Shown here piece by piece: positions 1 through 42,124 of a stretch of 42,124 nt of DNA; position 1 is the stretch's first letter; every line of letters starts with the position of its first letter. The DNA is from an uncultured Bacilli bacterium. Lineage in GTDB: Bacteria; Bacillota_I; Bacilli_A; RF39; UBA660. The notes below the pieces were generated by a model. It did not search any database. It worked only from the letters and a program-made list of their open reading frames with translations, and was not told the DNA's origin. The DNA is taken from NCBI GenBank assembly GCA_947594595.1, contig CANQEE010000003.1, forward strand, positions 1 through 42,124, read 5' to 3'. The position numbers were made by a program, and so were the translations under genes.

Positions 1-75
1 AATGGAGAGAAGACGCATTTAGTTGCAAGGGACAAAAAGAAGGAGTTGATTAGTCGTGTCACAAATCTTCATTAA
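1..75 (+). CDS. 3' end of an unidentified plus-strand gene
   Basis: Frame 1 is open from the window edge to a TAA at 73-75 and reads as 24 charged residues ending in SRVTNLH. A strong hairpin with a T-run follows within a few bases, which supports a real gene end. The stretch is too short to assign a family. It converges on the dehydrogenase gene at 109-987. Confidence 0.5.
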   Translation, partial: NGEKTHLVARDKKKELISRVTNLH

Positions 76-77
76 AA

Positions 78-110
78 AAATTTTCCACAATGATTGTGAA
101 AAATTTTTTT
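78..110. terminator. Bidirectional intrinsic terminator between convergent genes
   Basis: The arms at 78-90 and 94-106 pair at 12 of 13 positions around a 3-nt loop. A run of seven T follows on the plus strand and a run of A precedes on the left, so it can act for both the plus-strand gene ending at 75 and the minus-strand gene ending at 109. Confidence 0.75.
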
Positions 111-987
111 ATCCTTTATATTCTCCACCATTGATGTGGAAAACTTGTCCTGTTGTATAAGAAGCATCATCACTTGCTAAATAAACAAAAATTGGAGCAA
201 TTTCATAAGGTTGACCTGCACGTTTCATAGGACAATCTGCCGCCAGATAAGGAATTTTAGAAGCCTCCCAACAAGCAGGTTGTAAGGGGGTCCAAAAAAA
301 GCCTGGAGAAACAGCATTTACACGAATATTTTGAGATGCAAGATTGGTAGCAAGACTTCTTGTAAACCCTACAATAGCTCCTTTCGTCGTAACATAATCA
401 ATTAGTTCTGGTTCTCCTTTAAAAGTTGTAATAGAGGTTACGTTAATAATGGAAGCTCCACTTTTTAAATAAGGAAGTGCCGCTTTTGTTAAATAAAACA
501 TCCCATATACATTTACTTTCATTGTATAATCAAATTGTTGATCCGTAATTTCTGTTAAATTTTTCTTTTGATATTGTACACCAGCATTGTTTACTAAAAT
601 ATCAAGTTTTCCATAGGTCTGAATTACTTCATCAATCAATTGTCTACAAGAACAAGGCCTTGTTATATCACTTTGAATGGCACAACAAATTCCACCTAAA
701 GATCGAATATAATGAACCGTATCCATTGCATCTTTTACCTCATTCAAATAGGAAATGACAACTTTTGCACCTTCTTTAGCAAAAAAAACTGCAACAGCTC
801 TACCAATTCCAGAATCTCCTCCTGTAATCAGAGCTACTTTAGAAGAAAGTTTTCCACTTCCTTGATAATTGGGACGATCAAAAATAGGAAGTGGTGTCAT
901 TACATATTCAAAACCAGGTTGCCTATTTTGATGTTGAGGAGGAAATTCTAAAAAAAATTCTGTACATTTTTTTCCAATTTTTTGCAT
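109..987 (-). CDS. Short-chain dehydrogenase/reductase, general stress protein 39-like
   Basis: NAD(P)-dependent oxidoreductase of the classical SDR fold, probably cytosolic; the substrate cannot be read from sequence. The 292-residue protein has the long N-terminal extension typical of the Bacillus YdaD(GSP39)/YhdF/YhxC group (QPGFEYVMTPLPIFDRPNYQ). It is followed by the dinucleotide motif TGGDSGIG near residue 56, NNAG near 133 and the catalytic Y-x3-K pair in YVTTKGA near 199. The start ATG is preceded by an AGGTGAT ribosome site. It appears monocistronic: a terminator lies on its 3' side and the uvrB terminator lies just upstream. In Bacillus the close homologues belong to the general stress regulon; regulation here is unknown. 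Confidence 0.9.
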   Translation of the reverse strand: MQKIGKKCTEFFLEFPPQHQNRQPGFEYVMTPLPIFDRPNYQGSGKLSSKVALITGGDSGIGRAVAVFFAKEGAKVVISYLNEVKDAMDTVHYIRSLGGICCAIQSDITRPCSCRQLIDEVIQTYGKLDILVNNAGVQYQKKNLTEITDQQFDYTMKVNVYGMFYLTKAALPYLKSGASIINVTSITTFKGEPELIDYVTTKGAIVGFTRSLATNLASQNIRVNAVSPGFFWTPLQPACWEASKIPYLAADCPMKRAGQPYEIAPIFVYLASDDASYTTGQVFHINGGEYKG

Positions 988-1020
988 TATATCACCTAGT
1001 AAACTATATGGAAAAATAGA

Positions 1021-1055
1021 AAAAAAAAAAGTAGATTTTTTAAGTTTCTTCTACT
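1021..1055 (-). terminator. Intrinsic terminator of uvrB
   Basis: On the minus strand the arms AGTAGA (1055-1050) and TCTACT (1035-1030) form a stem followed by at least ten T. The left arm overlaps the last codons of uvrB. Confidence 0.75.
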
Positions 1056-2992
1056 TCTAATTCAAATAACAAATCTCGAAGTTCCATTGCACGCTCAAAA
1101 TCTAATTCTTTCGCAGCTTCTCGCATCTGCTTTTCAATAGTATCTTTCATAAGAATCAAATCTTTCTTTGATTTTTTCTTTTGTTTTTCTTCTTTATTAT
1201 CAATATTATGAATCACTTCTCGAATTTCTTTTTCAATTGTTTTTGGAACAATATGATGTTCTAAATTGTATGCTTGTTGAATCTCACGACGACGTTTTGT
1301 CTCATCAATTGCTTCCTGCATACTGTCTGTAATTTTATCTGCATACATAATAACATGTCCATTTGCATTTCTTGCACAACGTCCAATTGTTTGTATTAGA
1401 CTTCGACTACTTCGCAAGAACCCTTCTTTATCTGCATCTAATATTGCAATTAAAGAAACTTCTGGGATATCAATACCTTCTCGAAGAAGATTGATTCCAA
1501 CTAAAACATCATATTTTCCTGCTCGAAGATCATGAATGATTTGAAGACGTTCTAAAGTTTTGACTTCTGTATGTAAATAGGCAACTTTTATATCAATTTC
1601 TTTTAAATAATTCGTCAATTCTTCTGCCATTCGAATTGTAAGAGTAGTTACTAAAACTCTTTCATTTCTTTCTATTCTTATTCGAACTTCTTCTATTAAA
1701 TCATCAATTTGTCCTTCTGATTTTCTCACTTCAATCGTAGGATCTAACAATCCTGTAGGTCGAATAATTTGTTCTACAAATTGATGATTTGTCTTTTCAA
1801 GTTCATAATCTCCTGGAGTTGCTGATACATAAATTGCTTGATTGATTTTTTTCTCAAATTCTTCAAATTTTAAAGGCCTATTATCCAGTGCGCTTGGTAG
1901 ACGAAATCCAAAATCAACCAAATTCATTTTTCGAGCTCGATCTCCGTTATACATTCCACGTACTTGTGGTAAAGTCACATGACTTTCATCTACTACCAAT
2001 AAAAAGTCATCTGGGAAAAAGTCCATCAAAGTAGTCGGAGTCTCTCCTTCTTCTCTTCCTGCCATATGCCGAGAATAATTTTCAATTCCATGACAAAATC
2101 CTGTTTCCTCCAACATTTCAATATCATACTTTGTTCTTTGTTCCAATCGTTCTTTTGCTAAGAGTTGATTGGTATCATTAAAATAAGCAACTCGTTCTTT
2201 TAGTTCTTCTTTAATTCGAGCAATTGCTTTTTTTAGTTTTTTGTCACTAATTACAAAGTGAGATGCTGGAAATAGGGTAATGGTTTTTTTCTTATTTAAA
2301 ACAACTCCTGTAAGGGTATCAATTTCGCTAATTCGATCAATCTCCGCACCAAAAAATTCAATTCGATATCCTGTACTGTTTTGATAGCTTGGAATAATTT
2401 CTAAAACATCGCCTCTTACCCTAAAGGTTCCACGTTTAAAATCAAAATCATTTCTTTCATATTGCATCTCTACGAGTTTAGCCATAATAACATTACGTTC
2501 TACTTCTTCTCCCACATTTAATGTCAACATTTTATTTTGATATTCTTCGACTTCACCAATTCCATAAATACAAGAAACAGAGGCAACAACGATAACATTA
2601 TTGGAAGATAAAAGAGAGGAAGTAGCAGCATGCCTTAATTCATCAATCTCATCATTGATGGATGAATCTTTTTCAATATAAGTATCTGTAGAAGGAACAT
2701 AGGCCTCTGGTTGATAGTAATCATAGTATGAGACAAAATAACATACCTTATCTTCTGGGAACAGCTCCTTGAGCTCACTATATAACTGACCAGCAAGAGT
2801 CTTATTGTGTGCCAAAACTAACGTCGGTTTTTTTACTTGAGCAATAACATTTGCGATTGTAAAGGTCTTTCCAGTTCCTGTTGCACCTAGTAAAACTTGG
2901 TGTTTCTTGCCTTCTTTGATTCCTTGAACGAGTTTTTCTATTGCTTGTGGCTGATCTCCATTTGGTTTAAATTTTGAGTGAATTTTAAACAT
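1040..2992 (-). CDS. uvrB: Excinuclease ABC subunit B (UvrB)
   Basis: DNA damage-recognition helicase subunit of nucleotide excision repair, acting with UvrA and UvrC. The start at 2992 gives 650 residues beginning [20 protein letters not shown], the usual UvrB N-terminus, with an AAGGAGG ribosome site 5-6 bases upstream; an in-frame ATG further upstream (frame open to 3049) is ignored for this reason. Visible are Walker A GATGTGKT near residue 43, the beta-hairpin region [12 protein letters not shown] near 92, the DESH helicase motif [11 protein letters not shown] (motif VI) and a C-terminal UvrC-binding UVR motif ([19 protein letters not shown]). Length and motifs are complete. It stands alone, without uvrA beside it. 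I saw no clear LexA box upstream. Confidence 0.97.
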
Positions 2993-3147
2993 TTTTTCCT
3001 CCTTCCTGTGACTTATTATGATTACTTTCATCCTTTCATTGGTCCCCAAACGAATATTTTTGTCTGGTTAATAGTTAATTTTTTGGTCGGGACGAATAAA
3101 AGTCACAAATTTCATTTTTAGAATATAAAATACGAAATAATATTAGT

Positions 3148-5124
3148 TTATTTACTTTTTCCTGCAGGATTGGTTACTATTTCCTGATATTTATTACAAT
3201 TTTTTAATACCGTAGTATCTTTTAAAGATTTAAAGTTAGCATCTCCTCCTATGTATTTTAAAGAATTTAAATCCTTGGCATCTTTTAATGATTCAAAGCC
3301 AGCAGAAAGTCCTATGTATTTTAGATGTTTTAAACCCTTCGCAGTCTCTAGAGAATTAAAACGAGCAATACCTCCTATATATTTTAAAGAGCTTAAATTT
3401 TGGGCATCTTTTAATGATTCAAAGCTAGCATAAGAACCTATATATTCCAAGGAATTTAAACCCTTCGCATCTTTTAAAGAACTAAAGTATGCATCTCTTC
3501 TTATATGCTTTAAGGATTTTAATCCTTCGGCAGTCTCTAGGGAATTAAAACGAGCAATACCTCCTATATATTCCAGATGATCTAAACCCTCTGTAGTAGT
3601 CAAATAATAGAAGTCAGCTGACGATCCTATATGTTCAAGATGATTTAGTCCTTCAGCATTCACTAATGAATGAAAGTTGACCTCTCCTCCTATATATTTT
3701 AGATGATTTAAACCTTCAGCAGTCTCTAAGGAATAAAATTGAGCATTACCTCCTATATACTCCAGATGATCTAAACCCTTCGCATCCTGTAATGATGGAA
3801 AATCAGCATATCCAATAATTGCTTTTAAATGTCTATATTTTTCTGGTACTATTTTACCTTTATAAATAAAATCGGATGTAAAAACTTCAATATCTCTTTC
3901 GTCAAAGTCTTTCATTGTGGTTCCTATTTGATCTTTTCTGCAACCAAATATTATACTTAAATCTTCTTTCATATCTCTCTTTGACTTAATCTCTTCTATT
4001 CTAGGATCTTTTTCAAATCCAAATCCTAATATCTCTGATTCTATTTCATATAAAAATCTTAATTCTTCTATGGTTAGTTTTTTATTATCTTTTACTTTAT
4101 GCTCTATTTCTGTTAGTTTTTTCATATCATGTACTTTTTTCTTATATTTTTCTTTATCTTCAAATTCATCTAGTTTCTTTTCTGTTATCTCTATCATATT
4201 TCCCTCTAGATTTTGATTCTTACTAACCCCTCTTACTTCCCCAATCTCTTCTTTCCCATTCATTCGAATCGCAATTCTTGGGGTGGTATATCGTCCTTCT
4301 TCATTCTTTGTATAATATACATAAAAGTCTCCATTATCCAGTTGTGTTTTTGCTGTTTCATATCCTGCTGTACACCATCCTGTATTCTTCCCTTGTAAAC
4401 TATCACATAACTTTTTAGAGTCACTTCCCTGTTCATATTTTATCCATTTTCCTTCTGTTTCTTTATCTTCTCCTTTATAATTCTGTTTCTTTAGAAAATA
4501 CAAATATAGTTTTTGAAAACTTTCTCCTATATTTAAAATTTCTTCCTGTTCTTTACTTATTTCATTTTCTCCAATTTCCCCTTTTAATACATCATATATT
4601 TGTGCTAGTATTTCCCTATTTAATTCTAGATATTTCTCCACTGTTTCACTTGTTCTTTTTGTAAATTTCATTTTTTCTTTATCAAATTTTCCTAGTTTTA
4701 ACATTCCTCTAAATACATAATGTTTAAACCACATTGGATACATTGCATCATCACTGCTTAAATAGGTTATCCATTCCTTCAGTGATTCTTTCTGATCTTT
4801 TTGAATTATTTTTAACATATCTTCTTTCATTTGATCATTGATTTCTACATTCCCATATCCTTGTTTTTTATATATTTCCTTTTGTAGTTTAATATAAGAT
4901 TCTGGCAATTCTTTGATTACATATTTATCATAATATACTTGTAATAATCTTTCTAATCGATGAGCATTATCTTTTGACTCTTCATGTATCTTTTCTAGTC
5001 TATTTAAGTATTTCCTTATTTTTTCTTCGGGACTATCACTTTTTAATGCTTTACTCTCTACAATATCTTCTTTATGCATATCACTATATAATTTATTTAA
5101 AAACTCTTCTCCTGTCTTATACAT
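3148..5124 (-). CDS. Unknown protein with a GWCTA domain and ten 21-residue repeats
   Basis: I do not recognise a named family. The 658-residue protein has no signal peptide or membrane segment and is probably cytosolic. Residues 1-230 are charged and helical. Residues 238-310 form a compact domain with GWCTAGY (Cys251), GDFYVYY, PRIAIRM and IGEVRGVSKNQNLEG, loosely like the G-x-C layout of PcfJ-type plasmid or phage proteins. From about 432 to 641 there are ten repeats of 21 residues, with consensus GLxxLxYIGGxAxFxSLxxAx; the spacing suggests a leucine-rich-repeat-like or beta-solenoid surface. The ATG has a good AGGAGGG ribosome site. A frameshifted piece of a second copy lies upstream at 5155-5300, so this is an expanding or decaying family. 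Function unknown. Confidence 0.8.
   Translation of the reverse strand: MYKTGEEFLNKLYSDMHKEDIVESKALKSDSPEEKIRKYLNRLEKIHEESKDNAHRLERLLQVYYDKYVIKELPESYIKLQKEIYKKQGYGNVEINDQMKEDMLKIIQKDQKESLKEWITYLSSDDAMYPMWFKHYVFRGMLKLGKFDKEKMKFTKRTSETVEKYLELNREILAQIYDVLKGEIGENEISKEQEEILNIGESFQKLYLYFLKKQNYKGEDKETEGKWIKYEQGSDSKKLCDSLQGKNTGWCTAGYETAKTQLDNGDFYVYYTKNEEGRYTTPRIAIRMNGKEEIGEVRGVSKNQNLEGNMIEITEKKLDEFEDKEKYKKKVHDMKKLTEIEHKVKDNKKLTIEELRFLYEIESEILGFGFEKDPRIEEIKSKRDMKEDLSIIFGCRKDQIGTTMKDFDERDIEVFTSDFIYKGKIVPEKYRHLKAIIGYADFPSLQDAKGLDHLEYIGGNAQFYSLETAEGLNHLKYIGGEVNFHSLVNAEGLNHLEHIGSSADFYYLTTTEGLDHLEYIGGIARFNSLETAEGLKSLKHIRRDAYFSSLKDAKGLNSLEYIGSYASFESLKDAQNLSSLKYIGGIARFNSLETAKGLKHLKYIGLSAGFESLKDAKDLNSLKYIGGDANFKSLKDTTVLKNCNKYQEIVTNPAGKSK
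3202..3831 (-). repeat. Coding tandem repeat, about ten 63-bp units
   Basis: Units of 63 bp encode 21-residue repeats of the gene at 3148-5124. Adjacent units differ by scattered substitutions, and some non-adjacent units are nearly identical (for example the blocks around 3360 and 3550), suggesting unit shuffling by recombination. This is protein-coding repetition, not a CRISPR or a minisatellite in non-coding DNA. Confidence 0.85.
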
Positions 5125-5154
5125 GGAATCCCTCCTAGTCTTCTTTTTGATTTA

Positions 5155-5300
5155 TTTTATTTCTATTATTCTAATTATTTTTTTTGATGATACTCTTTCT
5201 TCAGTTTTCTTTTTGATTTTCTCATACTGATTACAATTTTTTAATGGTTTTTATCTTCTAAAGAAGAAAAGTATGCATCTCCTCCACGTACAAAAATTTC
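5155..5300 (-). pseudogene. Frameshifted 3' remnant of a second 21-residue-repeat protein gene
   Basis: On the minus strand one frame reads GGDAYFSSLED and then stops. Shifting by one base, the text continues LKNCNQYEKI. The intact neighbour ends GGDANFKSLKD...LKNCNKYQEI in a single frame. The DNA of 5221-5285 aligns clearly with 3181-3250. This is therefore the decayed C-terminal end of a tandem paralogue, with the rest deleted. Confidence 0.8.
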
Positions 5301-5404
5301 TCCAAGTAAGTAATTTTATTTAGTTAATAACTCTTTTTTATGATTAAATAATATGAATAATGTTAAAAAGTTTTCTGTCTACTTATTCTAGCATTTTTAC
5401 AATG

Positions 5405-5431
5405 AAAAAACAAGGTAAGCAAAAATTACCT
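5405..5431 (-). terminator. Probable terminator of the zinc-ribbon operon
   Basis: On the minus strand AGGTAA (5431-5426) and TTACCT (5418-5413) form a stem with a 7-nt loop, followed after TG by six T. It lies about 190 bases past the last operon gene and before the repeat-protein gene, so the two are likely separate transcripts. Confidence 0.6.
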
Positions 5432-5627
5432 ACCCTTGCATTTTGTAGTGTTACAATTGACGTGAAACATTCCTATGTAAAAAAGTAATTTTTCAAAATA
5501 CTAATATCATCGAACATTTCTAGTTTATTTTTTAAAACATAAAATAATAAAGGAAGAACTCTAATAAAAATAAGAAGTCCAATTATTATTTCAAAATTTG
5601 AATAATTCACAATTTATCACATTTTCT

Positions 5628-6209
5628 CTAATTTTCCTTATATTCAATTTTTCGTCTACAAAACTTACAAGTTCCTGTTTTTTCTGTAAGCATATTATCA
5701 GAACCACAATATGGACAATAAATGATATGAGTATTTTTAGCTTTTTCTCTTTTTTCTTTCATAATTAAATCGTTTTTCTGAGATATTTTACTTTCCCTTT
5801 GATCATTCTTAAAAATATAATTTCTAATTTCGCTATTAAACTTTCCACTAATTTTAGTAAACACCCTTTTAAATACAACTGATAATATAAGAAATATTAT
5901 ACTTACTGATATAAGCAATTTACTATAACTTATAAATTTTTCATTGTATAAATTAGAATTAACTATATCGCTTAAATATGGAATATTAAAATTTTTTATA
6001 TTGATTAAATTTAATACTTCATTTATAAGTATAAGACTAATTATTACAACTCCTATACTTAATAAACATATTGATGTTGAAACTTTTTTGTTATTATATA
6101 TCAATAATCTTAAAAGTATTAAGCATACTCCAAGGAAAGGAATAAAGTACAAAAATACTAAGATACTAGGAATACTTGCTAAAAGTTTTATAAAAAAATT
6201 TTCTTTCAT
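5628..6209 (-). CDS. Membrane protein with C-terminal zinc ribbon
   Basis: Last gene of the eight-gene operon. The 193-residue protein has about four hydrophobic segments in residues 1-120. A charged cytosolic tail ends in a zinc ribbon with Cys165-x2-Cys168 and Cys181-x2-Cys184 (YCPYCGSDNM ... CKFCRRK). The start has an AGGAGAA ribosome site 7 bases upstream and lies 14 bases after the stop of the vWA gene, so it is co-transcribed with it. No enzymatic motif is visible. The ribbon resembles those of four other operon products and probably acts as a protein-binding or regulatory module rather than in DNA binding (inference). Confidence 0.8.
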   Translation of the reverse strand: MKENFFIKLLASIPSILVFLYFIPFLGVCLILLRLLIYNNKKVSTSICLLSIGVVIISLILINEVLNLINIKNFNIPYLSDIVNSNLYNEKFISYSKLLISVSIIFLILSVVFKRVFTKISGKFNSEIRNYIFKNDQRESKISQKNDLIMKEKREKAKNTHIIYCPYCGSDNMLTEKTGTCKFCRRKIEYKEN

Positions 6210-6223
6210 TTTCTATTCTCCTA

Positions 6224-9061
6224 TTATTGATTGAAATACGCCAAATCGTATTCTAATGATGGTGTTATTCTGATAGGTTGGTTTGAGTCTGTATAATATG
6301 AATTTGCCTTTGTAACACATTTATCTTTTTTACATTCAACATCTACATATCTTTTTTCACCAGGATAATTATTATCATATACACCTATATAATAATAATT
6401 TGGATTTTCAATATCCTGTACTAAACTAATTGCGTTAATAGCATGTAATCCACCACTATAACTAGATGAGATTACTAAAGGATCGTGATCAGCTAATCTT
6501 GTCTTTATTATATTTATAAAACCTGATGCACCCGTATATCCTGTTGTTTCTGTACCTATAACATTTTTTAACCATAAAATAAAATTGGTTGATGATGAAT
6601 AGAAAGTTGTGGAGTTTTGCTTTATAAAACTGGCATATATAGCATTAAACATTTGCTTATCATCATTGATAAAAGAACTACTTTTTTGCATCTTATCTTC
6701 ATTTAACAATAAACTCTCTGCTGTTTTATAATTTACTCCCCATTTTTCGATTTGTGCTTCCTTAGATAATCCAGATTCTTCTTCTTTTATATCGTAAATT
6801 CCAGAGTTTTCTATTTCTTCCTTATACTTATCATTGATAATTAACACATCGTCTTTTAATCCTCTAAAATCTGCTGGAACTTCTTCGCCAAATATATCAT
6901 AACCAAAAGTATATTTTAAAGTGTTTGTCTTTAATTTGTAATCATATAAGTTGCTATAATTTTTAAAATATGTATTAGATAAATCATATTCATAAGATCT
7001 ACTATTATCAGATGTAAGAGAGCCAACCTTTAATGGCAATACTTTTTTATAATATAATTCGGCAAAAGTAGCCATTCCAAAACAATGTCCTCTAGCAGAT
7101 AAGTTTGTTCCATAGTTTGCAAATGAGAATCCATCACGATTTACTACGAAGCCACTATCAGCTACCAATATACCATCAGACTCACCATCATTATCAAGAT
7201 CTACTAAATCATCATCCAATTCAGCTCCAATATTTTCAAACAATTCAGTTAAGCCATTAACATTACTTGAAGAAAAGAACTTACATCCTGTACCATTTGA
7301 AATATTGGATAACTCAGTATTATATGAACCTCCACCAAAACCTATTGAACATATTTTTACATCACTAGAGTTTGCTTTTTCAATGATTTTTTCTGTTTTA
7401 CTATTTAATGATGAATCTTGTCCATCCGTTAATATAACGATAAACTTATTATCACTATCTTTAGAAAATTCTCCAATACCACTTGTTAATGCATTTCCAA
7501 TATTAGTACCTTCTGATTTGGTTATAAATTTACCCTTCATTCCACTTAAGGTAGATTTAATTGAGGCTGCATCTGTTCCTATTATAGAGGCATTTGCATA
7601 GTCACTTCTAAATTCTGATAATCCCATTTGATAATTTTTTTGAGATAATCTTGATACTAAATCACTTGTTAATGTAAATCTTACTCCTTTTTCATCAAAT
7701 CCATCTAACTTAGATCCTCCAAATAATCCTCCAGAATATTCTTTTCCAGTTATTTTTTTATATTGAGCATTACTATACATACTCCAAGAATTATCAAGAA
7801 TAAACAATATTTGAGTGACTTCTTCTTCTTTTACTAATGACTCATCACCTACTACATAATTAGAAAAATGTTTTAATTTTGCTGTTAAAGTGTTATTGTC
7901 TTTATCAATAGTTGTTTCAATCTTCTCATATTTTGATTTCTTTTCATTATAATAAAAGATAGATAAATTGTCTTCATTTAGCCCGTATTTTGATAAATCT
8001 TCATCTGTATAGAAAATTGTAATTACTGCTTCATCAATACTTCCATCCGTATAGAATGTGTATAAATTATCAATCATACCTTTTTTATTGCTAATTTTAG
8101 TATTTGAACTTATCTCAGCTATTGTACTTGCAATATTTCCTTTACCAAAAACAGAAAGTTTTAAGCCATCTGTCTCATAATCATAAGTTAGCTTTCTTTC
8201 CCCATCCTTTTTTCCATCACCTTTGGAATCTGATTTTAATGGATCTAAACCTAATTCTATTTCATCATAATCATTTAATCCATCACCATCTGTGTCCTTT
8301 TTATTTGGATCAGTTTTACTTGTGTTAATTTCATAATCATCATCCAAACCATCCATATCACTATCAGATAATAATGGATTCGTTTTGTATTCTTTTTCTT
8401 GTTTATTTGTTAAATTATCTAAATCTAGGTCTTCATCAGAATCTAAATCTATTTCATAGTCTAAAGTAAGTTCTTTGTCTTGCATATCAAATGGTATAAT
8501 CTGATATTCTTTACTTATTTTCTTTAACTTATAGGCAGCTGTTATTTTACATTTTCCAGTTGCTTCTGTTAAATCCCATTTTACTTCTAAACCATTGCCT
8601 TCAACTTTACCACAAGTAGAAGAATATTTTATTTTATCAATTTTCGTATCATCAGAAAAATTTACACCTAATTTTATATTGGATTGTGTTATATAAGTTA
8701 ATTTAGAATCAGAATAATTATCATTCCAACTTAACTTTTCAAACCCAATAAAACGACTATATAAAAATGACCCAATAGCAATTACTAAAACACAACAAGA
8801 TCCAACTGCAATCTGTTTTTTATGATTTTTCATGAAGGTTTTCGTTTTATCAATTTTGGGCTTTATAAAATCTGAACTATTTTTTGAAAATTTTTCTGTC
8901 ATGGTGACATTCGTATTTGAAGTTGTTTGTTGGATTGGTTGAATGTCATCTTGTTTTTGTCCTTCCTGATTAGGAACTGATAATTCTTTAATACTTTTTC
9001 CACAATTTGGACAAAATTTCTCATTCCCATTCAGTTTATTTCCACAATTTTGGCAAAACAT
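6224..9061 (-). CDS. Zinc ribbon-TM-TSP3-vWA protein with a putative cysteine-peptidase-like C-terminus
   Basis: 945 residues from the ATG at 9061, which has an AAAGGAG site 6 bases upstream; an ORF start farther upstream lacks one. In order: cytosolic zinc ribbon (Cys3, 6, 17, 20); a Gln-rich linker; one membrane segment (about 83-104); a beta-rich extracellular region; acidic calcium-binding thrombospondin type 3 repeats (about 232-283, DSDMDGLDDD, DTDGDGLNDYD). Then a von Willebrand A domain (417-615) with a complete MIDAS: DNSWS at 423-427, Thr519, Asp546. Residues 645-900 hold GHCFGMA (Cys660), GGLHAI (His873) and YDNNY (Asp896/Asn897), an order and spacing like papain-fold peptidases; this last assignment is inference. 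It sits behind an internal hairpin (9078-9108). It is likely a surface adhesin, sensor or protease tethered to the envelope. Confidence 0.85.
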   Translation of the reverse strand: MFCQNCGNKLNGNEKFCPNCGKSIKELSVPNQEGQKQDDIQPIQQTTSNTNVTMTEKFSKNSSDFIKPKIDKTKTFMKNHKKQIAVGSCCVLVIAIGSFLYSRFIGFEKLSWNDNYSDSKLTYITQSNIKLGVNFSDDTKIDKIKYSSTCGKVEGNGLEVKWDLTEATGKCKITAAYKLKKISKEYQIIPFDMQDKELTLDYEIDLDSDEDLDLDNLTNKQEKEYKTNPLLSDSDMDGLDDDYEINTSKTDPNKKDTDGDGLNDYDEIELGLDPLKSDSKGDGKKDGERKLTYDYETDGLKLSVFGKGNIASTIAEISSNTKISNKKGMIDNLYTFYTDGSIDEAVITIFYTDEDLSKYGLNEDNLSIFYYNEKKSKYEKIETTIDKDNNTLTAKLKHFSNYVVGDESLVKEEEVTQILFILDNSWSMYSNAQYKKITGKEYSGGLFGGSKLDGFDEKGVRFTLTSDLVSRLSQKNYQMGLSEFRSDYANASIIGTDAASIKSTLSGMKGKFITKSEGTNIGNALTSGIGEFSKDSDNKFIVILTDGQDSSLNSKTEKIIEKANSSDVKICSIGFGGGSYNTELSNISNGTGCKFFSSSNVNGLTELFENIGAELDDDLVDLDNDGESDGILVADSGFVVNRDGFSFANYGTNLSARGHCFGMATFAELYYKKVLPLKVGSLTSDNSRSYEYDLSNTYFKNYSNLYDYKLKTNTLKYTFGYDIFGEEVPADFRGLKDDVLIINDKYKEEIENSGIYDIKEEESGLSKEAQIEKWGVNYKTAESLLLNEDKMQKSSSFINDDKQMFNAIYASFIKQNSTTFYSSSTNFILWLKNVIGTETTGYTGASGFINIIKTRLADHDPLVISSSYSGGLHAINAISLVQDIENPNYYYIGVYDNNYPGEKRYVDVECKKDKCVTKANSYYTDSNQPIRITPSLEYDLAYFNQ

Positions 9062-9077
9062 AAATACACTCCTTTCC

Positions 9078-9108
9078 AAAAAAGGATAACTAAAGCAAAT
9101 AGTTATCC
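9078..9108 (-). terminator. Internal operon terminator or attenuator before the vWA gene
   Basis: On the minus strand GGATAACTA (9108-9100) pairs perfectly with TAGTTATCC (9092-9084) around a 7-nt loop, followed by six T. It lies between the lipoprotein stop (9126) and the vWA start (9061), with the vWA ribosome site only a few bases downstream. There is no room for a promoter in between, so the two distal genes depend on read-through or on a promoter inside the lipoprotein gene. Confidence 0.75.
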
Positions 9109-9125
9109 TCACTTAATATTTCGTT

Positions 9126-9803
9126 TTACTTTGCTTCAGCTGGAATTGTTATTGAACCAGAATTATTATAATTACTATAGTTAATTTCAACTACTTCGGA
9201 AATTCCCATTATTTCCATTTCAAAATTCATTTTTTCTATATAATTGGAAGAATTAACAAGAATACTTATATTGATATCATTGCTTACAATTTTACTTGTA
9301 TCAATACTAGAATCTGCTTGAGCCATTGCTGCGGCAAGTTTCTCGCTTGATATTGTACCAGTATATAATGTATTACTTCCTTGCATTTCTTCTTTAATAT
9401 CAAAAATATAATTATTCAAATTTAACCATGAATTCGTATTTGAATTTTTCACAGAAGTAGAGGTCCATTTACCATTGGAAGCATCACTACTATATGGAGA
9501 GTATACCTTTGTATACGCTTTACCATTGCCATAATCATAATATTCTTCTGTATTAACTCCATAAGTAGATGTTGAACAGTACCCTATTTTATTCTTACGA
9601 TCTTCTTTACAACTCATTGTTGTTGCCACATCCACAATTCCTGTTTTTGTAGTAATTTTTGCAGTATAACTAAAGTTATCTAAATGATTTGTCATTACGT
9701 CCTTTATCTTAGCTAACTGACTATCCTTATTTACTTCTTCTTTTGTAAAACTACATCCAGAAATTCCAATCAAAACTACCATTAAAATAAATAAACGTTT
9801 CAT
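9126..9803 (-). CDS. Predicted lipoprotein, LolA/LppX-like
   Basis: The start at 9803 (MKRLFILMVV) gives a 225-residue protein with a signal peptide and the lipobox ISGC, so it should be anchored to the outer face of the membrane. The upstream gene's stop is one base before this ATG and no separate ribosome site is seen, which indicates translational coupling; a longer in-frame extension overlapping that gene is unlikely. The mature part is beta-rich with alternating polar and hydrophobic residues, contains two Cys about 14 apart (CKEDR..., GYCSTS) that could form a disulfide, and has the look of LolA/LppX-type lipid-carrier or DUF6612-like lipoproteins. That fold call is inference from pattern only. 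Confidence 0.8.
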   Translation of the reverse strand: MKRLFILMVVLIGISGCSFTKEEVNKDSQLAKIKDVMTNHLDNFSYTAKITTKTGIVDVATTMSCKEDRKNKIGYCSTSTYGVNTEEYYDYGNGKAYTKVYSPYSSDASNGKWTSTSVKNSNTNSWLNLNNYIFDIKEEMQGSNTLYTGTISSEKLAAAMAQADSSIDTSKIVSNDINISILVNSSNYIEKMNFEMEIMGISEVVEINYSNYNNSGSITIPAEAK

Positions 9804-9804
9804 A

Positions 9805-10422
9805 TTAAAACTTATGCCCACACATGAAACATTGCGTTGCTGTTTCATCTACTTGATTCCCACAGTTTGGACAGAATTTTGTATTTATTGCACTATTTTG
9901 AACTGGTTGTTGCATTTGTGGTTGTGTTGGTTGTTGGTAGTTTTGTTGTGGATTAACATTTTTGTTATTATATCCTTGATTCACATTCGCTTGTGTCTCA
10001 GTTGGTTTCTTATATAGAATTGCATGAGCAACTAAACATATAACACCTAACCATAATAAATAGAAACCAAGTCCATTTTTTAAGTATTCACTATTAAAAT
10101 CAGATTTTGTATTTAAGTAAATAACAAATCCCACTACTAATATTGTAGGTATAATAGATAATTTAGGACTAGCATTTTCAATTTTTCTACCTAAATTAGA
10201 ATTAAATACTCGAGGAATATCTTTTTGCAAAAAATCCCTAAATATAAACATTGTATTTAAAATTATTAACACAACAATTATCTTGCCTTCCCAGTATTTC
10301 CATAATGATATAGAATACGAGTATCCTAAAAATGAAACTTGAAAATATGGTGTTATTGTACCTACAAACAAACATGCAATTCCAATGATTGCCAATATTC
10401 TTTTATTTTTCAAAACATCCAT
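9805..10422 (-). CDS. Membrane protein with C-terminal zinc ribbon
   Basis: 205 residues. Four hydrophobic segments fill roughly residues 8-140. A Gln/Asn/Pro-rich cytosolic linker (about 145-178) follows, then a zinc ribbon with Cys184-x2-Cys187 and Cys198-x2-Cys201 ending in GHKF. The ATG is preceded by AAGGAAAGG overlapping the end of the WG-repeat gene. The mirror-image layout of its neighbour at 12125-12979, which has ribbon and linker first and membrane region after, suggests the two may sit in one complex. No catalytic residues are seen. Function unknown. Confidence 0.8.
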   Translation of the reverse strand: MDVLKNKRILAIIGIACLFVGTITPYFQVSFLGYSYSISLWKYWEGKIIVVLIILNTMFIFRDFLQKDIPRVFNSNLGRKIENASPKLSIIPTILVVGFVIYLNTKSDFNSEYLKNGLGFYLLWLGVICLVAHAILYKKPTETQANVNQGYNNKNVNPQQNYQQPTQPQMQQPVQNSAINTKFCPNCGNQVDETATQCFMCGHKF

Positions 10423-10427
10423 TTTTC

Positions 10428-12125
10428 TTACCTTTCCTTATTTGATTCATAAAATAATTTTCCATTATAGGCATAATATTGTTCATTATTATCTTTGGTA
10501 ATTAAGATGTAATGATCATAAAAGTTTGGTGAGCTTTCTAACTTTAATATTTCTGCTTTTTTACTTATATCATAAAGAATATATTTTGAATCAGTCGTTG
10601 ATAATTTTGCATAATATTTATTTTGTTTTTCAGTAATATCAATATCAGAATATTTGCAATCTAATACTTGTTTTCCATTCTTATCTAAAATTCCCTTTAA
10701 ATTATTTTTAGTAACTATATAATAGTTATTGTATAAAGAAAGATTATCAAAATCATCACTAATCTTTTTACCTGTGGTGTCAATTAGATAATACTTTTCT
10801 TTATCATCACTAACTTTAGCAAATCCATTTTTGTCAAAATTATCAGCTCTAGCAAATGATTTGCCAAAAGCATTTTCGCCTTTTGAATTATAAAACTCAT
10901 AAGTACCAGAAGATGTCCCACAAGATGAACTATAATAGGTTCCTAAAATATACAAGCCCTTTTCAACATAACCTGTTCCTTTTATATTTCTACACGAAAT
11001 ATTTTTAACAACTTTACCATCAATATAAAAATCAACCCCATTAAATGAACCTTCTTTGTTTTGAGCATAATGGTTATTATCTAGATAGAGTTTTTTTGAA
11101 ATATTTATTCCAACATTTAGGTTATTATCTAAAAGATATGCCTTATTATCTTTACTACATACTAGATTACTATTTTCATAATAAACTTGATCACATTTAT
11201 CATTTAAATCATATAATTTACCATCTTTTATAAATTTATAATAGGTGTTATCTTGACTTTGAAACCACCCAACACAAGAATTTAGAGTAATTATTTTTCC
11301 ATCGTCTTCAACATGATTGACACAGTAATGTTTATCATCAGTAAAAGATATTACTTCTTTTCCTGTTTTTTCATTGAATATAAAATTTTTGTTATTATAA
11401 AATACCGATATGTATCCATCTTCTTCATTTGTTTCCGGATCATCCTCAATATTTTCTAAAATAGGAAAACTTGTCATTACCTTACCCTGATAGTTTAATA
11501 CTTTATATGTTTTCGTAGATTTTTCTTCCAAGATTGAATAATATTCACCAATAAAAGTGTTTAGATCATTCTCTTCTAAATCATATAAAACTTTCCCTGT
11601 CCCATCAATAAGGAAGTCGTGATAATCTTCCCCTTGAGCTTTATACATACCTGCTTCGGTTGAAATATAAGAATACTTGCCAAAATCTACTGTCATTTTC
11701 CCATTAGAATCAATTATTCCATAAGCATCATCTTTTTCTACTAAAGATGTTCCATTTACAAAATTACTTGCTGAATTAAATATAAATTCTGTAAGTTGCT
11801 TTCCTTCATCATTAAATAAGGCATATTTACTATCTTCATTTTTAATAAAAAATGCAGTAGAATAAGTGATATCTTTTTCTAAATTTTTATTTTTATCTTT
11901 ATTAAAATAAAAGAAAGCAATTATACCAAAAATTATTATTATAACAATTACGATCCATATTACTTTTTTATTATTTTTTGTTTGATTACTTGAAGTATCA
12001 ATATAATTATTATTTATAGGTTGCTGTATAGGTTGATTTTGAGGTTGTGCATATGTGGGTTGACTTATTTGTTCGTTACTGGTGTTAATTTGTTGTGAAA
12101 GGTTATTATTAAATTCATTATTCAT
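10428..12125 (-). CDS. Membrane-anchored WG-repeat protein
   Basis: 565 residues. An Asn/Gln/Pro-rich cytosolic N-terminus (1-50) is followed by one membrane segment (about 55-75). A long extracytoplasmic region then carries repeated motifs of the WG (KWG) type: YGIIDSNGKMTVDF, LIDGTGKVLYDL, YKVLNYQGKVM, YLIDTTGKKI and LKGILDKNGKQVLDCKYSDI. WG repeats are thought to form beta-propeller-like folds used in binding. It overlaps the stop of the preceding gene by one base. It lacks a zinc ribbon of its own but shares the Gln/Pro-rich tail seen in other operon members. Likely a ligand-binding or sensing surface protein. Confidence 0.85.
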   Translation of the reverse strand: MNNEFNNNLSQQINTSNEQISQPTYAQPQNQPIQQPINNNYIDTSSNQTKNNKKVIWIVIVIIIIFGIIAFFYFNKDKNKNLEKDITYSTAFFIKNEDSKYALFNDEGKQLTEFIFNSASNFVNGTSLVEKDDAYGIIDSNGKMTVDFGKYSYISTEAGMYKAQGEDYHDFLIDGTGKVLYDLEENDLNTFIGEYYSILEEKSTKTYKVLNYQGKVMTSFPILENIEDDPETNEEDGYISVFYNNKNFIFNEKTGKEVISFTDDKHYCVNHVEDDGKIITLNSCVGWFQSQDNTYYKFIKDGKLYDLNDKCDQVYYENSNLVCSKDNKAYLLDNNLNVGINISKKLYLDNNHYAQNKEGSFNGVDFYIDGKVVKNISCRNIKGTGYVEKGLYILGTYYSSSCGTSSGTYEFYNSKGENAFGKSFARADNFDKNGFAKVSDDKEKYYLIDTTGKKISDDFDNLSLYNNYYIVTKNNLKGILDKNGKQVLDCKYSDIDITEKQNKYYAKLSTTDSKYILYDISKKAEILKLESSPNFYDHYILITKDNNEQYYAYNGKLFYESNKER

Positions 12126-12979
12126 TATTTAAACATATCCATTATGTTGTCTAGTCCACCTGCTACTGAACTCATAAACAATTTCATATATGCATAATAT
12201 CCTGCAACTGCTAATATACCAAAACATATTAAGTTAAAGTATATTTTTGCATCTTTCTCTAATTTCAATTCACTATTCATCAATTCATACAATATTATTA
12301 AAGTATAAACTGCACCAACAACCATAAATACTATACTTAAAGGACTCCATATCATACCACCTAATGGAGATAAAATCATTATTCCAAAAACAGCAGGTAT
12401 GACTGATGTTGCTGCAATAGATAACGATTTTATAAAACTTAATTGTTTTTTTGCAACTAAACCGCCTAAATAAAATACTAATGTTATAGCAAAAATTATA
12501 CAAACATAAATCAAAAAGTTCTTACCTATTAGTTCTAACCATTTGATATTTTGTAAATTATCCCATTGCCATGAGGATGTATGACCCTCTGTCCAACTAT
12601 AACTTGATACTCTCACAGTTGTTAAAATTGTTTTAACCATATTGATGATTGTCATCACTACACTAACAACCAAAGCCAATATAACTGATGTTTTAGGATT
12701 ATTTAACTTTGTTTCTTCTTCTTGAAAACATTTAAATGGCTTTAAAAGAATAGCAATTATATACATGAAATAATTTAATGATGCCGTACTAACAGGATTG
12801 TTAGGTTGTTGGGTAGTTTGATTTTGAGAACCCACAAAAGTAGATTGAGCAACTTGCTCATTCATAGGAGCATTGTTAACAACATGATTCATGGATTGTA
12901 ATTCTTGTAAATTCGTTCCACATTTTATGCAAAATGTTGATCCATTCATATTTTCTGCTCCACATTTTGGACAATTCAT
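12125..12979 (-). CDS. Zinc-ribbon polytopic membrane protein, Yip1-like topology
   Basis: 284 residues. The N-terminal zinc ribbon (Cys3, 6, 17, 20) has the same spacing as that of the vWA protein. A Gln/Asn/Pro-rich linker (about 28-60) and five to six membrane segments follow, with a layout reminiscent of Yip1/DUF1282 proteins (inference). The ATG overlaps the TGA of the preceding gene (ATGA), and its ribosome site GGAGGA lies inside that gene, showing translational coupling. No catalytic motif is visible. Confidence 0.8.
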   Translation of the reverse strand: MNCPKCGAENMNGSTFCIKCGTNLQELQSMNHVVNNAPMNEQVAQSTFVGSQNQTTQQPNNPVSTASLNYFMYIIAILLKPFKCFQEEETKLNNPKTSVILALVVSVVMTIINMVKTILTTVRVSSYSWTEGHTSSWQWDNLQNIKWLELIGKNFLIYVCIIFAITLVFYLGGLVAKKQLSFIKSLSIAATSVIPAVFGIMILSPLGGMIWSPLSIVFMVVGAVYTLIILYELMNSELKLEKDAKIYFNLICFGILAVAGYYAYMKLFMSSVAGGLDNIMDMFK

Positions 12980-14523
12980 TGTTTTCCTCCTTTATCTATA
13001 TTATCTTTAATAAAACTTGCAATAGGATTACTATTTGCAACTGAATTAACAACACTATTGGTAATGTTTTGCCCTGTTAATGAATCAAAAACTTTACTCG
13101 TGCTTGTTTGTCCATCAACTCTTTTATTGTTTGCACCATTCATAGTAGAATTCGTAAGACCTTGTTCTGATTTAATAAAGTTATCTACTTTTCTTAAATT
13201 GGTCATATTTTTTTTCGTTTCTGTTTCATAAGTATGTCTGGCATTAGAATTACGATACCTTATAAACATGAGAATAAAATAAACAACTCCAGAGAATAAA
13301 AATAAGAAACTATAATCAAAATCTACAAAGAACATAGCAATGATACCTAGAATTTCAACTAAAAATGATATTCCTATTAACTTGGGCATGTGTATTGGTA
13401 CACTACCCATTGTTTCCTTCGTTCTTGCATTAACTGCAACGTAATGTAATATTTTTCTATTTCCATTGACTTGTTGATAACTATATAACCAAACAGGCAA
13501 ATATGCTGCCTTCCATTGTTGTCCTTTTACACTGAATTGTTCATTAGACCATGCAACACCACGATCATATTCCTTTAACGTTTCATTTGCAGCAAATCTT
13601 GCAATATCTTTTGATTCTGTATCTACAATTGATCTTAATTGGTCAACATTCGTATCCCTTTTTTCAGAGGTATAACCTTTTAAATAGTTCGCATTATATT
13701 TAACACTATTTTCAACATCAAAAGGCATAATAGCATTGATTACATTATTTGTTTCATCTGAAGCAGTATTATTCAGTTTATCAAGACTCGATTCAACTGA
13801 AAGTCCACTGATTGCTAAGTCAAATTCTCTTTCAACATGATATAAATCAGCATCATAATAGGCTTGTTGATTATTACCACTACCTCGAAAGTATTTTTTT
13901 GTTTGATGTTCACCCTCTCCAATAAAATTAGCATGAGCATTAACATCTACGATCATATAAGGAAAATATACACCCATTATATTTTCAGTAGTAAATTCTT
14001 CTCTAAATTTTGGATGTGCAAAAAATTTTCTCTTTCCTACAAATTTTTCAATTTCTAATTTAGCAGTATCTTTATTGATGTTGAAAGGCAATACAACATC
14101 TGGAATACTACCATTAGGAATTTGTTGATTCACAGATAATGTGTTTCTACACCAATGGCATCTAGCTTGCGAAGCAGAAGCAGTATCTATCACAACTTCC
14201 GCGCCACAACTACTACATTTAAAAGTTAGAACTTCATTGGTATCCGCAACAATATCGGTCGCTCCTGAACCCATAACTTGCCCTTGTAATTGAGATATAT
14301 CTTCTACCATACCTGAAACTTTTTCAGGTTCAAACTCATGACGGCAAAAATTACATCTTAATTTACCATTATTTGTATTTGTTGAAATATCTGTCGAACC
14401 ACATCGTGGACATTTTTCTTGTCCATCTTTTGCGTCGACGTCCGTCTTTACAATAGTAGGCTCATGATTTTGAATATTATTATTTATAGGAGGAGTTATA
14501 TTTGAATTAGAACCGTCTTGCAT
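12976..14523 (-). CDS. YdjG-like protein: two zinc ribbons and two membrane segments
   Basis: 515 residues. Two TFIIB-like zinc ribbons (Cys38/41/57/60 and Cys103/106/122/125) are followed by a soluble region of about 230 residues, then two membrane segments near 377-421 and a polar tail. The order and the adjacency to an SPFH/SHOCT gene match Bacillus subtilis YdjG-YdjI of the pspA-ydjGHI envelope-stress operon. In databases such ribbons are often mislabelled as PriA-like or TFIIB-like; DNA binding is not implied. It starts 3 bases after the stop of the SPFH gene without a strong ribosome site, so it is probably translationally coupled. It is longer than YdjG (about 340 residues, from memory). 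Probable membrane partner of the SPFH protein. Confidence 0.8.
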   Translation of the reverse strand: MQDGSNSNITPPINNNIQNHEPTIVKTDVDAKDGQEKCPRCGSTDISTNTNNGKLRCNFCRHEFEPEKVSGMVEDISQLQGQVMGSGATDIVADTNEVLTFKCSSCGAEVVIDTASASQARCHWCRNTLSVNQQIPNGSIPDVVLPFNINKDTAKLEIEKFVGKRKFFAHPKFREEFTTENIMGVYFPYMIVDVNAHANFIGEGEHQTKKYFRGSGNNQQAYYDADLYHVEREFDLAISGLSVESSLDKLNNTASDETNNVINAIMPFDVENSVKYNANYLKGYTSEKRDTNVDQLRSIVDTESKDIARFAANETLKEYDRGVAWSNEQFSVKGQQWKAAYLPVWLYSYQQVNGNRKILHYVAVNARTKETMGSVPIHMPKLIGISFLVEILGIIAMFFVDFDYSFLFLFSGVVYFILMFIRYRNSNARHTYETETKKNMTNLRKVDNFIKSEQGLTNSTMNGANNKRVDGQTSTSKVFDSLTGQNITNSVVNSVANSNPIASFIKDNIDKGGKQ

Positions 14524-14526
14524 TTT

Positions 14527-15732
14527 TTATAATCCCAATAATTGTGCCTTTAATTTATCATAATCTTCTTGCGTAATTAACCCTGCATCTAATAATTTTT
14601 TCTTTTCACTTAAAACTGTCATTGGATCTTGTTGTGCTGTTTCTTGAGCTTGCTGTACAGGTTGGGCTTGACCAAATGCAGGTTGATAGGAAGATTGAGT
14701 TGGTTGTTGTTGCATTGCACCCATCATATTCCCTGCTGCATTCATGCCCATTCCCATAAAGGCCATACCTGCACCACCTCCGTTTTCACCAGCGGCTTGC
14801 ATTCCTCTAGCAACAGCCTGTTGCATAAATGCATTGCCTCTTGCACCAGATAGTGCATCTGCTGCTTTTACATCCTTCATTAGTTTCTTTGTATCTTCAT
14901 CATATTCAATAGCAAGAATTGCTGTTTTAACGATTTCAAGTCCTCTATCACTTTTCCATTGATAGGCATCTTCAACTGCTTGTGCCATAGCTTGTGCAAA
15001 ACCTATTTGATCCCCTTGAATCTTTGAAATACGGTTTCCTTTGCTTGGATCATTTGTATAATTTGAAAATGCTGCTGACAAAGTACCAACTACTTCATTA
15101 AATAATTGACTTCCAGCATCATTATCCATATCAGCAAAGTCAAATACAGGAGCTCCTGGTTGTAAATATTTAGCAGGAACAAAATTCTTCACGAATAATA
15201 ATGGATCAACTATTTTTAAAGTATATGTACCTCTAGTTACCGCTCCAACTTGTGTTCCAAAAAAGGCATCATCCCAATATATTTCTGATTGCGTACCAAA
15301 TTTATTATTTGGTATTTCTTTTAAATTAACATAAAATGCTAATTGTTGACTGCCAGGTTGTCCACCAAATTTAACCTTTTCCCATGTAGATTTAAGAGTT
15401 TGACCAAAAATACCATCTCCTGCAAACATAGATTGTGAATTTGGGTCATCTGATCTAAATTCAAAACCTCCTGGCTCTGCTATACAACCTGTAATAGCAC
15501 CATCTTGAATAGTAATAAGGGCAGTACCTTCTGGTACAACTATTTTACTACCATTCGTAATAATATTTTCATTTCCCTTATAATTTTCACCACGACCATT
15601 GTTTTGTGATTGTGGTACAGCTTGAAATAATCCTGCAGTACCAGGAACGTTTGCTCTAGGCATATAAAAATCTTTCCATTGATCTGCAAATGTGCCACCC
15701 AGGGCACCTGAAAATGCTTTAATAAAACCCAT
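14527..15732 (-). CDS. SPFH-domain protein with C-terminal SHOCT motif (YdjI-like)
   Basis: 401 residues from the ATG at 15732. A GTG two codons upstream is rejected because it sits 3 bases from the GGAGGT site, while the ATG is 8-9 bases away. The protein opens MGFIKAFSGALGGTFADQWK, the start seen in the YdjI/'virion core protein-like' SPFH family. It has a band-7-like beta/alpha domain, then an Ala/Gly/Met-rich helix, a Gln/Pro-rich linker and a terminal SHOCT motif (LLDAGLITQEDYDKLKAQLL). Relatives form membrane-associated scaffolds. It is the first gene of the operon, which suggests high expression relative to the later genes. In Bacillus the homologue accompanies PspA; no pspA is in this window. 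Confidence 0.85.
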   Translation of the reverse strand: MGFIKAFSGALGGTFADQWKDFYMPRANVPGTAGLFQAVPQSQNNGRGENYKGNENIITNGSKIVVPEGTALITIQDGAITGCIAEPGGFEFRSDDPNSQSMFAGDGIFGQTLKSTWEKVKFGGQPGSQQLAFYVNLKEIPNNKFGTQSEIYWDDAFFGTQVGAVTRGTYTLKIVDPLLFVKNFVPAKYLQPGAPVFDFADMDNDAGSQLFNEVVGTLSAAFSNYTNDPSKGNRISKIQGDQIGFAQAMAQAVEDAYQWKSDRGLEIVKTAILAIEYDEDTKKLMKDVKAADALSGARGNAFMQQAVARGMQAAGENGGGAGMAFMGMGMNAAGNMMGAMQQQPTQSSYQPAFGQAQPVQQAQETAQQDPMTVLSEKKKLLDAGLITQEDYDKLKAQLLGL

Positions 15733-16067
15733 ATTCACTTACCTCCAATTTCTTATTTCATCATTTTCAAGATGAATAGTGAGATTACAAACAAATTACC
15801 AATAAATTAGTTATATTCGCTATTATTAACTGATATCGACTTTTATAAATCACCACCTAACTTTCTAAAATTTTAACTTGCTCTTTCTTGGTATTTATTT
15901 TTTTAGACCAACCGACTAAAACCAATAACTGAATCTAACTATATATTTTTTAGTGGCATTTCTTACACTTTTAAACAAATACGAATGTGATTTATAACAA
16001 TACAGAAAACCTAAAGAATATAAGAAATTTATATCAAATACCTCCTTTGACTCACCTATTCTACACA

Positions 16068-16073
16068 ATTATA
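16068..16073 (-). promoter_or_regulatory. Candidate extended -10 promoter of the zinc-ribbon operon
   Basis: The minus strand reads TGTTATAAT, a perfect -10 with the TG extension; the -35 region (GTGCAA) is poor and is covered by one copy of the 12-bp repeat. A weak -35 overlapped by a repeat fits a regulated promoter. No sigma-W type -35/-10 pair was found. Confidence 0.45.
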
Positions 16074-16091
16074 ACAAAATTCGACGAAAAT

Positions 16092-16156
16092 TGCACTATT
16101 TTTGGATGTTTTCATAACTTTACTGACTAATAATGAGTAAAAAATGCACTATTTTT
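16092..16156. repeat. 12-bp direct repeat, candidate operator of the XRE regulator
   Basis: TGCACTATTTTT occurs at 16092-16103 and again at 16145-16156, start to start 53 bases (about five helical turns). One copy covers the -35 region of the operon promoter; the other lies about 20 bases upstream of the -35 of the regulator promoter. The position suits autoregulation and coordinate control. Confidence 0.5.
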
Positions 16157-16174
16157 ATAGGATAATGAGAATAG

Positions 16175-16201
16175 TTGCATATAACTAACCTTTAATATAA
16201 T
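16175..16201 (+). promoter_or_regulatory. Candidate promoter of the XRE regulator gene
   Basis: TATAAT at 16196-16201 with TTGCAT at 16175-16180, spacing 15 (short). The transcript would start around 16208, immediately before the AGGAGGTGA ribosome site at 16212-16220. Confidence 0.45.
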
Positions 16202-16225
16202 ACTGATTTTTAGGAGGTGAAAGAG

Positions 16226-16657
16226 TTGAAATTCAAAAAAGATGATGAAAATTATATTTATCAACTAATTGGGAAAAATATTAAAAAATATAGAAAACTG
16301 AAAGGTTGGACTCAAGAGCGTTTAGCTGAAGAAATCAATTATTCTCTCTCATTTATCAGTGGTATCGAATCTACAGCATATCATCAGACTTTTTCTCTAG
16401 GTGCATTGTGGCGAATCTCTAGAGTATTAGGAGTTGATTTTTGCAAATTATGTGAAGATACCGATAATATTAAGAAGGTAAAATTTATAACATATAAATG
16501 TGAGTCTTGTGGGATAGAAACAAAAATGCCTATACAAGTAGTAAGGCATTTTAAAAATATTTACGAATTAACAAACAATAAAAACATTCCAACTTTTGAT
16601 TGTACAAATTGTGATGGGCAATTAAAACCTATCAATCCAATGGATTTAATCGAGTAG
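16226..16657 (+). CDS. XRE-family regulator with C-terminal zinc-ribbon-like module
   Basis: 143 residues from a TTG at 16226, 8 bases after AGGAGG; the in-frame GTG at 16217 is inside that ribosome site and is rejected. Residues about 13-72 form a Cro/C1-type helix-turn-helix (GKNIKKYRKLKGWTQERLAEE, SLSFISGIE). The C-terminal part has Cys92-x2-Cys95 and Cys126-x2-Cys129, a split zinc-ribbon arrangement unusual in small XRE proteins; it may bind metal, sense redox or contact operon products (inference). It is divergent from the operon and the only plus-strand gene for many kilobases. It probably represses or activates the operon through the 12-bp repeats. Confidence 0.85.
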   Translation: MKFKKDDENYIYQLIGKNIKKYRKLKGWTQERLAEEINYSLSFISGIESTAYHQTFSLGALWRISRVLGVDFCKLCEDTDNIKKVKFITYKCESCGIETKMPIQVVRHFKNIYELTNNKNIPTFDCTNCDGQLKPINPMDLIE

Positions 16658-16770
16658 AAAGAAAGAATAAATTATTTCGTTTCTCTTACGTCCCTGTACG
16701 TATCATTCGGTAACAGCAGTTCGTTTTAGTATAATGATTCATTGGAAAGAATCCCCTTTTTTTGCATTAA

Positions 16771-16807
16771 AAAAAATGAATCTGTGAATTAAACAAATTC
16801 ATTTTTT
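16771..16807. terminator. Bidirectional terminator between the regulator and the polydockerin gene
   Basis: AAAAAATGAAT (16771-16781) and ATTCATTTTTT (16797-16807) are perfectly complementary 11-base arms with A and T runs on both sides, between convergent genes. Confidence 0.75.
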
Positions 16808-16847
16808 CTTTTTTTTATTTCTTTCAACAGGCTTTCTCCATATAATT

Positions 16848-18101
16848 TTATGTCAATGATTGAAGAATTGCTAATACATCTGCATTGGTTATATTTTTAT
16901 CCTGATTATAATCAGCAGCTTTTTTTGCAACTTCATCTAAATTCTTTAAGCCAGCTAATGCTTGTTGAATCATTGTAGCATCTTTAGAAGTAACTTTTCC
17001 ATCCCCATTCACATCTCCTAACAAATAGTATTTCTCACTTGGATCTAACTTAGGAATTACATGAATGACATATTTTGAAATCAATTCAGCATCCAAAGCA
17101 TCTACTACTTGATCTGCATTGACATCTGCTTTTTGAAATTGAGAAGAAGAAAGAGAAAAGGTACCTTTTGTATATTGTAACACGAGAAAAGAATCATCTG
17201 TTGTCACTTTTCCATCTTCATTCACATCCCCATAGATAAATTCTTTCACTACCTCTTGCATCGCTTCCTCTTGTTGAGAAGAAGATAAATTAGAATCATC
17301 TTCTTTCTCTGGAATTTTCTTGGAAGAACACATCTCTAATATTATGCGAACATCCTCTTCTGTAATTTTTAAATCTCCATCGATATCTGCAGCAAGTTTT
17401 TGAATCATACGTAAAGAAATAAGATTTACTAAATACTGTTGAATCATTGTAGCATCCTTAGAGGTAATTTCCCCATCTTCGTCTACATCTCCTAAAGTAT
17501 AATACTTTTCCTCTGGATTAAGAATTGGAAATTCCCGAATCTTATTTGTGCAAAATAATAGAATCAGTTCTGCATCTAATTCATTGATTTCATTATCTCC
17601 TGAAACATTTGCAAGAACTTGTTGATATTCTGTTAAAGAGGTCTGGTTAACTATATATTTTTGAATGATCGTACTATCCTTTGTGTTAACTATTCCATTT
17701 TGATCAACATCTCCAGGTTCAAAACCAAATTTTCCCTCTTCTATAGGAAATCTTTGAATTCTTTTCCCTACTTTTTTTAAAATAAGTTGTACATCAATTT
17801 GATTGAGTTTCTTGTCTCCATCCACATCAGCAATCTTTATCTGTTTTGTACTCAACTCTTTTTTTCCAGCGATTTTTTGTAAGATCAATACTGCATCTTT
17901 TGTAGTAACAGTTCCATCCATATCTACATCCCCATAAGCATAGCCTCCTGCTTCAAATAATAAGGAAGGAATTCCTGCTTTCTCTAATATTTTTCCCTCT
18001 GTAACTATGAATGTACAAACCAAAAGCAAGACAATCACAAGAGAAACAATTCCTATTTTCTTCAAAAGTGAATTTCTTTCTTTTTTTTCGTGTCCTTTCA
18101 C
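16848..18101 (-). CDS. Membrane-anchored polydockerin surface protein
   Basis: 417 residues from a GTG at 18101 with AAAGGTGGT upstream. A basic N-terminus and one membrane segment (about 15-35) are followed only by dockerin type I-like calcium-binding units. There are ten F-hand loops arranged as five pairs (GDVDMDGTVTTKDAVLILQK, ADVDGDKKLNQIDVQLILKK and so on), each pair with alternating first/second repeat character and linkers such as FPIEEGKFGFEPGDV. No enzyme or carbohydrate-binding module is present. Dockerins normally plug single enzymes into cohesin scaffolds; a chain of five on one membrane anchor could display cohesin-bearing partners, but no cohesin is seen here. It sits between a terminator and a nuclease gene. 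Confidence 0.88.
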   Translation of the reverse strand: MKGHEKKERNSLLKKIGIVSLVIVLLLVCTFIVTEGKILEKAGIPSLLFEAGGYAYGDVDMDGTVTTKDAVLILQKIAGKKELSTKQIKIADVDGDKKLNQIDVQLILKKVGKRIQRFPIEEGKFGFEPGDVDQNGIVNTKDSTIIQKYIVNQTSLTEYQQVLANVSGDNEINELDAELILLFCTNKIREFPILNPEEKYYTLGDVDEDGEITSKDATMIQQYLVNLISLRMIQKLAADIDGDLKITEEDVRIILEMCSSKKIPEKEDDSNLSSSQQEEAMQEVVKEFIYGDVNEDGKVTTDDSFLVLQYTKGTFSLSSSQFQKADVNADQVVDALDAELISKYVIHVIPKLDPSEKYYLLGDVNGDGKVTSKDATMIQQALAGLKNLDEVAKKAADYNQDKNITNADVLAILQSLT

Positions 18102-18206
18102 TTTGATACCACCTTTCTTATTATAATGATAGCAAAAAGAAAATTATTTTGCAACTATACGCTGAAGTTTTAAATCTTTTTTAAGAAAAAAGAAGAGTTT
18201 TACCTC

Positions 18207-18860
18207 TTACTTTAACTTACTTTCTCCTGTTTGATAATCTATTTCAATGCCATCTTGAACATTATAAACAAAAACATGAAAGGAGACACCTTTTCCTTGA
18301 TCTTTTAAAGAATAAGCTTCCATTTCTACTCCACTTGCAATTAAGTTAGTACCGTAAAAGATGGGTCGAACTCGGTAAAGCACAGGATTTCCTGCTTCTT
18401 TTACATAATCTGCCACTTGATTTTCGAAAAGAAGCATTGATTCTGTATTCATTTGTCTTGTGCAGGTTATTAAATTTTTTAAATTAGCATTTTCTCCTGT
18501 AAGTTGATAGCCTATTAAATGACAACGATTATATAAGTATTTTCCATCAACTATATCATACTTAATCGTATGCCATCCAGAAGGTTTGATCATGCCAATA
18601 CTCCCTCTTTTTTCTTTAGGCATTGTTTTTTTAGAAACGAGCGCAACAGTAATACCACAACGACCTAAATAATCAAGTGGACTATATGATTCTAAGGAAG
18701 ATAAACTTTTTTCTTCTTCTGAAAATTGAGGAATATTTTCATTTATAATAACATAAGGAGAACCAGAATGTTTTGGAAGATCGCTTATTGCATAAGATTC
18801 TTGTACTTTCCATGAAAAGATCAGTTGTAAAATTTTTGTACTTCCCCTTGATGAATCCAT
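18207..18860 (-). CDS. DNA/RNA non-specific endonuclease, NucA/EndA type; N-terminus probably frameshifted
   Basis: 217 residues. The core has the beta-beta-alpha-metal signature of the family: NRCHLIGYQLTGENANLKNL with the catalytic His, CTRQMN, FENQVADY, VLYRVRPIFYG and FVYNVQDGIEIDYQTGES. Relatives are usually secreted or membrane-anchored and degrade extracellular DNA. The listed ATG has no ribosome site. The same frame is open upstream through a hydrophobic stretch (FFFFLFNIVW) but has no start codon. An ATG near 18936 in another frame reads MIRGRER and meets a run of seven A, where one base change would fuse it to this frame and restore a signal anchor. So the gene is either slippage-controlled, damaged or mis-sequenced. 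Confidence 0.8.
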   Translation of the reverse strand: MDSSRGSTKILQLIFSWKVQESYAISDLPKHSGSPYVIINENIPQFSEEEKSLSSLESYSPLDYLGRCGITVALVSKKTMPKEKRGSIGMIKPSGWHTIKYDIVDGKYLYNRCHLIGYQLTGENANLKNLITCTRQMNTESMLLFENQVADYVKEAGNPVLYRVRPIFYGTNLIASGVEMEAYSLKDQGKGVSFHVFVYNVQDGIEIDYQTGESKLK

Positions 18861-18998
18861 AAAGTTCCAAACAATATTAAAAAGAAAAAAGAAAGTGTGG
18901 CCCTTTTTATTTTTTTCTTTCTCTTCCTCTTATCATTTCATCCCTACTTTCTATTTTCAATATATCATAATAAAAACATTATTTCAAAGAATTAAAGA

Positions 18999-19811
18999 TT
19001 ACTTCTTTTCTTGTGCAAAAAAATCTCTATGATTCCACTTTGAAGTCATAAATCGAAATGCTGCTTTTCGATTGGTTAACCAAGTAAATTTGACATTATT
19101 TTTCGTATTGGTTAAAATTTTATCTACCATAAAAGCAGCAATTGTTTCTGGATAGTCACCTAAAATATTATAAACTTTTTTAGTAGATTCATCTAGTTCA
19201 ATCTCTTCTCCATTTCCAAGAGCTGTATGAATAAAATTAGTAATCATAATTCCTGGAGTAATTTTTCCTACTTGAATAGGAAGTTGACATTTTTCAATTT
19301 CATAAGCAAGACTTTCTGTGAAGTAAGTAACTGCTCGTTTGCTTGTTCCATAAATAGATAAACCTAAAATTTTAGCATCATTACTTCCATGACCTTCTAC
19401 ATTATAAATTTGACCTTTTCCCTGCTCTTTCATCACAGGAACAATGAGCTTAGAACAAAGAATAGTTCCTTTTAAATCAATAGCAAGTAATCGATCAATC
19501 TCTTCTTCTTTGATTTCCCAAATTGGTTTATTAGGTTGATTGACCCCTGCATTATTGATCCAGATATCAATCTCTTTGAATTCCTTTAAAACACCTTTAA
19601 TCATATTAGAAATTGTTTCTTCCTTTGTTACATCCACTAAAAAAGAAAGTACTCTTCCTTTCGAAGAAAAAGAGGTAAGTTCTTTTTCTGCTTTCTTTAA
19701 ACTTTCTTGGTCTATATCGCATAGAACAACATGACAATTTTTTTGACGAAATAATTTAGCCATTTCAAAGCCAAAACCACGTCCACTTCCTGTAATCACA
19801 ACTGTTTTCAT
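18999..19811 (-). CDS. Short-chain dehydrogenase, NYC1-like clade
   Basis: 270 residues from the ATG at 19811; a GTG four codons upstream overlaps the GGAGGTG ribosome site and is rejected. It has TGSGRGFG (cofactor motif, residue 8), NNAGVN near 91 and the catalytic YGTSK near 155. The stretch IYNVEGHGSND before it is characteristic of the SDR clade that contains plant chlorophyll b reductase NYC1/NOL. Bacterial members of this clade are widespread in organisms without chlorophyll, so that name would mislead. Substrate unknown; probably NAD(P)H-dependent and cytosolic. Monocistronic: the ftsEX-operon terminator lies upstream, and I saw no clear terminator on its 3' side. Confidence 0.88.
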   Translation of the reverse strand: MKTVVITGSGRGFGFEMAKLFRQKNCHVVLCDIDQESLKKAEKELTSFSSKGRVLSFLVDVTKEETISNMIKGVLKEFKEIDIWINNAGVNQPNKPIWEIKEEEIDRLLAIDLKGTILCSKLIVPVMKEQGKGQIYNVEGHGSNDAKILGLSIYGTSKRAVTYFTESLAYEIEKCQLPIQVGKITPGIMITNFIHTALGNGEEIELDESTKKVYNILGDYPETIAAFMVDKILTNTKNNVKFTWLTNRKAAFRFMTSKWNHRDFFAQEKK

Positions 19812-19847
19812 AAACACCTCCACTAATTAAGACCTTAAAAAGGAAGA

Positions 19848-19870
19848 AAAATACCCTCTACAGGTATTTT
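19848..19870 (-). terminator. Terminator of the ftsEX-M23 operon
   Basis: On the minus strand AAAATACC and GGTATTTT (19870-19863 and 19855-19848) are perfect 8-base arms with a 7-nt loop, followed by TCTTCCTTTTT just after the stop of the M23 gene. Confidence 0.75.
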
Positions 19871-19872
19871 CC

Positions 19873-21081
19873 TTATCTTCCATACCAAGACGTTGGTAAA
19901 TTCAAAAGACTTTGAGCTCCTTCAAACCCACTATTATAACGATTCATCACATAATTAGACCAACGATTCCAAGTAGAACAACGTGAATCTGTTGGATCAT
20001 ATAATCTACAATCTGCCACTTCCAAATGTAAGTGAACTCCATAAGCCCATCCTGTATCTCCCATACCACCTAAAACAGTATTTTGATCAATAACTTTTCC
20101 TTTATAAAGGCTTCCAGAAACCCAGTCCATATGGACATACAAAGAACTATAATTTCTTCCATCTGGACCCACATGATAAACAACTACTAAATTAGCTCCA
20201 TAATAATCTTGGTCTACAAGTCCAACTATACCAGGTGCGATTGGATAAATAGGAGTTCCTCTTCCACTTGGACTTGTCAAATCAATTCCTTGATGGAAAT
20301 TGCTTCCTGCTGCAGAAAAACTTCGATATCCCATATAACTACTAATTCTTCCATTTTCAAGAGGTCGATACCATCCTGTGGTTGGAATTGATTGATTGAC
20401 TGCACAAGTAACATTGATAATATCATTAGGTTTACATCCTAAATTTTGATACATTTTTACAGTATCTTGATAATTTTTTAATTGTTTATTAGAACTGATG
20501 GCTCCAGATTGAATGGAAGCTTTTTCACCTTCCAAAGAAGAAATTTTTTGTCCCATCAATACTTTCTTCTCTTCCATTTCCTTTTGCCCTTTTTCAAGTT
20601 CTTTTTGTCTTGCTTTATTAGCTTCAATCATCTCTTCCAATTCATGAATAGTCTGATCATTATATTCTGTTAACTGTTCTACTAAACTCATTCTATAAAT
20701 CATATCGGTAATATCTGTCGCACCAAATGCATATTCTAAATATGCATTTTCTCCATCTGCAATTTGAAGATATTGGAAAAGATCTTTCGTTTCTAAACTT
20801 TTTTCTTTAATACTTTGATTATATTCTTCTATTTCTTGTTGTTTTCTTTCAGCTTCTTCCATCATAGACTGGATCTCATCTTGAAGCGAAGAAATTTCTG
20901 CTTTAATTGCTCGTATTTCTTGATCTGTCTTTTGTACCTTCGCATTGGCAGAATCTACTTCCTGTTGATACTTATTTACTTTATCAATATAATCCTGTAA
21001 AGTCGTTGCTCCTGCTTCCATAGGTAGTGCTAGAATGGAAAGGAGTGCAAGGATTGTAAAGAAAATCTTTTGCTTTTTCAT
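19873..21081 (-). CDS. M23 murein hydrolase with coiled coil, FtsEX partner
   Basis: 402 residues: signal peptide (1-25, ends AGAT), long coiled coil (about 28-215), then a LytM/M23 zinc endopeptidase domain (about 235-375) with H263-x-G-x-D267 and H350-L-H352, so the catalytic set is complete. The architecture matches EnvC of Gram-negatives and is functionally like PcsB/CwlO, which FtsEX switches on through the coiled coil to split septal or lateral peptidoglycan. It overlaps ftsX by 4 bases (ATGA), consistent with stoichiometric production. Domain and context agree well. Confidence 0.93.
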   Translation of the reverse strand: MKKQKIFFTILALLSILALPMEAGATTLQDYIDKVNKYQQEVDSANAKVQKTDQEIRAIKAEISSLQDEIQSMMEEAERKQQEIEEYNQSIKEKSLETKDLFQYLQIADGENAYLEYAFGATDITDMIYRMSLVEQLTEYNDQTIHELEEMIEANKARQKELEKGQKEMEEKKVLMGQKISSLEGEKASIQSGAISSNKQLKNYQDTVKMYQNLGCKPNDIINVTCAVNQSIPTTGWYRPLENGRISSYMGYRSFSAAGSNFHQGIDLTSPSGRGTPIYPIAPGIVGLVDQDYYGANLVVVYHVGPDGRNYSSLYVHMDWVSGSLYKGKVIDQNTVLGGMGDTGWAYGVHLHLEVADCRLYDPTDSRCSTWNRWSNYVMNRYNSGFEGAQSLLNLPTSWYGR

Positions 21082-21980
21082 ACCTTTAAATACTTCCTTA
21101 CTGCACTTGCACTACCAATCATTCCGACCAACATTCCGATTCCAATTACCATAAGAGAGACCAAATAGATAAATGGTTCAGGAGTAATTAGTTGAATGAC
21201 TTTAGAAAATAAATATCCATCAAAATGATTGTAGAAAGCAAGATATCCAAAAAGGACAAGACAAACAGGAAGAATAGCACCAATCAAACCTAATACCATT
21301 CCTTCAATAATAAAAGGGGTTTTAATTGTAAAGTTACTAGCTCCTACCAAACGCATAATAGAAATTTCTCTTTTTCTTGAAAAGATAGTTAATTTGATGG
21401 TATTGATAATTAAGAAAACAGTAACCACAATCAAAGCAATGACAACTCCATAAGCAACTTTCTCAATAGATTTGAAGGCCGTAACCATTTGATCAACCAT
21501 TCCTTCACCATACCTTACCACAGCAACATTTTCAATTTTTTTAATTTCTTCTGCTGTATCACTAATCTTTTCTACTTTTTTTACCTTTACTTGAAAAGTA
21601 TCTTTCAAGGGATTATTTTCTTGATCCCAATCTGCCATAATGGTATTAAAAATATCAGATTCTTTCTGCATTTCTTCTTTAACTTGTTCTTTTCCTTTAA
21701 ATACATAAGAATCCACATTGTCCATCTTTTTTATTTTTTTATCAATTTCAGAAATTGTATCAGAAGAAGCTCCATTTTCTACAAATACAACAATCGTCAT
21801 ATCCTTTTCAATTTCTTTCGTAAAATTCTCTACATTAAAAGATGCAAGGATTGAAAGGGATACAATAATCAAAGTAATTGTAATACAAGAGATCGAAGCA
21901 AGAGATAAAGAAAAGTTTCTAAATACACTTTTAAAAGCATCCCGAATACTTCTTCCTAACATTCTAAAAAGCTTCATCAT
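21078..21980 (-). CDS. ftsX: Cell division protein FtsX
   Basis: Integral membrane partner of FtsE. 300 residues with a cytosolic N-terminus (MMKLFRMLGRSIRDAFKSVF), a first membrane segment near 25-45, a large extracellular loop (about 50-165) that should contact the M23 hydrolase, and three C-terminal membrane segments. This is the four-TM FtsX layout. It overlaps ftsE by 17 bases and the M23 gene by 4. Like other FtsEX it probably transmits ATP hydrolysis to the hydrolase outside rather than transporting a substrate. Confidence 0.95.
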   Translation of the reverse strand: MMKLFRMLGRSIRDAFKSVFRNFSLSLASISCITITLIIVSLSILASFNVENFTKEIEKDMTIVVFVENGASSDTISEIDKKIKKMDNVDSYVFKGKEQVKEEMQKESDIFNTIMADWDQENNPLKDTFQVKVKKVEKISDTAEEIKKIENVAVVRYGEGMVDQMVTAFKSIEKVAYGVVIALIVVTVFLIINTIKLTIFSRKREISIMRLVGASNFTIKTPFIIEGMVLGLIGAILPVCLVLFGYLAFYNHFDGYLFSKVIQLITPEPFIYLVSLMVIGIGMLVGMIGSASAVRKYLKV

Positions 21981-22668
21981 AAGTCCCCCTTTCTTGTTGT
22001 TTAATAAGACGACCTTCTTTTAAAACAATGACTTGTTTTTTCATTTTATTAACAATTTCTTTATCATGAGTTGCCATAATGACTGTTGTTCCACAAGTTT
22101 TGTTGATTTCTTCTAGGACTTTTACAATTTCCATAGAACGATCTGGATCTAAGTTCCCTGTTGGTTCATCACAGATCAATAATTTAGGTTCATTGACAAT
22201 GGCTCTTGCAATGGCAACACGTTGCTGTTCTCCTCCTGATAATTGGTCCGGATAATTATGAATTTTATTTTTAAGGCCAACCAATTCAAGAGCTTTTAAT
22301 ACTTTCCTTCTTGTCTCTTCCTTTTTAGCTCCAATTACTTCCATAGTAAAAGCAACATTTTCATAAACATTTAACTTAGGAAGAAGACGATAATCTTGAA
22401 AAACAATTCCAAGTTTTCTTCTTAACTTATAAACCTTTTTATTACGAAGCTTTGCGACATTGACTCCTCCTACAATAATGGAACCTGTCGTTGGTTTTTC
22501 TTCCCGATAAAGCATTTTTATAAGGGTACTTTTTCCACTTCCACTTCCACCAATTACAAAGACAAAAGAGCCTTTTTGAATAGACAGGTTCATATCATAA
22601 ATAGCTGTTACACCATTCTTATATCGCTTACTTACATTCTTAAGACGAATTAAATCCACCTTGATCAC
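21964..22668 (-). CDS. ftsE: Cell division ATP-binding protein FtsE
   Basis: ABC-type ATPase of 234 residues. Walker A GGSGSGKST at 40-48, Q-loop FQDYRLL, signature LSGGEQQRVAIARA from 142, Walker B LLICDEPTGNLD and the switch His in MATHDKE are all present. It is the first gene of the ftsE-ftsX-M23 operon, behind a good promoter at 22683-22711. Confidence 0.96.
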   Translation of the reverse strand: MIKVDLIRLKNVSKRYKNGVTAIYDMNLSIQKGSFVFVIGGSGSGKSTLIKMLYREEKPTTGSIIVGGVNVAKLRNKKVYKLRRKLGIVFQDYRLLPKLNVYENVAFTMEVIGAKKEETRRKVLKALELVGLKNKIHNYPDQLSGGEQQRVAIARAIVNEPKLLICDEPTGNLDPDRSMEIVKVLEEINKTCGTTVIMATHDKEIVNKMKKQVIVLKEGRLIKQQERGTYDEAF

Positions 22669-22682
22669 CTACTATCTAAATC

Positions 22683-22711
22683 ATTATAACATAGAATATG
22701 ACAAATTGTAA
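22683..22711 (-). promoter_or_regulatory. Promoter of the ftsEX operon
   Basis: Minus strand TTACAA (22711-22706), 17-base spacer, TATAAT (22688-22683) with an upstream TG (TGTTATAAT). Vegetative sigma-A type. Confidence 0.7.
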
Positions 22712-22784
22712 CAGGAAACGATTGGAAATGAAAAGAAATCCTGTATAGTGGACAAATTTCTAAAAAAACAGACATTCATTTATT

Positions 22785-23102
22785 TTAAAAAAAAGGTTTT
22801 AGAATCTTTCTTAAAATCTTTGAAGAAGAAATAGAAATTGGAAGCATTTTCCCTTTTACTGGTTTTCTCATTACAATATATCCATTTGCAATCTCACTTG
22901 TAAAAAGACTTTCTTCCATCTTGATAGGAATTTGATGTATTTTTTTATCAATCAATCTTTCTTGTTCTTTTCTATCTAATTTTTCATATTCACTATAAGG
23001 AATCCCTATGTCTGCTTCTAGTTGTCTTTTGATAATTTCATGTACTCGATTCATTCCCATAACACTTCTCTTTCTTATTGTAAACTGCTTCTTAGAAAGC
23101 AA
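22785..23102 (-). CDS. Small conserved-looking protein of unknown function
   Basis: 105 residues if the TTG at 23102 is used (AAAGGAAG very close upstream); ATGs at residues 15 and 17 (MGMNRVHEIIKRQLEADIGI) are also plausible, and the start is unresolved. The protein is basic and mixed alpha/beta with no membrane segment, and has the motif ANGYIVMRKPVKGKMLP. I do not recognise it. It lies just downstream of smpB, about 50 bases away, and may be the last gene of the rnr-capA-smpB operon. Confidence 0.6.
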   Translation of the reverse strand: MLSKKQFTIRKRSVMGMNRVHEIIKRQLEADIGIPYSEYEKLDRKEQERLIDKKIHQIPIKMEESLFTSEIANGYIVMRKPVKGKMLPISISSSKILRKILKPFF

Positions 23103-23153
23103 TCTTCCTTTCTTTGACTCTTGTAATTAAAAGCTTCTTTGTCATCTTTCTAT

Positions 23154-23603
23154 TCAAAAATGTTTATATTTATATTTTTGTAATTTTTCAATTTCTCTTT
23201 TTTGATCTTTTTCTTTTAAACTTTCTCTTTTATCATAATTTTTCTTTCCCTTACAAAGCCCTAATAATAGTTTTGCCTTGTTTTTTACAAAGTAAATTTT
23301 TAAAGGAATGAGGGTATACCCTCCTTCTTTCGTTTTTGTGTCCAACTTTTGAATTTCTTTTTTATGAAGCAATAATTTTCTCGTTCTTGTCTCTTCATGG
23401 TTAAAAATATTTCCCTCTTTATAAGTTGAAATAAAAGTATTTAGAAGAAAACATTCTTGATTTCGAATGATTGCATAACTATCTTTCAAATTACATTTTC
23501 CAGCTCGAATAGATTTGATCTCTGTTCCAACTAAAACCATTCCACACTCATAAGTTTCTTCTATAAAATAATCATGTTTAGCACGCCGATTTACAATTTC
23601 CAT
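23154..23603 (-). CDS. smpB: SsrA-binding protein SmpB
   Basis: tmRNA partner in trans-translation and ribosome rescue. 149 residues beginning [19 protein letters not shown], with [27 protein letters not shown] and the basic C-terminal tail ([15 protein letters not shown]) that inserts into the ribosome. It starts 2 bases after the capA stop, in the widespread secG-rnr-smpB neighbourhood. The ssrA gene itself is not seen in the window. Confidence 0.96.
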
Positions 23604-23605
23604 GG

Positions 23606-24781
23606 TTATCCTCCTAATTCTGGCATGATAATTTGATCCCCTAATATTTCTTGGACAATTCCTTTATATCGTTCATAGTAATTTTTATAATTTGGTAAGA
23701 GTGCATTCGATAATTGAGTATAAGGATAAACTGTAAATTGCCTTTTTCTTCCATAATTCGAATGAGTATAAAGAAGTTCTGCTTTTAAATCATCGAGTGC
23801 AATGGTTGTAATTCCTCTATTGGTTGTTTTCTTAATTTTTACAGATGCAAGCAATCCCGTTAAACGTTCAACTCCTTCTTGATCTGAAATAAAGTTTCCA
23901 AGAGAATAAATTACAAGAGTATTTCCAACATAAGCAATAGGTTCAACTACATGTGGATGGGCACCGATGATAATATTGACACCCAGTGAAGATAAATAGT
24001 TGGCAATTCGTTCTTGATCATAAGAAATTCCATGAGAATACTCTGTTCCCCAGTGCATCGCTACCAAAATGACATCTACCTTGTCCCGAACAGCTTCAAT
24101 ATCTTTTTTTGCAAGTTCATCAGAATACACATTATTTAAATACTCTTTTCCAACAGGTGTTTCAAGTCCATTGGTCCAGGTTGTATAAGAAAAGAAAGCA
24201 TAGCGGATTCCATTGATTTCTTTGATTTTAACCCGATCTCTTTCTTCAAAAGAAGAATAGCTTCCTGCCGTAAAAGCAGGTTTGTCCTTCCAATAAGCAA
24301 GAGAATTTAATACACCCTGTTCTCCCTTATCCATAGTATGATTGGTTGCAAGAGAGACAAGATTAAATCCTGCATCCAAAAAAGCATCTCCTACTTCTTG
24401 AGGGGAATTAAATCTTGGATAATTGGAATAACCAAGTTCACTACCCCCTAAAATTGTCTCCTGATTATAATATCGTAAATCATAATTTGCAACCATTGGT
24501 TTAATATGGGAAAGCATTGGCTTAAAATCATAACTTCCATCACTTTGATATGCATCTTGATATACAGTACTATGTATCAAAGCATCTCCAATCATGACAA
24601 GAGAAGCTTCTTTTTCTTCTGGAATCTTAATTGCTACTTCATAAATCTTTTCTTTTTCTGGATTCTTCTTACTAAAATAAGTATAACTAATTCCTGCACT
24701 AACTAAGAAAATTCCTGCTAAGAAAAGAAGGATTAAAGTTTTAATAGGTCGCTTTAATTTTCTTTTCTTTTTTACTGCCAT
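23606..24781 (-). CDS. CapA-family metallophosphatase-like protein
   Basis: 391 residues. Basic N-terminus and one membrane segment (about 14-33), then an extracellular PGA_cap/CapA domain with [32 protein letters not shown] and [11 protein letters not shown], the metal-binding His/Asp pattern of this calcineurin-like family. CapA takes part in poly-gamma-glutamate export in Bacillus, but no capB/capC is nearby, so the capsule role is not supported; stand-alone members are common in gut Bacillota. It is inserted between rnr and smpB, with its ATG one base after the rnr stop, so it is co-expressed with them. Confidence 0.88.
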
Positions 24782-24782
24782 A

Positions 24783-26882
24783 CTACACCTTCTTTACAAT
24801 TTCAAAATCAATTTGTTTTTCTTCTTTATTTGCACGAACAACTTTTACAACAACACGTTCCCCTATTTTATATTCTATATGACTTTTTTCCCCTTTCAAT
24901 GTCATATTCTCTTCATCATAATGAAAGAAGTCATCCATATCTCGTATCGGAACAAGTCCTTCGATGAGGTTGTCCAGTTGTACAAACATACCAAAGTTCA
25001 TTACCGAAGAAATCATTCCTTCAAATTCTTCTCCAATATGACTTTCCATATATTCTGCCATCTTCATATCTTCTACTTCTCGCTCACAATCTACACTAGA
25101 ACGTTCTTTGGCTGATGAATGCTCTGCGATATAAACTAACTTGTCTTCAAAGTGTTGTAAGGTAGAATGGGAAAGGTTATGGTCGAATAGATAGGTGTGT
25201 AAAAGTCTATGCACTGTCGTATCTGGATATCTTCGAATCGGACTTGTAAAATGTGTATAACAAGGACTTGCAAGTCCAAAGTGCCCTACATTATCTTTCG
25301 AATAAATCGCTTTTTGCATACTTCGTAACATTAGGGAAGCCAAAATTTTGTATTCTTTTTTATCTTCTAATGCACTTAAAATTTTTTGGATGGTCTTTGG
25401 ATCTTGGTTTTTCACATTTCCATTCACATGATATCCAAGTGTTCCAATAAATTGTAAGAAATCTCTTATTTTTTCTTCCTTAGGACTTTCATGAATTCGG
25501 TAAATAAAAGGTAAATTCATATAGAAAATATGCGTAGCAACACATTCGTTCGCAGCAATCATAAAGTCTTCGATTAACTTTTCACCAACACCACGTTCTC
25601 TTGGTTTAATCTCGTAAGGAACACAAGCATCATCCACTAAAATCTTCGCTTCATCAATATCAAAGTCAATAGAACCACGTGCATTCTTCTTCTTGCGCAA
25701 AATATCTGCCAATTGATGCATTGTAGTTAGGCTCTCTACAAAAGAAGAATAACCTTCTGGAACTTCTCCTTTTTCTAAAATTGAATTGACACAAGCATAA
25801 GTCATTTGTTTTCTACTTCGAATCACACTTGGAAAAATTTCATAATCTTTTAAATTTCCATCTAAATCATACTGCATTACACAACTGATGGTAAGACGAT
25901 CTACACCTGGATTTAGAGAACAAATACCATTGGAAAGTTCATGGGGAAGCATCGGAATTACACGGTCTACCAAATAAACACTAGTACCTCGCTCCATAGC
26001 ACTCTCATCCAAAGGGCTTCCTTCTTTGACATAGTGAGATACATCTGCGATATGAACACCTAATTCATAACCATCTTCTTTCTTCCGAATTGAAATTGCA
26101 TCATCAATATCTTTTGTATCTGCTCCGTCTATAGTAAAAATCTCTTCTTCACGCAAATCTCTTCTTCCTTGGTATTCTTCTTCTAAAACTACTTCAGGAA
26201 TCGTCTTAACTTCCTCTTTTACTTCCAAAGGAAAATCTACTTCAATTCCATATTTGTAAACAATGGATAAAATATCTACACCTGGATCGTTTTTATGACC
26301 AATAATTTCCACAACTTTTCCTTCACTTTGCCGGTTAGAAAGTCTTTTGATAATTTCGACAACCACTTTATGCCCATCGACAGCATGCAACGCATTTTCT
26401 TTGGAAACAACGACTTCCATTTGAATTTTATCTTCATCAAGTTTTACAAGTCCAACATCATTTTGAAAAGTAATTTCTCCAACAAAACGATTACTAGAGC
26501 GCTTTAATACTTTTAAAATTCTTCCTTCCATTCGATCGATATTTTTTTTACTAGTAACTTCTACCAAAACTGTATCATTATGAAGAGCCCCATTGATATT
26601 TTCTTTTGCAATGTAAATATCTTGATCACTATCTTCAGTATCAACAAAAGCAAAGCCTTTTTTATTGGCATGAATGACTCCTTTTTTTAAGTGACTATTT
26701 TCTAAAATCATATATTTATCTTTATTGGTATGATAAATGAGAGCTTTTTCTTCTAATGAATACAATATTTTAGTTAATTCTTCTAAAGAAAGCTGCTCTT
26801 TACTTCCCAATAATTCTTCTAATTCAAAAATAGTAATTGCCTTTTCTTTCTGTTTTAAAATATCAAGAATTCTCTCTTCCAC
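24783..26882 (-). CDS. rnr: Ribonuclease R
   Basis: Processive 3'-5' exoribonuclease of mRNA and rRNA decay, also degrading tmRNA-tagged messages. 699 residues from a GTG with AAGGTGAT upstream. N-terminal winged-helix and two cold-shock-like OB regions, the RNB catalytic domain with TIDGADTKDIDDAIS (the Asp cluster) and HFTSPIRRYPD, and a C-terminal S1 domain (FEGMISSVMNFGMFVQLDN) ending soon after, without the long basic tail of E. coli RNase R. Gene order secG-rnr-(capA)-smpB is typical of Bacilli. Confidence 0.96.
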   Translation of the reverse strand: MEERILDILKQKEKAITIFELEELLGSKEQLSLEELTKILYSLEEKALIYHTNKDKYMILENSHLKKGVIHANKKGFAFVDTEDSDQDIYIAKENINGALHNDTVLVEVTSKKNIDRMEGRILKVLKRSSNRFVGEITFQNDVGLVKLDEDKIQMEVVVSKENALHAVDGHKVVVEIIKRLSNRQSEGKVVEIIGHKNDPGVDILSIVYKYGIEVDFPLEVKEEVKTIPEVVLEEEYQGRRDLREEEIFTIDGADTKDIDDAISIRKKEDGYELGVHIADVSHYVKEGSPLDESAMERGTSVYLVDRVIPMLPHELSNGICSLNPGVDRLTISCVMQYDLDGNLKDYEIFPSVIRSRKQMTYACVNSILEKGEVPEGYSSFVESLTTMHQLADILRKKKNARGSIDFDIDEAKILVDDACVPYEIKPRERGVGEKLIEDFMIAANECVATHIFYMNLPFIYRIHESPKEEKIRDFLQFIGTLGYHVNGNVKNQDPKTIQKILSALEDKKEYKILASLMLRSMQKAIYSKDNVGHFGLASPCYTHFTSPIRRYPDTTVHRLLHTYLFDHNLSHSTLQHFEDKLVYIAEHSSAKERSSVDCEREVEDMKMAEYMESHIGEEFEGMISSVMNFGMFVQLDNLIEGLVPIRDMDDFFHYDEENMTLKGEKSHIEYKIGERVVVKVVRANKEEKQIDFEIVKKV

Positions 26883-26954
26883 TCTATCACCTTCTACTAT
26901 ACTATTATCATAACATGTTTTCTTGTGATTACCCAGAAAATTCTACATTTTTTT

Positions 26955-26985
26955 AAAAGAAAAACTTCCTGTTTTTAACAAGAAG
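26955..26985 (-). terminator. Terminator after secG
   Basis: Minus strand CTTCTTGTT and AACAGGAAG pair with one G-U over a 3-nt loop, followed by TTTTTCTTTT. It lies between secG and rnr, so rnr should have its own promoter or rely on read-through. Confidence 0.65.
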
Positions 26986-27008
26986 CCTTTTTAAATTCTA
27001 CTTATTTT

Positions 27009-27224
27009 CTACAAAAATGATTCTACTAAACAAATAATAAAGAATAAAAGTCCAAGAACTAATGTAATACGACTAATGGCAAGTTCTGTCCCTCTTTCTT
27101 TTCTTTGACTAAACAAAGCTGAATTTCCTCCTGAGAAAATTTGAGAGGCTCCTTCTGCTTTTCCACTTTGTAGTAATACAATCACAATCAAACAAATTGA
27201 AATGATTAAAAGTACAACTTGCAT
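27009..27224 (-). CDS. secG: Preprotein translocase subunit SecG
   Basis: 71 residues from the ATG at 27224, with GGAGGA 8 bases upstream; an upstream in-frame TTG overlaps that site. Two membrane segments flank the diagnostic loop QSGKAEGASQIFSGG, with the second segment at the C-terminus. It is a component of the SecYEG channel. Conserved position before rnr and smpB. Confidence 0.94.
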   Translation of the reverse strand: MQVVLLIISICLIVIVLLQSGKAEGASQIFSGGNSALFSQRKERGTELAISRITLVLGLLFFIICLVESFL

Positions 27225-27284
27225 AATAAATTCCTCCAATAACAGTATTATCTTATCATAAAAAAAAAAGAATGCAAAGAGAAA

Positions 27285-28280
27285 TTACTCTTCTTGTTCT
27301 AGTTTTTTTACTTGATCTAAAAGAACACCTGTTCCTTCTACGACACAAGTAAGAGGAGAATCTGCAATAAAGACGGGAACTTGTAGTTCTTGACTAAATA
27401 AATCTGTAAGACCTCTTAACATCGCTCCTCCTCCTGTTAAAACAATTCCTTTTTCTACAATATCTCCAGACAATTCTGGGGGAGTTTGTTCTAAGACATT
27501 GGTTGCAGACTTAATAATTTTATAAAGACTTTCATGAAGAGCTATTTCTACTTCATCTTCCGTAATTTCAATGGTATCAGGTAATCCTGTTACAAGATTT
27601 CTACCTCGTACTTCCATTTTTTCCTTTTTACTTGGATGAAATACATTTCCAAATTGGATTTTTATCTCTTCTGCTGTTTTATCTCCTATTAAAAGTTTGT
27701 ATTTTTCTTTAATATATTTGATAATATCTTGATCAAAAACATTTCCTGCAATTCGAATGGATGAACTTGTTACAATATCATCTAAAGAAAGAATGGCTAT
27801 ATCTGTTGTTCCTCCTCCTATATCAATGACCATATTTCCACTTGGTTTTGAAATATCCATCCCAGCACCAATGGCTGCAACTTTAGGTTCTTCTTCAATA
27901 TAGACTTTCCTTGCTCCTGTTCTCTCAGCAGCTTCTTTAATCGCATTTTTTTCAACAGGCGTAATATTTGATGGACAACAAATTAGAATACGAGGTCTTG
28001 ATAGAATACTTTTAGCATGAATCTTTTTAATAAAGGTATTCAACATAATTTCTGTAATTTCAAAATCTGCAATAACACCATCTTTCATAGGACGAATGGC
28101 TTTTACTTTTCCTGGAGTTCTTCCCAACATTTCACTAGCTTCTCGTCCAACTGCAACAACTTTTTTCGTATCTGTATCAATGGCAACAACACTGGGTTCA
28201 TTTAAAACGATTCCTTCTCCTTTAATATAAATCAAAACATTCGCTGTTCCAAGATCAATTCCAATATCTTTTGCCAACAT
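27285..28280 (-). CDS. MreB/Mbl family rod-shape actin homologue
   Basis: 331 residues from the ATG at 28280 (MLAKDIGIDLGTANVLIYIK), 6-8 bases after AAAGGCGGG; the upstream TTG is not favoured. Actin-fold motifs are present: phosphate 1 DLGTANV, phosphate 2 VIDIGGGTTDIA, adenosine motif GIVLTGGGAMLRG. It organises lateral cell-wall synthesis under the membrane. Its neighbour is the SpoIIQ-like gene; in Bacillus, mbl follows the sporulation gene spoIIID, so this is more likely Mbl than MreB (no mreCD here), but the paralogue cannot be fixed from sequence alone. Confidence 0.93.
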   Translation of the reverse strand: MLAKDIGIDLGTANVLIYIKGEGIVLNEPSVVAIDTDTKKVVAVGREASEMLGRTPGKVKAIRPMKDGVIADFEITEIMLNTFIKKIHAKSILSRPRILICCPSNITPVEKNAIKEAAERTGARKVYIEEEPKVAAIGAGMDISKPSGNMVIDIGGGTTDIAILSLDDIVTSSSIRIAGNVFDQDIIKYIKEKYKLLIGDKTAEEIKIQFGNVFHPSKKEKMEVRGRNLVTGLPDTIEITEDEVEIALHESLYKIIKSATNVLEQTPPELSGDIVEKGIVLTGGGAMLRGLTDLFSQELQVPVFIADSPLTCVVEGTGVLLDQVKKLEQEE

Positions 28281-28306
28281 TGTTATCCCGCCTTTCAATC
28301 GTTTTT

Positions 28307-28335
28307 ATTCTACCAAAAACAAAATTAGTTGTAAA
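28307..28335 (-). promoter_or_regulatory. Promoter of the mreB/mbl gene
   Basis: Minus strand TTTACA (28335-28330), 17-base spacer, TAGAAT (28312-28307), about 27 bases before the start codon. Confidence 0.6.
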
Positions 28336-28380
28336 CACTGTTTCTTCTTTTCTAGTATATGTAAAAAGAGATTTTTCATA

Positions 28381-28403
28381 CAGAAAAAAAGCTGGTTAGC
28401 TTT
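28381..28403 (-). terminator. Terminator of the spoIIQ-like gene
   Basis: Minus strand AAAGCT-AACC-AGCTTT followed by four more T; the left arm includes the last codon and stop of the gene. Confidence 0.65.
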
Positions 28404-29034
28404 CTTTTGTTTCTATTTTTTGATCAAAGTATTTTGCTGGATCTACAATGGCTCCATCTTTATAAAGTTCAAAGTGTAGATGATTTCCCATTTCTTGATC
28501 AATGGTATTTTCACCACTTTTTCCAATGACTTGTCCTTGTTCCACTGTATCTCCTTTTTGAACTGCTATTTCACTAAGACTTTGATACGTACTAATGTAG
28601 CCATTATCATGTTTTACTTCAACTGTTTTTCCCATTAACTCATCATCTCTTACATCCAATATAGTTCCTTTTAAAACGGAAATAACATCAAAGATACTAT
28701 CTGCTTTAAAGTCCATTCCAGAATTTTGGATATATGTGTTTTCATGGTAGATAATGGAACGTTCTTGTTGTTCTTTTTCTCCTTGATAATCATAGAAGTA
28801 TTTTGCAATGGTAACTCCTTCACTTTGATAAGGTTTTCCAAACGTTACTTCATCAGTTTGAACAACAGGAAGATTTTCTTCAATCACAGAATCATTTACA
28901 TAATCTACTTTTTCTTCTTTCTTTTCCGTTGGTTGGAATGTAAGACTAACAAAATAAGTGGTTGCTGTAACTGCTACAAGTAAAACTACATAAATTCCTA
29001 CAACTACGAAACGTTTTAACTTTCTTTTTTTCAT
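28396..29034 (-). CDS. spoIIQ: SpoIIQ-like LytM-domain protein, catalytic His lost
   Basis: 212 residues: one N-terminal membrane segment (about 9-31) and an extracytoplasmic LytM/M23 domain (about 95-205). The first zinc motif is degenerate, NSGMD at 104-108 in place of H-x-G-x-D, while H185-L-H187 is kept, so it should not be an active peptidase. Bacillus SpoIIQ has the same kind of loss and instead links forespore to mother cell by binding SpoIIIAH. The phrases STYQSLSEIAVQKGD and GQVIGKSGENTI also match SpoIIQ closely. With spoIIR in the same window this supports a sporulation role; a general LytM scaffold is the alternative. Confidence 0.75.
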   Translation of the reverse strand: MKKRKLKRFVVVGIYVVLLVAVTATTYFVSLTFQPTEKKEEKVDYVNDSVIEENLPVVQTDEVTFGKPYQSEGVTIAKYFYDYQGEKEQQERSIIYHENTYIQNSGMDFKADSIFDVISVLKGTILDVRDDELMGKTVEVKHDNGYISTYQSLSEIAVQKGDTVEQGQVIGKSGENTIDQEMGNHLHFELYKDGAIVDPAKYFDQKIETKES

Positions 29035-29085
29035 CTTCTCACCTCATTAGAAGTGTTTCCAAAAAAAAGTTATTTTATACGTGTT

Positions 29086-29283
29086 TTAATAAATTTTTGA
29101 AGCTTCAAAAAAATCAATAATAAAATTAGAAGCTAAATAAATCAAAGAGATTGCTAAAAAGAAATAAAAGAGGCGTGCTTGTAATACTTTACCTTTTTTA
29201 AAAATTTGATTGATTCGAACAGCATCCATAGAATAAATAACTCCAATGGTTACAAATAAATAAACAAAAAATTTAACGGACAT
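29086..29283 (-). CDS. DUF1146 (YwzB-like) small membrane protein
   Basis: 65 residues from the ATG at 29283, which has AGAGGGA 5 bases upstream and overlaps the end of rpiB by 11 bases; longer in-frame starts lie further inside rpiB. Two membrane segments flank a short basic loop (NQIFKKGKVLQAR), the DUF1146/YwzB pattern, which in Bacillus lies by the ATP synthase and murAA genes. Function unknown. Confidence 0.75.
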   Translation of the reverse strand: MSVKFFVYLFVTIGVIYSMDAVRINQIFKKGKVLQARLFYFFLAISLIYLASNFIIDFFEASKIY

Positions 29284-29722
29284 AAGATCCCTCTTCATAG
29301 CTATGAATTTTTTCAATTCTTCTTTTATGACGATCTAAGGAAGAAAAAGGAGTATTTAAAAAAACTTCTACTATTTCTTTTGCTTGTTCTATCTTTTGAG
29401 TACCAGAAAGACATAAGATATTGGCATTATTATCCATTCTTGTCTTCTTTGCATCTTCTACATTTTCTACTTTCGCAGCTAATACTCCTTTTACTTTATT
29501 ACATGCAATTGAAATACCAATTCCACTTCCACAGATAGCAATTCCATAATCTACTTTTTTTTGAGCAACAGCTTCTCCTAATAAAAAAGCATAATCTGGA
29601 TAATCTACTTTTTCTTCATTTTTAGTTCCATAATCAACTACTTCGTATTTATTCTTTAAAACTTCTACTAATTTTGTTTTTAATTGATACCCTCGATGAT
29701 CATTTGCAATTCCAATTTTCAT
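29273..29722 (-). CDS. rpiB: Ribose-5-phosphate isomerase B
   Basis: 149 residues, RpiB/LacAB family. MKIGIANDHRGYQLK, the catalytic Cys in GIAICGSGIGISIACNK, and NANILCLSG are present. It interconverts ribose 5-phosphate and ribulose 5-phosphate in the non-oxidative pentose phosphate pathway. In B. subtilis the gene (ywlF) follows spoIIR, mntP and ywlE, and here it lies in the same general neighbourhood. The promoter is at 29752-29781. Confidence 0.94.
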   Translation of the reverse strand: MKIGIANDHRGYQLKTKLVEVLKNKYEVVDYGTKNEEKVDYPDYAFLLGEAVAQKKVDYGIAICGSGIGISIACNKVKGVLAAKVENVEDAKKTRMDNNANILCLSGTQKIEQAKEIVEVFLNTPFSSLDRHKRRIEKIHSYEEGSYVR

Positions 29723-29751
29723 AAAGCTCTCCTTTCCACTTTTTCTATTTT

Positions 29752-29781
29752 ATTGTAGCACAGCTTTGCTTTAAAATTCAA
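29752..29781 (-). promoter_or_regulatory. Candidate promoter of rpiB
   Basis: Minus strand TTGAAT (29781-29776), 18-base spacer, TACAAT (29757-29752). Confidence 0.5.
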
Positions 29782-29826
29782 AATATATCATAATGTTTCT
29801 TAAAAACTAATAAGAAAAAACTTTTA

Positions 29827-29855
29827 TTGTAAAAATATCTATTTTTATTTATAAT
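29827..29855 (+). promoter_or_regulatory. Promoter of the plus-strand small gene
   Basis: TTGTAA (29827-29832), 17-base spacer, TATAAT (29850-29855). The predicted start near 29862 leaves a leader of only about 13 bases. Confidence 0.65.
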
Positions 29856-29874
29856 AAGTTCGGATGTGATTCAA

Positions 29875-30309
29875 ATGGAAGAAAAAAAATCAATCACTAT
29901 TTTCTTTAATAAAAAAGAAAGAGATCGATTAAATTTAAATTCATATAAAACTGAATTTTCCAATAGGATAAATCATGATGGAAAATTAAGAGAAATCAAT
30001 CATCAATTTCACCTACATATTGATTTTTTAGATCGTTGTAATTTTATAGTAGATTATGCTTTCTCTGGTCATGTGGTTTTCTCTGAAACAGGTTCTTATA
30101 AACTACTAGCAATTCCTGAAGATTTAGATTCTTATCAACTTGAAGAACTTCAAAAATTAAAAGTTCAAGAATCTGATTTGTTATACATTTATCTGGTAGA
30201 TCAGCAAGGTCTAGAAATGATCGAAAAAAATAAAGTATTTACAACCAATCAAAAAATGTTGAAAAGTGTTCTTGATAGAAAAGTGAAAGTAAAAAAGTAT
30301 CCTTTGTAA
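29875..30309 (+). CDS. Unknown small protein, lone plus-strand gene
   Basis: 144 residues from the ATG at 29875 (MEEKKSITIFFNKKERDRLN), preceded by GGATGTGAT, a near match to the ribosome site; a GTG at 29866 is inside that site. The protein is acidic/basic mixed and predicted alpha/beta, with no membrane segment, signal or cysteine motif. I do not recognise a family. It is oriented against all neighbours and has its own promoter and probably a terminator (GAAG-CAT-CTTC then T-run near 30320). Codon use looks like the surrounding genes. Confidence 0.75.
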   Translation: MEEKKSITIFFNKKERDRLNLNSYKTEFSNRINHDGKLREINHQFHLHIDFLDRCNFIVDYAFSGHVVFSETGSYKLLAIPEDLDSYQLEELQKLKVQESDLLYIYLVDQQGLEMIEKNKVFTTNQKMLKSVLDRKVKVKKYPL

Positions 30310-30344
30310 AACTTTAAAGAAGCATCTTCACTTTTTTTATCATG

Positions 30345-30377
30345 TTAAAAAAAGAAAAAAGCTTATGCAGCTTCTTT
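30345..30377 (-). terminator. Terminator of rpmE
   Basis: Minus strand AAAGAAGCT (30377-30369) pairs with AGCTTTTTT (30363-30355) with one G-U, loop GCATA region, followed by a T-rich run. It overlaps the rpmE stop. Confidence 0.7.
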
Positions 30378-30578
30378 TTGGTCAAATCCATATTTTTTAT
30401 TAAATTTCTCTACTTTTCCAGCACGAGATGTTCTTGCTTGTTTTCCAGTATAAAATGGATGACATTTTGAACAAACTTCTACAACGATTTCGTCTTTGGT
30501 AGACATTGTTTCAAATGTTTCTCCACAAGCACAAGTTACTTTACAAGGCTTATAATCTGGATGAATTCCTTTTTTCAT
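30363..30578 (-). CDS. rpmE: 50S ribosomal protein L31, zinc-binding form
   Basis: 71 residues from the ATG at 30578 ([20 protein letters not shown]), 6-7 bases after GAGAGG; a longer in-frame ATG at 30599 lacks such a site. Cys16, Cys18, Cys36 and Cys39 mark the zinc-containing C+ type, with [14 protein letters not shown] typical of L31. The promoter and inverted repeats just upstream (30600-30666) may control it. Confidence 0.95.
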
Positions 30579-30599
30579 TTTAACCTCTCCTTCCGCCAT

Positions 30600-30666
30600 G
30601 ATCTTTAAAAGATCATAGTAATTCGATTTGCTTTATTACTATAACAAATTTTTTCTTATTTGACAA
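30600..30666 (-). promoter_or_regulatory. rpmE promoter with two abutting inverted repeats
   Basis: Minus strand TTGTCA (30666-30661), 17-base spacer, TATAGT (30643-30638) with an upstream TG. An inverted repeat ATAGTAAT...ATTACTAT (30642-30635 and 30622-30615) overlaps the -10 and spans the likely start site. A second, GATCTTT-A-AAAGATC (30600-30614), follows without a gap and lies in the leader. The first looks like a DNA operator, the second like an operator or a leader hairpin; L31 genes are often autoregulated through their leaders. Confidence 0.6.
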
Positions 30667-31408
30667 GCACTTTTAAAAGTTGATCTTCTAAATACGAAAT
30701 GATTTGATTCGAAATAGCACTATATCCTTTACTTCCTGGGTGAATATTAAAAGGATTCGGTAAATACTCTGGATGAGCTTTAAATAGAGAAAGTGTAGAA
30801 ATATAAGAAGCTTTATGTTTGGTAGCTATTTTTTGATAGGAAAGTTCTAAATAAGAAAATAATCGATCTAATTTCACATTACTTTCAAATGGATTATAAT
30901 ATCCAACGATTAGTATCTTGGCGTTTGTATATCTTTCCATTTTTTTTAAAAGTTGATCTATATAAATCATGGTTTGATCTATTTTTTCTACAATTTCTTC
31001 TTCCTCTAATAGAGAAGGTTGTATATTTTTTAAAGAAAGATCACTTAAAATATCATTAGCGCCAATTGAAAGAGTAATAAAGTCGGCGCGTCGTAACAAT
31101 TCTTTTAAAACATATTGTTCTTTTCCAATTTGAATGGTTTCATTTTTTAAAATCATATTCTCTAAATCTTTCACACGCGCACCATTTTTTGCAAACTCTT
31201 TGGTATAAAATGCAAGTAGATCATTTCTTTTTAGATAAGATGCGATGGAATCACTATACCCATATTGGACATTTCCATAAGCATTTTCTCCTAAAGCAAG
31301 AGAGTCTCCTAAAGATAAATAGGTTAATTTTTGAGAAGATGTAAATTGATAAATAAAGTAGATAATGACACACATAAGAATGCAAAAAAGAAGTTTCTTA
31401 TGATGCAT
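30656..31408 (-). CDS. SGNH/GDSL-type esterase
   Basis: 250 residues from the ATG at 31408, 7 bases after AGGAGGTG; the GTG inside the site is rejected. A membrane anchor or signal (about 5-24) precedes an SGNH hydrolase domain: LSLGDSLALGENA (block I Ser), a Gly in block II, IGANDIL (block III Asn) and NIHPGSKGYSAIS (block V His). All four catalytic features are present, so it is likely an active extracellular lipase, acylhydrolase or polysaccharide deacetylase-type esterase; the substrate is unknown. Its 3' end covers the rpmE -35 box. Confidence 0.88.
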   Translation of the reverse strand: MHHKKLLFCILMCVIIYFIYQFTSSQKLTYLSLGDSLALGENAYGNVQYGYSDSIASYLKRNDLLAFYTKEFAKNGARVKDLENMILKNETIQIGKEQYVLKELLRRADFITLSIGANDILSDLSLKNIQPSLLEEEEIVEKIDQTMIYIDQLLKKMERYTNAKILIVGYYNPFESNVKLDRLFSYLELSYQKIATKHKASYISTLSLFKAHPEYLPNPFNIHPGSKGYSAISNQIISYLEDQLLKVLVK

Positions 31409-31446
31409 AACAAACACCTCCTAATAAAAAAGAAAGAGTCTCTATA

Positions 31447-32700
31447 TTATATTTCTCTTTCTTTTATATTAGCACCAATGTTTGTCAATTTTTCAACGAT
31501 TTGCTCGTATCCTCTTAAAATATGTTCAACATTTGTAATCTTAGTAATTCCTTCTGCCATCAACCCAGCAATAACTAAAGAAGCTCCTGCTCTTAAGTCT
31601 GTTGCCACTACAGTCGTTCCTACTAATTCTGTTGGTCCTTTAATGGTTGCTGTTTGATTTTTAATTCGAATATCCGCTCCTAGCTGATTGAGATAAGGAA
31701 CATGCATAAAACGATTTTCCCAAATCGTCTCATCAATTTTGCTTTTTCCATCACAAAGTGTTAGAAATGCAGTTAAGGGTTGCTGTAAGTCTGTTGCAAA
31801 ACCGGGATAAGGTTGCGTTCTTACTTGGATTGCTTTAGGATGTTCTGGTTTGCTGACTATGATAAAATCAGCGCCTATTTCCATTTCTACACCTGCTTCT
31901 TCTAACTTAGAAGTTAAAGCTTCAAGATGCCCAGGGATGATATTATCAATCTTTACATGATTTCCACAACAAGCACCCAGAATCAAATAAGTTCCCGCTT
32001 CAATTCGATCTGGAATTACTTCATGAAAGCATCCACCTAAAGAAGAAACACCTTGAATTTTGATTGTAGAAGTTCCTGCTCCTGTAATTTTTGCCCCCAT
32101 ATTATTAAGAAGGGTTGCCACATTGACGATTTCTGGTTCTTTGGCTGCATTATCAATCACTGTCTTTCCTTTGGCCTTAACAGCCGCTAACATGATGTTG
32201 ATCGTAGCACCAACAGAAGCCGTATCTAAATAAATATTAGCTCCATGCAATTTTTCTGCTTCAATCAAATAACAATTGTCCTCTTCCAAAATCTTAGCAC
32301 CTAAAGCTTCAAAACCTTTTAAGTGCAAGTTAATAGGTCTTGTTCCAATCGAACATCCTCCAGGAAAACGCATTTTTACTTTTCCATATTTTCCAAGAAG
32401 AGCTCCCATAAAATAATAGGATGCCCGTAACTTTTTAGACATCGAAGCAGGAATTGCTTTATTCTTCATTCCGTTTGCTTCAATGACAATACTTTCACTA
32501 GCACGTTTTACTTGGGCACCTAAATGATTTAAAATTTCACAGAGTGCATCAATATCTGTTATTTCTGGAACATTACAAATCGTAACCTTTTCATCTGATA
32601 AAATTGCTGCTGGAATTAAGGCTACAGCGCTATTCTTAGCCCCACTAATTCGAACCGTTCCAGAAAGGGTTTTTCCCCCTTCAATCTCAAGTATTTTCAT
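31447..32700 (-). CDS. murA: UDP-N-acetylglucosamine 1-carboxyvinyltransferase (MurA)
   Basis: First committed enzyme of peptidoglycan synthesis: phosphoenolpyruvate plus UDP-GlcNAc. 417 residues, EPSP-synthase fold, with KNSAVALIPA near the N-terminus, the catalytic Cys in RFPGGCSIGTRPINLHL near 117 and DLRAGASLVIAGL near the C-terminus. Cys rather than Asp at that position predicts fosfomycin sensitivity. It follows fba as in Bacillus (fbaA ... murZ ... rpmE), which suggests the MurZ paralogue position. Confidence 0.96.
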   Translation of the reverse strand: MKILEIEGGKTLSGTVRISGAKNSAVALIPAAILSDEKVTICNVPEITDIDALCEILNHLGAQVKRASESIVIEANGMKNKAIPASMSKKLRASYYFMGALLGKYGKVKMRFPGGCSIGTRPINLHLKGFEALGAKILEEDNCYLIEAEKLHGANIYLDTASVGATINIMLAAVKAKGKTVIDNAAKEPEIVNVATLLNNMGAKITGAGTSTIKIQGVSSLGGCFHEVIPDRIEAGTYLILGACCGNHVKIDNIIPGHLEALTSKLEEAGVEMEIGADFIIVSKPEHPKAIQVRTQPYPGFATDLQQPLTAFLTLCDGKSKIDETIWENRFMHVPYLNQLGADIRIKNQTATIKGPTELVGTTVVATDLRAGASLVIAGLMAEGITKITNVEHILRGYEQIVEKLTNIGANIKEREI

Positions 32701-32744
32701 GCCTACCTCCTACTACTATATCTTATTTCTTTTCCATTTTCTTG

Positions 32745-33593
32745 TTACATTCGTTCTGATTCAAACAAAGTAATGATCTCTTTTATTCTTGTTTGAATGG
32801 CCTCTTTTCCACTCGCAATAATTTTTCTTGGATCATAGACTTCTTTGTTTTCATCTAGAAAGGTGCGAACTGCCTTACTCCATACGAGTTGTAACTCTGT
32901 ATTGATGTTAATTTTTGAAATCCCACAAGCAATAGCTTTTTGAATTTTTATCTCTTCAATTCCTGTCCCTCCATGAAGAACAAGTGGAATAGGAAGATTT
33001 TCTTTGATTTCTTTCATTCTTTCAAAATCTAAATGAGGTTCTCCTTTATAAAGTCCATGAACACTTCCAAGCGCAGGAGCTAAAGCATCTATTTGTGTTT
33101 TTTCATAAAGCATTTTGGCTTCTTCCAAGGTTGCATTCAATTCTTTTGAATCAAGACTATTTATATTCTCTCCAATATGCCCTACTTCTGCTTCGACAGA
33201 AATTCCTAACGGATGAGCATATGATACAACTTCTTTCGTTATTTGAATATTTTCAGAGAGTGGATACTTTGAAGCATCAATCATTACAGAAGTAAATCCT
33301 GCATCGATTGCTTCCTTACAAACTGAAAAACTACTTCCATGATCTACATGTAAGCAAACAGGAATCGTAATTTTCATTGCACTAACTAATGCTTTTACAA
33401 GCTCTGCAACAACAGAAAACCCACCCATATATTTAGCAGCTCCTTCACTGACTCCTAAAATAACAGGACGTTTTAACTTTTCCATCTCTTCTAATATATA
33501 TTGAGTCCATTCTAAATTATTGATATTAAAGTGTGCAATAGCATAATGATGCTCTTTTGCATCCTTTAACATTTCTATCATATTTACTAACAT
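32745..33593 (-). CDS. fba: Class II fructose-bisphosphate aldolase
   Basis: Zinc-dependent aldolase of glycolysis and gluconeogenesis. 282 residues from the ATG at 33593; the frame upstream runs through the promoter, so earlier starts are impossible for this transcript. Visible are FNINNLEWTQ, the zinc ligands in LHVDHGSS (His83 region), VEAEVGHIG, ALGSVHGLYKGEP and LVLHGGTGI, then KININTELQ. The ribosome site is AAGATGGTGA. A ketose-bisphosphate aldolase of tagatose type is possible, but the context favours FBA. Confidence 0.92.
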   Translation of the reverse strand: MLVNMIEMLKDAKEHHYAIAHFNINNLEWTQYILEEMEKLKRPVILGVSEGAAKYMGGFSVVAELVKALVSAMKITIPVCLHVDHGSSFSVCKEAIDAGFTSVMIDASKYPLSENIQITKEVVSYAHPLGISVEAEVGHIGENINSLDSKELNATLEEAKMLYEKTQIDALAPALGSVHGLYKGEPHLDFERMKEIKENLPIPLVLHGGTGIEEIKIQKAIACGISKININTELQLVWSKAVRTFLDENKEVYDPRKIIASGKEAIQTRIKEIITLFESERM

Positions 33594-33609
33594 TTTTGTC
33601 ACCATCTTA

Positions 33610-33638
33610 ATCATATAAGAACAGACAAATTTTGTCAA
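33610..33638 (-). promoter_or_regulatory. Promoter of fba
   Basis: Minus strand perfect TTGACA (33638-33633), 17-base spacer, TATGAT (33615-33610). The leader is only about 10 bases. Confidence 0.8.
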
Positions 33639-33640
33639 AA

Positions 33641-33660
33641 GAAAAGAGTGAATTTCACTC
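33641..33660 (-). terminator. Terminator before the fba promoter
   Basis: Minus strand GAGTGAA-A-TTCACTC (perfect arms, 33660-33646) followed by TTTTCTTTT, ending the transcript of the gene at 33735-34520 just before the fba -35. Confidence 0.7.
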
Positions 33661-33734
33661 GATTTGATCTTATTAGAATTTTTCCATCTAAATCTCTTTT
33701 AATAAAGCTTCTTCTTTTATTTTTCTAATAGAAG

Positions 33735-34520
33735 TTATTGATGAAGTTTATGAATCAATTCCTTATTTTTTTGAAAAGAAGATTTCTTTATTCCTGTTAT
33801 CTGTTCTACAAATTCTTCTTCATATTCACTAAAACAAGCAGATATAAAATTTTGATACAAATTGATTTCTTGAAATTGCATTCGTTCTTGAAATTTAGAA
33901 AGAAAAGAAGAAATGGTAGAATTTGGAGGAGAAAAGGAGTCAATATCATTACTCTTTTTTTCAATATTTAAAGCATAAGTACATCCTTTTCCTCTTTGTT
34001 GATAACAATAAGAAAAAATGGGTCCTTTTTTTTGTAATAAGAAATTTTCATAAGGCTTTGGAGAGCGTAAATAATTTTGATAGAACCCAAGAACAAAATT
34101 TTTTTGTAAATTCATTGAATAAAGAATTTGATTTTGTTTTTGAAAGACACAACGAATCCCTTGTAAAATAATTTCCTTCTTAGAATTTAAATGGAATTGA
34201 TAACGACCCTTTATTGCATCATAAGGTTTTCCCTTAGTAGAAAGAGAAAATTGAATATCTTCTTCTATATTATTAAAAGTTCCTTCTAACTCTCCTACTG
34301 GTGTAGAAAAAGAAAAGTTACAATTCACATTTTTAGATTCAAATTGTATGTCTAAGATCCCAACTTGCTCTCCTCCATCTAAAAATGAAATTTGTTGAAA
34401 TCCATGCTGAGAAGGATGCATCATAATATCCTGTATCGAAATAGAAAAGAGATCTCCCATTAAAAGAATCTTTTCAAAAATAGGAAAATGAACTTCTTTT
34501 TGATAAACTTGTGTCTTCAT
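33735..34520 (-). CDS. Unknown 261-residue cytosolic protein
   Basis: No family recognised. 261 residues starting MKTQVYQKEVHFPIFEK with AAAGGAG upstream. Much of it is beta-rich with aromatic residues (FSFSTPVGELEGTF, KGRYQFHLNSK, GPIFSYCYQQRGKGCTY), and a helical C-terminus follows. There is no signal peptide, membrane segment or clear catalytic motif. It lies alone between terminators, with a promoter whose -35 sits in a tandem 15-bp repeat. Confidence 0.75.
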   Translation of the reverse strand: MKTQVYQKEVHFPIFEKILLMGDLFSISIQDIMMHPSQHGFQQISFLDGGEQVGILDIQFESKNVNCNFSFSTPVGELEGTFNNIEEDIQFSLSTKGKPYDAIKGRYQFHLNSKKEIILQGIRCVFQKQNQILYSMNLQKNFVLGFYQNYLRSPKPYENFLLQKKGPIFSYCYQQRGKGCTYALNIEKKSNDIDSFSPPNSTISSFLSKFQERMQFQEINLYQNFISACFSEYEEEFVEQITGIKKSSFQKNKELIHKLHQ

Positions 34521-34540
34521 AAAAACTCCTTTCTTTTTTT

Positions 34541-34584
34541 ATTGTAAAAGGAGATTTTTAATGATTCAATTTTTAATGATCCAA
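34541..34584 (-). promoter_or_regulatory. Promoter inside a tandem 15-bp repeat
   Basis: Minus strand TTGAAT (34569-34564), 17-base spacer, TACAAT (34546-34541). The -35 is part of TTGAATCATTAAAAA, preceded immediately by TTGGATCATTAAAAA (34584-34570), 14 of 15 bases identical. The repeat could be a two-site operator or a slipped duplication. Confidence 0.55.
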
Positions 34585-34692
34585 AAATTTTGACAAAAAA
34601 TGACATTTTCATTTTCTTTTTACATCTTTTTGTTTCATTAGTTTTTATCATCTAACTTGTTATGATTCTCTCTTCCTTTTCAAACAAATTTT

Positions 34693-34836
34693 CTATTCAA
34701 GAGAATCCTCTACTCTATTTTTTACCTCCTTATAATATTGAATTCCTTTTTCAATACTTTCCGTTTTTCTTGTAAGTGTCTCTTTTATTTGTTTTTGAAG
34801 ATGTTTTTGACATTTTTGTTTTTGATATTTTTTCAT
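34693..34836 (-). CDS. Small Lys/Gln-rich protein, 47 residues
   Basis: ATG at 34836-34834 with a strong TAGGAGGA site 6 bases upstream; stop TAG at 34695-34693. The product begins MKKYQKQKCQKHLQKQIKE and ends RVEDSLE; it is very basic at the start, amphipathic and probably a single helix. It follows the mntP-like gene by 39 bases in the same direction and could be co-transcribed. No family recognised. Confidence 0.5.
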   Translation of the reverse strand: MKKYQKQKCQKHLQKQIKETLTRKTESIEKGIQYYKEVKNRVEDSLE

Positions 34837-34875
34837 AAATTCCTCCTAATTTTAGTTTTTCACACGAAAAAAAAT

Positions 34876-35409
34876 TTATCCAAAAAGATAAAAAAGAGAA
34901 AGGAGAAATAGCAGTACACAGCCAAAAAGGTTGGCTTTCTTTCCAAATGATTTTTGTAATTTTTTTCCAAATAAGAGTCCACAATATGTAAATAGAAAAC
35001 TACAAAATGTAAAAATGATTCCTGCAAAACAAACATTTTCTTTTGTCGCGCCAAATCCTAGACCGACAGAAAAACTATCTAAACTTACAGTAAAAGCAAA
35101 GAAAAGAACTTGAAAAATATTTTCAATAGGGCTTGCCTTTTCCTCTTCTTTTAAGGAAAAAAGCATCTCTAATGAAAGAAATAAAAAAATAATTCCCACT
35201 AAATAGTTAGGATGCATAAGATATTTTGAAATGTAATAAGATCCTATTAAACTTCCAAAAAAAGGCATAAAAAAATGAAAAAGACCAACACTACTACTTA
35301 AAATAAGTGCAAGTTTCTTATTTTTTAAAAATAGTCCATATAAAATAGAAAGAGAAAATGCATCCATCGATAAGCCAATTCCAACCAACAAATAACGAAC
35401 AAATTCCAT
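34876..35409 (-). CDS. MntP/YtaF-type membrane protein
   Basis: 177 residues with six membrane segments and the internal duplication of the MntP family: GIGLSMDAFSLSILYG in the first half and FTVSLDSFSVGLGFG in the second, each with the membrane Asp of the DAF motif. MntP exports Mn(II); the related YtaF is a sporulation membrane protein of unknown role. In B. subtilis mntP (ywlD) lies between spoIIR and rpiB, as here, which favours MntP. GTAGGAGGACATT precedes the ATG. Confidence 0.82.
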   Translation of the reverse strand: MEFVRYLLVGIGLSMDAFSLSILYGLFLKNKKLALILSSSVGLFHFFMPFFGSLIGSYYISKYLMHPNYLVGIIFLFLSLEMLFSLKEEEKASPIENIFQVLFFAFTVSLDSFSVGLGFGATKENVCFAGIIFTFCSFLFTYCGLLFGKKLQKSFGKKANLFGCVLLFLLSLFYLFG

Positions 35410-35447
35410 AATGTCCTCCTACTTATTGTATGAGGAGAAAATAAATC

Positions 35448-36203
35448 CTAGAAGTGATTCTTTTGAAAGAAATGTAGAGCATCTTCATACCCTAATCTCA
35501 TATTTGCAAGAATCTTTTGATGATCAAAATCTAGTACACCTCCTAAATCTTTGGATGGAGTTAAATAGAGAATATTTGGGATATTTTGATATTTTTCATC
35601 TAAAACATCCCCTTTTTTCAATCCAATTGCAAAAATTTGATCTGCACCCATCTCTAGAGCAAAATCAATTGGTAAATTGTCAAAAAGGCCTCCATCCATA
35701 TAAGTTTGTCCTTCTATTTGAATCGTTGGAAAAGCAGGAAAAAGTGCAGAAGAGGCTAATAAAAATGAACAAATTTTATCTTCTTCTAATTGATTTACTT
35801 CTACTTTTACAGGATAAAGAGAAGGAAGAGAAGTTGTTACAATTCCAAAACGTATAGAACTCTTTCTTAATTTTTTCAAATCAATCAGTTCACAAGCTAA
35901 TTTTTTTAAAGGAGTGTTATCGAAACTTCCTTTAAAAAGGTAATGTCCAATATAAGGAATAATTGTCTTGCTTTTTTCTAAAAAATAAGCATCTGTTCCT
36001 TTCAAAATATCCTCAAGTTGAATCGTGGACCAAATATATTTTGCAAGAGCATATTCTCCTGTTGTAAAAAACAAGCCATTTAAAGCTCCTACAGAAGTTC
36101 CACAAACAATCTCATAGGAAATTCCTAACTCTCGAAGAGCTCTCCAAACACCAATTTGATAACTTCCTTTAGCTCCTCCCCCTGAAAGTACAATTGCTCT
36201 CAT
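35448..36203 (-). CDS. Patatin-like phospholipase
   Basis: 251 residues of the bacterial RssA-like patatin group. Oxyanion loop GGGAKGSYQIG at about 8-18, nucleophile Ser in GTSVG near 37, catalytic Asp in DGGLFDNLP near 165. It is predicted to be a cytosolic or membrane-associated serine acylhydrolase with no signal peptide. AGGTGATTTT precedes the ATG. It sits between spoIIR and mntP; whether it acts in sporulation is unknown. Confidence 0.9.
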   Translation of the reverse strand: MRAIVLSGGGAKGSYQIGVWRALRELGISYEIVCGTSVGALNGLFFTTGEYALAKYIWSTIQLEDILKGTDAYFLEKSKTIIPYIGHYLFKGSFDNTPLKKLACELIDLKKLRKSSIRFGIVTTSLPSLYPVKVEVNQLEEDKICSFLLASSALFPAFPTIQIEGQTYMDGGLFDNLPIDFALEMGADQIFAIGLKKGDVLDEKYQNIPNILYLTPSKDLGGVLDFDHQKILANMRLGYEDALHFFQKNHF

Positions 36204-36233
36204 AAAATCACCTGTTGTATTTTATGAACAAAG

Positions 36234-36256
36234 AAAAAAAGCGATTAGGCTTTTTT
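36234..36256 (-). terminator. Terminator of spoIIR
   Basis: Minus strand AAAAAAGC-CTAATC-GCTTTTTTT, with the left arm just at the gene's stop. Confidence 0.7.
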
Positions 36257-36794
36257 AATGAAAGAGAGAATCAAGAATTTCCTGAATGAACGATGTATAT
36301 TCTACCTTTTCACTTTCTGTTTTTTCTCCTTCTAATAAACAAAGTGGTGGAAATAAAACACACCAGAAATTTTCTCCTTCACCCTTTCCTAAACGGACTA
36401 CTAAAGATTCATATTCTCCTTCTTGATAAGTAACACCTTGATATTCTTTTTCTGGGAAATAATGCATTCCATAATCTATCGTGTAAGGAAGAGATCTATT
36501 TTCTTCTCTTAATTCATTTTGAACCACTGTTTCCATTTCTGTTTTATTTTCTAAAAGGCTTGCTTTCATTTGCTTTTTTGTTTTATTTTCTAATAAGATA
36601 GGTTGTAAAAAAGAAGTTAATTGATCTTTTACTGCCTTTTTTGTTTGTTGATCTTCTATGCTATTACTATTAGCAATCACTCGAAACCGAATCGCATCTT
36701 TTGGAATAATGATAGAAGAAGAGGCTTTTCCCCCTACATTGATACAAAATACAATAAGAACTAAAAGAATCATACTTTTTTTCATTTTTTTCAT
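36255..36794 (-). CDS. spoIIR: Stage II sporulation protein R
   Basis: Secreted forespore signal that activates the SpoIIGA protease to process pro-sigma-E in the mother cell. 179 residues: signal peptide (about 1-25) and then the family's most conserved stretch, IPKDAIRFRVIANSNSIEDQ, close to the N-terminus, with VKDQLTSFL and the later YGMHYFPEKEYQGVTY and GEGENFWCVLFPPLC. The C-terminal part is complete. The start is either the first ATG or one three codons in. The location after prfA-prmC matches B. subtilis. Confidence 0.93.
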   Translation of the reverse strand: MKKMKKSMILLVLIVFCINVGGKASSSIIIPKDAIRFRVIANSNSIEDQQTKKAVKDQLTSFLQPILLENKTKKQMKASLLENKTEMETVVQNELREENRSLPYTIDYGMHYFPEKEYQGVTYQEGEYESLVVRLGKGEGENFWCVLFPPLCLLEGEKTESEKVEYTSFIQEILDSLFH

Positions 36795-36889
36795 TCCCTT
36801 CTCTTTAAAAATGAGAAGAGTTAATTCATTTTATTCATAAAGAAAAAAAGAAATTTTGACAAATTTTTATGAAAAAGAAAAAGTTTCTC

Positions 36890-38602
36890 TTATTTTTTAG
36901 AAACTACTTTTTCAATTTGATCTTTTTCTTTTTTAGTAAGGGCAAAGAGTTGAAAAATAAATGCATCTAATTCTTCTTTTGCTAACTCATCTTTTTCTAA
37001 AATTCGGTTGACCCAATGTAAAACTTTTTCATCCTCTTCTTTTGTCAAAAGAGGAAATGGAAGTTCCATTAAATTTCCCTTTAATATTTTTATCTCTCCA
37101 AATAATTTTATATATAAATATTGATATAACTTAGAATTGAGAAATCCCATGACAGTTTTAATGGACATGTTTGGAATGTTTGGAATTAAAATATTCGCAC
37201 TGTTCAAAAATAAACTTTTTGAAGAATCATATGCAAATACTAATTTATTAGATACAAACTTATAAACCAATTTTTCAGGTGCACGATAAATTGCTTCTTT
37301 CCCTACTTGTTGTAATTCAGAAGGATTAAAAATAAGATAGTTTTTTGCTGGTTTTAATTCATAAGCATCAATTTCTTTTCCTGTATAAATTTTTTCACTG
37401 TCATCTATTTTTCTAGGAAGTAATTTTTCATGATTATTCCCTGTAACAATACCAATTGACCATAAACTATCTTTCAAGGTTTCTTTGGCATTCTTTTTTA
37501 CTTTTTGTATAATTCCCCTATCAACTTCTTCTAATAAATTAAATACTCTATTTTCTGTTTCATAAAAGGAATCAACCGAAATTTTTTTCTTTTTTTTGTT
37601 TTCAATAACTTTTACAAAAGGGCCTTGCTCTTCTTTTTTAACTTCTATATCTACATAGGAAGTTGTAACGCCACTAAACAAGGTATCATAGATTGTAATT
37701 TGTTTTAAATTTCCATGTTCTAACATAAAGGTTCTTATATCTTTATGTGCTTTTACATTCATAACTGAATAAGGAAATAAAAAACGAATAATTCCTTTTT
37801 CTTTCAATTGTGAGTATGCTTGATAATAAAAGCAAGAAAAATATTCTTGAGAAGAAGAAATCTTCTTTTGATTTGGAATTGCTCCCCAAGGGGGATTGGT
37901 AATAATATAGTCAAACTTTAAGTCATGCCATGAACTTTTTTCATTCAAATAGTCAAAACACTCAATTTGTGGATAAAAGGAAATTTTTGGAAATTTTAAA
38001 ATTAAATTTGCTTTGGCAATCATAACTGCGATAGGATCATTATCAATTCCATAAATTTGTGTAGGAGAAACATTTTCAAGAGCAAGAAAGAACGCTCCAC
38101 TTCCACAACATGGATCTAAAAAGGTTTGTCCTTTAGAAAATTGTAAAGAATGAAGCATATGATGTGTAACCATTTCAGGTGTATAATAAGAACCTTTTTT
38201 GTTTTTAACTCCTTCTAGTAAGGAAGATTGATAAAATAATCCTAAAAGATCTATTTCATTTGGAAGTTCCATTTTTCTTACTTCTTCGATGAGAGAATAA
38301 GGGTATTCTTTTAGAAACCTTTGTACATTAGAATGAGAAAAAATTCCTTTTCTTTGAAAGAGAGAAACTGCAATAGAAAAAAGAACTTCCTCTTTTTTCC
38401 ATTTATATAATTCCATTTTTTTCATAAGATCTTCTAAAAATAAAATCGTAGAAGGATTTTTCATATATTCAATGGGTATAATTTTTTTTGTGGACTGCGT
38501 TTTATTCGCACGAGAAGAGAGTTTTCCTCGTTTTGAAACATTTAATCTTTCCCAATTCTTTTTGGTTGCATCAGAAATTTGTTGTTTTGGCATTTTCATC
38601 AT
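36890..38602 (-). CDS. Orphan adenine-N6 DNA methyltransferase with C-terminal specificity region
   Basis: About 570 residues from ATGs at 38602-38593; the frame is open to 38719, but that part overlaps prmC and lacks a start signal. It has an N-terminal helical region, SAM motif I in FLDPCCGSGAFFLAL, YGIDNDPIAV, catalytic motif NPPWG, then a TaqI/Eco57I-like target recognition region (IPNIPNMSIKTVMGFLNSKL, GNLMELPFP). No nuclease domain and no restriction gene lie nearby, so it is a solitary methyltransferase. Size and layout recall CamA of Clostridioides difficile, an orphan adenine methyltransferase affecting sporulation; homology to CamA itself is not established here. It replaces ywkF between prmC and spoIIR. 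Confidence 0.87.
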   Translation of the reverse strand: MMKMPKQQISDATKKNWERLNVSKRGKLSSRANKTQSTKKIIPIEYMKNPSTILFLEDLMKKMELYKWKKEEVLFSIAVSLFQRKGIFSHSNVQRFLKEYPYSLIEEVRKMELPNEIDLLGLFYQSSLLEGVKNKKGSYYTPEMVTHHMLHSLQFSKGQTFLDPCCGSGAFFLALENVSPTQIYGIDNDPIAVMIAKANLILKFPKISFYPQIECFDYLNEKSSWHDLKFDYIITNPPWGAIPNQKKISSSQEYFSCFYYQAYSQLKEKGIIRFLFPYSVMNVKAHKDIRTFMLEHGNLKQITIYDTLFSGVTTSYVDIEVKKEEQGPFVKVIENKKKKKISVDSFYETENRVFNLLEEVDRGIIQKVKKNAKETLKDSLWSIGIVTGNNHEKLLPRKIDDSEKIYTGKEIDAYELKPAKNYLIFNPSELQQVGKEAIYRAPEKLVYKFVSNKLVFAYDSSKSLFLNSANILIPNIPNMSIKTVMGFLNSKLYQYLYIKLFGEIKILKGNLMELPFPLLTKEEDEKVLHWVNRILEKDELAKEELDAFIFQLFALTKKEKDQIEKVVSKK

Positions 38603-38655
38603 CCCATCTATATCTTTTTTTATTTTAACACTTTTTATTCTAAAAGAAAAAGAAG

Positions 38656-39492
38656 TTATCCATTTCCTTTTCGATAGACAAAAAGCATACGATCCCTTCC
38701 CTGTAAATCTTTTAAACATTCTATTTCTACATCTTTTAAATAGATTTTTACAAGTTCAGTAAGTGAATCTTTTTGAGTTTCCCCAATTTCAAAAGCAAGT
38801 AAAAATTTTTCTTTTAAATAGGAATTTACATGCTGTAATATTTTACGATAACAAGAAAGTCCATCTTTTCCTCCATAAAGAGCAAGTGCAGGTTCATTTT
38901 TTTTAACTATTTCTTCGATCTCTTCATCTTCTCTAATATAAGGGGGATTCGAAATAATAATATCAAAGGGACTGGATTCTAAATTTTCTAAAAAATCACC
39001 TTGATGAAACAGTACTGGAATTTGTAATGTTTCACTATTTTTTTTAGCAACATTTAAAGCTTTCTCACTAATATCAAGAAGTTCTACTGTAGAAGAGGGT
39101 AACTTATCTTGTAAAGTAAGACCTATAACACCACTTCCGCAACCAAGATCTAAAATATGAAGAGGAAAATCCTTTTCCCATATTTGCTGGATATATTCTA
39201 GTGCCTTTTCAACCAACTCTTCTGTCTCAAAACGTGGTATAAGCACATTTTTATCCACATAAAATTGTCTATTAAAAAATTGTACATGCCCTATTGCATA
39301 TTGAATAGGAGTTCCTTCTTGAAGGGCTTGAATTTCCTTTTTATACTGTTCTAATAAATTTATTGGAACCTCTTCTTCTAAACATAAATAAAGTTCTAAG
39401 GGATTTTTTCCCAATAAATCACTCAATAATATTTTAGCAAAATCAGAATGAACTTTCTCTTTTCCATAACAAATTGCTTCTTCTATACGCAT
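38656..39492 (-). CDS. prmC: Peptide chain release factor N5-glutamine methyltransferase
   Basis: Methylates the Gln of the GGQ motif in PrfA/PrfB. 278 residues: N-terminal helical PrfA-contact domain (about 1-75), SAM motif I LDLGCGSGVIGL near 118, NPPYIRE near 185. It starts 3 bases after the prfA stop with GGAGAA as ribosome site, the usual prfA-prmC pair. Confidence 0.95.
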   Translation of the reverse strand: MRIEEAICYGKEKVHSDFAKILLSDLLGKNPLELYLCLEEEVPINLLEQYKKEIQALQEGTPIQYAIGHVQFFNRQFYVDKNVLIPRFETEELVEKALEYIQQIWEKDFPLHILDLGCGSGVIGLTLQDKLPSSTVELLDISEKALNVAKKNSETLQIPVLFHQGDFLENLESSPFDIIISNPPYIREDEEIEEIVKKNEPALALYGGKDGLSCYRKILQHVNSYLKEKFLLAFEIGETQKDSLTELVKIYLKDVEIECLKDLQGRDRMLFVYRKGNG

Positions 39493-39495
39493 TTA

Positions 39496-40551
39496 TTATT
39501 CTCCTTTTAATTTACGATTTTGATCTTCTGTTATGAGTGCTTCGATCAGTTCTTCTAATTGTCCATTCATGATTCGATCAAGAGTATTGGTGGTAAATCC
39601 AATTCTATGGTCTGTAACACGATTCTGTGGATAATTATAAGTTCTTATTTTTTCTGCTCGATCTCCTGTTCCAATTTTACTTCGTCTTTCTATTCCAAGC
39701 TCTTGATCTTGTTTTTGTTGTTCTTGTTCATAAAGACGAGCGCGTAAAACTTTCATTGCTTGTTCTTTATTTTGAATTTGACTTCTTTCATTTTGACAAG
39801 TAACTACAATTCCTGATGGAAGATGGGTAATTCGAACCGCACTGTCTGTTGTATTGACTCCTTGTCCACCACATCCACTACTACGATAAATATCAATACG
39901 CAAATCTTGTGGTTTAATCTCGATATTAACATCTTCTGCTTCTGGCATTACAAGAACTGTAGCAGTAGAAGTTTGAATTCTACCATTACTTTCTGTGACA
40001 GGAATTCGTTGTACTCTATGAGAGCCACTTTCATATTTTAATTTAGAATAAACATTATCTCCTTTGACCATAAATTCAACTTGAGAAAATCCTCCAGCTG
40101 TTCCTTCTATAGCATCTATTACTTCAATTCGAAATCCTTCTCTTTCTGCATATTTTGAATACATTCTAAATAAATCCCCTGCAAAGATATTAGCCTCATC
40201 TCCCCCTGCAGCGCCTCGAATTTCAACAATTACATTCTTTCCATCATTGGGATCTTTTGGAATCAATAAAATTTCTAATTTTCCTTCTAAAGTTTCTTTT
40301 TCTTCTTCTAAACGAATCAGTTCTTCTTTTGCAATTTCTCCAAGTTCTCTATCTTTTAACATTTCTTTATCTTCTTTTATGGAAGAGAGAACTTGTTTAT
40401 AATGACGATAGACTTGAACTACTTCTTCCAAATCACTCAACTCTTTGGATAATTCTCTCATTCGATTCATATCTTTTAAAACTTCTTCACTAGATAAAGT
40501 TTCTTGTAAAGAAATGTATTTTTCCTCCATTGCATCCAAACGTTCAATCAT
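39496..40551 (-). CDS. prfA: Peptide chain release factor 1
   Basis: Reads UAA and UAG. 351 residues beginning [17 protein letters not shown]. The GGQ loop [18 protein letters not shown], the codon-recognition motif PVTES near 183 (the PxT type that marks RF1 rather than RF2) and [16 protein letters not shown] are present. No frameshift site, as expected for RF1. First gene of the prfA-prmC unit. Confidence 0.96.
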
Positions 40552-40580
40552 GTTTTTTCACCCTTTCACATGTCTTCTTT

Positions 40581-40586
40581 ATTATA
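40581..40586 (-). promoter_or_regulatory. Candidate -10 of prfA
   Basis: Minus strand TGTGTATAAT with a weak -35 (TTTTCT region). Confidence 0.4.
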
Positions 40587-40602
40587 CACAATATTTTAGA
40601 AA

Positions 40603-40629
40603 AGAAAAAGCCTGTTTATGATAAGGCTT
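40603..40629 (-). terminator. Terminator of the LysM amidase gene
   Basis: Minus strand AAGCCT (40629-40624) and AGGCTT (40613-40608) flank a 10-nt loop, followed by TTTCTTTTC. Confidence 0.6.
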
Positions 40630-40635
40630 AATATA

Positions 40636-41769
40636 CTAAGATTGAGGAATTTGGAGAACTTCTCCAATTTGAAGAAGACTGCTGGTTAAATTGTTAATTT
40701 CTTGTATAGCTGCGACACTTACTCCAAAATCTCTTGCAATACTCCATAAGCTATCTCCACTTTTTACTGTATAGAAAAGAGGAGAAGGACTTTCTTGATT
40801 AGTTGGAATTTTTAGAATTTGACCAATTTGTAATAAATTATTTACTAAATTATTCGCTTGTTTTAATGTATCAACACTGATTCCAAACTTTCTTGCAATA
40901 CTCCACAAACTATCTCCACTTTGTACAGTATAAGTTGTTTCTGGAGAAACTTCTGGAGAAACAGATATTCTAGGAACTTTCAAGACTTGACCAATTTGAA
41001 GAACATCGCTATTTAAATTATTAAGACGGCGCAGTTCATTGACTGTTGTTTCAAATTGACGTGCGATGGTCCATAGACTGTCTCCTCTTTGGACAATATA
41101 TTCTTCAAGTTCTATCTCTGATTCTATTGTTCTTGGAATTCTTAGGACTTGACCAATTTGAAGAAGATCAGTGGATAAGTTATTTGCACTTCTTAATTCT
41201 TGAACGGATATCCCAAAATCTCTTGCGATACTCCATAGACTGTCTCCACTTTTTACAATATAGGTTTGTTCATTCATAGAAGGAGGGAGTACTTCTTCTT
41301 TTGGAATTTTTAAAACTTGGCCGATTCGAAGAGTATCTGATGATAAATTGTTTGCCTCCCTTAATTCTTGGACCGAAACATCAAATCTTTGGGCTATACT
41401 CCATAGACTATCTCCTTTTTGAACTGTATAAAAATCTTCATTGCTATCTTCTGGAGGACGATAAGTATATCCTCCATATGTAGTGACCTCTCTTACAACA
41501 GCTTCCACATATTTTAAAAGATCATTTTGAAGTTTTTCTTGATCATTTGGATTGTCAATAAAGCCATACTCTAAAAGAAGAGACTGTGCAGGATCTGTAT
41601 CCCGAATAATAAAATAATAATCTTGCATTGGATTTTCTGGTAGACGTCTCTGATAATATTTTCGAGTGATTTGTCCTTCGCTTCCAATTGCCTCTAAAAT
41701 ATTTCTAGCAAGTGTATCGTTATTTCTTAGTGCATAGACAACCTCAGCACCTTCACCACCTGGGGATAG
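40636..41769 (-). pseudogene. 5'-truncated N-acetylmuramoyl-L-alanine amidase with five LysM domains
   Basis: The frame is open from a TGA at 41770-41772. It begins in the middle of an amidase_3 domain (GGEGAEVVYALRNNDTLA ... LPENP ... LLLEYGFIDNPNDQEKL), so the zinc-binding N-terminal half (DPGHGG and Glu motifs) is missing. Five LysM domains follow (each YTVQKGDSLWSIAQRF-like, ending QVLKIP), for peptidoglycan binding. An internal ATG at 41628 could give a LysM-only protein but has no good ribosome site. The upstream DNA belongs to an unrelated gene, so the break near 41770 looks like a deletion, insertion or assembly junction. Cell-wall hydrolase in its intact form. Confidence 0.8.
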
Positions 41770-41821
41770 TCAATGTGTAACTAACCTATTATTTTATTAT
41801 CTTTTAAAAATTTCTATATTA

Positions 41822-42124
41822 TTATTTTTTATTTTTCATTAAATTTTCTATAACATATTCATGAAGTTTTGGCATTGTTACCAATAAATAATCATAACGT
41901 TCCAAGTACATAAAAATTTCAGAAGAATCACCTCTACTATAATAACCAGAACTAACTTTTTTGCTTTCTTCTATAGTACCTTTAAAAAACTTAACAAAAT
42001 TTGGATTACATTTATCAATTCTTTTTAAATATTCTTTAGCTTTTTTGTCATTTCCATTTTTATAGTATATAGCAAATAAAGGAAATAACATTTCTAAATC
42101 TTCTTCTGGATATTTTTTATATAA
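41822..42124 (-). CDS. C-terminal part of a TPR-like protein (partial)
   Basis: The frame is open to the window edge; at least 100 residues are visible. They contain a tetratricopeptide-like pair (LEMLFPLFAIYYKNGNDKKA, then EYLKRIDKCNPNFVKFFKG), followed by a helical tail ending ENLMKNKK. The start lies outside the window. Such repeats mediate protein contacts; the family is not identified. Confidence 0.6.
   Translation of the reverse strand, partial: LYKKYPEEDLEMLFPLFAIYYKNGNDKKAKEYLKRIDKCNPNFVKFFKGTIEESKKVSSGYYSRGDSSEIFMYLERYDYLLVTMPKLHEYVIENLMKNKK

Follow-up and report, generated by a model that had tools for sequence, protein, structure and literature searches.

Eight neighbouring minus-strand genes (A–H) and a divergently transcribed gene (R) occupy positions 5628 to 16657 of the window, the whole 42,124-nucleotide stretch of DNA that we analysed. 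We propose, with confidence and doubt about evenly matched, that they make up a single regulated operon encoding an SPFH-YdjG platform at the membrane, independent of PspA, which would gather exchangeable surface enzymes by docking of their cytosolic zinc-ribbon tails. Its likely role in gut and rumen is to process protein of the surface or the environment, rather than to mount a classical Psp stress response.

Gene content of the operon and its promoter

Genes A–H run from a conserved promoter through coding positions 15738 to 5628 to a terminator-like hairpin of 11 bp (5412–5436, minus strand) 3' of the last gene, H. They are as tightly packed as an earlier note on this DNA had described: with F and G at their likely Met starts, intergenic distances range from -4 to +14 nt, except for 64 nt between F and G. 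The long F/E overlap of the raw ORF list vanishes because the F start is set at 9800.

Gene A (14527–15738; likely start ATG 15732) encodes the SPFH/SHOCT scaffold that the earlier note placed first in the operon. The protein matches Band_7_1 at 32.0 bits (cut-off 24) and, at its C-terminus, SHOCT at 25.4 bits (cut-off 27); it has neither a transmembrane (TM) segment nor a zinc ribbon. The product of B (12976–14523) is YdjG-like, with two N-terminal zinc ribbons (two CxxC-CxxC pairs, CxxC at residues 38, 57, 103 and 122; a weak TFIIB-type match) and hydrophobic segments near residues 382 and 403. A sequence search of B against solved structures gave weak matches, mostly to zinc ribbons; its structure model (pLDDT 53) was too poor for a structure search. 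C (12125–12979) places a Yip1-type multi-TM domain behind an N-terminal zinc ribbon. D (10428–12125) has a short N-terminal tail, one TM segment and an ectodomain in which Pfam identifies the WG repeats read earlier from the sequence; D relatives at loci L105 and L130 have an N-terminal zinc ribbon. E (9805–10422) carries a C-terminal zinc ribbon after four hydrophobic segments, and H (5628–6209) one after approximately three (CxxC at residues 165 and 181). F (9126–9800) is a predicted lipoprotein (lipobox ..LIGISGC); its former description as LolA-like was not borne out, the only match being a weak, sub-threshold one to SCO4651-type lipoproteins, and the HExxH protein of L074 includes a fused F-like domain. 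G (6224–9061; likely start 9061) combines an N-terminal zinc ribbon, a TM segment, TSP3 repeats, a vWA domain with a MIDAS and a predicted C-terminal papain-fold peptidase.

Pfam and the CxxC pairs together confirm five zinc-ribbon products (B, with two ribbons, C, E, G and H). The ribbons of G, C and E score above the Pfam cut-off, and the single pair of H is sub-threshold. Zn_Ribbon_1 exceeds its cut-off at only four sites in the whole 1.04-Mb genome, three of them in the A–H operon, so the clustering is not due to chance (P about 1e-6 for ~1000 genes).

The divergent gene R (16217–16657, plus strand) encodes an HTH_3 protein with a C-terminal CxxC...CxxC, and R relatives adjoin A divergently in other operons. 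R faces two near-identical repeats, candidate operators 1 (AAAAATAGTGCATTTTT; 16140–16156, minus strand) and 2 (AAAAATAGTGCAATTTT; 16087–16103, minus strand), which lie exactly 53 bp apart. The inner repeat, candidate 2, abuts the extended -10 box of the operon promoter (TGTTATAAT; 16068–16076, minus strand) on its upstream side. All seven aligned R-A intergenic regions have TGnTATA(A/C)T at this box. The 53-bp-spaced site pair is present at 7 of 8 R loci, at 0 of 14 A-B loci without R, and in 0 of 2000 shuffles. The shared site pair at the operon promoter supports the proposal in the earlier note of a divergent zinc-ribbon regulator: R is likely the regulator of the A–H operon, and the repeats are its candidate operators.

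Recurrence, exchange and SPFH tail types

The earlier note held that its reading would fail if other genomes had these genes scattered and without co-occurrence; in the genomes searched, they co-occur. The set recurs in other gut Bacilli: all eight genes are found in the same order in another genus (G099/L035), A-B-C-E-F-G with a divergent R in G079, and G together with A-B at 15 loci of Bacilli MAGs. Of the 26 family genomes with window-type B, 23 have A immediately upstream of it. In a Fisher test, G and window-type A-B are associated (P 0.0002, without correction for relatedness), and each of the nine family-sample genomes with G also encodes an SPFH and YdjG-like pair somewhere. Approximately nine A-B pairs of the family sample (some at contig ends) have no recognised adjoining client gene, and G is found in some Bacilli without linked A-B; C, D and H, too, occur without it. 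A-B is a conserved adjacent pair; the remaining genes are optional and re-assort.

Certain related A-B operons have, in place of G, a protein that shares its zinc-ribbon/TM stub and is either thermolysin-like or of the HExxH kind: a thermolysin M4 protein in the operon of G172/L085, and HExxH proteins in those of G108 and G185. The HExxH motif (HELFH...TEATAN) was recognised by inspecting the sequence itself; in the HExxH proteins of L074 and L076, the zinc ribbon alone scored above a Pfam cut-off. Because relatives swap the protease G for other proteases, the operon resembles a platform in the membrane whose surface tools can be exchanged. The surface processing suggested in the earlier note emerges as the common theme of the G peptidase and the thermolysin or HExxH proteins of related operons. 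In the L121 operon, identities are 97, 92, 82 and 80% for A, B, C and D and 38% for G; at L094, they are 91–92% for F and G and 66–68% for A, B and C. The two G types fall in deep, separate clades. A mobile-element origin was considered and rejected: a search of viral contigs found no relatives of B or G, and the plasmid matches to G, among the matches listed, cover its TSP3-vWA part.

The SPFH tail is of two types, SHOCT in the window type (A) and a zinc ribbon in the YdjI type. Saccharibacteria have small genomes and are elsewhere known as episymbionts; in those of the rumen, SPFH has neither a SHOCT nor a zinc tail, and G has no zinc ribbon. The G zinc ribbon is present in 24 of 25 genomes with a SHOCT- or zinc-tailed SPFH and in 2 of 9 with a tail-less SPFH, a small independent sample because it is mainly one contrast, Bacilli versus rumen Saccharibacteria. 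Three loci are exceptions: L131 has SHOCT but no ribbon, and at L109 and L132 the ribbon is present while no tail was seen. We infer from this covariation, which provides indirect support, that the zinc ribbons may dock on the SPFH scaffold. The co-occurrence of SPFH and G in Saccharibacteria was discarded as support; SPFH is encoded in 40 of 81 genomes of Saccharibacteria relatives in general and is common enough there for its presence beside G to be uninformative.

The same observations bear on whether the locus is a loose surface-protein island, in which separate genes sit under one promoter and the zinc ribbon is a generic cytosolic cap with no physical link to SPFH. That would suit the movement of G and F as cassettes, the unlinked copies of C, D, G and H, and the zinc-ribbon/TM stubs present on other proteins in family genomes, but it sits poorly with the concentration of Zn_Ribbon_1 sites in the operon, with the SPFH and YdjG-like pair in every G genome of the family sample, and with the covariation of SPFH tail and G ribbon. 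We regard such an island as possible but doubtful.

Relationship to Psp and other SPFH systems

A is a TM-less SPFH/Band_7_1 protein, and the adjoining B has two zinc ribbons and TM segments. The pspA-ydjGHI operon of B. subtilis likewise sets a TM-less SPFH protein beside a membrane protein that bears two zinc ribbons at its N-terminus; the likeness of A-B to YdjI/YdjG rests on domain layout and the published descriptions (PMC8581546, PMC9239133, PMC11237479). The membrane position of YdjI in that bacterium depends on YdjG/H (PMC8581546, PMC11237479). The window operon differs in having neither PspA nor TPM/YdjH and in adding surface clients and a divergent regulator.

The analogy to Bacillus PspA drawn in the earlier note therefore holds for the A-B pair but not for the rest. 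PspA/IM30 is found in none of 193 family genomes and in none of 14 further genomes that carry A or G (the control genomes, with B. subtilis among them, were positive). The window genome (G000) lacks TPM/YdjH, and only 4 of 24 A-B genomes have it. Membership in the Psp system (pspA-ydjGHI) was rejected on these absences, and the envelope-surveillance reading is not supported. A Psp-like envelope-stress module, with SPFH and YdjG-like proteins sensing membrane damage and the other genes as auxiliary repair or surveillance functions, would share the domain make-up of A-B and would accommodate the many A-B pairs without surface clients. We consider it unlikely given these absences and the nature of the clients, which are proteases and surface repeats, not membrane-repair proteins.

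SPFH-protease partnerships are known from HflKC-FtsH, prohibitin-m-AAA and stomatin-NfeD, in which, as here, an SPFH oligomer is genetically coupled to a membrane-tethered protease. Here, in contrast, the proteases belong to unrelated catalytic types, and each is a predicted extracytoplasmic ectodomain attached to a cytosolic zinc ribbon. The layout of these proteins is shared with TcaA, which has an N-terminal cytosolic zinc ribbon, one TM segment and an ectodomain; here several such proteins are encoded with an SPFH-YdjG pair in one operon.

The predicted peptidase of G and a proposed mechanism

Pfam identifies both the TSP3 and the vWA domains that had been noticed in G (VWA E 1.2e-13). The MIDAS is intact: D423, S425, S427, T519 and D546 (Met18 of the ORF counted as residue 1) do not vary among 10 sequences. 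The C-terminal domain (6227–7225, minus strand), earlier called peptidase-like, has no Pfam peptidase match and no match in a sequence search of solved structures; its structure model (mean pLDDT 90.6) has a papain-type fold. Foldseek alone returned nothing below E 0.001 for this model (best E 0.02), with papain-fold enzymes included in the top rows. VIA-align ranked SpeB/interpain first to fifth (Z 11.4–12.1), the best being SpeB (Z 12.1, 187 residues, 3.6 Å, 12% identity), with IdeS and staphopains at Z 8–9. The putative catalytic residues are Cys677 and His890 (numbering of the 962-aa ORF), with Cys before His; in model numbering, Cys48 and His261 are invariant in 37 homologous sequences and Asp284 is conserved in at least 90%. 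We conclude that the C-terminal domain of G is a predicted papain-fold (clan CA) cysteine peptidase. It shares the fold and the Cys-His order with SpeB/interpain, IdeS and staphopains; unlike these, G is membrane-anchored behind a zinc ribbon, TSP3 repeats and a vWA domain.

A weapon or adhesion system against neighbouring cells, in which the vWA domain binds a target surface, the peptidase attacks it and an arms race drives G swapping, could draw on the vWA-protease ectodomain, the replacement of G by other protease types, its swapping inside near-identical operons and its occurrence in Saccharibacteria, but is highly improbable given that no immunity-like partner or toxin-delivery genes were recognised and that the catalytic domain is conserved, not polymorphic.

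In the platform that we favour, the soluble SPFH protein A would oligomerise at the inner membrane face, where B would hold it, by analogy with the reliance of YdjI on YdjG/H in B. subtilis. The SHOCT tail of A and the zinc ribbons of B may then bring C, E, G and H together in a patch by way of their cytosolic zinc-ribbon tails, and this would concentrate the vWA-peptidase of G, the WG-repeat protein D and the lipoprotein F outside the membrane. The vWA domain of G would bind a substrate or partner that the cysteine peptidase cuts. R, with its own zinc ribbon, would set output from the two promoter-side sites and perhaps sense zinc or redox.

SPFH rings with a YdjG-like anchor may also serve more generally as a socket for exchangeable surface proteases, displayed by means of cytosolic zinc-ribbon plugs, a generalisation we offer tentatively. 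Plug and socket would have co-evolved, clients that carry a ribbon going with SHOCT- or zinc-tailed SPFH and those that lack one with tail-less SPFH, and the protease clients would be exchanged among gut Bacilli and common to rumen Saccharibacteria.

Most of what is known about the role of YdjG/YdjI-type SPFH proteins comes through PspA. The loci described here form an extensive natural collection of SPFH-YdjG pairs that occur without PspA and beside surface proteases, so that the function of the pair itself becomes testable separately from the Psp response. For two orphan modules, the SHOCT tail and the zinc-ribbon/TM stub, they offer a testable role in client docking. A surface protease family common to gut Bacilli and Saccharibacteria is noteworthy in itself.

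Operon layout and the probable divergent regulator

The eight tightly packed minus-strand genes described in the earlier note (A to H, 15738 to 5628, A being promoter-proximal) are present as described there. Domain searches assign to them an SPFH protein with a SHOCT domain (A, likely start 15732), a protein with two zinc ribbons and a transmembrane segment (TM) (B), a zinc ribbon joined to Yip1 (C), a TM with WG repeats (D), four hydrophobic segments with a zinc ribbon (E), a lipoprotein (F, likely start 9800), a protein combining a zinc ribbon, TM, TSP3, vWA and peptidase (G, likely start 9061), and hydrophobic segments with a zinc ribbon (H). Given these likely starts, neighbouring genes are separated by -4 to +14 nt, apart from F and G (64 nt), and a terminator-like hairpin lies 3' of the operon (5436-5412). 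Only four sites in the whole 1.04 Mb genome match Zn_Ribbon_1 above the cut-off, and three of them fall inside the operon (chance probability ~1e-6, assuming ~1000 genes).

Elsewhere in the window, a gene of 658 aa (3148-5124), downstream of the operon, has degenerate GLDHLEYIGG-type repeats and no match in Pfam or NCBIfam, a secreted-looking protein (16848-18101) is built of dockerin-like GDVDxDGxVTxxDA repeats, and an L31 ribosomal protein leader (Rfam RF03156) lies on the minus strand at 30587-30618.

The divergent gene R (16217..16657, plus strand) encodes a protein of the HTH_3 type that contains two CxxC pairs. An extended -10 element (TGnTATA(A/C)T) with AAAAATAGTGCAATTTT just upstream is common to seven R-A intergenic regions, and a second copy of that upstream repeat lies exactly 53 bp away in 7 of 8 R loci. 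The pair was found in none of 14 A-B loci lacking R and in none of 2000 sequences made by mononucleotide shuffling of the window's intergenic region, from which the repeat consensus was itself drawn. Because the paired repeats accompany R and are absent from R-less loci and shuffles, R is probably the controller of the operon. A second R in genome G201, not near A-B and beside a different membrane gene, has the same 53-bp-spaced pair; the gene adjoining this paralogue (L185, G201:C1) is a 435-aa TM gene.

G as a predicted surface peptidase

The C-terminal 333 residues of G gave a confident structure model (pLDDT 90.6). Foldseek alone returned weak matches (best E 0.02, IdeS); on realignment SpeB and interpain rank first (Z 12.1-11.4, ~187 residues, 3.6-3.9 Å), followed by phytochelatin synthase, IdeS/Mac and staphopains (Z 8-9). 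Cys 677 and His 890 (962-aa ORF numbering) are invariant in 37 homologues, and ten sequences all retain the MIDAS residues of the vWA domain. On the basis of the realigned fold and these invariant residues, G is very likely a surface-exposed vWA-cysteine peptidase.

Other proteases occur in related operons. One product of the L085 operon joins a zinc ribbon and TM to an M4 thermolysin with FTP propeptide; its ribbon falls under the Pfam cut-off, yet is 62% identical to that of G across 24 residues. In L074/L076 the operon encodes a protein whose zinc ribbon and TM are accompanied by an HExxH stretch (VANHELFHHFQY...TEATAN); its C-terminal domain is similar to F (E 6e-5, single pairwise comparison). 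Locus L121 is close to the window in A (97%), B (92%), C (82%), D (80%), H (87%) and R (94%), but its G is only 38% identical; L094 matches in G and F (91-92%), but less in A, B and C (66-68%). L121 and L094 fall on opposite sides of a deep split of the G tree into two clades.

Recurrence of the A-B pair and its clients

Relatives' genes were read as longest ORFs in genomes that are mostly MAGs, with organism labels as in the records and neighbours hidden at contig ends. Among 193 genomes of the family, 26 encode B of the window's own type (as distinct from a more distant SPFH/YdjG type) and 23 encode window-type A. In 23 of the 26, A immediately precedes B, typically with a gap of 1-4 nt; one of these is cut by a contig end. 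Full-length G is found in nine of the 193. Six of these also encode window-type A-B, in five cases within the same cluster as G and in one on a split contig; the remaining three possess, elsewhere in the genome, only the more distant type. Gene content varies from A-B-C-D-E-F-G-H (G099) through A-B-C-E-F-G with divergent R (G079), A-B-E-D-H-G (G093) and C-D-G-H followed by A-B (G105) to A-B-C-D-G in G002, of the window's genus, where D is only 24% identical.

Pairs without G are accompanied by C-D and an HExxH protein (G108 and G185), E and a thermolysin-like protein (G172), C-D-E (G188) or H (G173 and G076); about nine G-less pairs in the family genomes have no recognised client (an accompanying surface or membrane protein gene) beside them. 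At class level, window-type B extends to two further families, where the loci read consist of A-B alone. Scanning 84,980 species genomes yielded 44 G loci, almost all in records titled as MAG or uncultured; they belong to gut Bacilli, many of them sampled from rabbit gut or rumen, and, by record label, to Saccharibacteria in about a dozen cases. A-B lies within the same stretch as G at 15 Bacilli loci.

A further optional member (L035:4352-5065, L099, L106, L121) has a TM, a sub-threshold Tim44-like domain and a C-terminal CxxC pair. Directly downstream of G, L039:15901-17028 (also L109) encodes a zinc ribbon, a TM and EF-Tu domains 2 and 3, the last being the predicted outer part. In rumen Saccharibacteria (L114-L119, L123, L126, L136) G lacks the zinc ribbon; the genes before it, checked in L117 and L119, include one for a TM-anchored serpin, and in L117 one for a Mur ligase too. 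Saccharibacterial loci L167-L172, which are not near G, have an SPFH gene with two or three YdjG-like paralogues in tandem behind it.

SPFH tails and relation to the Psp system

The C-terminus of window-type SPFH proteins is a SHOCT domain lacking CxxC; proteins of the distant YdjI-like type end in zinc ribbons, and those of Saccharibacteria have neither tail. Counted over genomes with both proteins, G carries a ribbon in 24 of 25 with a SHOCT- or zinc-tailed SPFH and in 2 of 9 with a tail-less one, mainly a single lineage contrast for which the counts ignore relatedness. The pattern lends some indirect support to a possible docking of zinc ribbons on the SPFH protein. Lys/Arg counts fit a cytosolic side for the ribbons at the N-termini of G and C and at the C-terminus of E; cytosolic placement of the H ribbon is less certain. 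The commonest fusion partner of SHOCT is Band_7_1, and SHOCT did not behave as an oligomerisation domain; it may bind another partner (PMC3581485).

In B. subtilis, membrane localisation of YdjI requires YdjG and YdjH, and YdjI recruits PspA (PMC8581546); YdjG has a TM and an NTF2-like domain besides its two zinc ribbons (PMC11237479). An open-access literature search returned no description of the present operon composition. PspA was found in none of the 193 family genomes and none of 14 further genomes that carry A or G, and TPM is missing from most genomes tested. The A-B pair, in which B is likened to YdjG by its domain layout, is therefore Psp-like in composition but is not a Psp system.
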